Source: an uncultured Granulosicoccaceae bacterium
GTDB taxonomy: Bacteria > Pseudomonadota > Gammaproteobacteria > Granulosicoccales > Granulosicoccaceae
Assembly (NCBI GenBank): GCA_938003855.1
Contig: CALKXD010000014.1
Location: forward strand, 1-64,000
Direction: 5' to 3'
Length of the DNA: 64,000 nt
Shown here piece by piece: positions 1 to 64,000 of the stretch; position 1 is the first letter of the stretch, and each line of letters opens with the position of its first letter. The notes under the pieces were generated by a model that searched no databases, was not told the origin of the DNA, and was given only the letters and a program-made list of their open reading frames with translations. The translations under genes were made by a program, and so were the position numbers.

Positions 1-125
1 CTTGCCGGATCGGTTTGTGTTTTTCAAAACTGTTGAATCGGTATCGGTGAGCAACGAAATTCCATAAGATTATTAAGGTGTCGCACAGTTTTACTTAGCC
101 TGTAATAGGCCATGGAGCGGTTACG

Positions 126-998
126 TTGGATATCAACAATCTCAAGGCATTTATCGAAGTTGCAGACAAACGGTCTTTCTCCAGGTCTGCAGAAACCCTA
201 CACCTGACACAGCCTGCCGTAAGCAAGCGCATCGCAGCTCTGGAAACAGAACTGTCTGCACGCCTCTTTGATCGCGTCGGCCGCAGTGTTCACTTAACCG
301 AAGCAGGCAAAGTCCTGCTTCCATCGGCACGGCAGATAAGTGCCGAACTCGATCGCATCGAAGACGTCATTTGCAATCTGGGAAAAGGGGTAAGCGGCAA
401 ACTCAGTATTTGCTCAAGCTCCCATATCGGGATACACCGCATTCCCAATTTGCTGCGAGACTTCAGCAGAGACTATCCCGATGTGGAAATTGACATCCAT
501 TTCAGTGACTCCACCACAGCGTTGCAGTCGGTCGAGGATGGACTCTATGAAATGGGCTTGTGTGCCATGCACAACAATGCCGATACACGCCTGAAAGAAA
601 TCAAAATATGGGAAGACGATCTCGTCATTGTCGTGTCACCGGATCATCCGCTGCGCAGTGAAGAAAACCTGAGCGCTGAGGTTCTGATGAAATGCCCGGC
701 AGTGCTGCCGGCACTTCCTTCATCAACCAGAAAAACCATCAATCACGCGCTCTCCGGCCTCGCCACCTCCGCTTCGGTATCGATGGAAGCACATGATCTC
801 GAAACGATCAAAACCATGGTGTCAATCGGGCTGGGCTGGGGATGTGTCCCCAGAATCATGGTTGACGACTCAGTCGTCGTACTCGACATACCCGAACTTC
901 AAATGAAGCGCAGAATCTCTCTGGTCCGCCACCACGAGCGCACTCTGTCCCGCGCCGCTGAAGCCTTTATAGAAATACTTCCAGCTGCTGTGCCGTAA
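126..998 (+). CDS. LysR family transcriptional regulator
   Basis: N-terminal HTH 'NLKAFIEVADKRSFSRSAETLHLTQPAVSKRIAALE' followed by a LysR substrate-binding domain; TTG start. Confidence 0.93.
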   Translation: MDINNLKAFIEVADKRSFSRSAETLHLTQPAVSKRIAALETELSARLFDRVGRSVHLTEAGKVLLPSARQISAELDRIEDVICNLGKGVSGKLSICSSSHIGIHRIPNLLRDFSRDYPDVEIDIHFSDSTTALQSVEDGLYEMGLCAMHNNADTRLKEIKIWEDDLVIVVSPDHPLRSEENLSAEVLMKCPAVLPALPSSTRKTINHALSGLATSASVSMEAHDLETIKTMVSIGLGWGCVPRIMVDDSVVVLDIPELQMKRRISLVRHHERTLSRAAEAFIEILPAAVP

Positions 999-1152
999 CT
1001 GTAGCGCGGCGGACCCGCGCTGCAACGACTGATCTGCGGTTTCCGGCAAGAGCACGTGCCTCTTCGCCACCGCAGTCAGTTGCCTTTACTACCCGCCTCA
1101 CAGGGCTCGCGTGGCATAAACCAGTCAGCAGATCATGCTGTATTGATGCACG

Positions 1153-2235
1153 CTAGCGACTGCCAAGCACCGAGTAATTCTGCGCCCGATCCCGTAAACA
1201 GTGGTCCATCAATACCAATGCCATCATGGCTTCTGCGATTGGCGTGGCGCGGATGCCGACACAAGGATCGTGACGGCCTGTCGTAATCACTTCGACCGGC
1301 GCATTGTGGTTATCAACGCTACGCCCGGGCACGCGCAGGCTTGACGTGGGCTTCAACGCCAGCGAGGCCACTACGTCCTGCCCGGAGCTGATTCCACCGA
1401 GTACCCCACCCGCATTATTCGACAAAAAACCCTCCGGGGTGATTTCGTCACGGTGCTCTGAGCCGCGCTGTGTGACACAGTCAAACCCGGCACCGATCTG
1501 CACACCCTTTACTGCACCGATGCTCATCAGCGCGTGAGCGATGTCAGCGTCGAGTCGATCAAACACAGGCTCGCCCCAACCGACCGGCACACCACTGGCC
1601 TGCACCACAACCTTGGCACCGACCGAATCGCCATCCCTGGCCAACTGCTGCATATAGTCACCCAACTCAGTCACCTGCGACGGGTTGGGCCAAAAAAACG
1701 CATTGCGTTCAACCTCATCCCAATCAAACCCGCCGGCATCAAGCTCTATCGGACCAAGTTGTGACAGATATCCACGCACAGACACCCCCAACTCGGCGGC
1801 GAGATACTTTTTTGCAATGCCCGCAGCCGCCACTCGCATCGCTGTTTCCCGCGCGGACGACCGCCCGCCTCCGCGATAATCGCGAATACCGTACTTCTTC
1901 TGATAGGTTAAATCCGCGTGCGCAGGTCGGAAGACATCTTTGATCTTGCTGTAGTCCTTGGAACGCTGATCGGTATTCTCGATCATCAACCCGATAGGAG
2001 TGCCGGTGGTAACACCTTCGAAAACGCCAGAAAGTATCCGCACCGTATCGTCTTCACGACGCTGGGTGGTATAGCGCGATTGCCCGGGCTTGCGACGATC
2101 AAGATCCCCCTGCAAATCCGCCTCTGACAGCGGCAACCCCGGCGGGCAGCCGTCGACAATCGCCCCGATGGCCGCCCCATGGCTTTCGCCAAAGGTAGTA
2201 ACGGAAAACAATTTGCCAAAAGTGTTGCCGGACAT
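1153..2235 (-). CDS. aroC: chorismate synthase
   Basis: '[36 protein letters not shown]', '[25 protein letters not shown]'-like motif and '[18 protein letters not shown]' are chorismate synthase signatures. Confidence 0.98.
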
Positions 2236-2457
2236 GGATTCTTAACCTGGTGTATTCATGGATCTGAGGGGAAAAAGACAGACGCACGCTAACCGATTGT
2301 TGAAAACGGCCTGTTGCGTCGCCAAAGTGAGTATATGGGTCCAACCCCCTTTATAAAAATACTAATTCACCAAAGCGGCGCACCGAATTGAACCCCGGAC
2401 ACCAATCAGCCGTTACCACTCTGAGAGGCGCTAGCGAATCACCCCGCAACCGGTGAT

Positions 2458-2493
2458 AAAAAAAACCGACCCCAGAAAAACGGGGACGGTCGG
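2458..2493 (-). terminator. terminator-like hairpin with eight-T tract (minus strand)
   Basis: Plus strand AAAAAAAA-CCGACCCC-agaaaaac-GGGG(acgg)TCGG; on the minus strand this is a GC stem followed by T8. Confidence 0.5.
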
Positions 2494-2532
2494 GATGCGA
2501 ACGCCACAACCCATAAGCAACGGAGACCAGCA

Positions 2533-3048
2533 GTGACTGATGAGCTGAGCGAGCGACGCAGTATTGGTCAGTACATGATCGTCGGCATGTGGATTTTTGG
2601 TCTGGCACTCGCAGTCCTGCTGATGGATCGATGGCTGGAACGCAGCCGCAATCCAAACAACGCCGTCGTCTCATCGACTGACGGCGGCAAACGCAGCATT
2701 ACGCTGGAACGTGGCCGATGGGGCCACTACCTGGTGACCGGCGCAATTAATGGCTCGGAAATCGACTTTCTGGTGGACACCGGCGCTTCTACCGTCAGTA
2801 TTCCCGCTGAGTTTGCCGATCGCATCGGTCTTCCGCGTGGCGAGGCAATTCAAATCAGCACCGCCAATGGTATTGGCATTGCCTACAAAACCCGCATTGA
2901 GAGCTTATCCATTGGTGATCTGCAGATTCGCAATGCCACCGGACACATCAACCCGGGGTTGAGCGACGAAGTTCTGCTTGGCATGAGCGTTCTGAAAAAC
3001 TACGAATTGGTACAGCGCGGTAATGAACTGGTTATTCGCGAACCGTAA
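2533..3048 (+). CDS. retropepsin-like aspartic protease, membrane-anchored (TIGR02281/clan AA type)
   Basis: N-terminal TM helix, then 'FLVDTGASTVSIPAEFADRIGL' DTGA motif; GTG start behind GGAGA. Confidence 0.88.
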   Translation: MTDELSERRSIGQYMIVGMWIFGLALAVLLMDRWLERSRNPNNAVVSSTDGGKRSITLERGRWGHYLVTGAINGSEIDFLVDTGASTVSIPAEFADRIGLPRGEAIQISTANGIGIAYKTRIESLSIGDLQIRNATGHINPGLSDEVLLGMSVLKNYELVQRGNELVIREP

Positions 3049-3071
3049 CCGGCCCCGGTCGGCCCACACTG

Positions 3072-3725
3072 TCAGGGTGAATGCACCACCGGCGGCGTTC
3101 GGCGCCTTGGGTAGCAGGTGGTGCAAATTTCACAAACCGTGCCGTCACAGCCCCGCGCCGAGCAATACTGCCGGCCATAAAAAATGATCTGCAGATGTAG
3201 GTTATTCCAGTGTTCTTCTGCAAACAGTTTTTTTAGGTCAGCCTCTGTTTGCACTACGTTCTTCCCCGACGTCAGCCCCCAGCGTTGCGCCAGGCGGTGG
3301 ATATGGGTATCGACGGGAAAAGCCGGTACACCAAACGCCTGGCTCATCACAACAGATGCGGTCTTATGACCGACGCCCGGCAGTGACTCGAGATGCTCAA
3401 ACGACTGCGGAACCTCGCCATCATGCCGGTCGATCAACATCCCGGACAACTCGACAATCGCTCTCGACTTTCGCGGCGACAAGCCGCACGGCTTGATGAT
3501 CTTCTCGACAGCCGCCGGTGTCTTGCCGGCCATTGCATAGGGGTTATCTGCCAGCTTGAACAGCGCAGGGGTTACTTTATTGACACGCTCATCAGTACAT
3601 TGCGCAGACAGTAACACCGCCACCAGCAACGTGTAGGGATCGGTGTGATCCAGCGGGATTGGGGTTTCCGGATACAACTCTGCCAATCGTGCCTGAATAT
3701 ACTCGGCTCTTTGTTTTTTTCGCAT
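3072..3725 (-). CDS. nth: endonuclease III
   Basis: HhH 'LPGVGHKTASVVMSQAFGVPAFPVDTHIHRLAQRWGL' and C-terminal Fe-S cysteines 'CSARGCDGTVCEICTTC'. Confidence 0.97.
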   Translation of the reverse strand: MRKKQRAEYIQARLAELYPETPIPLDHTDPYTLLVAVLLSAQCTDERVNKVTPALFKLADNPYAMAGKTPAAVEKIIKPCGLSPRKSRAIVELSGMLIDRHDGEVPQSFEHLESLPGVGHKTASVVMSQAFGVPAFPVDTHIHRLAQRWGLTSGKNVVQTEADLKKLFAEEHWNNLHLQIIFYGRQYCSARGCDGTVCEICTTCYPRRRTPPVVHSP

Positions 3726-3802
3726 GCGACCTGAAGCGACTTCGCTTTCTATAAATGACGTTGTTCAGAAAGACAGATTTTGCACCATCACTGATGTCAA
3801 TA

Positions 3803-5149
3803 CTAAATGACAGTGGCCGCGTGCTCGTAGGCAACCCGACGGGCGGGCTCAGCAAACCCGATAACTTCGATTTCCTGCAACAGTGATTGCACTAACTCAG
3901 TTTTCTGCAGCCTGGCGGCGGCATCAACCAACATCTGAAAAAACAGTTCCCGCTGCGCGTGGCTCGCGCCCATCTGCCAGAGGTCGTGCCGTGCCGGCAG
4001 CAATATTTCCAGCACTTCCCGGTACTGACCACGACGGTGCGCCACCGCGGCCTGCGCTGCCGGCACAGCTGCCACCTGATAGCGATCCGCAAGCGTAGGC
4101 GTTCCACACTGACCAAACGCCCGCATGGCTTCAAGCAGCTGCTCACAAGCGTCATAATTGCCGACCGCTGCAAGGATCACGGCATAGTGAGCGCTGGTAA
4201 ACGGACTGGACATATCGTGCAACCGGGGCTCTACCAATGCCGCCATCTCCTGCCAGCGATCACCAACTGCCACGCCGGCATGCTCCAGACGCCATAACAT
4301 CGAAGCGCCATTTTGCAGATCGATATAGAGATCCGGCATCGCCTGCACCAGAGGTTCATCGCGGTTTCGAATCCAGTTGTCATACCCTTCGAGGACTGCA
4401 TCGTGCTGTTTGCCCTCAAGGTGAAACAAGCAATGGTGCCACCAGATATGAAACTTCATTTGGTTCGTCTGTGCCCACTCATTCTGCAATCCCGACAGCC
4501 ACTCGACACCCTCGGTGCAGCGCCCCTGCATCCACAGTACGTGTGCGACAGCGTGTGCTGCCCAGGCGTTGGAGCGGCGATTGTCAATTGCCTCGCGCCC
4601 ACAGGCTTCCGCTTCGCCGTAGTGGCCGCACTCTTCAAGGTCGAAAGCGCGAATAGACAGATAGTCGGCATAGCCCGGGATATCATCGCGCCAGGCACTA
4701 CTGACCATCGAGGATAGTCGCTCCGAACGCTGCATCTCTCCAAGCCAGAAAAGCTCCCCCTGGCACAGGGTTAAGGCAAAAGCGTCGGTGGGATAACGGT
4801 TGAGGATCTGCTCATAGTGATCGATCATGCCGTGCAGCTCTCCTGCAGAACCACACTCCAGCGCATCGACATAAAGTTGCTCGCGCTGAGTCATGGTCGC
4901 CCGCTGTTTTTTCGCTGACACCAACGATTGCTGCAGAGCAGGAGCCAGACTTGACTGCCGCGCACCGTGCAGCATCAACCCCATTGCCGCATGAGCAAAT
5001 CCGCAATCCGGATCAGCCACCAGCGCCTGCTGCAGAGCGGGCACCACATCCACCTGACGCTGTATAAATTTTTCCACGGCCTGCAGGCAGGCCGCACCGG
5101 CGGTGTCATCAGAGGTACTGATCGGATAATCGCGCGCATCTGTCAGCAT
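3803..5149 (-). CDS. tetratricopeptide repeat protein (TTC38-like)
   Basis: Helical repeats with 'IRAFDLEECGHYGEAEACGREAID', 'WAAHAVAHVLWMQGR', 'WHHCLFHLE'; ORF extends to 5215, internal ATG at 5149 preferred. Confidence 0.8.
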   Translation of the reverse strand: MLTDARDYPISTSDDTAGAACLQAVEKFIQRQVDVVPALQQALVADPDCGFAHAAMGLMLHGARQSSLAPALQQSLVSAKKQRATMTQREQLYVDALECGSAGELHGMIDHYEQILNRYPTDAFALTLCQGELFWLGEMQRSERLSSMVSSAWRDDIPGYADYLSIRAFDLEECGHYGEAEACGREAIDNRRSNAWAAHAVAHVLWMQGRCTEGVEWLSGLQNEWAQTNQMKFHIWWHHCLFHLEGKQHDAVLEGYDNWIRNRDEPLVQAMPDLYIDLQNGASMLWRLEHAGVAVGDRWQEMAALVEPRLHDMSSPFTSAHYAVILAAVGNYDACEQLLEAMRAFGQCGTPTLADRYQVAAVPAAQAAVAHRRGQYREVLEILLPARHDLWQMGASHAQRELFFQMLVDAAARLQKTELVQSLLQEIEVIGFAEPARRVAYEHAATVI

Positions 5150-5308
5150 GAGTACAGGTGTCCGTAGTTGATCGGCAGGTCGTGCCGGCAAGGTGCCGCC
5201 GCCTGGCAACAGCAAAGCTGTCGACCGGCTGCCGCGTTAAGCCGCAACACCGGTTGTATCATTGCAAACCAACAGGGGCAAGTGCCGTCACTGCGATGCG
5301 CCCGGGTG

Positions 5309-5797
5309 CTATGGCAACAACAGGTCCCGCTCAATCGGCACATAGCGAGTAGCCGATTTAATCAATGAAGCCGCGGTAAACTGTGGCACACCATAAACCT
5401 CCACCGGTACACCTTTATCCTGCGTGATGGCAGTTGCCAGTAAATCAAAGTCACCGTCACCCGAGGCGAGCACAATCACCTCTGCCCGCCTGGCGTACTC
5501 AAGTGCATCTATAGTGATTCCGACATCCCAATCGCCTTTAGCTGAACCATCGGCACGCTGAATAAACGGCTTCAGTTTTACCTCGAAACCTATCGCCCGC
5601 AAGATATTTTGAAACTGCTGCTGCTTTGCATCGCCCCGGTCAATGGCATAGGCAAATGCAGCCACCACGTCACGATCCCTCGTCGCCAGGGACCAGAATT
5701 TATTGTAATCAAAGTGACGCTGATACGCCTGCCGGGTCGTGTAATAGATGTTCTGCACATCGACCAGCACGACTACTTTTGTTTTTGTCTCAGCCAT
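5309..5797 (-). CDS. NYN domain protein (LabA/DUF88-like, PIN-like fold)
   Basis: 'VVVLVDVQNIYYT', 'KGDWDVGITIDALEYARRAEVIVLASGDGDFDLLATAI' acidic motifs of NYN nucleases. Confidence 0.9.
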   Translation of the reverse strand: MAETKTKVVVLVDVQNIYYTTRQAYQRHFDYNKFWSLATRDRDVVAAFAYAIDRGDAKQQQFQNILRAIGFEVKLKPFIQRADGSAKGDWDVGITIDALEYARRAEVIVLASGDGDFDLLATAITQDKGVPVEVYGVPQFTAASLIKSATRYVPIERDLLLP

Positions 5798-5812
5798 ATT
5801 TGCGGACAACTA

Positions 5813-6649
5813 CTACAGAGCTGTTCTGACGCTCCAGAGTTCGGGAAACAGCACTACATCAAGCATTTTCCGCAAATAAGAAACCCCACCGGTGCCGCCG
5901 GTGCCGCGCTTGAAACCAATCACTCGCTCCACTGTGGTCACATGGTTAAAACGCCAGCGACGGAAATAGTCCTCAAAGTCCACCAGCTTCTCTGCCAGTT
6001 CATAGAGTTTCCAGTGTTCGTCGGTATTTTGATAAACCTGTTGCCAAGCGTCCTGCACACCGGCATTGGCACTGTGAGTCTCTGCTACATCACGATTCAG
6101 TACGGCATCCGGCACCGTCAGACCATGGCGAGCCAGCAATCGAATGGCTTCATCGTAGAGACTTGGCACTTGCAACTCGGCGGTAAGCATCTCGGCGATA
6201 TCCGGTCGGTGTTCATGCGGGCGCAGCATTGCCGCATTGCGATTGCCAACCATAAACTCAATATGCCGATACTGATACGACTGGAAACCCGAAGACTGTC
6301 CCAGCGCATCACGAAACGCCGTGTAATCGCTCGGGGTCATGGTCCGCAACACATCCCAGGCACTGTTAAGTTGCTCGAAAATTCGCGTCACCCGGGACAG
6401 CATTTTGAATGCCTCCGGCAGGTTACCGCTGGCGATTGCTGTTCGTGCGGCCGCTGTCTCATGAATTGCCAATCGCATCCATAACTCTGAAGTCTGGTGC
6501 TGGATTATAAACAACAATTCATCGTGCGCCGTGGAAACCGGACGCTGCGCTGTGAGAATTTTATCGAGATTCAGATAATCAGAATAAGACATCCGACCAT
6601 CAAACGACATCTGTGCCCCTTCAATCGAGGGATCGTAAGGCTTGCTCAT
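5813..6649 (-). CDS. kynA: tryptophan 2,3-dioxygenase
   Basis: '[39 protein letters not shown]', '[17 protein letters not shown]', '[31 protein letters not shown]'. Confidence 0.97.
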
Positions 6650-6848
6650 GTACTCGCATTCCAGTGGTGGTTAAATCAAACGATACTCGACGCGGGAATC
6701 CGCAGGGTCAGTACATCGTCTGTAGCAAACGGCGGATTTCACTATCAGTCCGGCGGCACTTAAGTAGTCCAGAGATACTGAAAACGCCCATGCACATCAG
6801 AGGGTCAGCAAAACACCTTCACCCAAATGTGTTTCACCGCGCAGACCT

Positions 6849-7178
6849 CTAGACGAGCTCATCGACAAGACGAATCGACGCCTCAATCGACGGGGCTCCC
6901 ATCTTGCTCACACAGCATTCACCGCAGACACTGGCATGATGCCTGACCAATTGCACGACCTGCTCGAGTGACAATCTATCGACTATCGCAAGACCGGACA
7001 ATGTCTCGTCAAGCGCCCCGAACACCTGACCACTGCTGTCGATCAGCCAGTCGTCATCGGCGTAGCGCACATGCTGAAAATCTGCACTGCCGGTCCATTG
7101 CCCGGCCGAGCCTACAAACTGCAGTTCATCGGAGCCGGCAAATTTTAATACACAGGGCCACTGCACCTCGTAGCTCAT
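6849..7178 (-). CDS. DUF4144-like hypothetical protein
   Basis: 'VQWPCVLKFAGSDELQFVGSAGQW' and acidic middle segment resemble the DUF4144 family. Confidence 0.6.
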   Translation of the reverse strand: MSYEVQWPCVLKFAGSDELQFVGSAGQWTGSADFQHVRYADDDWLIDSSGQVFGALDETLSGLAIVDRLSLEQVVQLVRHHASVCGECCVSKMGAPSIEASIRLVDELV

Positions 7179-7339
7179 AGAGCGTCACTCAACTGAAGAA
7201 TCAATAGGGTCAGACCATACCGTATTCTATTTAATAATGCTGGCTTTGACAGCCACCCACCGCCGACGCACTGGCGTGTACGCCACACGGGCTTTAGCCA
7301 AAAGGCGTGTACCGCAGTGCTCTTCTAACGCGATCAGCG

Positions 7340-8095
7340 CTATAGTTTCTCGATAACAAAACGCCCGACAAACGGCATGCCGCGGTCAAACGGTGTCCCG
7401 GTGGGATTCGACACCAGATCAATTGGATCCGGTGGCTGAGTGTCGCTGTTGGCGGAAGTGTAGCTCTGGCCACTGTCGGTGCCGGCATCATAGAGCGCCA
7501 GATCCTGTGTCAACGACGCTAGAAATTGCTGCCCGTCATGCAGCGCCACATTGTGCAGACCGACAAACCAGTCGGGACTCGGCGCCAGCATACTGACCAC
7601 GGTTATCAGTGGATTATCAATACTGACCTCAAACTCAACACTCACCTCACCGGGTGACGTCGCGACACCGCCGCCATTAATGACAGCGCTGGCATAGCCT
7701 TCATCAATCGCTGCATTGACTTCGGATACAAAGGTGGACACGCCTCCTGTTTCAGCCATGACCTCAATACCGTCACTGGCATTCTGACCTTGCGACCAAA
7801 ACACTACCTGCTGATTGTGAACGGCACCGGTCAGCGGTGAAAAGTGCGGGTTACCCGGAAAATCAGTGATGTGCGTGGCACCGCTCCAGGTCGCCTCAAA
7901 GCGGAGTCGATAGCGCGCCGTTGTGGCCGTGGAGCCTGTATCGGTTGGATCAGTAGTCGTCTGATCAGGGGTAGATTCATCCGTATCCTCAGGTGGCATG
8001 GCCGTCGCACTACCTGAGTCAGATGAACCTGAGCAACCGGCGATAGCAACGACCACAGCCAGACTGCACAACGTGAGCACTCGGGGTAATTTCAA
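7340..8095 (-). CDS. spondin domain-containing lipoprotein
   Basis: Lipobox 'LAVVVAIAGCSGSS', then 'RYRLRFEATWSGATHITDFPGNPHFSPLTGAVHNQQVVFW' and 'LAPSPDWFVGLHNVAL', typical Spondin_N. Confidence 0.88.
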   Translation of the reverse strand: MKLPRVLTLCSLAVVVAIAGCSGSSDSGSATAMPPEDTDESTPDQTTTDPTDTGSTATTARYRLRFEATWSGATHITDFPGNPHFSPLTGAVHNQQVVFWSQGQNASDGIEVMAETGGVSTFVSEVNAAIDEGYASAVINGGGVATSPGEVSVEFEVSIDNPLITVVSMLAPSPDWFVGLHNVALHDGQQFLASLTQDLALYDAGTDSGQSYTSANSDTQPPDPIDLVSNPTGTPFDRGMPFVGRFVIEKL

Positions 8096-8149
8096 AAGTT
8101 TCTCCTTGGTGTACTTTTCGATTACGACAGGGGAATCACCGTGTGAGAA

Positions 8150-8371
8150 TCAGTACGATGAGTTCGGTGAGCTATCCGGATTGATTTCGCCTTCCACTTC
8201 ATCGGGATCGGTATCATTAAACAGCAACACAGATCGCACGAACTCAATTTCAGCAAGAATTTTGTCGACGCGCTCACCGTACTCGTAACTGTTTACTTCA
8301 ACGGCCTTCGGCATGTAGGTAAAGGCAATCTTCAGTGCCTGCAAGGAATCTTCATCAAGCTTATCGCTCAT
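8150..8371 (-). CDS. small hypothetical acidic protein (73 aa)
   Basis: ORF 'MSDKLDEDSLQALKIAFTYMPKAVEVNSYEYGERVDKILAEIEFVRSVLLFNDTDPDEVEGEINPDSSPNSSY'; ATG at 8371 preferred over the longer ORF to 8593. Confidence 0.6.
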   Translation of the reverse strand: MSDKLDEDSLQALKIAFTYMPKAVEVNSYEYGERVDKILAEIEFVRSVLLFNDTDPDEVEGEINPDSSPNSSY

Positions 8372-8569
8372 AGCGGCTACCCTACTCCAACAGATTAAAT
8401 TGTCATGGTAATGCATTTCCGGTGCAGGCACTGTCCCACACGTCAATTCCTGTGACCACCAAACGTCCCTTTTTCTCAATCTACAGATGTTAGAATATGG
8501 AAACTCAAGACACAGCACGGAATCACGCTCTGTGCCAGCATCAAGCCACCCTGTAGAGGTCAGCACGCA

Positions 8570-9298
8570 ATGAATACACGGGCAAGACAGCAACTGGCAC
8601 CGACCGGTGTCCTGCGCACTGCCGTTAATATGGCCAACTTTCTGCTCATCACCGGTGAGACTGTCGACGGTGAAGCCGACGGCGTCTCACCCGATCTGGC
8701 CAGGGCGATCGCCGCTGAACTCGGCGTGGAGGCTGTCATGGTGCCATTCAAAGGTCCCGGTGAAGTCGCCGATGCAATTACCGACAACAGCTGGGACATC
8801 GGCAATATTGCGGCAGAGCCGGAGCGTGCAAAAACCATTGCCTTCAGCCCTGCCTACTGTGAAATACAGGCCACGTATATGCTGCCCCCCGGCTCCGCAA
8901 TTACCGATCAGAGCCAGATCGATGTTGCCGGTAACCGCATCGCCGTGAAAGAACGCGCCGCCTATGATCTATGGCTCACCGACAACCTCAGGCACGCACA
9001 ACTGGTCCGCGTCGACAGCATCGACAACTCCTTCAACACATTCGTCAGCGACAACCTTGAAGTACTTGCCGGGTTACGCCCGGCATTGCTCAAGCAGCAA
9101 CAGAAACTGCCTGGCGCTACCATCATGGACAGCAGCTTTACCGCAGTTCAGCAGTCCGTCGGGTGTCGGCCGGAGCATCATCATGGGACGGCGTTTTTGC
9201 AGGAATTTATCCACCACGCTATCAGCAGCGGCCTGATCGCCTCATTAATAGACAAGCACGGCGTTACCGGAAAACTATCGGTAGCGCCACTGCCCTAA
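8570..9298 (+). CDS. transporter substrate-binding domain protein (SBP_bac_3-like), no evident signal peptide
   Basis: 'GVLRTAVNMANFLLITG...GVSPDLARAIAAELGVEAVMVPFKGPGEVADAITDNSWDIGNIAAEPERAKTIAFSPAY'. Confidence 0.85.
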   Translation: MNTRARQQLAPTGVLRTAVNMANFLLITGETVDGEADGVSPDLARAIAAELGVEAVMVPFKGPGEVADAITDNSWDIGNIAAEPERAKTIAFSPAYCEIQATYMLPPGSAITDQSQIDVAGNRIAVKERAAYDLWLTDNLRHAQLVRVDSIDNSFNTFVSDNLEVLAGLRPALLKQQQKLPGATIMDSSFTAVQQSVGCRPEHHHGTAFLQEFIHHAISSGLIASLIDKHGVTGKLSVAPLP

Positions 9299-9300
9299 CG

Positions 9301-10317
9301 CTAGTACTGCGGCTTCAGTAACACACAGCCAATCGTGTCCATAGCCCGGCGGAGATCATCGAACTGACGCTGATCCCGATAACTGCCGACAATAGCACCA
9401 CCTGACCCGGCGTACTTCGCAGACGCGCCGACCGAACGCGCCACAGAGATCATTTCGGTGTGCCGGGGATTCAGTACGCACATGGCATCGCGCAGATCAA
9501 AATTGTGATTAATTGCATTGAAAAGTGCTGCATCATCGCGCTGATCAAGTGCCACCGCGGCCTGATCTGTCAGAGCAGCAAACCGCACCATAGTCTCATG
9601 CACAACACGATCACCCTTCTCGTAGCGCGTGCGTAAATCATTGTGAAACACTTCGGTCGGCTCGCTGGTGTCTGGTCGATAGGCCAGATAAAGCGGCGGC
9701 AGTGCACTGACCTCCAGGGACGTGTATCGACCGCATTCATAGCCCGCAATCTGCTCCATTGCCTGCTTGCTGAAGTCCATCTGCACCAGCCCTTCATAGA
9801 TCTGTATGACCCTGTCCTGCAACCCACCGGCGATCCCGAGTTCGTCGCGTTCAACAGACAGCACCAGTGACGGCTGTACCACCTTGTCTATCGACACGGT
9901 GTAGAACTGCATCAACGCCCTGAGCGTCGCAACAATTATCGCACTGGAACCAGCCAGCCCCACCTGTTGCGGGATAGTCGAGTCATAGCGAATGGTAAAG
10001 TTTCTTTCGTGAAGCGGTTGGGCCGTTGCATCACAGTAGTCAAAAAAACGCTTTATGGTGGCCTTAATTAACCGTACGCCGCCGTAGTAGCCGTGCCTGC
10101 CAACACTGCTGTGCAGCTCGTTGATCGACGCATAAATCGACATATCCGACGCCTGTGGCAGGATCTCCAGTTGCGGAGATTCCACAAGCCATACACTGGC
10201 GGCAAAATTCTTTACCGAAAACGCAATCGTTTTACCGTAGTAGCCATCAGAAGGGTTGCCAATTAAGCCGGCACGTGCAAATGCCTGAGTAAATATTTCT
10301 GACATATCAGTTGACAC
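9301..10317 (-). CDS. GHMP kinase, glucuronokinase-like
   Basis: 'ARAGLIGNPSDGYYGKTIAFSVKNFAASVWL', 'IPQQVGLAGSSAIIVATLRAL' (GHMP motif 2), 'KYAGSGGAIVGSY' (motif 3); GTG start at 10317 or ATG at 10305. Confidence 0.85.
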   Translation of the reverse strand: MSTDMSEIFTQAFARAGLIGNPSDGYYGKTIAFSVKNFAASVWLVESPQLEILPQASDMSIYASINELHSSVGRHGYYGGVRLIKATIKRFFDYCDATAQPLHERNFTIRYDSTIPQQVGLAGSSAIIVATLRALMQFYTVSIDKVVQPSLVLSVERDELGIAGGLQDRVIQIYEGLVQMDFSKQAMEQIAGYECGRYTSLEVSALPPLYLAYRPDTSEPTEVFHNDLRTRYEKGDRVVHETMVRFAALTDQAAVALDQRDDAALFNAINHNFDLRDAMCVLNPRHTEMISVARSVGASAKYAGSGGAIVGSYRDQRQFDDLRRAMDTIGCVLLKPQY

Positions 10318-11209
10318 TGTCGGCGGTCAGCTGTAGCAGGCGCTCTCTGACCGCACCACCACAATGCGGATCGGCAAGTGCCGCCTCTATAAACGCCACG
10401 TAATAGGAGTCAAAGTTGCCGACATCGTAGCGTTTTTCATGCTCTGCCAGTGGCACTCCAAGCACGAGCCCGCCAGCGCGTATAACACTGCGCAAGGCAT
10501 CAGTCAGCTGAATTTCACCACCAACACCCGGTGGGGTTTTTTCCAGATGGTCAAACACCGTTGGCTGACAGATATAGCGTGCTGCAATCGCAAATTGGCT
10601 CGGGGCATTATCTGCTGAAGGTTTCTCGACCAGATCGGTCAGCGTAAATGCCTCATCGCCGTCAACATAGCCCGTTTTCAGTTCAGCGACACCGTATCGA
10701 TTCACCCGCGTGAGAGGCACATGCTGAAAGGCAATGACTGCATCGGCATTGTTGTCGTCAAAAACCCGTAACATCCGCTTGCATAAAGACGCCTCTGTGT
10801 TGAGTCCGATCATCGCATCGCCAAGCGCCACCACAAACGGCTGATCGCCGACGGCGTCACGCGCACACAACACCGCATGGCCTAATCCGTCCTGCTGTTG
10901 CTGCAATACGTAGCTAATTGAGGTAGCTGCCGACAGAAACCCTACGGCATCAGCAAGTTGATGCTTGTTATCATGATGCAGTAAATCAAGCAGCGCCTGA
11001 TCGTGGCGAAAATGATCTTCGATGCATGCTTTCCCATCGCTGGTGATCATCACAATGTCACTGACACCGGCATCCTGCATTTCTTCAACCACATGCTGTA
11101 ATACCGGTTTACGACCAAGTGGCAATAGCTCCTTGGCAATGCCTTTGGTCAGTGGCAATAACCGGGTGCCCTTGCCCGCTACCGGAATCACCGCCACGTT
11201 AACCGGCAT
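10307..11209 (-). CDS. galU: UTP--glucose-1-phosphate uridylyltransferase family nucleotidyltransferase
   Basis: 'NVAVIPVAGKGTRLLPLTKGIAKELLPLGRKPVLQHVVEEM', 'GVGGEIQLTDALR', 'KRYDVGNFDSYYVAF'; ATG at 11209. Confidence 0.9.
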   Translation of the reverse strand: MPVNVAVIPVAGKGTRLLPLTKGIAKELLPLGRKPVLQHVVEEMQDAGVSDIVMITSDGKACIEDHFRHDQALLDLLHHDNKHQLADAVGFLSAATSISYVLQQQQDGLGHAVLCARDAVGDQPFVVALGDAMIGLNTEASLCKRMLRVFDDNNADAVIAFQHVPLTRVNRYGVAELKTGYVDGDEAFTLTDLVEKPSADNAPSQFAIAARYICQPTVFDHLEKTPPGVGGEIQLTDALRSVIRAGGLVLGVPLAEHEKRYDVGNFDSYYVAFIEAALADPHCGGAVRERLLQLTADSVN

Positions 11210-11278
11210 AGTCACTCCGGAACTGATGGTTGCATTGATCACTGTTAAACAAACTGATGTCCCTCAGGTTATCTCGTA

Positions 11279-13669
11279 TTATGTGGTTTTAATGTCGAGT
11301 TCACGTCCGGCCAAACCGACCACCGCAATCTCTATAACCGGCCCATCCGGCCATTGTCGAGGAGCGCTGACCTGCACACGATGAGTGGTACACCGGACAG
11401 TCACCGTTACGGTGGCAGCGGCGGTGTCGCGATAATCCCATGACTCACCATCGTCATAAAAAAGCTCCTGCTGAAAGCTCTGCTCACCTGGCATTGCAAA
11501 TACACTGATGCAAATGCGGGTCGCATTGTGAGGCTCATTATCGGGCCAGTCAGTGGCAATCGGGATAATCGCGCCAGCACGGACAAACACCGGCAAGTCA
11601 CCAAGCGCCGAGGCGACTTGTATTGTCGTCCCGCCCACATGCATAGCCACGGGGTTTAGCACGCATTCATCAGCGGGTTTCCACTGATACCACAGCGCAT
11701 TACCGTCAGGCAGGTAGACACTGCGGGATATCGCACCGGCCTCCACGACAGGCGCAACCAGTACGGTCTCGCCCACCAGAAACTGGCTTTGCTCATCGAT
11801 ACATTGTGGATCATTGTGAAAGTAGATCAACGGTGTGATGACCGGAATACCCACGTTATGCGCACACCATGATAAATGATACAACCAAGGCAAAAAACGA
11901 TAACGCAGGCGCAGATTGTCGCGCACCAGTGACGCGACTTCAGCGTGCATCCATGGTGTAGTGGCACGACTTTCCTCATCAGTGATGTTCTGTTCGCTGC
12001 CAATCACAGCACCGGGTTTCCAGGAGTTCATCACCGCACGTGGATGCAGCGCCATCATCTCCACCCAGCGGCACAGTAATTCGGCAGACGGCCGCGGCCC
12101 ATCGAAGCCGCCGATATCATGGCCCACCAGCGGCATACCGGACAAACTCATCGATAGGCCGTTGGCCAGATTCCATCGCAACGTGTGCCACGAAGTTTTG
12201 TTGTCGCCACTCCAGGTTTGCGCATAGCGGGAGATACCTGCGGGTCCGGCGCGCGAAATTGTATAGGGGCGCAGCGACGGTTGCAGTTTGATGGCCGCTT
12301 CAAAGCTCGCGCGGATCATTAACAGTGCTTGCAACGGTCGAACCTGCATAGCCGGTAAACCGTGCCCAAAGCCATGCAGCGTTGCGCCTTCATTCCATAG
12401 CTCACACTCGTTGTTATCATTCCAGGTGGCACTGAAGCCCGCGCCTAAGACTTGTCTGGCCACGCCATTCTGCCACCAGTCTATGGTTTGCGGGTGTGTG
12501 AAGTCGAGGCTGGCACCGGGCCCTCCCCAGAACATCTCAATAGCAGGGTTGCCATCGGCGTCGGAGATAAAGCCGTCAAATGCGGCGACTTCGGCAAACG
12601 CCGGATGCTCCTTGAGCAGTACCGGTTTAATGTTTGCACAACTGTGTAAACCGGCACGCTGCAGCGCACTGAAAAAAGCATCCCGATCAGGGAATTTACG
12701 GGTATTCCAGGTAAATACATAACGTCTGCCATCATCGCCGGTGGTATAACCAGAGCCGGAGTGAAGGGCACTGATCGGTAGATCGCGCTGCCGGCACTGC
12801 GCGACAAAATCGAGCATCACCGCCTGAGCATTATCGGAGTCGGCATGATGCATTGAGGTAAATGCAAAGCCAGACGCCCAGCGCGGTTGCAGGTGCGGTT
12901 TTCCAACTAACCGCTGGAAACGCGGCACCACCCCGGACAACGCTGGGCCGCAAACCACATAATAGACCAGTGCATTTTCGTAGACCTCAACACTTCGATA
13001 GTGATCGTGATAGTTAGAGTGCTCAGCACCCAGATCAATAGCAAGTTCTGACAACGTGTCGTAAAACACACCGCAGTAACGATTCGCCTGATCACCGACA
13101 ATTATCCATGGCACATGCTTATAGAGTGGATCAGAAGTTTCGGCATTATAGCCAAGCGCATCGGTCTGCAGACATCGAAAGCGTCTCCCGGTACGATCAA
13201 GTGCCCCGGACTTATCACCAAGCCCAAGATGACGGTGGTCAGTTGCGCGACTTTGCGCATGATGAAACTGACCGCGATCACGCAGATACCGATAGGCCCC
13301 CATAGCACGGTCCTGTACGACGGTGGTCCATTCACCGTCGACGCAATGACTCACATGCAGCGCTAATGATTGTTTCTGCAAGCGCACTTTGAGGGTCGCC
13401 GATGACAGCACCAACCCGCTATCATCTACCGCCGAGGCGGGACAGGTGAAGCCGGAATTATCCAGTCGCGGTCGGCCCTGCCAGGGTACCTCGCCCGCCG
13501 GCGCCACCATCCAGCTGTTGGCTACCGCGAAACCGGTATCAGGCACAATGGCGATGCGGCACAGCCAGCTCTCGAGTATATCCAGCCGCAGCGAATAGCC
13601 GCCGTTGAGTGTAGCCGTCGCCCCATGACCGTTCGCGGTCAGTGCAGATCGAGCCTCAATTACAGTCAT
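11279..13669 (-). CDS. glycoside hydrolase family 31 protein (alpha-glucosidase/alpha-xylosidase type)
   Basis: 'SALHSGSGYTTGDDGRRYVFTWNTRKFPD', catalytic region 'FSATWNDNNECELW', acid/base region 'QTWSGDNKTSWHTLRWNLANGLSMSLSGMPLVGHDIGGF'. Confidence 0.94.
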   Translation of the reverse strand: MTVIEARSALTANGHGATATLNGGYSLRLDILESWLCRIAIVPDTGFAVANSWMVAPAGEVPWQGRPRLDNSGFTCPASAVDDSGLVLSSATLKVRLQKQSLALHVSHCVDGEWTTVVQDRAMGAYRYLRDRGQFHHAQSRATDHRHLGLGDKSGALDRTGRRFRCLQTDALGYNAETSDPLYKHVPWIIVGDQANRYCGVFYDTLSELAIDLGAEHSNYHDHYRSVEVYENALVYYVVCGPALSGVVPRFQRLVGKPHLQPRWASGFAFTSMHHADSDNAQAVMLDFVAQCRQRDLPISALHSGSGYTTGDDGRRYVFTWNTRKFPDRDAFFSALQRAGLHSCANIKPVLLKEHPAFAEVAAFDGFISDADGNPAIEMFWGGPGASLDFTHPQTIDWWQNGVARQVLGAGFSATWNDNNECELWNEGATLHGFGHGLPAMQVRPLQALLMIRASFEAAIKLQPSLRPYTISRAGPAGISRYAQTWSGDNKTSWHTLRWNLANGLSMSLSGMPLVGHDIGGFDGPRPSAELLCRWVEMMALHPRAVMNSWKPGAVIGSEQNITDEESRATTPWMHAEVASLVRDNLRLRYRFLPWLYHLSWCAHNVGIPVITPLIYFHNDPQCIDEQSQFLVGETVLVAPVVEAGAISRSVYLPDGNALWYQWKPADECVLNPVAMHVGGTTIQVASALGDLPVFVRAGAIIPIATDWPDNEPHNATRICISVFAMPGEQSFQQELFYDDGESWDYRDTAAATVTVTVRCTTHRVQVSAPRQWPDGPVIEIAVVGLAGRELDIKTT

Positions 13670-13809
13670 TTGATAAGCCGTTGTAATAACATTTAATTGT
13701 TGAACAACACCATTGGCCCCTTACCATCGCACAGCTGACCACGGTTAGTTGGAAGCGCGCGAAATCGAGAACCCGCTGCGCGATCCCGACAGCGACGGTG
13801 CCTACCCGG

Positions 13810-14727
13810 TTATTTGGCAGCAGAACGCATGCGCTGAATAATATCCGCATAGCCGCGACGGTAATCCGGATAGATAAAGTCATAGCCGGTTTCAAGCAAA
13901 CGACTGTTATTGCAGCGTTTGCTGCCAGCGATCCGGTTGACCGATGCGGGGTTACCACGCTGCTCTATCGCCAACCCCAAAGTATCGGCTATAAAGCGCT
14001 CCACGTCAGTGCTGGTGGCCGGACAGCAGTCTGACGCCAGATAAATCTCATCCAGACTGACACTGCGGTCCGTCAGTTCAACCAGATGTGCCAGCACGGC
14101 CGCGCAGTCCTGCACATGAATACGGTTGGTATAAGCGGTTGATATTTCCCGGCTGCCTTGTCCCGCAGCAACGCGGTTTATCATGCGCAATCGATCCGGT
14201 CCATAGATTCCACTAAATCGCACACAACAGCCAACACCGCTGGCGCGCGTCAGCGCCTCACCCTCGAGCATTACCTGGCCGTTGAAGCGCGTCGGCTCAG
14301 TGGGCGACCTTTCATCAACCTCAGTGCCATCGTTCTGATGATAAACGCCGGTTGATGATACAAAAAAGAATCGCTTCAGTGGCCATCTCGAATGGGCCAG
14401 CGCCGCCCGCACATTTGCCACGCCGTCGACATAGGCGGCGCGGTAGTCCTTTTCATTGAATGCGGCTGCAGCAAGGCTGTAAATAACGACATCGGCCTGC
14501 AGTTCAGCCAAAAACACCAGACTGGCCGGGTCACTGACATCGGCACGGTATGCCTCAATTGTCGCAGGCAACACATTGGTATTTCGGCGCACACCAACTA
14601 CAGAGTGTCCGCTACGCTGCAACCGCCCGGCACAACGCACCCCGATATCTCCACAACCGATGATCACCACCTTCAAGCGCTTCAACTCCCGTGCAAAGAC
14701 CCCATGATAAACCGGTTTGTCCGCCAC
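13810..14727 (-). CDS. NAD(P)-dependent epimerase/dehydratase, YeeZ-like SDR
   Basis: Rossmann 'KVVIIGCGDIGVRCAGRLQRSGHSVVGVRR' and 'FFFVSSTGVYHQNDGTEVDE.SPTEP'. Confidence 0.9.
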   Translation of the reverse strand: MADKPVYHGVFARELKRLKVVIIGCGDIGVRCAGRLQRSGHSVVGVRRNTNVLPATIEAYRADVSDPASLVFLAELQADVVIYSLAAAAFNEKDYRAAYVDGVANVRAALAHSRWPLKRFFFVSSTGVYHQNDGTEVDERSPTEPTRFNGQVMLEGEALTRASGVGCCVRFSGIYGPDRLRMINRVAAGQGSREISTAYTNRIHVQDCAAVLAHLVELTDRSVSLDEIYLASDCCPATSTDVERFIADTLGLAIEQRGNPASVNRIAGSKRCNNSRLLETGYDFIYPDYRRGYADIIQRMRSAAK

Positions 14728-14828
14728 CCCCTAACGCTGCCGGGCAACGCAAAGAACACGACACCGGCCGTTGACGCATCGTGCACCGCAACACGATACA
14801 CTCTACGACTCTGTTTTTTACATCGGCA

Positions 14829-15215
14829 ATGATTATGACCCCTCAGGAACCTGCGCAAAATGTCCTCGGCGAACCGCTGCAGCCATGTGGATTCGATCCG
14901 GACACCGGATTCTACCGCGACGGCTGCTGCAACACCGGACCTGAAGATCGTGGTTCACACACGGTCTGTGTTTCGGTCACGGATGAATTTCTAAGCTTCA
15001 GTGCTGCCCGCGGCAATGACCTCTCCACGGCCATGCCGGCCTACGGGTTTCCCGGCTTAAAAGAAGGCGATCGCTGGTGCCTGTGCGCAAGTCGCTGGAT
15101 GGAATCGTATCAGGCCGGCGTTGCACCGCGGGTTTTCGTACAGAGCACCCATGAACGCGCACTCGAACTGATTCCACTGGAAGCACTGACCTCGAAGGCT
15201 GCTGATCTCAACTGA
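14829..15215 (+). CDS. DUF2237 family protein
   Basis: 'NVLGEPLQPCGFDPDTGFYRDGCCNTGPEDRGSHTVCVSVTDEFLSFSAARGNDLSTAMPAYGFPGLKEGDRWCLCASRW'; ATG 14829 preferred over 14781. Confidence 0.9.
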   Translation: MIMTPQEPAQNVLGEPLQPCGFDPDTGFYRDGCCNTGPEDRGSHTVCVSVTDEFLSFSAARGNDLSTAMPAYGFPGLKEGDRWCLCASRWMESYQAGVAPRVFVQSTHERALELIPLEALTSKAADLN

Positions 15216-15375
15216 CGCGTATGCCGGTGTACGGTAACGCCAATGGTAACCGGCAGGTTTATCGGGAAGCCGGTTTACACTACTGATGATCCTTAATCTT
15301 TACCGGGCGTATCCTGCGATTCAGTTGCCCTGACAGCGACACCGGACAGCCTTATCGCCTACCGCAGCATAGGGC

Positions 15376-16185
15376 TTAACCACGCGCTTCCACGGCCCCA
15401 CCTATAATCGACTGCAACGCGGCCAGGCCTTCGGTTAACGCCGCCGGCCCGGGCTGCAGGATTACCGGTGATTTTATTTCATGCAACTGGTCGTCTGCAA
15501 CGGCGCGTATAGACCCCCAGCCAGGTCGGGCAGCGACTTTGTCAGGGCGAAATTTTTTGCCACACCAGGACCCGATAATAATGTCCGGGTTAGCATCGAT
15601 GACCCGCTGCGGATCGGCAATAATACGGTCCTTGCCGTGCGAGCAAAGCCCAAGCTCGGCAAAGCAATCGCGACCACCGGCAATCTGTACTAACTCCGAC
15701 ACCCAGCGGATCGCAGAGATCATTGGCTCATCCCATTCTTCAAAATAGACCGCCGGGGTAAAGTCCAGTTGCTTTGCCTGCTCAGATGCCCGGTGCAGCG
15801 CGTCGCTGTATTCCGACACCAGAGCCTGCCCTTTATCGGTAGCCCCGACCAGGCTTGCCAACTGCAGGATCATGTTCAGTATTTCACCCACCGACCGGTG
15901 GTTAAGCAATAGCACATTAGCACCCAGCTTAATCAGGTCGCGGGCGATATCAGCCTGCAGATCGGAAAAGCCAATAACCAGATCTGGCTGAAGATCCATA
16001 ATTTTATCGATTTTCGCCGACGTAAAGGCAGAGACACGCGGTTTCTCCCGACGCGCCTGCGGGGGTCTTACCGTGAAGCCAGAGATCCCGACAATGCGAT
16101 CCTGCTCACCCAGTAAATAGAGGGTTTCGGTGGTTTCCTCGGTCAGGCAAACGATGCGCTCCGGGTAATGTGCTTTGAGACGCAT
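15376..16185 (-). CDS. cobalamin-binding/BtuF-like ABC substrate-binding protein (no obvious signal peptide)
   Basis: 'PERIVCLTEETTETLYLLGEQDRIVGISGF', 'IDKIMDLQPDLVIGFSDLQADIARDLIKLGANVLLLNHRSVGEI'. Confidence 0.88.
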   Translation of the reverse strand: MRLKAHYPERIVCLTEETTETLYLLGEQDRIVGISGFTVRPPQARREKPRVSAFTSAKIDKIMDLQPDLVIGFSDLQADIARDLIKLGANVLLLNHRSVGEILNMILQLASLVGATDKGQALVSEYSDALHRASEQAKQLDFTPAVYFEEWDEPMISAIRWVSELVQIAGGRDCFAELGLCSHGKDRIIADPQRVIDANPDIIIGSWCGKKFRPDKVAARPGWGSIRAVADDQLHEIKSPVILQPGPAALTEGLAALQSIIGGAVEARG

Positions 16186-16235
16186 GAGGGAATCCTGTGG
16201 CTGGTCGGCGTAAAAGTACCGGTAGTGTACTTTTC

Positions 16236-17255
16236 TCAGGCACTTTTTGTTGAGGTAACCAGACTCTGCCCGCGCCGCTCAACAATAAGTTGAGCAATAA
16301 AAACAATCAACCCTGCGACCAGCGGCAACAGATAATAGACAAAGCGAAACGCCACCAGTGAGGCCACCAGCTCAGGCTTGGGGACAGTAGTCACCAGCAT
16401 CATCATGCTGCCCTCAAACACACCGACTCCGCCCGGGACATTGGTGATCGCCGCCAGTGCCATGCAAATCAGATAGATACCGAGGAACGCCAGATAGCTC
16501 ATATCGAAGCCTGACGGCAACAGCAGATACATAATAAATGCCGCCAGAAAAACGTCAGTAGCACCCAGCGCTACCTGCCAGAGGGCAATCGCAAAGCGTG
16601 GCAATTTTATTATCAGTGTGCCGATTCTGATCGCCGCGTCCGGCACCAGGCTCCAGCCCAGATAACTCAGTGAGCCGACAATGCAGATAACGCCAAGCAC
16701 TTTGATCGACAGGCCGATCGACAAGCCGGGAATCGAGATATTCTGCAACACACTGGCAGGCTCGGTGACCAACACCACCCCCAACAGCAGGCTGCCACCG
16801 ACAAAGTAGGTCACCACACAAAACACCACCACGCCAGTGATGCGCGCCGGATCAAGCCCCGCAAGACTGTAACCGCGGTAGCGGATAGCTCCGCCCGACA
16901 AGGCGGCAAAGCCAACATTGTGACCTATCGCCGAGGCACTGAACGCGGTTGGTACCATACGCCCCCAGGTCATTGGGAAGCCTACGTGCTTTAACGCCAG
17001 ATAGTCGTACAGCGTAATGAGAATATAACTGCACGCTGTCAGCGCAATAGCAAGTGCCGCCGGAAAAACACCGATCAGGCTCAGATGCAATTTAACGTCT
17101 TCCATGCTGACGCCGTGCAAACTGCGATAAACCACGGCAAGCGCTGCCACAAAGACAATCAGTGAAAGCATGCCCGGCACCCAGGGATGCTTAAGGAGAT
17201 AGAGGATTCGACGCCCGGCCTGTGTCGCCGATGCGTCTGAGTTATTCACTGACAT
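16236..17255 (-). CDS. UPF0104/lysylphosphatidylglycerol synthase-like multi-TM protein (YbhN-like)
   Basis: Multiple TM helices, 'AFSASAIGHNVGFAALSGGAIRYRGYSLAGL', 'TNVPGGVGVFEGSMM', 'FRFVYYLLPL'. Confidence 0.88.
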   Translation of the reverse strand: MSVNNSDASATQAGRRILYLLKHPWVPGMLSLIVFVAALAVVYRSLHGVSMEDVKLHLSLIGVFPAALAIALTACSYILITLYDYLALKHVGFPMTWGRMVPTAFSASAIGHNVGFAALSGGAIRYRGYSLAGLDPARITGVVVFCVVTYFVGGSLLLGVVLVTEPASVLQNISIPGLSIGLSIKVLGVICIVGSLSYLGWSLVPDAAIRIGTLIIKLPRFAIALWQVALGATDVFLAAFIMYLLLPSGFDMSYLAFLGIYLICMALAAITNVPGGVGVFEGSMMMLVTTVPKPELVASLVAFRFVYYLLPLVAGLIVFIAQLIVERRGQSLVTSTKSA

Positions 17256-17498
17256 TCTTGAAACTTCTGCCCGCCTGTTTTTTATTCGAATTATTAGTGT
17301 GCAGCCCGCAAGTCTAGCTTGTTTTGTCGCAGGTTTTCACACATTTATCACTACCGGGATCCCCGATCACCGGGGTACGGCACCTGCTGCGCGCCCCTGT
17401 CACTCCACTGCCAATGCACCCACCATCAACAGTCGGTTGAGCTACAATCCTTGGCGATCAATCAATTAGCGCCTCGACGGCGCAAGGCGAATGCGCAG

Positions 17499-19241
17499 AT
17501 GAGTGACAAAATCCAGGTCTCGAAGCCTCTTGTGGTATTGCATGGCGACGAAATGGCACAGGTTGCCTTCGAGAAGATCCTGCAACAATTTGTCCATGAC
17601 AAACTGAATATCGACCTGATCGAGATTGACCTTACCGCAGAAAACCGCCTGCTCAGCAATGGACAAGCGGTGATGGACGCCATTTCCGCGCTGAAGAAGT
17701 ACGGCGTCGGCATCAAGAATGCCGGCATGACCGTCAATCGAGAGCAACTCGACGAACTCCTTGCGAAACACCCGACCATCAAAGAGAACCGACTCGACCG
17801 CCTGGCCACCAAATCTCCCAACGGTGCGATAAGAAAGGGCATTGGCGGCAATATCACGCGTGAGGACATTAAATTCCGCAATATTCAAGTCACTAAACCC
17901 GAGTGGATTGATCGCGATATCGTCGTTGATACCATGGACACCGGCGGTATCAAAGACAGTTTTAACATGCTCGCCAACGCCACCGGAGTGGCTAAACTGA
18001 TGTTTGTCGGCAGCAGCGGCGATCCGGTTGAATTGCATCGCCGCACGCTGAACCTTGGCGACCCCTGGCTACTGGCCAGCAATGATCTGGACGCCGTTAA
18101 ATCCTGGGCCCACCGTTTTTTTCAACGCGCCATCGAGGAAAAAAGAGACATCTATCTGGGCCTGAAAGATACCGTCATACCGGGCTACGACGGCGTCATG
18201 CGCGAGACCATCGAAGCGATTTACGAAACCGACTATCGCGACGTCATCGAGCAACTGGGCTTGAGCTACCACTACGAGCTGATCGACGCACAGGCAGCCC
18301 GCATTGTGGCCAACCCTCCGGAGCGAGCCCTGTGGGGGGTCCCCGATAATACCTCCGGTCGCAAACTTTTAAAGCTGGTCAACAGCCTCAAGGAGTTTGG
18401 CATGCCAACACGCAAAAGCCATGTTTCTATATCCCGCATGAGCGCTGGTGGGGGCGACCAGTACGGCAGCTTCAATTTACCGATGACAGAAGACGGACTG
18501 CTCAAAGTCATTGTCGATGGCGAAGAAAAACACGCACGCCCGGTGAAAAAAGGCGACCCGGTGCTGTTTATGTCGAATGATCGCGCTGCCATCAAAGACT
18601 GGGTCAGCCAGGTGTTCCGGGACGCCTCTCACAACGACAAAGAGGTTTATTTCGGACTCAAACGCGAATACATGGAATACGACGATGTGTTCAGTATTGT
18701 GATCGCTGAAGTGCGACGCGAGCTGGCGCGTGCCGACACCCCGCCACCGTCGTTCATGATTATGCGCCCCTCCAGCCAGCTCACCAAGATGATCACCGAC
18801 CCACCACGCAATGCGCTGTATCCGGCTCAGAACCTTGATGGCGATATTTTTTCAGATATCTCAGCGGCGCTTGGCGGCAGTCTGGCTACAGCAAGCTCTA
18901 TTATCGAGAGTAAAGACGGCACCATGCTTTATGAAGCACCACACGGCACCGCACACGATCTGTATCTGCAATACCAGCAAAGCAACGGTGAGGTGGCGCT
19001 GTTTAATTCGTCAGCGCTGATTTATGCACTGGCCAATGCCCTGGAAGAATTATCCAGGCGCGATGCAAACGACGCGCTGCTGGACTACGCACGGGCGCTG
19101 AAGAAAGCGCTGATCGACACCGTCGACCAAGGCATTATTACCGGTGATATCAAGGGTAAAACCACCGACCCGGAACAGGAAACCATTGTCGATATGACAG
19201 GCTTTCTCGATGCGGTCGCCAACAACCTGGACACACACTGA
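17499..19241 (+). CDS. icd: isocitrate dehydrogenase (NADP-type superfamily) with an internally duplicated domain
   Basis: 'KPLVVLHGDEMAQVAFEKIL', 'KSPNGAIRKGIGGNITREDI', 'NLDGDIFSDISAALGGSLATASS', 'EAPHGTAHDLY'; ATG at 17499, ORF open to 17319. Confidence 0.88.
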   Translation: MSDKIQVSKPLVVLHGDEMAQVAFEKILQQFVHDKLNIDLIEIDLTAENRLLSNGQAVMDAISALKKYGVGIKNAGMTVNREQLDELLAKHPTIKENRLDRLATKSPNGAIRKGIGGNITREDIKFRNIQVTKPEWIDRDIVVDTMDTGGIKDSFNMLANATGVAKLMFVGSSGDPVELHRRTLNLGDPWLLASNDLDAVKSWAHRFFQRAIEEKRDIYLGLKDTVIPGYDGVMRETIEAIYETDYRDVIEQLGLSYHYELIDAQAARIVANPPERALWGVPDNTSGRKLLKLVNSLKEFGMPTRKSHVSISRMSAGGGDQYGSFNLPMTEDGLLKVIVDGEEKHARPVKKGDPVLFMSNDRAAIKDWVSQVFRDASHNDKEVYFGLKREYMEYDDVFSIVIAEVRRELARADTPPPSFMIMRPSSQLTKMITDPPRNALYPAQNLDGDIFSDISAALGGSLATASSIIESKDGTMLYEAPHGTAHDLYLQYQQSNGEVALFNSSALIYALANALEELSRRDANDALLDYARALKKALIDTVDQGIITGDIKGKTTDPEQETIVDMTGFLDAVANNLDTH

Positions 19242-19388
19242 CGCGCACACCTATGACGGTCGCGGCAGCTGTTTGCGCTGTTCGCGGCCACTGTGACACA
19301 TTTCAAACTGCCTTGTTACACCCTGTTACATACTGATACGTCACTGCAAAGCCTGTACGCCCATTCTGGCCGACACTATGTTTGCCAT

Positions 19389-19907
19389 ATGGCGAAACCC
19401 AAACAGGAAAAAAAACCAGTGAAAAAATCAACCAAAATAATCACCGCCGTTGTTCTTACTCTCGGTATTGCCGGCGGCGCCGCCGCTCTCGGCAAACACC
19501 ACTACGGCGATCCATCAAAGCGCGCTCAACATATGATGAATTATGTCGGTGACGAGCTCAATCTTGACAGCACTCAGTTACAGGCACTGAGCGTACTGAA
19601 AGACCAGCTGCTGAGTGCCAGGGAAACCATGCACTCTCAAATGAAGAACGCGCACTCACAAGCGGAAACCCTGCTCTCTGCAGACACATTCGACAAAGCC
19701 AAAGCATTGGAAATGGTGACTGCAAAAACTGCCGCCGTTGACCAGGCCGCCCCGGAAGTCGTCACCGCACTGGGGAATTTCATGGACACCCTGAATGCCG
19801 AGCAGAAGAGTCAAGTGGCTGAATTTTTGTCCAGTCACCACAAGCGCGGCGGTCGTCACGGTCACCGATTCGGCAAACGCCACGGTGAGCAGTCAGCCGA
19901 CGAATAA
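19389..19907 (+). CDS. Spy/CpxP-like periplasmic protein
   Basis: N-terminal TM/signal 'KKSTKIITAVVLTLGIAGGAAALGKHH', helical region with 'LNLDSTQLQALSVLKDQLLSARE', His/Arg-rich C-terminus; ATG 19389. Confidence 0.72.
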   Translation: MAKPKQEKKPVKKSTKIITAVVLTLGIAGGAAALGKHHYGDPSKRAQHMMNYVGDELNLDSTQLQALSVLKDQLLSARETMHSQMKNAHSQAETLLSADTFDKAKALEMVTAKTAAVDQAAPEVVTALGNFMDTLNAEQKSQVAEFLSSHHKRGGRHGHRFGKRHGEQSADE

Positions 19908-19926
19908 CGATGACAGCCGGACCGGT

Positions 19927-19945
19927 CCCCCTGTCTAGCAGGGGG
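19927..19945. other. perfect hairpin CCCCCTG-tctag-CAGGGGG
   Basis: 7-bp perfect inverted repeat directly after the Spy/CpxP-like gene. Confidence 0.7.
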
Positions 19946-19955
19946 ATTGCCAGCT

Positions 19956-19984
19956 CACCAGCCCGGTTGGCTACCGGGTTGGTG
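19956..19984. other. second hairpin CACCAGCCCGG-ttggcta-CCGGGTTGGTG
   Basis: 11-bp inverted repeat with one G-T position, immediately after the previous hairpin. Confidence 0.7.
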
Positions 19985-20047
19985 GCGGCCCGCACCGACT
20001 GACCAAACTGATTTATACTCTACAAAACACTTACTCGTGAACTGCCG

Positions 20048-20722
20048 ATGCTGACCGTCTTACTGATCGACGACGATGAAAAACTCGCACCGCTGTTGTG
20101 CGAGTACTGCAATATGTACGACATAGCTATTCAATCAGAAACACTTCCGTCATCCGGATTACAGCGCCTGACGCAAGATTCCTTCGACGCCGTGATACTC
20201 GATGTCATGCTGCCGGAGATGGACGGTTTCGAAGTTTGCAAGCGAATAAGGCAGTTCAGCGAGGTACCGATAATCATGCTCACCGCTCGCGGTGAAGTGA
20301 CGGATAGAGTCGTAGGCCTTGAACTCGGTGCCGATGATTATCTGCCCAAACCTTTTGAACCTCGCGAGCTGGTCGCCCGTCTCAACACCATAGTGAAGCG
20401 CAAGCAACCGACCGCGGTAAAACCGGCCACACTGGAATTCGACAGGCTCACGATCAACACACAGCAACGCACAGTAACGGTCGCGAACAAACTTACCGAA
20501 CTCACCACAATGGAGTATCACCTGCTGTTACTACTGGCGAGCAATCCGGGGCAGGATTTCAGCCGAGATGACATCCTCAATCAACTGAAAGGCACCGAGA
20601 CAGAACTGCTGAGCCGCTCGGTCGATATTCTAATCAGCCGTCTGCGCAGCAAGCTGAAACCGCTCACCCCCATCAAGACCGTCTATGGCTCCGGGTATGC
20701 ATTTATTGGCGACGCTATATGA
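20048..20722 (+). CDS. OmpR/CpxR-like response regulator
   Basis: Receiver 'VLLIDDDEKLAPLL...DAVILDVMLPEMDGFEVCKRIR...MLTARGEVTDRVVGLELGADDYLPKPFEPRELVAR' plus winged helix. Confidence 0.96.
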   Translation: MLTVLLIDDDEKLAPLLCEYCNMYDIAIQSETLPSSGLQRLTQDSFDAVILDVMLPEMDGFEVCKRIRQFSEVPIIMLTARGEVTDRVVGLELGADDYLPKPFEPRELVARLNTIVKRKQPTAVKPATLEFDRLTINTQQRTVTVANKLTELTTMEYHLLLLLASNPGQDFSRDDILNQLKGTETELLSRSVDILISRLRSKLKPLTPIKTVYGSGYAFIGDAI

Positions 20723-22047
20723 AGCATTTGCTGAGAAGCATGCGCCAGTCTCTGACAACGCGGCTGCTGTTGCTGTTTGCGGTCGCCAGTTGCCTGCTGG
20801 TGGTGTTACTGATCGTCAGCCTGGCGCACGGTTTTTCATCGCAATGGCGGTCGACTATCCGCCCGCACATCGAACAATATCTCGACTACGTCAACACCGA
20901 TATCGGTTACCCGCCAAACCGCCAACGCGCCACCGAGATGGCCGCCGAGCTGCCGATCAATATATATATCCAGGGACCCGGCTCGAGCTTCTCAACCAGT
21001 GGTTCGCCGCTCGATCTGGACGATCTCGAATTCCGCCGACGCCGCCAGCGCAAATCCCATCGCCACCCTCAGCTTGATATCGGTGAGCATCGCGATCGCA
21101 CCGTACTGCGCAACCAGATCGGTGACTATCAGGTCTACTACGAACTCCCGCACACACGACCACGCACACAGCACGATGGCGGTATCAGAACCGCACTGCT
21201 GGCACTGCTGAGTATTCTAGGCCTATGCTACCTCGTTCTGCGGCGGATGCTCAGACCGGTACAGGACATCCAAAAAGCCGTCGGTCAGATGGGCGCCGGA
21301 CAACTCGATACCCGGGTGCCGGTGCGCGCTAACAACGACCTCGGCGCACTGGCGGGAAGCATCAACACCATGGCCAGCGATATCGAAGAAATGCTCGACG
21401 CCAAGCGACAATTACTACTCGGCGCCAGCCACGAGCTGCGCACACCGATAACGCGCGCAAAGATTGCCACACAGATGCTGCCCGAATCCGAAAATAGAAG
21501 TCGGATCGAGCAGGACTTACTCGAAATGGAATCGTTGATCTCAGGGATTCTGGAAAGCGAACGGATGAAAGGCGGTCATTCTGTTCTAACGCTCACACCC
21601 ACGCAGCTCCCCGACCTGGTGCACTCGGTCTTGCAGGAAATGCAGGCCCCTGAAGTCAGTACCGATTTTGCCACCGGTCTTGCTGCGGTAAGCATTGATG
21701 AAACACGTATCCGACTACTGCTGCGCAACCTGATCAGCAATGCACTTACCCATAGCGATGCCAATGCACCACCCCCGGTCGTGCGGTTAAGTGCAACGGC
21801 CACCCACACCACCATTAGCGTCAGTGATCAGGGCGCAGGTATTCCGGCAACAGAGATCGAAAAAATAACCGCGCCGTTCTATCGCACAGACCAATCGCGT
21901 ACACGCGCTACCGGTGGTTTTGGCCTTGGCTTGCATCTCTGCGACCTTATTGTAAAAGCACACGGCGGACACCTGCAGATAGACAGTATCGAAGGCACTG
22001 GCACCACGGTCAGCGCAATCCTGCCATTGCAACAGAGCAGCTCCTAG
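20719..22047 (+). CDS. sensor histidine kinase (CpxA/RstB-like, HAMP-HisKA-HATPase)
   Basis: 'LLGASHELRTPITRAKIATQML' H-box, 'RLLLRNLISNALTHSD' N-box, 'GGFGLGLHLCDLIVKAHGG'; 4-bp overlap with the regulator. Confidence 0.96.
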   Translation: MKHLLRSMRQSLTTRLLLLFAVASCLLVVLLIVSLAHGFSSQWRSTIRPHIEQYLDYVNTDIGYPPNRQRATEMAAELPINIYIQGPGSSFSTSGSPLDLDDLEFRRRRQRKSHRHPQLDIGEHRDRTVLRNQIGDYQVYYELPHTRPRTQHDGGIRTALLALLSILGLCYLVLRRMLRPVQDIQKAVGQMGAGQLDTRVPVRANNDLGALAGSINTMASDIEEMLDAKRQLLLGASHELRTPITRAKIATQMLPESENRSRIEQDLLEMESLISGILESERMKGGHSVLTLTPTQLPDLVHSVLQEMQAPEVSTDFATGLAAVSIDETRIRLLLRNLISNALTHSDANAPPPVVRLSATATHTTISVSDQGAGIPATEIEKITAPFYRTDQSRTRATGGFGLGLHLCDLIVKAHGGHLQIDSIEGTGTTVSAILPLQQSSS

Positions 22048-22255
22048 AACGTCGAGTGCTGACATAGCGCGTGGCAACAACGGGCACTGACGAACGCAAA
22101 TCCCCGGCACAATCGTAGGCAGTGTAAAAAGAACGCGACGCCGGCATTGGGCGCCTGGCAAGTAGTCAACACCATTAAACCGGCCTGGGCCGCGACCCGT
22201 TAATCTGTAAGGGCCCAAAAAGAAACCTTGAAATGCAGGCAGGTTTCAACGCAGG

Positions 22256-23899
22256 GTGTATGACATAATCGGGTACACTCCACTGCCTTTTTACACCATG
22301 ACGGACAGTTTCGATTACATTATTGTCGGTGCCGGATCTGCCGGTGCGGTTCTCGCTAACCGACTGTCAGCTAACCCCGCTCACCGGGTTTTGCTGTTGG
22401 AAGCCGGCCCCAAAGACCGCAATCCGTGGATTCATATTCCAATCGGCTACTACCGCAACATCAATCACAAGGTACTGAGCTGGAACTATCAGACAGTACC
22501 GGAAGAAAAAACCGGCAATCGCAGTATCTCCTGGCCACGTGGACGAACACTCGGTGGCACCAGCGCGATAAACGGCCTGTTGTACATTCGTGGTCAGCGG
22601 GAAGACTTTCAGCACTGGCAGCAACTGGGCAACCGTTGCTGGGGGTGGGAAGATGTTCTGCCCCACTTTAAAACCGCCGAAGACCAGGTGAATGGCAGTA
22701 GTGAACTGCACGGTGCCGGTGGGCCCTTGTCCGTTACTGACTGTATGCGCAGCGAACTGGCAGACGCCTACCTGGGCGCTTGTGAAGAATCACAAATTCG
22801 CCGCAACGACGATTTCAATGGCGAGCAACAAGAAGGTGCCGGTTACTTTCAACTAACGGCAACACGCAAGGGCCGCCGTGCCAGTACCGCTGTCGCCTAC
22901 CTGCATCCGATCAGATCACGCAGGAATCTGGTCATTAAAACATCGGCGATGGCGCTTAAAATTCTGTTCGACGGAAACCGTGCCGCCGGGATCAGGTACC
23001 AGCAGAACAACAACACCCATGAAGCTGTCACCCGTGGCGAAGTCATTGTCTGTGGCGGTGCGGTAAATTCACCACAGCTGCTACAGCTCTCGGGGGTCGG
23101 CCCCTCCGAACTGTTACGCAGCCATTCTATAGAAGTGGTGCACGATCTCCCCGGCGTCGGCCGGAACCTGCAGGATCACTATCAACTCAGAGTGGTTTAT
23201 GAGTGCACCAAACCCATCACAATTAACGACGTCGGTAACAGTGTCGCCAACAAACTGAAAGCAGGTATTCACTACGCATTGACCGGCAAGGGGCCATTGT
23301 CTATCGGCGCCGGACAAGCCGGGGTATTTACCCGCACCCGGCAGGATCTGGCATCACCGGATATCCAGCTGCACTTTATTCCTTTTAGTGCCGCGGGCCC
23401 AAAAGAGGGACTGCACAAGTTTTCCGGGTTTACCGTTTCGGTCTGCCAGCTTCGACCCGAGAGCCGCGGCACGATCAATATAGTGTCGAACAATGCGATG
23501 GATCACCCGGCTATTGCACCCAACTATCTCGATACTCCCCTCGATGAGCAAACAATGCTCGATGGCGTCAACATCATTAGAAAAATAGCCGCGGCACCGT
23601 CAATACAACCATATATCAAGCGCGAGGTCATACCCGGCCCTGACGTATCGACGGATCACCAGATACTCGAGCACATACGCCTGAACGGCTACACTATTTA
23701 CCACCCGTCAGGCACGTGCAAAATGGGCAGCGACCCCATGGCCGTTGTCGATGAGTCACTACGGGTACACGGCGTTACCGGGTTGCGCGTTGCCGATGCG
23801 TCGATCATGCCCACTGTGCTCTCCGGCAATACCAACGCAGGCTGCATCATGATAGGCGAGAAACTCGCACACATGATCTGTAGCGAGCAGACACCATAG
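22256..23899 (+). CDS. GMC family oxidoreductase (choline dehydrogenase-like)
   Basis: 'DYIIVGAGSAGAVLANRLSANPAHRVLLLEAG', 'RGRTLGGTSAINGLLYIRGQREDF', 'HPSGTCKMG...VDESLRVHGVTGLRVADASIMPTVLSGNTNA'. Confidence 0.96.
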   Translation: MYDIIGYTPLPFYTMTDSFDYIIVGAGSAGAVLANRLSANPAHRVLLLEAGPKDRNPWIHIPIGYYRNINHKVLSWNYQTVPEEKTGNRSISWPRGRTLGGTSAINGLLYIRGQREDFQHWQQLGNRCWGWEDVLPHFKTAEDQVNGSSELHGAGGPLSVTDCMRSELADAYLGACEESQIRRNDDFNGEQQEGAGYFQLTATRKGRRASTAVAYLHPIRSRRNLVIKTSAMALKILFDGNRAAGIRYQQNNNTHEAVTRGEVIVCGGAVNSPQLLQLSGVGPSELLRSHSIEVVHDLPGVGRNLQDHYQLRVVYECTKPITINDVGNSVANKLKAGIHYALTGKGPLSIGAGQAGVFTRTRQDLASPDIQLHFIPFSAAGPKEGLHKFSGFTVSVCQLRPESRGTINIVSNNAMDHPAIAPNYLDTPLDEQTMLDGVNIIRKIAAAPSIQPYIKREVIPGPDVSTDHQILEHIRLNGYTIYHPSGTCKMGSDPMAVVDESLRVHGVTGLRVADASIMPTVLSGNTNAGCIMIGEKLAHMICSEQTP

Positions 23900-23969
23900 C
23901 GCCACTGAACAACGTCTGCTAGTAGCCGCTCCGCCCCCTGGACTTCTATCAGCACGCGTCGGAATACTT

Positions 23970-25196
23970 ATTACCAATAACAGCCTCAGTCAGCCACTAC
24001 TCAAAGATCCCAACTTCCGGAGCTACTACACCGGTGTCTGGTTTTCTACCAGTGGTTTCTGGATTCTCAAGGTAGCGATAGGCTGGGCCGCCTGGGAGTT
24101 ATCGCACTCAGCCTACTGGACAGGCCTGGTTGCCGCAGCCTACCTGGCACCGGCGTTTGTACTCTCACCGGCGTTTGGAGTGATGGCTGATCGCATGCGG
24201 CTAAAACGCGGTGTGCAGTGTCTCATCTCAATGCAAATTACGCTGGGCCTGCTGCTGGCACTTACGTCATACACGCAATGGCTGACGATAGAGCGCCTGG
24301 CTGGCTTTGCATTGCTGTTTGGCACCTTGTCAGCCGCCTATCACCCGATGCGATTAACTATCGTCGGTCGACTGGTCGCACGCGACAGAATACCCGCGAC
24401 GGTAGGACTGAATGCAATTGCCTTCAATACCGCCCGCATCATAGGCCCGGCACTGGCAGGGGTACTGCTGGCAAGCTACGGCACTACGGCCACACTGTTT
24501 TTCGGAGCCATACTCTATCTACCCTATCTGCTGCTTTTTCACTCCGTATCATTGCGCCAGCGGACAGCCTCGACATCCGACGGTAAACCCTGGTTTTTTG
24601 CCTTTGCTGAAGGCTTGAAATACGCCTCCCGACTACCGGTAATGGGTCCCGTTTTACTGCTGACTATCGTCAACGGCAGCGTTGGCCGATCATTGTTTGA
24701 AATTCTCCCCGCCGTCGTCGGCGACCTGCTGCACGCAGATGCGACCACGCTGGCAACACTGACTGCCGCCGCAGGTGCCGGCGCGGTGCTCGCGGGCTTC
24801 GCCGCGACTCAATCTAAACTTAGCGCCAGAACGCAGATGATCACGGTAATCAGTGCCCTGCTCACCTGCTGCCTGACCACCTTGCTAATCAGTCTCTATA
24901 CGACCACGGGGCTGGTAACCGTGCTTTGTCTTGTGGCCGGGTTCAGCACCACCTTCGTCGGGGTTTCGTCGCAAACGCTGTTACAGCTGGCACTGGCCGA
25001 TGAATTTCGCGGGCGCGTGATGAGTTTATGGACGATGGTCAGCTTCGGCGCACCGGCGCTGGGAGCACTGTTGATCGGATTGTTCGCAGACCGCATCGGC
25101 CTTGACACCGCGCTGGCCGCCGCAGCCGCCACGGGTGCCCTGGCCTGCCTTGCCACCACACCACAGGCAGTATCACGATCAACCCGGCATCTCTGA
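23970..25196 (+). CDS. MFS transporter (EntS/MFS_3-like); start uncertain
   Basis: Frame encodes 'QPLLKDPNFRSYYTGVWFSTSGFWILKVAIGWAAWELSHSAYWTGLVAAAYLAPAFVLSPAFGVMADRMRLKRG...' continuing to 25196. First canonical start is GTG 24180, inside the conserved N-terminal domain; ATT at 23970 is a candidate start. Confidence 0.75.
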   Translation: MTNNSLSQPLLKDPNFRSYYTGVWFSTSGFWILKVAIGWAAWELSHSAYWTGLVAAAYLAPAFVLSPAFGVMADRMRLKRGVQCLISMQITLGLLLALTSYTQWLTIERLAGFALLFGTLSAAYHPMRLTIVGRLVARDRIPATVGLNAIAFNTARIIGPALAGVLLASYGTTATLFFGAILYLPYLLLFHSVSLRQRTASTSDGKPWFFAFAEGLKYASRLPVMGPVLLLTIVNGSVGRSLFEILPAVVGDLLHADATTLATLTAAAGAGAVLAGFAATQSKLSARTQMITVISALLTCCLTTLLISLYTTTGLVTVLCLVAGFSTTFVGVSSQTLLQLALADEFRGRVMSLWTMVSFGAPALGALLIGLFADRIGLDTALAAAAATGALACLATTPQAVSRSTRHL

Positions 25197-25208
25197 TCAA
25201 CGCACAAC

Positions 25209-25898
25209 CTAATCAACCAGCAAATCAATTACCCGGTCGATACTATCGTACACCCGATGGCCAAGCGTCAGCAGCTCGGCATCAGGCTGCAGTTGATCCG
25301 GAATCTGCACCACTTGCATCCCGGCGGCAACCGCTGCTCTGACGCCATTGGGGGAGTCTTCCATCGCGACGCAATGCGACGGTGCTATATCCAGTGCGTT
25401 CGCGGCACGCAGGTAAATATCAGGCGCGGGTTTACTGTTGGCAACCTGATCACCGCCGATCAATGACTGAAAGTTGTCTAGCAAACCGCTTCGGCGCAGT
25501 TTGTCCGTGGCCATCTCTGTGCCCGTCGAGGTTGCCACTGCCGCTGGAATGTTGCGAGCCGCCAGCGCTGCCAGCAATGCCTCCACACCGGGTTTGACCG
25601 GTACTGGCTCGCGATGAATTTTTTCATTGTACGAGACTGTCCAGTCAGCCATAAACCGCACTGGATCGGCACGTCCATGCAATGCCTCGGCAACAATCGC
25701 ATTGATCGCTTTACTGTTCATGCCAATAACGCGCAGATACACCTGTCGCATATCGTCAAGCCGGTAGTCCTGAGCCAGTTCCATAAAAGTCTCAAGCGCA
25801 AGCCGCTCGCTGTCTATCAGCAAACCATCCATATCAAAAATAGCGGCTTTTATGGTCACAGGGGTTTTACTATTCACTTGGGAAATCGGCATAGACAC
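25209..25898 (-). CDS. HAD family hydrolase (beta-phosphoglucomutase-like)
   Basis: 'KAAIFDMDGLLIDSERLALETF', 'AVATSTGTEMATDKLRRSGLLDNF', 'KPAPDIYLRAA', 'VAMEDSPNGVRAAVAAGM'. Confidence 0.95.
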   Translation of the reverse strand: MSMPISQVNSKTPVTIKAAIFDMDGLLIDSERLALETFMELAQDYRLDDMRQVYLRVIGMNSKAINAIVAEALHGRADPVRFMADWTVSYNEKIHREPVPVKPGVEALLAALAARNIPAAVATSTGTEMATDKLRRSGLLDNFQSLIGGDQVANSKPAPDIYLRAANALDIAPSHCVAMEDSPNGVRAAVAAGMQVVQIPDQLQPDAELLTLGHRVYDSIDRVIDLLVD

Positions 25899-26021
25899 TA
25901 TTGTTTTTCAGTAGAGCGGCACGAAAACAACGGCCGGACAATTGTGGTGTAAGAACCTCAACTCACAGATAAGCCACACACACACCGTGCCGCTCACAGG
26001 CGCTCACCACAAAGGGCACAA

Positions 26022-27644
26022 TCAGGCTTGCTCTGCGACTTTCTCTATTGCTGTTTCACGCAGTCGGTACTTCTGTATTTTGCCGGTCACGGTCATTGGA
26101 AACTCATCCACGATCAGGACGTAGCGTGGCACCTTAAAGTGGGCAATACTACCACTGCAGTAAGCTCGTATAGAGTCCTCTGTGGGCGATTGCCCTTCCA
26201 CCGCCCGAACAAAAGCGCACACCACTTCGCCGTACTTCTCATCCGGTATCCCGACCACCTGTACATCGGCCACCTCCGGCGAGGTAAACAGAAAGTCCTC
26301 AATCTCGCGCGGCGAAATATTTTCACCACCGCGTATAATCAGATCTTTAATGCGACCGGTAATATCAACATAACCGTCTTCGTCCATCACAGCGACATCG
26401 CCGGTATGCATCCAGCCATCTGCATCTATAGCCCCTGCTGTTTTTTCCGCATCGTCCCAATAGCCTTGCATCACCGAATAACCCCGGGTCTGAAACTCAC
26501 CACTCTCGCCGCGCGGAACCGTCTCATTGGTATCAGGGTTGGCGATCCGTATCTCCACATGCGGGTGCACTCGCCCGACGCTGCTGGTACGGTGCAGTAA
26601 GGAATCATCAGCGGCCGTCTGGGTAGACACCGGCGAGGTTTCTGTCATGCCATAACAGATAGTGACACCGTCCATGTGCATGCGATCAATCACCTGTTTC
26701 ATCACCTCAATCGGGCATATCGACCCCGCCATAATTCCGGTACGCAAGGAGCTTAGATCAAACGAGTCAAAATCCGCTTGCGATAGCTGTGCAATAAACA
26801 TTGTTGGTACACCATACAGGCTAGTGCAGCGTTCCTCTGCAACAGTCTCCAACACCGAGCGCGGGTCAAAAGCCTCGGCAGGAAACACCATGCATGCACC
26901 ATGTGTGGTAGATCCTAGATTGCCCATAACCATACCAAAGCAATGGTATAGCGGCACCGGAATGCACACGCGATCTTCGCAGGTATAACCACAGCCCTCT
27001 GCAGTGAAATAGCCGTTATTTAAGATATTGCGATGAGTGAGCGTTGCTCCTTTCGGTAGACCGGTAGTACCGGATGTATATTGGATATTTATCGCATCTG
27101 TATTGGCAAGTGACGCCGCGCGCGCCGTGACTTCGGACGGATCTATTTTTTCACCCGCTTCAAGCAATGCGTCCCACGAGGAATCCGAAAAAAAGACCGC
27201 ATGCTCAAGGGCTGGTAGTTCGGCACTGACTTCAGCTACCTGCGCCGCATAGTCGCTTGACTTAAACTGAGTAGCAGCGGCAATCATTTTAGCGCCACTT
27301 TGTTGCAACACATATTTGAGCTCAACGGTCCGGTAGGCCGGGTTTACGCACACCATAATCGCCCCGATACGGGCGGTAGCATACTGAATCAGCACCCATT
27401 CAATACAGTTGGGGGCCCACAGTGCCACCCGGTCACCGCACTCGATGCCAACCGCCATCAAGCCTCTGGCTACTTTGTCTATTTGCCGGTTAAGCTCGGC
27501 GTAGGTCCAGCGAATCGACTGATGACGCACCACAATCGCGTCTCGATCCGGGTACTGCTGCACGGTGCGCTGAAAGTTCTCATCGATGGTATCCTCAAGT
27601 AGCGCAGGCGTTGTCAGCCCCTGTGCAATCGATAGTTGTGCCAT
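26022..27644 (-). CDS. AMP-binding acyl-CoA synthetase
   Basis: '[27 protein letters not shown]', '[11 protein letters not shown]', '[38 protein letters not shown]'. Confidence 0.96.
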
Positions 27645-27838
27645 TTGTCAGGTCCAGTCGTTCAATGCGATCATACTCGCACAGGCCCTGTCGTGATTCC
27701 AGCATCCGCCGCCCTGCTTCAGACCGGACTCAGCCAGGCTCAACAGTGCAACACCTGAACTCTTTCCCGGGCCCTGATGCTATAGTCATCGCACCGGGCA
27801 CGACTCATCAGACACTCCTGCGCTGACACCGCTCCCCT

Positions 27839-29059
27839 ATGAATTCAAAGAACCCATCCGGCATGCGACTACCCATTTATTTTATTTTTCTCACCGTTGT
27901 ACTCGATTCAATGGGAATCGGCATTATCATGCCGGTAATGCCTGATCTCATTGTCGAAGTGGGTAATATTGATCTAAGCCAGGCGGCTATGTGGGGCGGA
28001 ATTCTGACCACGGCATTCGCTGTTAATCAGTTTCTGTTCTCTCCGACACTGGGGAGTTTATCTGATGCTTACGGCCGGCGGCCGGTGCTGCTGTTATCAC
28101 TATTTGTGATGGCGCTGGACTACCTCGTGATGGGCCTGGCTCACGCCATGTGGCTACTGCTGATAGGTCGAATTGTCGGCGGTATCACCGCCGCGACCCA
28201 GTCCACCGCCAGCGCCTACATGGCTGATATCTCCAGTGAAGCCGACAAAGCAAAAAACTTCGGCATGCTGGGTGCCGCCTTCGGTGTGGGGTTTATTCTC
28301 GGCCCGATGCTCGGCGGCATACTGTCGGAGTTCGGCTCCAGGGCGCCATTTTATGCCGCCGCCACACTGGCTCTGCTAAATATGTTGTTTGGCTACTTTG
28401 TACTTCCTGAAACCGTCACCAAAGCGATGCGCAGACCCTTTGACTGGCGTCGCGCCAATCCCTTTGGCGCACTTCGTCAAATGAAAAAACAGACCGCGTT
28501 ACTGCCGGTTATCGCGGTGTTTTTTTTACTGAATCTGGCGGTGTTTGTCTATCCGGCGGTGTGGGCTTACTTTGGCCGTGCTCAGTTTAACTGGGATGCA
28601 CGAATGGTCGGAGTGTCACTGGCATGCTACGGCTTCGGTATGGCAATCGTCCAGGGCTTTCTGATCCGCCCCATTCTGGCCAGGCTGGGTGAAACACGAA
28701 CTGCGCTGTTCGGTATGTGCATTCACTTGTTGTCGTTTCTCATTTATCCATTTATGACCGAGACCTGGCATGTGTTCGCCGCTTTGCCAATTAATGTATT
28801 CGGCGCACTGTGTGTTCCAGCGCTACAGGGGTTGATGAGTAACCGGGTCGCAAAAGATGCCCAGGGGGAGTTGCAGGGAGCGCTTGGATCTACCGTCGCA
28901 CTGGCCACGATCTTCAGCCCGCTGATCATGACGCAGGTATTCAAATACTTCACTGGCGACAACGCACCGGTTTACTTACCGGCAGCTCCGTTTCTACTCT
29001 CGGCGCTCGCGGTCGTTGTTGCCATTACGGTCTTCAATCGCTGGCGGCGCACTAATTAG
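27839..29059 (+). CDS. TCR/Tet family MFS transporter
   Basis: 'FLTVVLDSMGIGIIMPVMPDLI', 'FSPTLGSLSDAYGRRPVLLLSL', 'GRIVGGITAATQSTASAYMADIS' typical of TetA-like proteins. Confidence 0.93.
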   Translation: MNSKNPSGMRLPIYFIFLTVVLDSMGIGIIMPVMPDLIVEVGNIDLSQAAMWGGILTTAFAVNQFLFSPTLGSLSDAYGRRPVLLLSLFVMALDYLVMGLAHAMWLLLIGRIVGGITAATQSTASAYMADISSEADKAKNFGMLGAAFGVGFILGPMLGGILSEFGSRAPFYAAATLALLNMLFGYFVLPETVTKAMRRPFDWRRANPFGALRQMKKQTALLPVIAVFFLLNLAVFVYPAVWAYFGRAQFNWDARMVGVSLACYGFGMAIVQGFLIRPILARLGETRTALFGMCIHLLSFLIYPFMTETWHVFAALPINVFGALCVPALQGLMSNRVAKDAQGELQGALGSTVALATIFSPLIMTQVFKYFTGDNAPVYLPAAPFLLSALAVVVAITVFNRWRRTN

Positions 29060-29226
29060 TGCCCATCCAGAAACAAGCGCTACTGCGTACCACTCAGGCA
29101 CGCAATCTTTTGCCGATCACAGGTAGTTACTTAAGAACAACTAAACGCCTACCTGTGGTAGGCAAAATCTCACGCACCTGAATGATCCTCGCGACACCCT
29201 GTTTCTAGATAGGCACTAATTAATGC
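29049..29226. repeat. long nested imperfect palindrome with 27-bp terminal inverted repeats
   Basis: 29049-29075 GCACTAATTAGTGCCCATCCAGAAACA versus reverse complement of 29200-29226 (GCATTAATTAGTGCCTATCTAGAAACA): 24/27 identical. Inner arms TTTTGCC(gat)CACAGGTAG / CTACCTGTG(gta)GGCAAAA. Confidence 0.75.
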
Positions 29227-29240
29227 CCCTGGCATGGCAC

Positions 29241-29296
29241 GGCGTTGATCTAACAAACCGCCATGTCGCACATCTGACGACCATGTGATCAACGCC
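29241..29296. repeat. perfect 10-bp inverted repeat GGCGTTGATC...GATCAACGCC
   Basis: 29241-29250 and 29287-29296 are exact reverse complements, directly after the longer palindrome. Confidence 0.7.
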
Positions 29297-29365
29297 TCTG
29301 ATCACCCTAGATAAGCCTGCCTGCCGTAGTCAGGGTACAGAGCAACGCACCTTCAACTGGTATCT

Positions 29366-32300
29366 TCAGGTACCGGTATCGCGCCATTCGTCCTCCTCAT
29401 CAGCCGGTACTTCAATAAACTGCGACAACACCTTAAAGAGAGTTTCCGGCTGGATCGGTTTAGTGACATAGTCATTCATCCCTGCATCGAGACAAGCTTC
29501 TCTGTCGCCTTTCAACGCATTTGCCGTCAACGCAACAATAGGCACGCCGTCACCAGCATCAACGCCGCGCTCTTGTTCGAGCTTACGCACTTTGCGAGTG
29601 GCTTCAAATCCGTCCAGCACTGGCATCTGGCAATCCATCAAGACAAGATCAACACCCCCTTTTAAAATACGCGCAGCCCCCTCTTCACCATCATTGGCAA
29701 CCTCAACGGTATAGTTTGCCTGCATGAGAATTTCCGTGGCGACAATCTGGTTGATCGGATTGTCCTCAACCACCAGGATGGTAATATCACTTTGCGGTGG
29801 CGCTACGCTCTTTTCTTTGATCGGTGTAACCGGGGCCTTCTTTTTTGCCAACTTCTTTTTAGTGACTTTTTTATTCGCTACCACCGGGCTATCTGCGGTT
29901 TTCGATTTAGCACCCGGCATCGCTGCTGCTTTGGACTTTGACCGAACCCTGGTTTTAGTTTTAGCCTTCGCTTTGGCTTTAGCCTTCGCTTTGGCCTTGC
30001 TCTTCGGCTTTTCTCCAGCGGGTAACAGCTTGTCAGCCAAAGCCGTGGATATAGAATCGAACAGCCGGGACGCACGTACCGGTTTCACCAGCAGGGTGTC
30101 GAAATTCTCCATTCCGGCGTCGTTGTTACCAACCTGATCAATGGAAGTCAGCATAATGAGTTTAAGTTGATCACCCCTGGCTGTCGCACGCAGTTTCCGG
30201 GCGAGCTCAATACCATCCATCTCCGGCATATGATAATCGAGCAGCAACAGCTCATAGGGCTGATCATCCTCGGTAAGGCTGTCGAGTAACGCCAGCGCTT
30301 TCGCACCACTGTTGGCGCAATCAATCTGCAATCCAAACGGGCTCAGCAGCTCGGACATTAATTCGAGGTTCACCGGATGATCGTCGACCACCATCACCCG
30401 CGTACCGGCAACAGATGCGGGCAGGCAATCACGCGAGGCAGACTTCGCCTTCGCTACCGGCAGCTTCAGTCTGATCGAAAAGACAGACCCTTTTCCAATT
30501 TCGCTGCTCACATCAACCACACCATCCATCAGTGTGATCAATTGCCTGCTAATGGTCAGGCCGAGTCCGGTACCACCATACTTGCGTGTAGTTGATGCAT
30601 CCGCCTGAGTAAAAGACTTGAACAGCTTGCTGAGATTTTCTTTACTAATGCCACAGCCACTGTCGGCCACAGAGATTTCGATCTCAGCCATGTCCTCGTC
30701 GACCTGCAAGCACACAGCTTTCATCGAAACAAACCCGGCGTCGGTGAATTTGACAGCATTACCCATCAGGTTGATCAATACCTGGCGCAGGCGCTCGGGG
30801 TCGCCGATCACCCAATCCGGAGTGGAAGGCTGAATGTTACCAATCAATTCTATATTTTTACTGGCCGCCTGAGAGGCAAAAATATCGACAACGTCGGCCA
30901 GCAGGTCGCGAAGCGGGAAATCGACACTGTCGAGCTCCATTTTTCCAGCTTCAATCTTTGAGAAATCAAGTATATCGTTGATCACACTCAGCAGACTTTG
31001 CGCAGAATTTTGTGCAATATCTATATATCGGCGCTGAATACTTTCAAGCTCCGATCGCGACAACAGCTCAAGCATACCCGTGACACCGTTAAGCGGTGTA
31101 CGTATCTCATGACTCATGTTGGCAAGGAACTGACTTTTCGCTTTGTTGGCCGCTTCTGCCGAGTCCCTGTCTACCTTTAATTGTTCGTTTTCACGACGCT
31201 CTGACAAATCTAAAAACGAGGCCAGATAACAAGCCGGCTGATCACCCGTGGACTGAATGCTATGGACAGAGCAAATCACATAACCGGTTTTACCGTCGCA
31301 TTGCCGCTCAAATTCAAGGTCCACATCGACCACCTGGCCGCGGCGTTTCAGGTTTTCGATCAGTTCGCCATGCACTGCGGTATCAACGAAGCCGAGCTCA
31401 CTCATATACTTGCCAATCGACAACATCAGTCTCTCCACCGAAACAAAACCCAGCATGTTCGCGGCGGCAGGGTTTGCCTGCAGCACATTGCCATCCAAAT
31501 CCAGTTGTACTATTCCTTCACTGGTATTTTCAAAGATAAACTGAAAGTGCGAAGCTTCTTTAAGTTGCTTATAGGCTTCTTCACGGGTTTGCATCTCCAG
31601 CCGCACCCGGTCCAGCACCCGGTTATATTCAGAGGCAATCTGGCCGACTTCAGTATGCACATCCACCTTCACGGTACGGGTAAAATCACCATCGCGGCTC
31701 TGATCAGACATCTCCACCAGAAGATCATGAATTTCAGTAGAAGCACTGTGCTCCGACACATTTAAACCGCGACGTTCATCGCGGGCTGAGACTCGCAACG
31801 GCACTACTTTATTTATTATTACCAGCGCTGCATAGCCGCCACCGAATGCCCACAACCCGACTGCCGCGATACCGATCAGCTGAATACCAAACTGCTCAAA
31901 AGCACCTCGACCGAAGGGAAATTGACTGCTATCACCTAACAAAGCCAGCAGCAGCACACCAGCACACCCCGCGGCTCCATGCACCGGAAATGCACCAATG
32001 ACATCATCAATTTTTGCACGTTCGAGCGCCACCGTTGCACCTTGCGCAACCATAGCGGCTATCACACCTACGATGATGGAATCTACTACCGTAAACAAAT
32101 GTGCACCAGCGGTAATACCCACCAGTCCGGCAAGTGTGCCATTCAGTACACCAGCGATATCCGGCTTGCCGGTTCGATATAGAAACCACAGGATCAATGT
32201 CAGGCCGCCGGCCACCGCGGCCATCGCGGTATTAACCACGATTACCGGAATGCTCTCCGCGTAGCCAATCGCGCTACCACCATTAAATCCAAACCAGCCA

Positions 32301-32947
32301 AACCACAGCAAAATGACGCCGACAGTTGCCATCGGATAGTTACTGCCTTTCAACGGTGAGGCATTGCCTGCCTGATCGTCTTCCTCACTAAAACGCCCGA
32401 TGCGCGGCCCAACCACTAACACTGCCGCCAACGCCAGCAATCCACCCAGCATGTGCACCGCAGCACCACCGGCGAAATCAATAAACCCCAGTTCGCTAAG
32501 CCAACCAGACGTGGTCCCCTGCAAAATCCCACCCCATATCCAGTGGCCTGCCACCGGATACATCACACCAGCGATCAACACAGTAATAGCAAGATACGCA
32601 GAATAGCGGGTACGCTCTGCCAACGCGCCACCGACGATGGTGGTTGCTGCACCACAGAACATCAACTGAAACAGAAACCAGGCCCCTGCGCCGTCGACGT
32701 GATCGAAGAAAAAGCCGCTGCTGCCAAAAAAGCCGTAGCGGGTTTCTCCGTACATCAGCGCAAAGCCTATCGCCCAGTAGGTGAGTGCAGCCAGGCAGAA
32801 ATCCGATAAGTTTTTGAACGCAACATTGATACTGTTTTTAGCCCGAACCAGACCGGTCTCGAGCAGACAGAATCCCGCCTGCATTAACATGACAAGAAAA
32901 GCGCAGAATAAAATCCACGTTGTATCAAGTTGAGAAAGAGAGTGCAT
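29366..32947 (-). CDS. ammonium transporter (Amt)-fused hybrid sensor histidine kinase, Amt-PAS-HisKA-HATPase-REC-REC
   Basis: Amt: 'FCLLETGLVRAKNSINVAFKNL', 'GFIDFAGGAAVHMLGG', 'WFGWFGFNGGS', 'FPVHGAAGCAGV'. Kinase: 'FLANMSHEIRTPLNGVTGMLELL', 'RLRQVLINLMGNAVKFT'. Two receivers: 'VMVVDDHPVNLELM', 'ILVVEDNPINQIVATEIL'. Confidence 0.95.
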   Translation of the reverse strand: MHSLSQLDTTWILFCAFLVMLMQAGFCLLETGLVRAKNSINVAFKNLSDFCLAALTYWAIGFALMYGETRYGFFGSSGFFFDHVDGAGAWFLFQLMFCGAATTIVGGALAERTRYSAYLAITVLIAGVMYPVAGHWIWGGILQGTTSGWLSELGFIDFAGGAAVHMLGGLLALAAVLVVGPRIGRFSEEDDQAGNASPLKGSNYPMATVGVILLWFGWFGFNGGSAIGYAESIPVIVVNTAMAAVAGGLTLILWFLYRTGKPDIAGVLNGTLAGLVGITAGAHLFTVVDSIIVGVIAAMVAQGATVALERAKIDDVIGAFPVHGAAGCAGVLLLALLGDSSQFPFGRGAFEQFGIQLIGIAAVGLWAFGGGYAALVIINKVVPLRVSARDERRGLNVSEHSASTEIHDLLVEMSDQSRDGDFTRTVKVDVHTEVGQIASEYNRVLDRVRLEMQTREEAYKQLKEASHFQFIFENTSEGIVQLDLDGNVLQANPAAANMLGFVSVERLMLSIGKYMSELGFVDTAVHGELIENLKRRGQVVDVDLEFERQCDGKTGYVICSVHSIQSTGDQPACYLASFLDLSERRENEQLKVDRDSAEAANKAKSQFLANMSHEIRTPLNGVTGMLELLSRSELESIQRRYIDIAQNSAQSLLSVINDILDFSKIEAGKMELDSVDFPLRDLLADVVDIFASQAASKNIELIGNIQPSTPDWVIGDPERLRQVLINLMGNAVKFTDAGFVSMKAVCLQVDEDMAEIEISVADSGCGISKENLSKLFKSFTQADASTTRKYGGTGLGLTISRQLITLMDGVVDVSSEIGKGSVFSIRLKLPVAKAKSASRDCLPASVAGTRVMVVDDHPVNLELMSELLSPFGLQIDCANSGAKALALLDSLTEDDQPYELLLLDYHMPEMDGIELARKLRATARGDQLKLIMLTSIDQVGNNDAGMENFDTLLVKPVRASRLFDSISTALADKLLPAGEKPKSKAKAKAKAKAKAKTKTRVRSKSKAAAMPGAKSKTADSPVVANKKVTKKKLAKKKAPVTPIKEKSVAPPQSDITILVVEDNPINQIVATEILMQANYTVEVANDGEEGAARILKGGVDLVLMDCQMPVLDGFEATRKVRKLEQERGVDAGDGVPIVALTANALKGDREACLDAGMNDYVTKPIQPETLFKVLSQFIEVPADEEDEWRDTGT
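29960..29995 (-). repeat. two perfect 18-bp tandem units coding Lys/Ala repeats in the inter-receiver linker
   Basis: TTTAGCCTTCGCTTTGGC repeated exactly at 29960-29977 and 29978-29995. Confidence 0.85.
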
Positions 32948-33214
32948 AAGGCTGCCTTGAGGTGCAGGCGCTCATACGGCGCAGGCATTGTACCAACATG
33001 GTAGAAACACCTCGGTGCCTTGCCGGTAATGCACCGCAACGTGCTCTTTTTCACAGAAAAAAGCTGTCCTATCAACAACCCGGTAAAGGCGGGCCGGCAG
33101 GTTTACGCTGCATTCACGCAACCCGCAGTTCACCGTCACAGCGTGTTCACGAGCGGCGGGCTAACGTAACGACCCAGTAGCCTTATCCCTTCAAAAACTC
33201 AGAGATTGAAAACT

Positions 33215-33751
33215 ATGCTGCCTCTACTACGCCTGTTAACTGTCGGTACCGCTTTGATCGGACTGGCCGCCTGCACCACCAAACCTATGCAAAAACTGCC
33301 GGACAGCAAGGCAAACGCCAGTAAAATGGCAATTGATGCGCCGGCGAGCGATATCGTTGATACTGCAATTTCTGCCGGTGGCTTTAACACTCTGGTCGCC
33401 GCAGTCGCCGCGGCAGATCTGGTCGATACATTGAAAAGCAACGGCCCGTTCACCGTATTCGCCCCTACCGACAAAGCCTTCGCAACATTGCCCGAAGGTA
33501 CGCTTGAATCGTTGTTAAAGCCTGAAAACAAGGAAAAACTACAAGCTATACTGACCTACCATGTGCTGCCAGGCAAAGTTCTGGCGGCGGATATATCAGG
33601 TAAAAGGCTCGACGCCACCACCGTCAACGGACAAACCGTCAGTGTCGATGGCAACAATGGCGTACGCATCAACAACGCCACTGTGATCAGCGCTGATATA
33701 AAGACCAGCAACGGTGTCATTCACGTGATCGATTCAGTGCTGCTGCCGTAG
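33215..33751 (+). CDS. fasciclin domain lipoprotein
   Basis: Lipobox 'LIGLAACTT', '[47 protein letters not shown]', '[13 protein letters not shown]'; ATG 33215 (TTG 33206 also open). Confidence 0.94.
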
Positions 33752-33764
33752 CTTCCGTGGGCAG

Positions 33765-33795
33765 AACTCTGCCGTCCGATGGTCGGTAGAGTTTT
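33765..33795 (+). terminator. rho-independent terminator-like hairpin after the fasciclin gene
   Basis: AACTCTGCCG-tccgatgg-tCGGTAGAGTT followed by a short T run. Confidence 0.6.
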
Positions 33796-33799
33796 GTTA

Positions 33800-34336
33800 T
33801 CACGGCGCGCGGGTATGGTCAAACACCAGGGCGTCGCGCTTCTCACTGGATATATTCGGGCAATCTAGAAATTGACTGACCAGCCCTTTGCACTGCATGC
33901 CGATTTTTTCAAGTACCCTAGCCGAACCGACGTTGTCGGCTGCACACACCGCCACCACTCGCTCGACCTGTGGCGCTGAGCTGACCTCCTTCAGAACCAA
34001 TGCGGCGGCCTCCGTCGCCAGCCCGTATCCCCAACACTGACGTTCCAGCAGAAAGCCCAGATCCGCTACCTCGTGCTGCATCCGGCAGGCAATACTACCG
34101 ATCACGCAGTGGCTGCCACTCAGTGTGATCACCCAGTAAAACTCTTCACCACTGCACCACTTGCTGCCATAGCTGGAAAAGTCATGTCGAAATTGTTCCG
34201 GATCACGGCAGGCTGGCCAATTGAGCCACCGCGTTACCTCCGGGTCGGAGCAATAGCGGTAGACTGCATCAGCGTCGCCAGATTGCGGGCGTCGCAGCAA
34301 TAGACGCTCAGACGTCAGCTGTTCGGCAGGTATCAC
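33800..34336 (-). CDS. GNAT family N-acetyltransferase (RimJ/RimL-like)
   Basis: 'SERLLLRRPQSGDADAVYRYCSDPEVTRWLNW', 'LGFLLERQCWGYGLATEAAALVL', 'VCAADNVGSARVLEKIGMQ'. Confidence 0.92.
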   Translation of the reverse strand: MIPAEQLTSERLLLRRPQSGDADAVYRYCSDPEVTRWLNWPACRDPEQFRHDFSSYGSKWCSGEEFYWVITLSGSHCVIGSIACRMQHEVADLGFLLERQCWGYGLATEAAALVLKEVSSAPQVERVVAVCAADNVGSARVLEKIGMQCKGLVSQFLDCPNISSEKRDALVFDHTRAP

Positions 34337-34383
34337 CGCCGGCGTACCCTGGTTGCATTATCTGCACGCATCGCTGGTGGTCG

Positions 34384-36579
34384 TCAGGCAGGGCCACCGA
34401 CTCGCTCCACGGAAATGACATTGCGCAACTGACGCATTTTATCCATCGCACTGACTAGTTGTTCAATACTGTTGACGCTCAGAGAGATCCGCATGTTGGC
34501 AGTCAGATCAACGGCATTAGTCAGTGTATTCATCGCTGTAACATTAACCCCTTCATTGGCAGCTATAACCGTGACATCCCGTAGCAAACCCTGCCGGTCA
34601 TAGGCCACCAGATCGAGCACCACGGGGTAGTCACCGAGAGCTTCCTGCCCCCAGTCGACCTCGACCAGACGTTGCTGTTCAGCGACACGCAAATTAAGAA
34701 TGTTGGTGCAGTCGTCGCGATGTACCGTGACCCCTTTTCCGCGAGTTATAAAGCCTACAATCGAATCATACGGCACTGGACTGCAGCACTGGGCCATTTG
34801 CGTAAGCAGACTTCCGACTCCGCGAACCTGAATATCATCACCGTTTTTGCGCGGCACATAGCGTCGAGGTATGCGCTCTGCGATAGGCGTGTCCGGCTCC
34901 AGCATGGCGTTTATTTCAGCGAGCAACCGATGCTGCCCGACGTCATTGCGGCCCACGGCAATATAGAATGGATCTCCACGCTCAACGCCACATTTTTCCG
35001 CCAGCATCGCGTGTGACAATTCACGGGCATTCATGCGTTTGAGCTCACGCTCAACAATTTGTCGGCCCTCTTCAAGATGCGTTTCGAGATCCCGCACATT
35101 AAACCAGGCACGTACCTTGGCTCGCGCACGACTGGTGTGCAGAAAACCCATACCCTTGCTCATCCAGTCGCGACTCGGGTTACTCAGCTTGCCAGTCAGG
35201 ACCTCTACCTGATCACCATTGTTCAGCTGGTGCCCCAACTGAACAATGCGACCATTGACTTTAGCCCCCCGGCAGCGATGCCCTATCTCGGTATGCACAT
35301 GATAGGCGAAGTCGAGTGGCGTGGCTTTCTGAGGGAGATCAACAATCTGGCCTTTCGGTGTAAACACATAGACCCGATCAGAGAAAACCTCTGTTTTAAA
35401 GACTTCCAGCAGAGGCTCATCATCATCACCGGAACTCTCCAGCACAGTGCGCAGGGAATTGATGCTCTTCTGCAAGCGTGTGTCTTCACTACTGCCTTCT
35501 TTGTAGCGCCAGTGCGCAGCCACCCCGAGTTCGGCGTCGGAGTTCATGTCTCGACTGCGAATCTGTACTTCAAGCGCCTTGCCCTGTGGACCGATTACCG
35601 CCGTGTGCAATGACTGATAACCGTTCTCTTTCGGATTGGCGATGTAATCATCAAACTCCCGTGGCAGATGCTGCCAGCCACTGTGTACCACACCGAGTGC
35701 GGCATAGCATTGCTGCAGATCATCTACCAGCACCCGCACTGCGCGCACATCATAAAGATCGGAGATCTCAACACGCTTGCGCTGCATTTTTTTCCAGATG
35801 GAATACAAGTGCTTTGGCCGGCCTTTAACTTCATAGTTCTGGATACCCGCCTGCCCCAGTCGCTCGGACAGCAAATCGACAAAGCTGCCAATATATATTT
35901 CACGATCCTCACGCCGCTCCTCAAGCGATTTAGCGATGCGCTTGTAGGTATCCGGCTCGAGCAGACGAAACGATAAATCTTCCAGCTGCCATTTTAGCTG
36001 GGCTACACCCAGTCGGTTGGCCAGCGGCGCATAGACATCGAGGGTTTCACGCGCTATGGCGGCCCCCTTATCGCTTTTGAGCTTTAGCATTAACTGCAGC
36101 CGCTCGACGCGAAACGCCAGCTTAATCAGCAGCGCTCGCACGTCTTCGATCATCACCAACACCAATTGTCGAACCCGCTCGGCCTGCACTTTTCCATCGG
36201 TAATGATATCGGCACCGGTCGACGTCGTGTGACTGCCGCTGGTCACAAAGCTGTTCAACCAGCGCACGCTTTCTATCAGACGACGCTGCTGTTCACTGTA
36301 GTCATTTTCGAGTTCTTCTTTCGCCACCGAGATGCGCGCGGCATGGCAGCCAAGCAGCGCTGCAATAACACAATGGCTGTCTGCGCCCAGTTCTTTCAGG
36401 TGGGCGGCAACGTGCATGGGGTCGGGCAAATTTTCATCAATGTGTCGCAGGCTCCAGACTCTGTTCACGGCGTCTGCTATAAGACGACATTGCGCAGGCG
36501 CGCAATTCTCGGAAAGGTAAGTTACCGTAGTATCTATGCTGCCAAGGCGACTGATATCGGGTTCGTAGGTGTGACGCAT
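34384..36579 (-). CDS. relA: GTP pyrophosphokinase (RelA)
   Basis: Degenerate HD region, then 'DVYAPLANRLGVAQLKWQLEDLSFRLLEPDTYKRIAKSLEERR', 'EFDDYIANPKENGYQSLHTAVIGPQGKALEVQIRS', TGS and ACT domains. Confidence 0.94.
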   Translation of the reverse strand: MRHTYEPDISRLGSIDTTVTYLSENCAPAQCRLIADAVNRVWSLRHIDENLPDPMHVAAHLKELGADSHCVIAALLGCHAARISVAKEELENDYSEQQRRLIESVRWLNSFVTSGSHTTSTGADIITDGKVQAERVRQLVLVMIEDVRALLIKLAFRVERLQLMLKLKSDKGAAIARETLDVYAPLANRLGVAQLKWQLEDLSFRLLEPDTYKRIAKSLEERREDREIYIGSFVDLLSERLGQAGIQNYEVKGRPKHLYSIWKKMQRKRVEISDLYDVRAVRVLVDDLQQCYAALGVVHSGWQHLPREFDDYIANPKENGYQSLHTAVIGPQGKALEVQIRSRDMNSDAELGVAAHWRYKEGSSEDTRLQKSINSLRTVLESSGDDDEPLLEVFKTEVFSDRVYVFTPKGQIVDLPQKATPLDFAYHVHTEIGHRCRGAKVNGRIVQLGHQLNNGDQVEVLTGKLSNPSRDWMSKGMGFLHTSRARAKVRAWFNVRDLETHLEEGRQIVERELKRMNARELSHAMLAEKCGVERGDPFYIAVGRNDVGQHRLLAEINAMLEPDTPIAERIPRRYVPRKNGDDIQVRGVGSLLTQMAQCCSPVPYDSIVGFITRGKGVTVHRDDCTNILNLRVAEQQRLVEVDWGQEALGDYPVVLDLVAYDRQGLLRDVTVIAANEGVNVTAMNTLTNAVDLTANMRISLSVNSIEQLVSAMDKMRQLRNVISVERVGGPA

Positions 36580-36692
36580 AATTCCGTTGTAAAAACCTGT
36601 CCTTACACAGATGACTAGAATTGCCAGACAGCAGTGTTACTGCCGGCGCTGGTTATGTACTCTGTACCTTCGTGTCTGCAGCGCGTTCAGCA

Positions 36693-39191
36693 CTACACCT
36701 GATTGCGGATAACGGCCATTGGCGATTGCCGCAACACGGGTAATGTAGCCACCGTGCCGGCAGACCATATTCCCGCAATACCCACAAGTATCCCGCCAAT
36801 CCAAAGTGTTAAGTTAAACTCGTATTGCAGTGACATGACACGCTCGACGATCACCCAGGCCAGTACGGCCGCTATGGAGGATGCCATCAAACCGGCCAAT
36901 GTACCTATCAGTATAAATTCACGTGACACACTGCCTGCAAGGTAGCGACGCGATGCACCCAGCGTGCGCAGTATAGCCGCCTCCTGAAAACGCTCACGTC
37001 GACTGGCCAGTACGGCGGCGATTAACACCAGAATGCCCGCCACCAGAGTAAATCCAAAAACGTATTGTACCGCAAGTGCCGCGCGATCAAGAATGCCGGT
37101 AATGCGCTCTAGCATGGTACCTACATCCAGCACCGTAACCCCGGGGAATTGCGAAACGACATCGCGCACAAACACACCGTCAGGATCGTCGATAAACACG
37201 CTGGTCACAAAACTGGCCGGATGCCCGGACAATGCCACCGGTGTACCGACGACAAAAAAGTTAACGGCAAACGACTCCCACTGCACTTCACGCAAGTTAC
37301 TGACGGTACCCGACACCTGCTTGTCTGCAATACGAAAGTGCAGTTCATCACCCAGGTTGATACCGACCTCTTCAGCAAAGTCCTGTTCCACCGAAAACTG
37401 ATTTTCGGTGGTGTCGGCAGGCCACCACTGACCATCAACCACGGTGTTGTCATCACGCGGCAGCAAATGATACGACAGGTTAAAGTCGCGCTCCGACATC
37501 CGGCGCGCGCGCTCATCACTGTAACCACCTTCACCAATGCGCCGGTCGTTTATTGCCTCTAGACGTCCGCGCACCATCGGGTGCAGAGACTCGCCCTCTA
37601 CACCTCGCTGTGCCAGCAATGACTGCACTTGCTCAACTTCTTCCGGCTGTATGTTGACAAGAAAATAGTTGGGCGCATTGTCCGGGATCTGACGCTGCCA
37701 GGTATTGAGTACATCAGTACGTACAATCGCCAGCAACAACAGCGCAAGCAGGCCCACACTGAACGCAGATATCTGCAGGCTGACGCTGTTAGGACGCCGT
37801 CTAATACCTTCCAGTGCCCGCCGAAGCCGTGGAGCCTGTGCACGTCCGGCCAACGCTACCAGCGCGCGCGATACCAGCCACAGTACTCCGACGACGGTGA
37901 TCAGTCCGGCCACCAGCGCCAGGCCGAGTTTGATGTCGCGAGTCAGCCAGGTCAGCAACACCAGCATCGCCATCAGCGCACTGCCAATGACCAGCCAGGT
38001 GGACGGCCGGGCCACTGGCAGGTCGCGGCGCAGTACCCGCACCACCGGCGCATCTGCGGACTTGGCAATCGCCGGCAGGCAAAATCCGCCAAGGGCCAGC
38101 AACGCACAACTGATCCCGCCGACCAGCGGCAACATCGACGGTGCCGGTAATTCCGCGGCAAACCACTGCGCCAGCAGCGCTGATAATCCAAACTGGGCTA
38201 GAAACCCCACCGCACTGCCGACCAGCGACGCTACCAGCGCTATCGCCGCCAGTCGGATCAGCACAATTCGAATGACTGATTGCGAGCTTGCACCAAACGC
38301 TCTGAGCAAGGCACTGGTGTCCATGTCACGCTCGGCAATCTGCCTCGCTGCCAGCGCCACTGCTGCACCGGATAACAGCACAGCCACTGCCGCCGCGAGG
38401 CCCAGAAATCGCCTGACATTGAGCAGTGCTGATTGCACTCGAGGCCTGCCTTGCTCAACATTCTGCAGCTGCAAACTGGCATCACCCAGCTGGTCAAGCC
38501 AGCCGGCAAAATTATCAAGATCACGACTCTCGCCTGCGATCAGCATTTTGTATCTGGCGCGACTGCCTTCACCGAGCAGGCCACTGACGGGCAAGTCAGA
38601 CGCCGACATCATCAGACGCGGCGCCATCTGGAATACATCACCGCCTCGATCCGGCTCAAAAGCGATGAATTCATTCACCACGACTTGCAGGTCACCCAAT
38701 GCCAGCTCGTCTCCCGGGGTGACTGACAGCACCCCGGCAAGGCGAGGATCAATCCACACCTCTCCGGCGGGTGGCCCACCGATAACGCCGCGATCAACGC
38801 CATACAACTGCCGGCTTAACCGCAACTCGCCACGCAGCGGATAGGCGTCTCCGACGGCCTTCACTGAGACCAGAGCGGTGTCTCCGTCGTCGTTGAGCAC
38901 CACACTCGGAAACTCGATGACATCCGTGATGGATAAACTGTTTTGCAGCGCTGTGTCGCGTACCTCCGCGGTGATCTGTTGCGGGGAGCTTACGATTGCG
39001 TCAGCCGCCAGCAGTGTGGCCGCCTGCGCCTGCATGGCACGCTCGACCCGATTGGCAAAAAAGCCAACTGAGGTAACAGCCGCTACCGCCAGTACCAGCG
39101 CCAGTGTCAGAATCAAATACTCAGACACCCGCATTTCACGGCGCAACTGTCGGAGCGCCAGCCCAACTTCAGTGCCGAATGATGTATTCAC
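36693..39191 (-). CDS. FtsX-like ABC transporter permease (YbbP-like)
   Basis: 832 aa, N-terminal MacB-PCD-like region, 'ILVLIAAVLASRRERFQEAAILRTLGASRRYLAGSVSREFILIG'. Confidence 0.92.
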   Translation of the reverse strand: MNTSFGTEVGLALRQLRREMRVSEYLILTLALVLAVAAVTSVGFFANRVERAMQAQAATLLAADAIVSSPQQITAEVRDTALQNSLSITDVIEFPSVVLNDDGDTALVSVKAVGDAYPLRGELRLSRQLYGVDRGVIGGPPAGEVWIDPRLAGVLSVTPGDELALGDLQVVVNEFIAFEPDRGGDVFQMAPRLMMSASDLPVSGLLGEGSRARYKMLIAGESRDLDNFAGWLDQLGDASLQLQNVEQGRPRVQSALLNVRRFLGLAAAVAVLLSGAAVALAARQIAERDMDTSALLRAFGASSQSVIRIVLIRLAAIALVASLVGSAVGFLAQFGLSALLAQWFAAELPAPSMLPLVGGISCALLALGGFCLPAIAKSADAPVVRVLRRDLPVARPSTWLVIGSALMAMLVLLTWLTRDIKLGLALVAGLITVVGVLWLVSRALVALAGRAQAPRLRRALEGIRRRPNSVSLQISAFSVGLLALLLLAIVRTDVLNTWQRQIPDNAPNYFLVNIQPEEVEQVQSLLAQRGVEGESLHPMVRGRLEAINDRRIGEGGYSDERARRMSERDFNLSYHLLPRDDNTVVDGQWWPADTTENQFSVEQDFAEEVGINLGDELHFRIADKQVSGTVSNLREVQWESFAVNFFVVGTPVALSGHPASFVTSVFIDDPDGVFVRDVVSQFPGVTVLDVGTMLERITGILDRAALAVQYVFGFTLVAGILVLIAAVLASRRERFQEAAILRTLGASRRYLAGSVSREFILIGTLAGLMASSIAAVLAWVIVERVMSLQYEFNLTLWIGGILVGIAGIWSAGTVATLPVLRQSPMAVIRNQV

Positions 39192-39237
39192 AAGATCAAT
39201 TCACACTGGCCGGCTGGCACGGACAACACCGAAGCAC

Positions 39238-39900
39238 TCACAGCAACCGGCCCTCCGCCATCGTCACCACACGGTCACAGCGCGCCGCGAGTCGTTGATC
39301 ATGGGTCACCAGCACCAGCGCACAGCCGAGACTGGCGCGCATGCCAAACATTAATTCGACAATCGTGTCGCCGGTGTTCTGATCAAGATTACCGGTGGGT
39401 TCATCGGCGAACAGCACTTTAGGGTTGGTCACAAACGCCCGTGCGACGGCAACGCGCTGCTGCTCTCCGCCGGACAACTGGGAAGGCAGATGCTTCTGGC
39501 GGCTGGCGAGCCCGACACTGGCCAGTTGCTCGGCAGCACGATCGCGCGCCTGGCCAATGCCGGCCAGCTCCAAAGGCAACATCACGTTCTCAAGCGCAGT
39601 CAGACCCGGCAAAAGCTGGAACGACTGAAAGACAAAACCCACCTGACCTGCCCGCACCGCAGCGCGGCCATCTTCATCGAGCGCGTGCAACTGACTGCCG
39701 AGTAGTTCGATTTGTCCATCACTGGCTGAATCGAGCCCCGCCAACAGAGCCAGCAGAGTCGACTTGCCGGAGCCGGAGGGGCCGACCACCGCTACCGCCT
39801 CCCCGGCTGACAATGCAATATCAACCTCATCCAGTATGACCAGTTCACCTTCGGCGGTGACGACTCGCTTGGTTAGACCGCTGGCCTGTATCGTGTTCAT
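39238..39900 (-). CDS. ABC transporter ATP-binding protein (YbbA-like)
   Basis: Walker A '[19 protein letters not shown]', signature '[32 protein letters not shown]'; ATG 39900. Confidence 0.96.
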
Positions 39901-39995
39901 AACGTGACAATCATGTTGTATCAATCGATCGACACAAACGCAGGTTGTGGGAGGCGAATGTGCCGGGTGCCTTGAAAAATACCGAATACACCAAC

Positions 39996-40661
39996 ATGAA
40001 GGTAAAGATGAAAATAACAAGCACCTTGAAACGCACCTTCGCTGCAGTGATTTGCCTTTGCCTCCTGCAACTGAGCCAGTCCACTGCAATAGCCGCTGAA
40101 CGCAAACTACTGGTTATCGGCGACAGCCTCAGCGCTGCCTACGGCATGGCCGTGGAAGACGGCTGGGTAGCGAAGCTCGCGCATCGACTCGACGGTACGC
40201 GGCACCAGTACGTGGTCATCAATGCCAGCGTCTCCGGCGACACCACCGCCAATGGCTTAAGCAAGATGCCCTCGTTGCTCGACGAGTATCAGCCTGCCAT
40301 CGTGTTGATCGAACTCGGTGGCAACGACGGCTTACGGGGTTTATCGTTGAAAAAAATGAAGCAGAACCTGATCGACATGTCGCAAATGGCGCGCGACAGT
40401 GGTGCCGCCGTTTTGATCCTCGGTATGAAGATACCCAGTAACTACGGAGCGGCCTACACGCGCTTGTTCAGCAAAACGTTTGTCACCGCCGCACAGGACA
40501 GCAATGCCGGGCTTATCCCGTTTTTTCTTGAGGGACTGGAGCGATCCATGGACTGGTTTCAGGAAGACGGCATACATCCCAATGAAAAGGCGCAGAGCAT
40601 TATGCTGGACAATGTCTGGACACCACTGACGACACTGATGGATTCTATCGCGGACCATTGA
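39996..40661 (+). CDS. tesA: arylesterase / thioesterase I-like SGNH hydrolase
   Basis: Signal peptide, 'LLVIGDSLSAAYGM', 'VVINASVSGDTTANGL', 'VLIELGGNDGLRGL', 'WFQEDGIHPNEKAQ'; divergent from ybbA/ybbP. Confidence 0.92.
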   Translation: MKVKMKITSTLKRTFAAVICLCLLQLSQSTAIAAERKLLVIGDSLSAAYGMAVEDGWVAKLAHRLDGTRHQYVVINASVSGDTTANGLSKMPSLLDEYQPAIVLIELGGNDGLRGLSLKKMKQNLIDMSQMARDSGAAVLILGMKIPSNYGAAYTRLFSKTFVTAAQDSNAGLIPFFLEGLERSMDWFQEDGIHPNEKAQSIMLDNVWTPLTTLMDSIADH

Positions 40662-40707
40662 TCAGGTGTAAACTACCGCGGTTATTTTCAAAGCGCCGGG
40701 AAATACC

Positions 40708-41475
40708 GTGTCACGACGATACCTCAACAGCAACTACCAGGGGCAACAACAGCGAATAGCGCTGGTGGAAACTCAGCCAGACACTGAGCAATCAACGCCC
40801 GGGGTTCTGTTTTGTGGCGGCTTCAAATCAACTATGGAAGGCAGCAAGGCGCTGGCACTGGAACGCTTCTGTCAGCAACGCGGCGTCGCTTTTACACGCT
40901 TTGACTACTCCGGCCATGGCAGTTCCGACGGTGAGTTTATAGAGGGCAATATAGATCGCTGGTTAAGCGACACACTGAGTGTATTTGATCAGCTCGACAA
41001 TGCACGCAAAACGGTTCTGGTGGGCTCGAGCATGGGGGCCTGGATTGCCACCCTTGCAGCACTGAAACGATCAGCGCAAACAGCGGGTCTGATTACAATT
41101 GCGGCCGCCCCGGACTTCACCGAGCGGCTATTGCAAAGCCGCTTATCCGACGATCAGAAAACGCTGCTGCAACGCGGCCAGACCCTGTTAATGCCAAGCG
41201 AATACGATGACGGCTCGCCCTATCCCATCAGTGGCCAGCTGATCGAGAACAGTCGCGCCCACTGCCTGCTCGATGGTCCGGTTGCTGTTGAAGTTCCGGT
41301 ACGCCTGCTGCACGGCACCGCCGATACCGATGTTCCCTATGATTTATCAGTGGCGCTGATGAGTGCGATCACATCGTCAGACGCACAACTTACTCTGGTT
41401 AAAGACGGTGACCACCGATTGTCGTCTCCTCAGCACCTGATGCTGCTGGAAAACACCCTGCTGGCCCTGCTCTAG
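40708..41475 (+). CDS. alpha/beta hydrolase
   Basis: 'FTRFDYSGHGSSDGEF', nucleophile elbow 'VLVGSSMGAWIATLAAL', 'RLLHGTADTDVPYDLSVAL', 'VKDGDHRLS'. Confidence 0.92.
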   Translation: MSRRYLNSNYQGQQQRIALVETQPDTEQSTPGVLFCGGFKSTMEGSKALALERFCQQRGVAFTRFDYSGHGSSDGEFIEGNIDRWLSDTLSVFDQLDNARKTVLVGSSMGAWIATLAALKRSAQTAGLITIAAAPDFTERLLQSRLSDDQKTLLQRGQTLLMPSEYDDGSPYPISGQLIENSRAHCLLDGPVAVEVPVRLLHGTADTDVPYDLSVALMSAITSSDAQLTLVKDGDHRLSSPQHLMLLENTLLALL

Positions 41476-42179
41476 CGCGCAATCTGCGGTGCCAGCGCCA
41501 GCAGGTCGGTGAGGCTTTCTATATTAAGATCGGCGGGGGCAACATCGTCCGGGTAAACCAGCCCCCCACGATTAATCCATGCCGTTCGGCAACCCACTTG
41601 CCGTGCGCCTTCTATATCCGTGTAGGCATTATCGCCTACGTGCAGGACGGATTGCGGTGAGGCACCCAGTTCTTCACAGGCACGCAGAAATATATCTGCC
41701 GCAGGCTTAGCCGGTAGCTCAAGCGTTGCATAGAGCGCAGAGTCAAACAGGTGTTCGACACCGATTATGGCTAGATCTGCATTGCCGTTGGTTATAGAGC
41801 CAAGCCGGTAATGGAAAGATAAATCCTGCAGACCACCCAGCACCTCGTCATAAAAGGTCACTTGCTGCCGCGCCTGATGAAAGACTCTAAAGCCCTCTTC
41901 GGTGCGCGATTCGTCACCACCGTACTGTACCAGCAATTGCCGCGTTGCCTCCCGCCGCCATTCGCTGACATCAGTTGCCAGCTCCGGTCGGGAGTCGAGC
42001 ATCGCGCCACGCATGGCCCGCAAAGCTTGTGCATCATTGTCCTCAAGGGCCGCCGGACAAATTTGTGAGAGCCACTCGATATAGACCGATTCCGCGTGTG
42101 AAATAACCGGATCGCATGGCCACAGCGTGTCATCCAGATCGAAGGTGATGGCGTTGATACCCATCTGCGCAAGATTCAT
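41472..42179 (-). CDS. HAD family hydrolase
   Basis: 'ITFDLDDTLWPCDPVI', 'LGSITNGNADL', 'KPAADIFLRACEELGASPQSVLHVGDNAYTDIEGARQVGCRTAWINR'. Confidence 0.94.
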   Translation of the reverse strand: MNLAQMGINAITFDLDDTLWPCDPVISHAESVYIEWLSQICPAALEDNDAQALRAMRGAMLDSRPELATDVSEWRREATRQLLVQYGGDESRTEEGFRVFHQARQQVTFYDEVLGGLQDLSFHYRLGSITNGNADLAIIGVEHLFDSALYATLELPAKPAADIFLRACEELGASPQSVLHVGDNAYTDIEGARQVGCRTAWINRGGLVYPDDVAPADLNIESLTDLLALAPQIAR

Positions 42180-42247
42180 TGTTGTATTTCCATGTAGACG
42201 CCAGAAAACTTCATATAAACTGGAAACCCCCTTAGGAGTATGTCACG

Positions 42248-43174
42248 GTGAACTTTTTTTCTGCCTTTGTAATTGCCTGGCTTGTGCTTGCCGTGGTACT
42301 CATAGCGACGGGGGTGAAGATAGTTCGGCAGGGACGAGAATATACCGTGGAACGGTTCGGTAAATATACCCGCACCTTGCACCCCGGCCTGCATTTGATT
42401 GTGCCTTTCTTTGACCGGGTGGGCTACAAAATGAACATGATGGAGCAAGTGCATCCCGTTCCATCGCAGGATGTCATCACCAAAGACAACGCTGTAGTTC
42501 AGGTCGATGGCGTGGTCTTCTACCAGTTGCTCGACGCGGCCAAAGCCGCCTACGAAGTCAACAAACTGGAATCCGCCATTATCAACCTGGTGATGACCAA
42601 CATCCGTACCGTTATGGGGTCAATGACGCTCGACGAACTGCTCTCCCACCGCGATCAAATCAACACGCGCTTACTGATGGTGGTCGAGGATGCCACCTCA
42701 CCTTGGGGGGTGAAAATTAATCGCATCGAGATCAAGGATATTGCGCCCCCCAGAGATCTGGTGGACTCCATGGCCAAGCAAATGAAAGCAGAGCGCGAGA
42801 AGCGCGCCGCGGTACTCAATGCCACGGGTGAAAAAGAAGCCGAGATATTGCGTGCGGAAGGTCAAAAAGAATCCACTATTCTGCAAGCCGAAGGTCGACG
42901 CGAGGCTGCTTTTCGCGATGCAGAAGCACGCGAGCGTGAAGCACAGGCAGAGGCACGCGCCACCACATTGCTGTCAGATGCCATCGGCGAGGGTAATCAG
43001 CAGGCACTTAATTATTTTATCGCCCAGAAGTACGTTGAATCGTTGAAAGACATGGCCCTGTCGCCCAATCAGAAGACTATTTATATGCCGTTGGAGGCCA
43101 GCGGGTTAATCAGCAGTATTGGCGGCATCGCTGAGCTGGCAAAGTCAGCCATCAGCGACTCTGACAAAAAGTAG
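42248..43174 (+). CDS. SPFH/Band 7 (stomatin-like, QmcA) protein
   Basis: 'IVRQGREYTVERFGKYTRTLHPGLHLIVPFFDRV', 'INTRLLMVVEDATSPWGVKINRIEIKDIAPPRDL'; GTG start. Confidence 0.95.
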   Translation: MNFFSAFVIAWLVLAVVLIATGVKIVRQGREYTVERFGKYTRTLHPGLHLIVPFFDRVGYKMNMMEQVHPVPSQDVITKDNAVVQVDGVVFYQLLDAAKAAYEVNKLESAIINLVMTNIRTVMGSMTLDELLSHRDQINTRLLMVVEDATSPWGVKINRIEIKDIAPPRDLVDSMAKQMKAEREKRAAVLNATGEKEAEILRAEGQKESTILQAEGRREAAFRDAEAREREAQAEARATTLLSDAIGEGNQQALNYFIAQKYVESLKDMALSPNQKTIYMPLEASGLISSIGGIAELAKSAISDSDKK

Positions 43175-43184
43175 AGGCACACTA

Positions 43185-43658
43185 ATGGAATTCGTCACCG
43201 CAACATTAACCCCGTGGCACTGGCTGACGGCTGGCGTTCTGCTGTGTGCGATTGAATTGTTTGCCCCAACCACGTTTCTCCTGTGGCCCGGAGCCGCAGC
43301 CATACTGACCGGCCTGCTGGCCTTTCTGCTGCCGTCCGTCGGTTGGCAACTTCAAGTCGCTGTGTTCGCCATTCTTGCGGTCGCAACTACGCTGGCGGGC
43401 CGGGTATTTTTCAAACGCGATGGCAAATCCGATCAACCCTCACTGAATCGACGCGGCGATACGCTCATCGGGCGGCAAGTGGCGCTTAGCGAGGCTATTG
43501 TCAACGGCGCAGGGGCAGTGATCGTAAATAACACCCGCTGGCGGGTTATCGGTCCAGACCTGCCGGCCGGGGTACAGATCAAAGTAGTAAGTCTTGAGGG
43601 CGCATCACTGTCGGTCGAAGCGGTCGCCACTGTCGGTGTAACCGACCAACCCGGTTAA
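43185..43658 (+). CDS. NfeD family protein
   Basis: Three TM helices then 'LNRRGDTLIGRQVALSEAIVNGAGAVIVNNTRWRVIGPDLPAGVQIKVVSLEGASLSVE'; ATG 43185, directly follows the SPFH gene. Confidence 0.92.
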   Translation: MEFVTATLTPWHWLTAGVLLCAIELFAPTTFLLWPGAAAILTGLLAFLLPSVGWQLQVAVFAILAVATTLAGRVFFKRDGKSDQPSLNRRGDTLIGRQVALSEAIVNGAGAVIVNNTRWRVIGPDLPAGVQIKVVSLEGASLSVEAVATVGVTDQPG

Positions 43659-43675
43659 CCGGGCAGCAGAGTGAA

Positions 43676-44170
43676 TTAACGGCTCACCGAAAAATCCACC
43701 ACCACACAATTGCCATTGCCAACGTGGGTCATCGATTCACACAAATGCCGGGTTATCAGAAGTCCACGGCCATGGCTGCACGACGGATCGGCGCTTCGCA
43801 GCGCCACTGCCTTGTGATCAAATCCCTGACCACTGTCCTGCACAGCTATGCGCAGCAGGCGTTCAGAGATCTGCTCTGTGGTAACACGAACGGTACCGAC
43901 TGTCAGTCGCTCAAGCCGCAGCAGGCGCTCCGCAACGTAGCGGTCAAAACCTCCGGGTTGATTTTTCAAATTGGAATCAAGCCGCAGCAATCCGTGGTCG
44001 ATTGCATTGCTCATGAGTTCGCCGAGCACTATATGCAAACGTGGTCGATCAGTGTCCAGATCGCATTGCTCGCATATTTCTTCTACCAGATTGGCTATCA
44101 GATCAACACTTTTCAGTTCAGCTGAACTGTATCTCCAGTGCCAGGAGTTTCTAACGATATCTGTTTGCAT
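43676..44170 (-). CDS. ATP-binding (HATPase) anti-sigma/RsbW-like protein
   Basis: 'LHIVLGELMSNAIDHGLLRLD', 'IAVQDSGQGFDHKAVA', 'HGRGLLITRHLCESM'. Confidence 0.88.
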   Translation of the reverse strand: MQTDIVRNSWHWRYSSAELKSVDLIANLVEEICEQCDLDTDRPRLHIVLGELMSNAIDHGLLRLDSNLKNQPGGFDRYVAERLLRLERLTVGTVRVTTEQISERLLRIAVQDSGQGFDHKAVALRSADPSCSHGRGLLITRHLCESMTHVGNGNCVVVDFSVSR

Positions 44171-44183
44171 CGACGACGGTTAT

Positions 44184-44558
44184 TCAGGAGCGGATAGAAA
44201 ACAACTTGTCAAAGTTAGCGATGGAAAGCACACGCCTCACATCGGGAGTCGGATTAACAAGCAAAATCTTTGCCGCACGCCCTACATGTTCCCGCAACAT
44301 CAACAGCATGCCAAGCGCGCTACTGTCCATGTAAACCGTGTCACTCAGGTCAATGTTAATACACGTGCTTTCCTCGGGAATCGCGGTGTACGATGCCTTG
44401 AATGAGTCGTATATACGGTAATCAAAGCGTCCGGCTACACTGACGGTAGTCTCTTCGCCATTATTGGATCTTTCTGTTGTTACGCCCACAGGGATACGCC
44501 TTGATAGAGTGTTTCGCCGCCAAAAAACCGTTGGAGCACTAAGACCTATCGTCAACAT
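44184..44558 (-). CDS. STAS domain protein (anti-sigma factor antagonist type)
   Basis: 'TTVSVAGRFDYRIYDSFKASY', 'INIDLSDTVYMDSSALGMLLMLREHVGRAAKILLVNPTPDVRRVLSIANFDKLF'. Confidence 0.9.
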   Translation of the reverse strand: MLTIGLSAPTVFWRRNTLSRRIPVGVTTERSNNGEETTVSVAGRFDYRIYDSFKASYTAIPEESTCINIDLSDTVYMDSSALGMLLMLREHVGRAAKILLVNPTPDVRRVLSIANFDKLFSIRS

Positions 44559-44776
44559 CGTACTAACCTTAATGTTTTGTAAGATCGAATATTGACACCA
44601 CCCTCAGTTTGCTCGCAGGCGTGACCAGTCCGCGGTGACGGCGCAACCTTTCGCACAAACCACCGGGCTTGACCCAGCCATAAATAACCTTATTGATTGG
44701 CACGCCGCGACACATCAGATACCCGCGGATTAAATTCCCAGCGATACAACAGGCAGGGTCCAGTGGCGATCAAAAT

Positions 44777-45238
44777 TCAGCGTCGATCTCTGAAAAACTT
44801 CTGTATCACGTCACGGCACTCTTCGCTGAGTACGTCGCCGGTCACTTCGATTTTGTGCAGATGCTGCAGCGCTGCAAAATAATCGGTTTCACCACTGACA
44901 GCACCTCCGCGCGGTTCGGGTGCGCCATACACAATGCGGTCGAGGCGTGCGTGCATCACCGCGCCGGCACACATCAGGCAGGGTTCGATACTGCTGTAGA
45001 GGGTGCAGCCGACCAGTCGATAATTGCCAACAACAGATGACGCCAGGCGAATCGCACAGATCTCGGCGTGCGCGGTTGGATCACAACGCCCAATAGGCTG
45101 ATTGAAGGCTTCGGCAATGATCTCATCGCCCTTCACAATCAGCGCTCCGACGGGCACTTCAGCATGCTCAGCAGCCTGACGGGCAAGGTCGAGACATCGT
45201 CTCATATAGAATTCATGAGCCACGAGATCGGAATTCAA
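44777..45238 (-). CDS. tadA: tRNA-specific adenosine deaminase
   Basis: 'DPTAHAEICAIRLAS', 'TLYSSIEPCLMCAGAVMHARLDRIVYGAPEPRGGAV'. Confidence 0.95.
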   Translation of the reverse strand: MNSDLVAHEFYMRRCLDLARQAAEHAEVPVGALIVKGDEIIAEAFNQPIGRCDPTAHAEICAIRLASSVVGNYRLVGCTLYSSIEPCLMCAGAVMHARLDRIVYGAPEPRGGAVSGETDYFAALQHLHKIEVTGDVLSEECRDVIQKFFRDRR

Positions 45239-45319
45239 CGGAAAAATATCACGGGGTGTCTAGGCTCAACAACGGAGCCGGCAGGTGGTCAATCTATGCA
45301 GGGAGCCTGACCTGTTGAT

Positions 45320-45347
45320 CACCTGCCCGCTACAGCGCGGGCAGGTG
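45320..45347. other. perfect 11-bp hairpin CACCTGCCCGC-tacagc-GCGGGCAGGTG downstream of pnp
   Basis: Exact inverted repeat just 3' of pnp; no adjacent T tract on the minus strand. Confidence 0.75.
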
Positions 45348-45355
45348 TCGTCACC

Positions 45356-47470
45356 TTACGATTCAGCCGGTGCTGCTTCGGCTTCTTCGGAGGTTACAGC
45401 TTTCATGCTCAAACGGATTCTGCCCTGCTTGTCCACCTCGAGGACTTTCACACGGACCGTTTGTCCTTCGCTCAGTTCATCAGCCACGTTCTGTACGCGG
45501 TTTTCAGAAATCTGCGATATATGCACAAGACCGTCTTTGCCTGGCAGGATATTTACAAACGCACCGAAATCCATAATTTTCTGGACTTTACCTTCGTAAA
45601 TAGTGCCGACTTCAACATCAGCTGTGATCTGCTCAATACGGCGACGAGCTTCTTCACCGGCAACCCGGTCACTCGACGCAATCTTGATTACGCCATCATC
45701 ACCGATATCAATAGTGGCACCGGTTTCTTCGGTGAGCGCACGTATGACTGCCCCCCCTTTACCGATGACTGCGGCAATTTTCTCCGGATGAATTTTGATA
45801 GTGATAAAGCGCGGTGCATGCTCTGACAGTTCTTCGCGTGGCGAAGACAGAACTTTGTTCATCTCGCCGAGAATAAACAGACGACCTTCTTTGGCTTGTT
45901 CCAGCGCCGCTTCCATGATTTCACGGGTGATGCCGTCGATTTTGATATCCATCTGCAATGCAGTGACACCACCTTCAGTACCGGCCACTTTAAAATCCAT
46001 ATCGCCAAGATGATCTTCGTCGCCAAGGATATCGCTCAGTACAGCAAAGCGGTTATCGTCTTTGATCAGACCCATCGCAATACCGGCAACAGGTGCCGAC
46101 AGTGGAACGCCGGCGTCCATCATAGCGAGGCTGGACCCGCAAACGCTGGCCATTGAGCTTGAACCGTTAGATTCAGTGATTTCAGACACGACCCGAATAG
46201 TGTATGGAAATACTTCATCATCAGGCATAACGGCAGCAACACCGCGGCGTGCCAGACGACCGTGACCAATCTCGCGACGCTTCGGCGACCCGACAAACCC
46301 GGTTTCACCTACGCAGTAAGGAGGAAAATTGTAATGCAGCATAAAGGCATCGCGACGCTCACCTTCGAGTGCATCGATAATCTGTGCATCGCGAGTGGTC
46401 CCCAAAGTTGCAGTAACAATGGCCTGGGTCTCACCACGGGTAAACAGTGATGAACCGTGTACACGCGGCAGGATACCGGTCTTTACGGCGATAGGACGGA
46501 CAGAGCGGGTATCGCGTCCGTCGATGCGGCGTTCGCCGGACAGAATACGTCCACGTACCAGGCTTTTTTCCAGCGAAGAAAAAGCACCTTTGACTTCACC
46601 GGCACTGGGCGCACCATCGGCGTCAGTCGCCAGTTGAGCAACTACCGCATCACGTACTTCACCGACTTTCTGCTGTCGTTCCATCTTGTCGGCAGTCGTG
46701 TAGGCTGCCGCCAGACCTTCTTGCGCGGCACTCGCCACGCTTGCTGCCAGTGCTTCGTTGCTGGCTGGTGCTTCCCAGGCCCATGCCTCAACACCGACTT
46801 CAGCTGCCATCTCGGAGATCGCCTTGATAGCCGCCTGCATTTGCTCATGACCAAACATAACCGCGCCGAGCATGACGTCTTCCTGCAGACACGCCGCTTC
46901 TGATTCAACCATCAGAACCGCATTCTCAGTGCCGGCCACGACCAGATCGAGGTCGGACTCAACTACCTGTGATGATGATGGGTTCAGTACATAGTTACCA
47001 TCGATGTAGCCAACACGTGCGGCACCAATCGGGCCGGCGAATGGCATACCGGAACAGGCTAACGCCGCAGAAGCGCCGATCAGGGCAGGTATATCAGCTT
47101 GAATTTCCGGATCAAGCGACATAACGGTGGCAATGATTTGTACTTCATTGCGGAAGCCTTTCGGGAACAGCGGACGCAACGGTCGATCAATCAGTCGAGA
47201 GGTCAGTGTCTCGCTCTCGGCAGGGCGACCTTCGCGTTTGAAAAAACCGCCCGGTATTTTACCGGCCGCGTAGGTTCGCTCTTGATAATTAATTGTCAGC
47301 GGGAAAAAGTCGACGTTTGGATTCGCCTCTTTTCGACCTACGGCTGACACCAGCACAACGGTATCACCGATGCTGATCATTATGGCCGCGGAGGTTTGTC
47401 TGGCAATCTCCCCGGTTTGCATGACGACTTCGTGGTCGCCATATTTAAATGTTTTGCTTACGTGAGTCAC
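45356..47470 (-). CDS. pnp: polyribonucleotide nucleotidyltransferase
   Basis: Two RNase PH-like domains, KH '[25 protein letters not shown]', S1 '[30 protein letters not shown]'. Confidence 0.98.
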
Positions 47471-47505
47471 TATAAATCCTTGAGGTTCTGTCAGATAGGC
47501 CGGAT

Positions 47506-47778
47506 CTAGCGGCGCAAACCAAGTCGCTTGATTAGGTCCTGATAGCGGGATTGATCTTTACGCTTCAGGTAGTCGAGCAGTTTGCGGCGTTGATTGACCA
47601 TGCGCAGCAGTCCACGACGGGAATGGTGATCATGCTTGTGAACCTGGAAGTGCTCGGTCAGGTGAACGATTCTGGCGGACAACAATGCTACTTGTACCTC
47701 TGGTGACCCCGTGTCCGAAGAGTCTCGCTTATATTCGTCAACAATCTCCGCCGTTCTCTCGGCGCTTAAACAACCCAT
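47506..47778 (-). CDS. rpsO: 30S ribosomal protein S15
   Basis: '[58 protein letters not shown]'. Confidence 0.98.
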
Positions 47779-47828
47779 GTGTCATCTCCAATGATGAATG
47801 TGTGGCACGGCGATCGCCGCAAACCATG

Positions 47829-47866
47829 AAAAAAGGCGGTTATACCTGTCATTGTAGCTGACCGCC
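47829..47866 (-). terminator. putative terminator overlapping the truB 3' end
   Basis: Minus strand GGCGGT...ACCGCC followed by TTTTTT; the 5' arm contains the last truB codons. Confidence 0.5.
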
Positions 47867-48781
47867 AATAATACGGACGGTTTCAAGACGTCCGTCAGAA
47901 ATTTTACCCAGCCCGAGAAATTTCCCGCTGGGGTCGTAGACACGCAAAAGCGCCTCGCTTGGCTCTGCACTATCGCGGCAGTGGTCCATCCCGGCGCTTT
48001 GACCGAGCAAGTCATCATCCAGCGCAGGCTTGGCGCCGTTTCTAAACAGCATCGCCCGGTCGTCGTCAAGCGTCAGACTCTGCCAATCACTGATGACTTT
48101 ATCAACCGCCAGCAGCATGGTGTCTTTGTCTTCCACCCGCTGAATCTCTTCGATGCTGTACATGCGCTGCGTTTCAAATGGCGACACAGACACACGGTGC
48201 AGTCGCGTGACATGGGCACCACAGCCAAAGCCGTCTCCGATATCACGCACAATAGAACGTATATAAGTGCCCTTGGAGACACAAATCCGCAAACTGAAAC
48301 GATCCCCGGAGAATTGCAGGAGCTCTATTGATTTTACCTCAATAGCACGCGGCTCGAGTTGCACTGCAATGCCCTGACGGGCAAGTTTGTGAGACCGTAC
48401 GCCATTGCGCTTGATCGCTGAATAAGCCGGAGGTACTTGCAGACTATGACCGAGAAAACCCTGTACTGCCTGGTTCATCTGGTCTTCGGTAATCGGTGGC
48501 ACTACCGCTTCGGCAACTGTCTGGCCATCGGCGTCCTCGGTATCCGTCGAAATACCCAGCAAACCCTCTACTTCGTAGGTTTTTTCTGCATCGAGTAAAT
48601 ACGCGCAAAGTTTGGTCCCTTCACCAAAGCAAATTGGCAACATACCAGTGGCGGAGGGATCGAGGCTGCCTGTGTGACCGGCCTTTTTGGCACCGAATAA
48701 CTTGCGTACCTGCTGCAGCACACCGTTGGATGTACAACCCACCGGCTTGTCTAGCAGCAACACACCATCGATGGCACGCAT
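47849..48781 (-). CDS. truB: tRNA pseudouridine(55) synthase
   Basis: 'DGVLLLDKPVGCTSNGVLQQVRKLFGAKKAGHTGSLDPSATGMLPICFGEGTKL', 'VSKGTYIRSIVRDIGDGFGCGAHVTRLHR'; ATG 48781 one nt after the rbfA stop. Confidence 0.97.
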   Translation of the reverse strand: MRAIDGVLLLDKPVGCTSNGVLQQVRKLFGAKKAGHTGSLDPSATGMLPICFGEGTKLCAYLLDAEKTYEVEGLLGISTDTEDADGQTVAEAVVPPITEDQMNQAVQGFLGHSLQVPPAYSAIKRNGVRSHKLARQGIAVQLEPRAIEVKSIELLQFSGDRFSLRICVSKGTYIRSIVRDIGDGFGCGAHVTRLHRVSVSPFETQRMYSIEEIQRVEDKDTMLLAVDKVISDWQSLTLDDDRAMLFRNGAKPALDDDLLGQSAGMDHCRDSAEPSEALLRVYDPSGKFLGLGKISDGRLETVRIIGGQLQ

Positions 48782-48782
48782 A

Positions 48783-49211
48783 TCAGGGCTCGCCGGCAGG
48801 GCGGTCGAGATCGGGGGATTCAGAGTCGAGTGAATCATCCGATGTGGTATTGGTACGCACGGCCGCATCAATCAGCGACGAGATCTTAACCGCATTTTCC
48901 TGTACGGAGTCGTAACGGAAATGCAGTGTCGGCACAATACGCAGCCGCATTTTGGCACCCAGCTGCCGACGTAAAAAACCGGACGCTTTGTTTAGCGCCA
49001 GCACCGCTTGATCGCGTGCTTCCTGATCTTCTTCCATATCGAACATGGAAACAAATACTTTGGCACTGGAGAGGTCCTTACTCACTTCCACCGCGGCAAT
49101 CGTCAACGTCACAGGGACACGTGGATCTTTGACGCCGAAGCGGATAATTCCCGACAGCTCCCGCTGGATCTGATCGGCAACCCGATAGCTTCGTGGATAG
49201 TCTTTAGCCAC
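48783..49211 (-). CDS. rbfA: ribosome-binding factor A
   Basis: 'RVADQIQRELSGIIRFGVKDPRVPVTLTIAAVEVSKDLSSAKVFVS', 'LRIVPTLHFRYD'. Confidence 0.95.
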   Translation of the reverse strand: MAKDYPRSYRVADQIQRELSGIIRFGVKDPRVPVTLTIAAVEVSKDLSSAKVFVSMFDMEEDQEARDQAVLALNKASGFLRRQLGAKMRLRIVPTLHFRYDSVQENAVKISSLIDAAVRTNTTSDDSLDSESPDLDRPAGEP

Positions 49212-49289
49212 GTGCTACTGCCTGTGTTATTGATTTGATCACCGACCTGATAAGCGGCCGGTGCAACTGGTTGTTGTACTTGCTCATCC

Positions 49290-52244
49290 TTATAGCGACC
49301 GGGCAACTTCCTTTCGCTCAAAGACTTCGATCTGATCACCAGGGCGCACATCGGTGTAGTTTTTCACACCGATACCACACTCGGTTCCCATGCGAACTTC
49401 GCTGACATCATCTTTAAAGCGCCGCAGCGATTCTAGTTCGCCTTCATAGATCACCACATTTTCACGCAGAACTCTGATCGGGGCACTCTTACGCACAACA
49501 CCATCCAACACCATACTACCCGCGATCGAGCCGAACTTCGGCGACCGGAAAACATCCTGTACCTGAGCCAGACCAATAATGCGTTCCTGGATTTCCGGCG
49601 CCAGCATGCCGCTGGCCGAAGCCTTAACACGATCGATCACTTCGTAAATCACGCTATCGTAGTGCAGTTCAATTTCCTGCTCATTGATCACGCGGCGTGC
49701 CGTGTTGTCAGCACGAACATTAAAGCCAATCATTACGGCATTAGAGGCTGCCGCTAACTGCGCGTCGGACTCAGTGATACCACCGACACCACCGCCAACC
49801 ACACGGATAGTTACCTCATCGGTTGACATTTTCTCGAGGGAGTCACGCAGTGCTTCAAAGCTACCCTGTACGTCGGTTTTAACCAAAAGATTCAGCGTGC
49901 TGGAATCACCAGACTTGATCTGTGAGAACACATCCTCGAGCTTGGCTGGTCGACGATCTGCCAAACGTGCATCACGGGATTTCTCGTTACGCAGTCCGGC
50001 CAGTTCACGAGCACTGCGCTCGTCCTTGGACACCAGCATGTCTTCGCCGGCATTCGGTGCGTTGGAAAGACCCAGTACCTGCACCGGAATTGACGGACCG
50101 GCTTCTTCAACCTGAGTGCCGGAATCATCAAACATGGCTCTGACTCGGCCGAATTCTTTGCCGCAAACCATGATATCGCCACGACGCAATGTACCGTTCT
50201 GAACCATCACGGTAGCAACCGGACCACGACCTTTGTCCAGCGTTGCTTCAATCACCACACCTCGGGCAGGTCCATCTTTAGTTGCCTTCAGCTCAAGCAC
50301 TTCAGCCTGCAGCAGCAGAGCATCGAGTAACTCGTCAACACCCTGCCCGGTCAGCGCAGACACGTGCACAAACATGGTGTCACCACCCCATTCCTCAGCA
50401 ATCACTTCATGCTGAGAGAGATCGTTCTTTACGCGCTCGGGGTCGGCGCCTTCTTTGTCTATTTTGTTGACGGCAACGATGATCGGCACACCCGCGGCAC
50501 GCGAATGCTGTACGGCTTCAACCGTCTGCGGCATCGCACCATCATCTGCGGCGACTACCAGTACTACGATATCCGTTGCCTGTGCACCACGTGCACGCAT
50601 TGCGGTAAACGCTGCGTGACCCGGAGTATCCAGGAAGGTAATGGTGCCCTTGTCATGGGGGACGTTGTAGGCCCCGATATGCTGGGTAATACCACCGGCT
50701 TCGCCCGCTGCAACACGAGTCGTGCGGATGTAATCGAGCAGCGAGGTTTTACCGTGATCAACGTGACCCATGATGGTGACGACCGGAGCCCGTGGCTCCT
50801 GGCCTTCTTCAGGGATATCATCGGCGGTTGCGGTGATTTTATTCTGCAATGCCAGTTCGAGATCGTCGGCTGAGCTCATGGTGGCCCGATGCCCCATTTC
50901 CTCGACCACCAATACTGCGGTGTCCTGATCGAGCATCTGGTTGATGGTCGCCATGACTCCCATCCCCATCATTGTTTTTATTACTTCACCGGCTTTCACG
51001 GCCATGCGATTGGCCAGTTCTGCAACCGTGATTGTCTCCGGAACGGCTACATCGCGAATGACCGGTTCAGTCGGCTTTGCAAACGCGTGCTTGGACTCAA
51101 TCGCCGGACCATAGTCGCGACGGCTGGAACGTTTCTCACGCTTGCCGCCACGTCCACCGGAAACACGCAGTTCTTTGCGTCCGCCGGCGGCCTTGCCACG
51201 ACCACGTCGGCCGGGTTTTCCGTTGTCTGCCGGAGGCGGTCCAGGGGTGACCTGTTGTATTTTTTCGCGCTTGACGGAGGCCGCCTTGCGCTTTTCTTCT
51301 TCGATGCGTCGAAGATCTGCTTCGGCAGCGAGACGGGTCGCTTCGAGCTTGGCTTTGCCAACGTTTTCTACGCCCTGATGCAGTTCTGCCAGAGCAGCGG
51401 CTTCCACTGCCTGACGAGCGGCCTGCTCGGCAGCAGCGCGAGCCTGCTCTTCAGCGGCCAGACGGGTTTCTTCGTCTCGCGCGGCCTGCGCTGCAGCGTC
51501 TGCTTCAGATTGTGCGGCTGTTTCGGCTTCACGCTGCTGATCAGCCTGACGTTGTTCTTCTTCGCGGGCTCTGTCGGCTTCTGCCACCACACGGTCAGCT
51601 TCCGCCACCACACGGTCGGCTTCAGCAACAACGGCTTGTTCGGCATCGCGCTTGATTTGCGCTTGCGCCGCTTCGAGTGCCTCGACTTTTTGACGCTCTC
51701 GCTCGAGTTCAGCCTGAGCTTCCTGCTGGGCAATTACCGCTGGATCAACGACCGCTTCTTCCACCACCGGTGCCGGTGTGGGAGTCGGGGCCGCTGCCGG
51801 TGCAGCTTCGGCCGTCACGGCAGCGTCAGTCACCGCGTCAGCGACTTCATCGGGTGCTTCGGGTGCAGCTTCACCCGCCACCTGACGGGCCGCTTCCTGC
51901 TGGCGGAGTTCCGTCTGCCGCAGCATTTCTTCGCGAACAGAGTCATCCCGTTTGGCATAGGTACGCTTGCCGCGAGTTTCGACAGTCACCGCTTTACGGC
52001 CTGGTCCACCGAGCTTTATCTCACCGCGCTTTTTGCGCTTGAGCGTAATTTTACTCGCACCAGAGGCAGTTTTCTCAACACCGTGAGCCTGCCGTAGAAA
52101 CGACAGCAGCTTTGATTTCTCTGCGTCCGCAATCATATCGTCTGCCGCACTTTTAGCAACGCCAGCGTCTTTTAATTGTTCGAGCAGCTTGTCGACAGGT
52201 GTCCCCACCGTGTCGGCCAACTGTTTAACCGTGACTTCTGCCAT
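49290..52244 (-). CDS. infB: translation initiation factor IF-2
   Basis: '[21 protein letters not shown]', '[43 protein letters not shown]', long charged N-terminal region. Confidence 0.98.
51579..51620 (-). repeat. 21-bp tandem repeat coding (EADRVVA)n in the IF-2 N-terminal region
   Basis: TTCTGCCACCACACGGTCAGC / TTCCGCCACCACACGGTCGGC, 19/21 identical; protein '[16 protein letters not shown]'. Confidence 0.8.
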
Positions 52245-52254
52245 ATATTATCCT

Positions 52255-53784
52255 CTACCCCCCGCTAGCTTCGGCTCCTGCCTCGACCTCTTGTTCCTCA
52301 TCCTGGAACCAGCTTTCGCGCGCCTTCATTATAAGTTTGCCAGCGGCTTCTTCATCCATCCCGTCGACAACTAAAAGTTCATCCACTGCCAAATCTGCCA
52401 AATCGTCGACAGTGGTCACTTCGATTTCTGCCAGAGATACAGCAAGCTCTGCACTTATTCCTTCCATGGCCAGCAATTCATCAGATGGCTTGAAAGTTTT
52501 TATTTTTTGCTCGGTGACTAACGCTTGTGTGAGAAGGACATCCTGCGCTCTGCTGCGCAGCTCCTCAACCATCTCTTCGTCAAACTCATCAACGTCCAGC
52601 AGTTCCTGTTCGGGGACATAAGCTACTTCTTCCACACTGGTGAATCCTTCCTGCACCAGTATTGTTGCTACTTCCTCGTCGACTGTTAGTTCTTCAACAA
52701 ACTTCTCAATCAACACCCGCGCTTCAGTTTCATTCTTTTCATCGGCGGCACCCTCGTCCATGACGTTGAGTTCCCAGCCGGTCAACTCTCCGGCAAGCCG
52801 GACATTTTGACCACCGCGGCCAATAGCCAGTGACAATTTGTCAGCATCGACAACGATATCCATGCTGTTCTTATCTTCGTCAACAATAATCGATGCGACT
52901 TCCGCCGGTGCCATGGCATTGATCACATACTGAGCCGGGCTGTCATCCCAAAGGATGATGTCGACTCGCTCACCCGCCAGTTCGTTGGATACCGTCTGCA
53001 CACGCGAACCACGCATACCGACGCAGGCACCCACCGGGTCAAGCCGCGGATCGTTGGAAGCCACGGCAATTTTAGCGCGACTGCCGGCGTCTCTGGCCGC
53101 ACCACGGATCTCAATGACGCCCTGCCCGACTTCTGGTACCTCGAGCTTAAACAACTCGATCAAGAACTCTGGCGATGTGCGACTGGCAAACAACTGAGGG
53201 CCGCGCAACTCGGGTTGCACTTCCCGCAAATAGGCCCGAAGCCGGTCACCGGTGCGTACCGCTTCGCGAGGAATCATTTCTTCACGACGGATATAGGCTT
53301 CGGCGTTATTGCCCAGGTCGATGTAGACACCGCCCCGTTCTGTGCGTTTGACAATTCCCATGACCAGTTCACCGACCCGATCTTTAAACGCCTCTACCAC
53401 GCGGGCCCGCTCTGCTTCGCGAACCTTTTGAACAATCACCTGCTTAGCAGTCTGGGCCGCAATACGTCCAAAATCCACTGATTCTATTTCGTCTTCAACC
53501 CAATCGCCAATGGCAATCTCGGGCTCATCTTCACGGGCCGCTGACAATGTCATCTGCCGCAGAGGAAATTCCTGCACTTCTTCATCTTCGCACACTTCCC
53601 AACGCCGGTAGGTCAGGTAGTCGCCACTTTCTCTGTCAATCTCGACGCGCACTTCAATATCTTTGCCGCTGCGCTTGCGAGTTGCAGACGCCAGCGCGGC
53701 TTCTAGTGCTTCGAAAATAATGCTTTCGTCCACACCTTTTTCATTGGAAACTGCGTCGACGACGAGAAGTATTTCTTTACTCAT
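52255..53784 (-). CDS. nusA: transcription termination/antitermination factor NusA
   Basis: '[35 protein letters not shown]', S1/KH region '[21 protein letters not shown]', C-terminal HhH repeats. Confidence 0.98.
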
Positions 53785-53858
53785 AGTTGTCTAAACCTTA
53801 TTCACAATTCGCTGCAATCTGCAGAACCCTTGGTCTGTGTGTGTACTTGCAGATTGAC

Positions 53859-54332
53859 TCAGGATTTTCCCCGACTGAATTTCGCCACCAGATTCGCATT
53901 GTCTATGTCGCGAATCGCTAAGTTGAATGTTTCACCATCTATTTCCAGGCTGATCTCATCACCGTCAACCTCTTTCAGGACCCCGGTAAAATTACGACGA
54001 CCCGCCTGCGGCACCAGCAATCGCGCTTTCACGGTCTGCCCTATCTGTTCTGCATACTGCTCAGCGCTAAACAACGGTCGCTCCATCCCGGGAGAAGACA
54101 CTTCCAGGAAATACTCACCGCTGAGTAAATCATCTTCGACATCAAGTCCGGCACTGACGACGTTGCTAACCCGGGCGCAGTCATCGACCGTGATTCCATC
54201 TTCGTGGTCGATATAGACCCTTAAGGTTAGACCAGATTCAGCCTGACCCAGAGACACTCCGACAAACTGGTAGTGCAGCCCTTCGACAATCGGAGATATA
54301 AAGTTCCAAATACTTTCAGGTGCCCGGCGCAT
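53859..54332 (-). CDS. rimP: ribosome maturation factor RimP
   Basis: 'LRVYIDHEDGITVDDCARVSNVVSAGLDVEDDLLSGEYFLEVSSPGMERPLFSAEQY'. Confidence 0.96.
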   Translation of the reverse strand: MRRAPESIWNFISPIVEGLHYQFVGVSLGQAESGLTLRVYIDHEDGITVDDCARVSNVVSAGLDVEDDLLSGEYFLEVSSPGMERPLFSAEQYAEQIGQTVKARLLVPQAGRRNFTGVLKEVDGDEISLEIDGETFNLAIRDIDNANLVAKFSRGKS

Positions 54333-54492
54333 CCGATTCCCGTGTATCCCAGCTCATTGGCCACCCGATTGACCCGCGCTAATGGCTTACTTTTCAGCAA
54401 TAGCACTGACAGCCACACCTGATGACAGCGGTGTGATCAGGACTACCATCGCCCGATATCACTGGTGTTTCTACAATTTAAAATATGGCAAT

Positions 54493-54520
54493 AAAAAGGC
54501 CCCTTAAGAGGGGCCTTTTT
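54493..54520 (-). terminator. bidirectional rho-independent terminator between the initiator tRNA and rimP
   Basis: AAAAAGGCCCCTTAAGAGGGGCCTTTTT: GGCCCC/GGGGCC stem flanked by A5/T5. Confidence 0.9.
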
Positions 54521-54530
54521 CAAAGATCCT

Positions 54531-54607
<77 letters not shown>

Positions 54608-54706
54608 ACTGCAAGACCGAATAATAGAAGCTATTGGATCAGAATACAAGTTTAATAGTCATATTGATCGAACTTATTTTCGAATAGATCCGAACCAGCC
54701 TATCTG

Positions 54707-56134
54707 CTACCCGGCAAACGCTGCAACACAGGCCGCCATGATCAGGCCCGGGAACACACCAAATAAAATCATCGCCGCGCCGTTGATGGTTAACCCGACC
54801 TGCACATCCAGTGAGGAGTCCACTGGTTGGGTCTCTGCAGGCTCGTCAAAGAACATATACTTGATAACGCGCAGATAATAAAACGCACCAACCACAGAGA
54901 ACACCACGGCAAGTACTGCCAACCAAACCAGGTCAGCCTGTACGACGGCATTGAGCACCGCAAGTTTTGCGTAGAAACCGACGGTCGGCGGCACCCCGGC
55001 CATTGACACCAGCAACACCATCATCACAGCCGCGTAAACCGGATTGCGACGGAATAATCCGCGCAGATCGGTCAGCAGATTGATCTCAACACCGGCCCGC
55101 CCCATCGCCAGCAGAATGCCGAACGCTCCCATGCTGGTCAGCGCGTAGGTGATGGCATAAAACATCGATGCGGAGTAGCCTTGATCGTTGCCGGCGAGAA
55201 TGCCCATCAGAATAAAACCGACATGGGAAATAGTTGAGTAGGCCAACATGCGCTTGATCGACACCTGCGCCAGCGCAATCACGTTGCCGATGACAATCGA
55301 CAGCACCGAGAGAATAATCAGCATGCCTTGCCAACTGGCGTGTGCGGTTTCCAGACCGTCGACCAGAAATCGCATTGATATGGCAAATGCAGCAATTTTG
55401 GGGGCTGACGAGATATACAACGTGACGGATGTCGGCGCACCTTCGTAGACGTCGGGGACCCACATATGGAACGGTGCGGCACCAAACTTAAACGCGATAC
55501 CAACGACCACAAACGCCAGACCAAAGACCGCAGCGGTCGAACTGGAGTCTTCCCCGAGTTTAGCGGCAATGACATCAAAATGCAGACTACCGGTGGCACC
55601 GTAGATCATCGAAATTCCGTACAGCAAAGCGCCTGACGCAAGCGCACCGAGAACAAAATACTTCATTGCCGCCTCTGAAGATTTTTCATCGGTTCGGTTC
55701 AGAGCGACCAGCGCGTAAAGCGACAACGACAATAGCTCGAGCCCCAGATAAAGCGTCAGCATGGTGCTGGAAGACACCATGATCATCATGCCGAGAACAC
55801 CGGACAACGCCAGGGTGTAATACTCACCGTTCATAATCCGGCGGGCATTGATGTAGTCGCGCGAGTAGAGAAACACACCGATCGATACGACAAGAATCCA
55901 CGACTTACATAGCTTGCTCATCGGGTCCATCACAAAGCTGCCGCCAAAAGCGGTTGCACTGCCTGTCTCGGGGGCGACCACCCAGGTAAGTATTAAGGTA
56001 ATAACCAGCGTTAGCTGTGAAAGCAGGTACGACATCTGCCGCCGGTTTTCAGAGACAAAAAGGTCACCAATCAGAATCACGCAGATTGCGCAAAGCAGAA
56101 AAATTTCGCCAGTGGCCAGGCCAATATTATCCAT
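54707..56134 (-). CDS. nuoN: NADH-quinone oxidoreductase subunit N
   Basis: Multi-TM antiporter-like subunit, 'KFGAAPFHMWVPDVYEGAPTSVTLYISSAPKIAAFA'. Confidence 0.97.
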   Translation of the reverse strand: MDNIGLATGEIFLLCAICVILIGDLFVSENRRQMSYLLSQLTLVITLILTWVVAPETGSATAFGGSFVMDPMSKLCKSWILVVSIGVFLYSRDYINARRIMNGEYYTLALSGVLGMMIMVSSSTMLTLYLGLELLSLSLYALVALNRTDEKSSEAAMKYFVLGALASGALLYGISMIYGATGSLHFDVIAAKLGEDSSSTAAVFGLAFVVVGIAFKFGAAPFHMWVPDVYEGAPTSVTLYISSAPKIAAFAISMRFLVDGLETAHASWQGMLIILSVLSIVIGNVIALAQVSIKRMLAYSTISHVGFILMGILAGNDQGYSASMFYAITYALTSMGAFGILLAMGRAGVEINLLTDLRGLFRRNPVYAAVMMVLLVSMAGVPPTVGFYAKLAVLNAVVQADLVWLAVLAVVFSVVGAFYYLRVIKYMFFDEPAETQPVDSSLDVQVGLTINGAAMILFGVFPGLIMAACVAAFAG

Positions 56135-56145
56135 CGCCGCCGCCC

Positions 56146-57648
56146 CTAAAGTTTCGACACGGTGATGTGACTCACCAGGTTGCTGATTGACGTGTGCATT
56201 ACATCGACCATCGGTTGAGGCCAGATGCCAAAGATCAGCACCATCGCCGCTAACAGCGCCAGCATGATGATCTCGCGACGATTGACGTCAGTGAGCGCTG
56301 CGACGTTATCGTTGGCGATCTCGCCAAAAATCACCCGCTTGACCATCCACAACGTGTAGGCGGCACCGAGTATCAACGTGGTAGCAGCCAGAAAGGCAAA
56401 CCAGAAATTGGCTTTGAAGCTCGCCAGAATAACCATGAACTCGCCGACAAATCCGGAAGTACCGGGCAGACCGGCATTAGCCATGGCAAAAAACACCATA
56501 AATGCCGCGAAGACCGGCATGGTGTTGGCGACACCACCGTAGTCGGAGATCTGCCGCGAATGCATTCGGTCATAGATAACCCCCACACAGAGGAACATCG
56601 CCGCTGAGATAAACCCGTGTGAGATCATCTGCACCATCGCACCTTCCAGGCCTAACACTGCATGACTGGTCGACTGGCCATCGACGTCCTTGGCAAGTAT
56701 GCCAAACACGATAAACATCCCGAGTGTCACAAAGCCCATATGGGATATAGACGAATAGGCGATCAGCTTTTTCATGTCGGCCTGGGCTAGAGCGACAAAT
56801 CCGATATACACCACCGCGATCAGCGACAATAAAATAACAAACCAAGCCAGTTGCTGACTCGCATCCGGCACGATTGGCAGACTGAACCGCAAAAAGCCGT
56901 ACCCACCCATTTTCAGCATGATAGCCGCCAGCACAGCGGATCCCGCTGTCGGCGCTTCAACGTGCGCATCGGGTAACCAGGTGTGCACCGGCCACATCGG
57001 AATTTTTACCGCAAAGGCGATGAAAAAAGCAAAAAAGATCAGAGTTTGAGCTGTCGACCCGAGTGGCAGTTTGTGGAAGTCGGCAATGGCAAAGCTGTCC
57101 GCCTGACCATACATGTAGATGAGTGCCACCAGCATGAAAACCGACCCCAGAAAAGTGTACAGAAAGAACTTGATGGTGGCGTACACGCGTCTTGGGCCGC
57201 CCCAGATGCCGATGATCAAAAACATCGGCAGCAGAGTCGCTTCGAAAAAGACATAAAACAAAATGGCGTCGGCCGCAGAGAACACACCGACCATAAAACC
57301 GGTCATGACCTGGAATGACGCCAGGTACAGGGCAGGTTTATCCTGAATCACTTCCCAGGCAGAGATCACCACAATGATGTTGATGAATGTTGTGAGCAGT
57401 ATCAGCGGCATGGCGATACCGTCAACACCAAGCGAATAGTTTACGCCGAACGACGGCAACCACGCGACGTGCTCAACAAACTGAAGGTCAGCCGTGCCTT
57501 TGTCAAAACCGAAATACAAAAACAGACTGAACACAAACGCCAGTATAGAAACACCAAGCGCGACAGGACGACAGCGGGAGTCACCGGAAAACAACACCAG
57601 GAAACCGCCGAGAATCGTCAACCAGATTATTATGCTGAGGATAGGCAT
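56146..57648 (-). CDS. nuoM: NADH-quinone oxidoreductase subunit M
   Basis: 'AVKIPMWPVHTWLPDAHVEAPTAGSAVLAAIMLKMGGYGFLRF'; ATG 57648. Confidence 0.97.
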   Translation of the reverse strand: MPILSIIIWLTILGGFLVLFSGDSRCRPVALGVSILAFVFSLFLYFGFDKGTADLQFVEHVAWLPSFGVNYSLGVDGIAMPLILLTTFINIIVVISAWEVIQDKPALYLASFQVMTGFMVGVFSAADAILFYVFFEATLLPMFLIIGIWGGPRRVYATIKFFLYTFLGSVFMLVALIYMYGQADSFAIADFHKLPLGSTAQTLIFFAFFIAFAVKIPMWPVHTWLPDAHVEAPTAGSAVLAAIMLKMGGYGFLRFSLPIVPDASQQLAWFVILLSLIAVVYIGFVALAQADMKKLIAYSSISHMGFVTLGMFIVFGILAKDVDGQSTSHAVLGLEGAMVQMISHGFISAAMFLCVGVIYDRMHSRQISDYGGVANTMPVFAAFMVFFAMANAGLPGTSGFVGEFMVILASFKANFWFAFLAATTLILGAAYTLWMVKRVIFGEIANDNVAALTDVNRREIIMLALLAAMVLIFGIWPQPMVDVMHTSISNLVSHITVSKL

Positions 57649-57661
57649 CAATCGCGACCGA

Positions 57662-59617
57662 CTAGGTAGTGAAAATAAAAATGAACAACATCGCCAACAA
57701 TCCAATGATCATGGCGAATGCGTAGTGATAGAGGTAACCGCTTTGCAGCTTTCTCGCGAACTGCGAAAACAAACCAATACTGTTGGCAGTGCCATTGACC
57801 ATCAGTCCGTCAATCAGCTTGACGTCACCGACGCTCCAGAGTTTGTCAGCGATTCGCAGACTACCACCGGCAAACACTTTCTGGTTGAAATCATCGAAAC
57901 CGTATTTGTTGTCGAGCAAGCGGTGCACAAAACCGAATTTTTTGTAAAACCACTCGGCGATCTCGGGCTTGTAGAGATAAATAACTCCGGCTGACAGCGT
58001 GCCCGCTGCGGCCAGATAAAACGGTGGTGTCTGCAAACCGTGCAGCACAAAGTTCAGTGCACCGTGGTAATGCGAACCCAACTCTGCCAGCACGTCATGT
58101 TGTTCGGCAACGTAGATGGCATTACCGAAGTAATCACCAAACAGCATCGCACCGATGGTAAATCCCCCGAGTATGACCGACGGGATAGCCAGCAATATCA
58201 ACGGTACAGTAACCACCTTGGGTGATTCGTGCAGATGCTCCCGGGTGTGCTCATCGAAACGTTCCTTGCCATGAAACACCAGAAAAAACATGCGGAAACT
58301 ATAGAACGCAGTAATAAATACACCGAGCAGCACACAGATGTAGGCAAAGCCGGAGCCTGTGATATGCGACCCGTGAACCGCTTCGATGATGGCATCCTTC
58401 GAGAAAAAGCCGGAGAAACCCGGGAACCCTATCAAGGCCAGGGTGCCGATAAGCGACGTCCAGTAAGTAATGGGCATGTATTTCTTCAAGCCCCCCATCT
58501 TGCGGATATCCTGCTCATGGTGCATACCGATAATCACGCTGCCTGCGGCGAGGAACAACAGAGCTTTGAAAAAAGCGTGCGTCATTAGATGGAAGATCGC
58601 GGCACTGTAGGCCGACGCGCCAAGCGCTACCGTCATATACCCCAGTTGCGAAAGCGTTGAATACGCCACCACCCGCTTGATATCGTTTTGCACAATACCG
58701 ACAAGCCCCATCAACAGTGCCGTTAATGAACCGATAATCAGCACAAACGACAGAGCTGTTTCGGACAACTCGAACAGTGGCGACATACGCGCAACCATAA
58801 AGATACCGGCAGTGACCATGGTCGCCGCGTGTATCAGTGCCGAGATCGGTGTCGGACCTTCCATGGAATCGGGCAACCAGACATGCAACGGGATCTGCGC
58901 CGATTTACCCATTGCGCCGATAAACAAACAGATGCAGGTAACGGTCAGCACTGACCATGCGGTACCCGGAAACAATTCCATCGTCTGACCAACCAGCTCA
59001 GGGGCCGCGGCAAAGGTCTCGCCGTAGTTCAGGGTACCGGTGTACATCAGCACGGCGGCAATCCCGAGCAGGAAGCCGAAATCACCAACGCGATTCACCA
59101 GAAACGCCTTTAGATTTGCAAAGATTGCGGTTGGTTTTTTGTACCAGAAGCCAATCAGCAGATAAGACACCAGGCCTACCGCCTCCCAACCGAAGAATAG
59201 CTGCATGAAGTTGTTTGCCATCACCAGCATCAGCATGGCAAACGTAAATAGCGAGATATAACTGAAAAATCGCTGGTAGCCGGGATCGTCATGCATATAG
59301 CCGATCGTGTAGATATGTACCATCAGTGACACTGAGGTCACCACCGTCATCATCACCACAGTGAGGCGGTCAACCAGAAAACCGACCTCGAAGGTAATAC
59401 CGCCGCTGATCATCCAGGTGTAAATGGTTTCGTCAAACACCGAGCCATCGCCAGACAAATTGGCAAACAGGGCAATAAGCGAAAACAGAAACGCTATGCC
59501 AACCCCACCAATGGTGACTCGATGTGAATTAACACGACCGAGCTTTTTGCCAAAAAAGCCAGCGGCAATGGCACCGCACAATGGCGCCAGCGGAGTAAGG
59601 ATATAAAGTAGTTTCAT
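57662..59617 (-). CDS. nuoL: NADH-quinone oxidoreductase subunit L
   Basis: 'MHIYTIGYM'-like 'MVHIYTIGYMHDDPGYQRFFSYISLFTFAMLMLV', 'SAQIPLHVWLPDSMEGPTPISALIHAATMVTAGIF'. Confidence 0.98.
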   Translation of the reverse strand: MKLLYILTPLAPLCGAIAAGFFGKKLGRVNSHRVTIGGVGIAFLFSLIALFANLSGDGSVFDETIYTWMISGGITFEVGFLVDRLTVVMMTVVTSVSLMVHIYTIGYMHDDPGYQRFFSYISLFTFAMLMLVMANNFMQLFFGWEAVGLVSYLLIGFWYKKPTAIFANLKAFLVNRVGDFGFLLGIAAVLMYTGTLNYGETFAAAPELVGQTMELFPGTAWSVLTVTCICLFIGAMGKSAQIPLHVWLPDSMEGPTPISALIHAATMVTAGIFMVARMSPLFELSETALSFVLIIGSLTALLMGLVGIVQNDIKRVVAYSTLSQLGYMTVALGASAYSAAIFHLMTHAFFKALLFLAAGSVIIGMHHEQDIRKMGGLKKYMPITYWTSLIGTLALIGFPGFSGFFSKDAIIEAVHGSHITGSGFAYICVLLGVFITAFYSFRMFFLVFHGKERFDEHTREHLHESPKVVTVPLILLAIPSVILGGFTIGAMLFGDYFGNAIYVAEQHDVLAELGSHYHGALNFVLHGLQTPPFYLAAAGTLSAGVIYLYKPEIAEWFYKKFGFVHRLLDNKYGFDDFNQKVFAGGSLRIADKLWSVGDVKLIDGLMVNGTANSIGLFSQFARKLQSGYLYHYAFAMIIGLLAMLFIFIFTT

Positions 59618-59620
59618 CGG

Positions 59621-59926
59621 CTAGCCCTGCAACTCGTCAAGGTCGGCTACGTTGATAGTGCCCTTGTTGCGGAACAGAACAACCAGTATGGCAAGCCCGA
59701 TTGCCGCCTCAGCCGCCGCCACAGTCAGAATAAAAAAGACAAACACCTGACCGGCTGTATCGCCGAGAAAATGAGAAAATGCTACAAAATTCATATTGAC
59801 CGCCAACAGCATCAATTCTATTGACATCAGAATAATGATGACATTTTTGCGGTTGAGAAAGATGCCGGCAATACTAAGGCCGAACAAAATAGCACCGAGC
59901 GTCAGATAATGAGTTAGTGGAATCAT
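59621..59926 (-). CDS. nuoK: NADH-quinone oxidoreductase subunit K
   Basis: '[31 protein letters not shown]...[21 protein letters not shown]'. Confidence 0.97.
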
Positions 59927-59931
59927 TCGCC

Positions 59932-60531
59932 TTAGCTCTCCGAATCCATTGAAACTACGCGTAGCCGATCTTCTTTCTTGACGTTTATCTGCTCAGCAGG
60001 ACGTTGATATTTGGTCTCAGGACGACGGCGCATGGTCAGCGCTATCGCCGCGATTATCGCTACCAGAAGAATCACGGCTGCTACTTCAAACTGAAACAGG
60101 TAATCGGTGTACATCGCACGACCGAGCTCTTCGGTATTGCTGTAGTCAGCGCCGCGCGGAGTTGGGACCGGATAGTCGTCCGCCGAGAACCAACGCACCC
60201 GGATCAGAAAAACCATCTGCACAATAATGGCACCAACGACCAACGCACCAACCGGCAGGTAGCGGGTAAAGCCTTCCCGCGCTGGCAGCGTGTTGATGTC
60301 CAGCATCATTACGACAAAGAGGAATAACACCATCACCGCCCCGACGTAGACAAGCACCAGCGTAATAGCCAGGAACTCGGCTTCCATCAACATCCAGATG
60401 ATTGCGCTGTTAAAAAAGGCCAGTACCAGAAACAGAGCGGCCTGTACCGGATTGCGGGTCGTGATAACACCGACCGCCGCGCCCACAAGCACCAGTGAAA
60501 AAACCCAGAAGACGAATAATTTAAAATCCAT
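59932..60531 (-). CDS. nuoJ: NADH-quinone oxidoreductase subunit J
   Basis: '[55 protein letters not shown]'. Confidence 0.97.
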
Positions 60532-60540
60532 AGTGCGGCC

Positions 60541-61032
60541 TCAACGAAACGGTGCGTCAGTGGCACGGTCAGCGGCGATCTGATCTTCAAATTTGTCGCC
60601 AATGGCCAGCAGTTTGTCTTTGGTCATGATTTGCTCGCCACGCTTCTCAAAGTGATATTCGAAAATACGGGTTTCAACAATTGAGTCGACCGGGCAGGCT
60701 TCTTCGCAAAAGCCGCAGAAAATACACTTGAACAGATCGATGTCATAGCGTGAGGTACGGCGGGTGTTGTCCGCGCGTTCTTCGGACTCAATGGTGATCG
60801 CCAACGCAGGACACACCGCTTCGCACAGTTTGCAGGCAATGCAGCGCTCTTCGCCATTCGAGTAACGTCGTAGTGCATGCAAGCCTCGAAAGCGCGGTGA
60901 CTGTGGCGTTTTCTCTTCCGGGTACTGCACGGTAAATTTGCGTGCAAACAAATAGCGCCCGGTCAGGCTCATACCCTTGAGCAACTCAAGTAGCAGGAAG
61001 CTCTTTAAGTAACTTTTAACATTTCCGGTCAT
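60541..61032 (-). CDS. nuoI: NADH-quinone oxidoreductase subunit I
   Basis: Two ferredoxin motifs '[16 protein letters not shown]' and '[16 protein letters not shown]'. Confidence 0.98.
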
Positions 61033-61033
61033 A

Positions 61034-62050
61034 TCAGGCAGCTCTCAGTGCAAACCAGGGTTCGATTTCAAGCAATATGGCAACTGCTTCAACAGTGAGC
61101 CAGAGGATGGTCACCGGAATAAACACCTTCCAGCCTAGACGCATGATCTGATCGTAGCGATAGCGTGGAAAAGTTGCTCTGAACCATAAAAAGAAGAACA
61201 ACATGAAAGCAGTTTTGGCGAAAAACCATCCCATGCCGTCAGGGATAAAAGGTATCGGTGATAGCCAGCCACCCAGGAACATAATCACCGCCAGAGCAGC
61301 AATCATAATCATGTTGGCGTATTCAGCGAGAAAGAACAGCGCGAACGCCATACCCGAGTAGTCAACGTGAAAACCGGCGACAATTTCAGATTCGCCTTCC
61401 GCGACATCAAAGGGTGCACGATTTGTCTCTGCAACACCGGAGATAAAATAGACGATAAACAACGGGAACAGAGGTAGCCAGAACCAGGTAAATATATTGC
61501 CTTCCTGAGCACGGACAATGTCACCGAGATTCAAGCTGCCGCTGACCATCAGGACACCGACCAGCGCAAATCCCATTGCTATTTCATAGGCCACAATCTG
61601 TGCTGCCGAACGCATCGCACCGAGAAAGGCATACTTTGAGTTGGAAGCCCAGCCAGCGATAATGACGCCATAGACACCGAGTGATGTCAGCGCCAGAACA
61701 TAGAGCAGTCCGGCATTGACGTCGGCAAGCACTGCGGTGTCACTGAACGGAATAACCGCCCAGGCAGCAAACGCCGGTGCAAGCGACAGAATCGGCGCAA
61801 TAAGAAATAAAAACCGGTGCGAGTTGGTCGGCACCAGAACTTCTTTGGTGAGCAGCTTGAGAACATCGGCGATGGGTTGCAGCAAGCCGCCCCAACCTAC
61901 CCGGTTAGGCCCTTTTCTTACCTGAATAGCACCTATAACCTTGCGTTCTGCGTAGGTCAGGTAAGCCACTGTCAGCAACAACGGCACAATGATCAACAGA
62001 ATCTTCAATACCGTGATGATCAGTAGCCAAAGACTTTCTAGTATTCCCAT
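61034..62050 (-). CDS. nuoH: NADH-quinone oxidoreductase subunit H
   Basis: '[39 protein letters not shown]', '[28 protein letters not shown]'. Confidence 0.98.
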
Positions 62051-62054
62051 AATG

Positions 62055-64000
62055 TTAGCTACCTGGAACTAGGGTTACTGGCTGGAACAAGCTTCCAAAT
62101 CCCGCCACGTCAGTACTACCGATCGGCAACCACGCACACCCTGCAGGAACGCCGTCGTCCTGAGCTACTTTTAACATCACTGTGGAATCGTCCTGCTGCA
62201 CACTCACCACAGCATTTTCCTCCAGACCCAGGGCTTGCAGATCAACGCTGTTGAGCGCCACCACATTCTGCCTTGCATCAACCGTTTTCTGTAGTGATCG
62301 AGCACGTCTGACCAGCATATCCGACTTGTATGCCGGCAAATCACCGCAGCGAATCAACTCGTGACCGTTGGTGTTGGGTTCGGGCAACTCGATGGCATCG
62401 GCGCTGTAGGTGTTATCGAGAGTCAGCTCCCGACAAAGCGTTTTCAGTTCACCTCGCACTGCCGTAACGTCGTTGAAGTCGAAGCCGTCAAGGTTGAGTT
62501 CGTTGCCAAGCACACGCAGTATTTTCCAGCCGGGACGCCCCTCACCCGGAGGCGCTGCCGCTCCGTTAAACATCTGCCATGCGCCAACCGCATTGACAAA
62601 TGTTCCGGAGGTTTCCGTGAACGCAGCAGAGGGCAAAACCACATCAGCATGGTCGACCGCATGGCGACTGAGATGTGTCGAGATAATAATGGTCGTTGCA
62701 TTGGCAATCTGCTTTCTAGCCAACGCACTGTTAATCTGCTCATAGCGAGGCTCAACCCCCATCAGCACCAGCGTCTCCAGCGGAGCATCAAGCATTTGTG
62801 CGGCATTGAGGCCCACGGTTTCTGTTGCAACACCGCCTGCTGTTCGGTGAGGGACACAACCGGCAAGCCAGGCACCGGCGGTGTTGCCGCCTTCCGGTAA
62901 ATAGCCAAACACCGCACCGGTGGCGCTGGCAATGCAACTGGCCAGTGCTCGCACTGACGCATAGTCAGGGTGCATCACGGACGAATTGCCCAGCAACACC
63001 GCAGCGTTGTCTGCAGACTTCAGGTGATCAGCGATAGCGCGATGGTTATCGTCAACAGTTGCCTCAGACGCAATACGGGTAACCAGCTCATCCTGACAAC
63101 CACAGGCTACCGCCACCGCCAGCAAATGCAGCAGTTGCTCGCGCGGGGACGCACCAATGTTGCTTGCTGTGTCGAAATTCATTGGATAGACACGCGGATT
63201 AATGAAGCTGATCGACGCGCCCTTCAGGCTGGCTTTACGTAATCGCAGCGCTGCCAGTGGTTGCTCCTTGCGCACGTTTGATCCGATCAACAATGCCGCA
63301 TTGAGGTTTTCCAGATCTTCCAGCGCCATACCCAGCCACGGCATCACCGGCGCAAGCTGTTGGTCGGAGTAATCGATCTGCGTTAAGCGGTGATCAACAT
63401 TGTTGCTGCCGAGCGCACGCATGAGCTTTTGCAGCAGGTACTGCTCTTCCAGGGTCGACTGCGCAGAACCCAATGCGGCAATGGATTTTGGACCGGACTT
63501 TTCAACCGCATCACTGAGCGCTTTGGCGGTTGCCGACAATGCAGTTTGCCAGTCGACCGGTTTTAATTCGCCGTCTATCCGCAACATCGGTGACGAGATA
63601 CGGTCGTCGGTGTAGAGACCTTCATAGCTGAAGCGGTCACGATCTGAAATCCAGGTTTCATTGATCGCTTCATTTTCCCGCGGTACCGCACGGGTTACTG
63701 ACCCGTTGCCGACATGGACAAACAAGTTACTGCCAACGCTGTCGTGCGGAGACACAGTCGAGTGCTGCGTCAGCTCCCAGGAGCGCGCAGAAAAACGCGA
63801 TGGTTTAGCGGTTAGTGCACCAACGGGGCAAAGATCTATCACGTTGCCGGATAACTCTGAGTCAACACTCTTGGCGATGTAAGTGCCGATCCGCATATTC
63901 TCACCACGCCCGGTAGCACCGAGTTCCCGTATACCGGCTATTTCTTCGCCAAAGCGCACACAGCGGGTACAGTGAATGCAGCGCGTCAGTTCGGTTGATA
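62055..64000 (-). CDS. nuoG: NADH-quinone oxidoreductase subunit G (partial, runs off the right edge)
   Basis: Frame continues to the window edge as '..[41 protein letters not shown]', '[25 protein letters not shown]'; molybdopterin-oxidoreductase-like C-terminus. Confidence 0.95.

Follow-up and report, generated by a model that had tools for sequence, protein, structure and literature searches.

The window, a stretch of 64,000 nucleotides from an uncultured Granulosicoccaceae bacterium, carries a gene for an isocitrate dehydrogenase (IDH) whose parts are listed in Table 1; the start Met of the open reading frame is also the start Met in the family alignment. Downstream on the plus strand (19293-22047) lie, as judged from their sequences, a probable Spy/CpxP-like small protein followed by a response regulator and a sensor kinase, together resembling an envelope-stress two-component cluster. 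Upstream on the minus strand (15376-17255) are a putative periplasmic-binding-like protein (B12/iron type) and a putative UPF0104/LPG-synthase-like integral membrane protein. No conserved neighbors of the window's IDH gene were found, the Halomonas loci of the family sharing neighbors among themselves only. In some of the latter (L031, L039, L048, and others) the reading frame stays open for as many as about 500 codons before the conserved Met, which is probably just a consequence of GC-rich sequence.

Table 1. Parts of the isocitrate dehydrogenase gene and of the encoded protein.
Feature	Position in window	Strand	Residues and basis
Isocitrate dehydrogenase of the ClIDH family, predicted NAD-type, 580 aa	17499..19241	+	Whole gene including stop; ATG start
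Large domain, N-terminal part, residues 1-136	17499..17906	+	S106, N108, R112, R121; HHalign, FAM_N vs T2_N
Small-domain copy 1, residues 137-282	17907..18344	+	K223, D263; HHalign, alignment, model elements E140 to E276
Linker helix between copies, residues 283-303 (helix 284-300)	18345..18407	+	AlphaFold model
Small-domain copy 2, residues 304-443	18408..18827	+	R313, Y322, K388, S425; HHalign, fragment model
Large domain, C-terminal part, residues 444-580	18828..19238	+	Metal ligands D449, D453; HHalign
D487 and L488 codons, predicted NAD+ determinants	18957..18962	+	Invariant in 71 members

Much of the protein follows the type II homodimeric enzymes. In a PDB sequence search, residues 3-271 and 440-577 matched type II NADP-IDHs (2qfv, 1e-49), with residues 272-440 appearing as extra, and HHalign aligned the N-terminal part of the large domain (99.6%, E 1.7e-24), copy 1 of the small domain (97.8%), and the C-terminal part of the large domain (98.9%, E 2.3e-17; FAM_C vs T2_C) with their type II counterparts. 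The type II NADP-IDH equivalog PRK08299 scored 235.8 bits, under the curated NCBIfam cut-off of 335, and Pfam placed Iso_dh at residues 364-556 together with a weak monomeric-IDH match at 289-543. The latter model, PF03971, reached 24.6 bits against a cut-off of 25 and was covered at positions 381-638 of 734 only; by this score and coverage the protein is not a full-length type III monomeric IDH, while it does possess the type III trait of two small-domain copies per chain. Likewise partial matches of 32 bits or less were obtained for relatives, 69 of 71 family members matching the monomeric model. Control genomes with type II IDHs (Caulobacter, Thermotoga) gave no match to this model, indicating that the weak match is not general to type II enzymes.

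The window protein is a member of a family that has already been published. ClIDH of Congregibacter litoralis KT71 is a 580-aa, NAD+-specific, isocitrate-active enzyme that forms a homohexamer of ~64-kDa chains, and 38 homologues were cited from Halomonas, Marinobacter, Luminiphilus, and others (PMC4420465). Its coenzyme determinants are Asp487 and Leu488, and the double substitution Asp487Arg/Leu488His turns its preference to NADP+ (PMC4420465). D487 and L488 occur in the window protein at identical numbering and are invariant in 71 members, in place of the Arg/His pair that determines NADP+ use (human R314/H315), which is absent. When translated, the ClIDH primers give family motifs (MSNKIKVEK; HGTAH-(two mutated codons)-YL; ARIV...GGGLYPAQNL), and a mutagenic primer translates as HGTAHRHYLRYL around the D487/L488 site. 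ClIDH and the window protein thus have in common their length, the numbering of these two residues, the primer-encoded motifs, and a marine gammaproteobacterial range. The coenzyme of the window protein is predicted from D487/L488 to be NAD+, a point that the original prediction, made from the DNA alone, had missed; NAD+-specific activity and a homohexameric state have been measured for ClIDH and would extend to the window protein by analogy. The extra 163 aa of ClIDH have been read as an insertion required for hexamerization, and deletion of the segment (Asn272 to 314 plus Gly319-Trp438) yielded an inactive monomer (PMC4420465). The window protein likewise has ~163 additional residues following the Asp of copy 1, and its gap relative to type II enzymes spans 272-440. 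Copy 2 constitutes the bulk of this published insertion. The main text of PMC4420465 mentions no duplication (term 'duplicat'), and later papers place the bacterial homohexameric NAD-IDHs under type II (PMC8287583, PMC10380307).

The IDH small/clasp domain occurs twice in tandem, at residues ~137-282 and ~304-443. Two alignable segments of ~140 aa had been proposed in the original prediction, with coordinates that were correct within about 20 bases, and both the single-sequence and the profile comparisons bear this out. With segments 137-277 (copy 1) and 278-440 (copy 2), the Smith-Waterman score was 121 against a shuffle mean of 27.9 (sd 4.9, z=19, Gumbel p ~1e-11); over 90 family rows its median was 139, compared with 27 for a control that aligned the N-domain with the small domain of type II IDHs. 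Profile-profile HHalign of the two halves, also proposed beforehand, gave 98.3% (E 2e-14, 29% identity), with an alignment z of 25 and none of 150 column shuffles scoring as high. Alignment of the linker with N-domain residues 53-81 was weak (HHalign 9.7%, 1 of 150 shuffles as high), and the idea that the linker is a remnant of those residues from a second full-length copy was dropped. The notion that the linker helix derives from the metal-binding helix was also dropped, being without sequence support.

An AlphaFold monomer model, which the original prediction had suggested building, shows the same architecture: an order of 11 elements (E-E-E-E-E-H-E-H-E-H-E) at 140-281 is repeated at 308-443. 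The model has a moderate pLDDT of 79.5 and a pTM of 0.73, and its least reliable stretches are 122-130, 316-322 (the Tyr322 loop), 460-465, and 482-501 (the NAD+ loop). When the model was searched with Foldseek, ranks 1-14 were monomeric IDHs (1itw, E 2e-29, TMq 0.62), in keeping with the proposed likeness to, yet shorter length than, these enzymes (580 aa vs ~740 aa); type II dimers ranked after them, with TMq ~0.40 vs ~0.6. The copy 2 fragment folded alone gave a weak model (pLDDT 62) whose top 50 PDB matches were all IDHs. The PDB sequence search returned no solved structure of a ClIDH-family member. Element order and PDB matches together suggest that copies 1 and 2 pair around a pseudo-two-fold.

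The active site of human IDH1 draws S94, N96, R100, R109, R132, Y139, D275, and D279 from one chain and K212 and D252 from the other. In the window protein, S106, N108, R112, and R121 correspond to S94, N96, R100, and R109, and the metal aspartates D449 and D453 lie on the sole large domain, all being invariant among 71 members. The remaining residues are split between the copies as had been anticipated: copy 1 carries K223 (K212-like) and D263 (D252-like), with an invariant Thr145 in place of R132 and a nearly invariant Lys152 in place of Y139, and copy 2 carries R313 (R132-like) and Y322 (Y139-like), spaced by two residues more than R132 and Y139. K223, D263, R313, and Y322 are each invariant in the 71 members. 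The description of the K212/D252 contexts of copy 2 as degenerate holds for the aspartate, which is replaced by an invariant Ser (S425), but not for the lysine, since the K212-equivalent K388 is kept and invariant. The monomeric IDH encoded in the same genome presents K256, D351, Y421, and D549/D553, which we take to be its active-site residues, in the same order as the window protein (K, D, Y, D-x3-D). As there is a single large domain, one composite active site per chain is expected. The duplication, the conservation of these residues, and the family membership of the window protein are established here; the catalytic role of each residue and the pseudo-dimer packing are predictions.

We consider it very probable that the ClIDH family consists of NAD+-IDHs derived from a type II ancestor whose small domain was doubled, so that the paired copies complete an active site within one chain. 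In such an ancestor, ~160 codons covering the small/clasp domain would have been duplicated in tandem. In an ordinary type II dimer, one subunit contributes its large domain and Arg/Tyr to each site and the partner contributes Lys/Asp; the chain encoded here has instead one large domain (1-136 plus 444-580) and two small domains that would pair by a pseudo-two-fold. Lys223 and Asp263 would come from copy 1, Arg313 and Tyr322 from copy 2, and the rest from the large domain: Ser106, Asn108, Arg112, Arg121, metal aspartates 449 and 453, and, for NAD+, Asp487/Leu488. Each chain would thus have one active site, the second half-site having presumably disappeared, since the chain has just one large domain and Ser425 stands where the Asp of copy 2 would be. 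Chains would then assemble further, ClIDH being a homohexamer. The term single-chain pseudo-dimer used in the original prediction is therefore apt for the chain and not for the native assembly, and a native hexamer does not follow from a pseudo-dimer chain.

This composite-site reading is compatible with two histories of the duplication. Copy 2 matched copy 2 of the monomeric IDHs in HHalign (FAM_c2 vs MONO_c2: 92.0%, E 7e-7, z=11.8; 91.9% without the linker) and monomeric copy 1 at 10.5% only, whereas type II small domains matched monomeric copy 1 (72%, z=9.4) and not monomeric copy 2 (3.4%). In the FAM_c2 vs MONO_c2 alignment the linker helix is aligned to the helix before monomeric copy 2, but alone it reached just 6.7% and is not counted as independent proof. 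The asymmetry favors a single small-domain duplication, born in a type II dimeric IDH and shared by the ClIDH family and type III enzymes, which we put forward tentatively, at somewhat less than an even chance; similar functional constraint on both second copies could also lie behind it. A duplication in the type II lineage independent of the type III one, to which we assign about an even chance, would account for the free maximum-likelihood tree of domain copies (30 rows, 140 columns), in which the two ClIDH-family copies pair (support 80) as do the two monomeric copies (89), and for the greater resemblance of the ClIDH-family copies to each other than to monomeric IDH; against it, in addition to the copy 2 matches, an AU test on the same rows and columns left a common copy-2 clade standing (p=0.21), neither arrangement being rejected. 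The IDH subfamilies, or the monomeric one, have been stated to have evolved independently (PMC8287583, PMC10380307; also PMC5979607, PMC4360740). Were the duplication shared, the ClIDH family would be a living intermediate and independent evolution of the three subfamilies would be wrong.

It is unlikely that the duplication is real while the site pairs copy 1 and copy 2 of different chains within the hexamer: native ClIDH is indeed a hexamer (PMC4420465) and oligomerization could exchange domains, but the model of a single chain aligns over about 700 columns with monomeric IDHs, whose sites are complete within one chain. The published view of the extra 163 aa as an unrelated small-domain insertion driving hexamerization is highly improbable, since, although ClIDH without it is an inactive monomer (PMC4420465), the segment can be aligned to the small domain before it, its fragment model retrieves nothing but IDHs among the top 50 matches, and the deletion takes out R313 and Y322 with almost the whole of copy 2, a loss sufficient for inactivity without a hexamer role. 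Reread in this way, the segment is a second copy of half the active-site scaffold, and this accounts for the loss of activity and corrects the published view of a characterized enzyme.

Family members were collected at 80 loci, with 74-88% identity to the window protein; their hosts include Halomonas, Marinobacter, Halioglobus, Parahaliea, Motiliproteus, and Granulosicoccaceae. It was present in 7 of 387 sampled gammaproteobacterial genomes, the window's own included, an eighth match being an ordinary type II enzyme, and was not found outside Gammaproteobacteria in a sample of 399 genomes of the phylum; across both samples nothing scored between ~1100 and 132 bits, where more distant members would lie. 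Plasmids gave matches below 60% identity only and, among the matches listed, all were ordinary type II IDHs. The ClIDH-family enzyme is an additional IDH in its hosts, with 18 of 20 genomes that carry the family gene also carrying a monomeric IDH. In one of them (G004, C354:11549-13728) the monomeric IDH gene is in two overlapping pieces, possibly through a frameshift, and another genome (G493, C78:24221-28984) carries two such genes adjacent to each other on the same strand. The window's genome encodes a separate, true monomeric IDH of ~742 aa (L112, G000:C257:6619-8820), probably of NADP type to judge from its GSAPKH motif. The two remaining PF00180 proteins of this genome have HGSAPDIAG motifs and resemble dehydrogenases of the isopropylmalate/tartrate type, so that its IDH pair would be the monomeric enzyme and the NAD-type enzyme, as C. 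litoralis pairs an NADP-IDH with ClIDH.

The family and its enzymology are thus known, while the duplication is not described in the published account; the mechanism put forward in the original prediction is correct in its main lines. No link between ClIDH and a duplication was found in the open-access texts searched, and the anatomical reading, which is well supported, is new with respect to these texts. The published account of ClIDH differs from the present one in interpretation, a hexamerization insertion in the paper being a second small domain here. Type II homodimeric NADP-IDHs (human IDH1/2, yeast 2qfv, PRK08299) share all isocitrate-site residues with the window protein but lack copy 2 and the linker helix that separates the copies, and have Arg/His where the window protein has its NAD+ determinants. 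The best structural match is with the type III monomeric IDHs (A. vinelandii 1itw, 2b0t, and others; ~740 aa), which likewise have one large domain and two small-domain copies, with K/D on copy 1 and Tyr on copy 2; the window protein is ~160 residues shorter, nearest to type II in sequence outside copy 2, and has an NAD+-type loop, and ClIDH, unlike these enzymes, is a homohexamer. Monomeric IDHs show <10% identity to other types (PMC5979607), and their parent type can no longer be read in their sequence. The ClIDH family, which has the look of a bridge from the usual dimeric IDHs to the large monomeric ones, offers a second and more compact case of monomerization by domain duplication, in which the type II parent is still readable, and makes the descent of monomeric IDHs from type II dimers testable.
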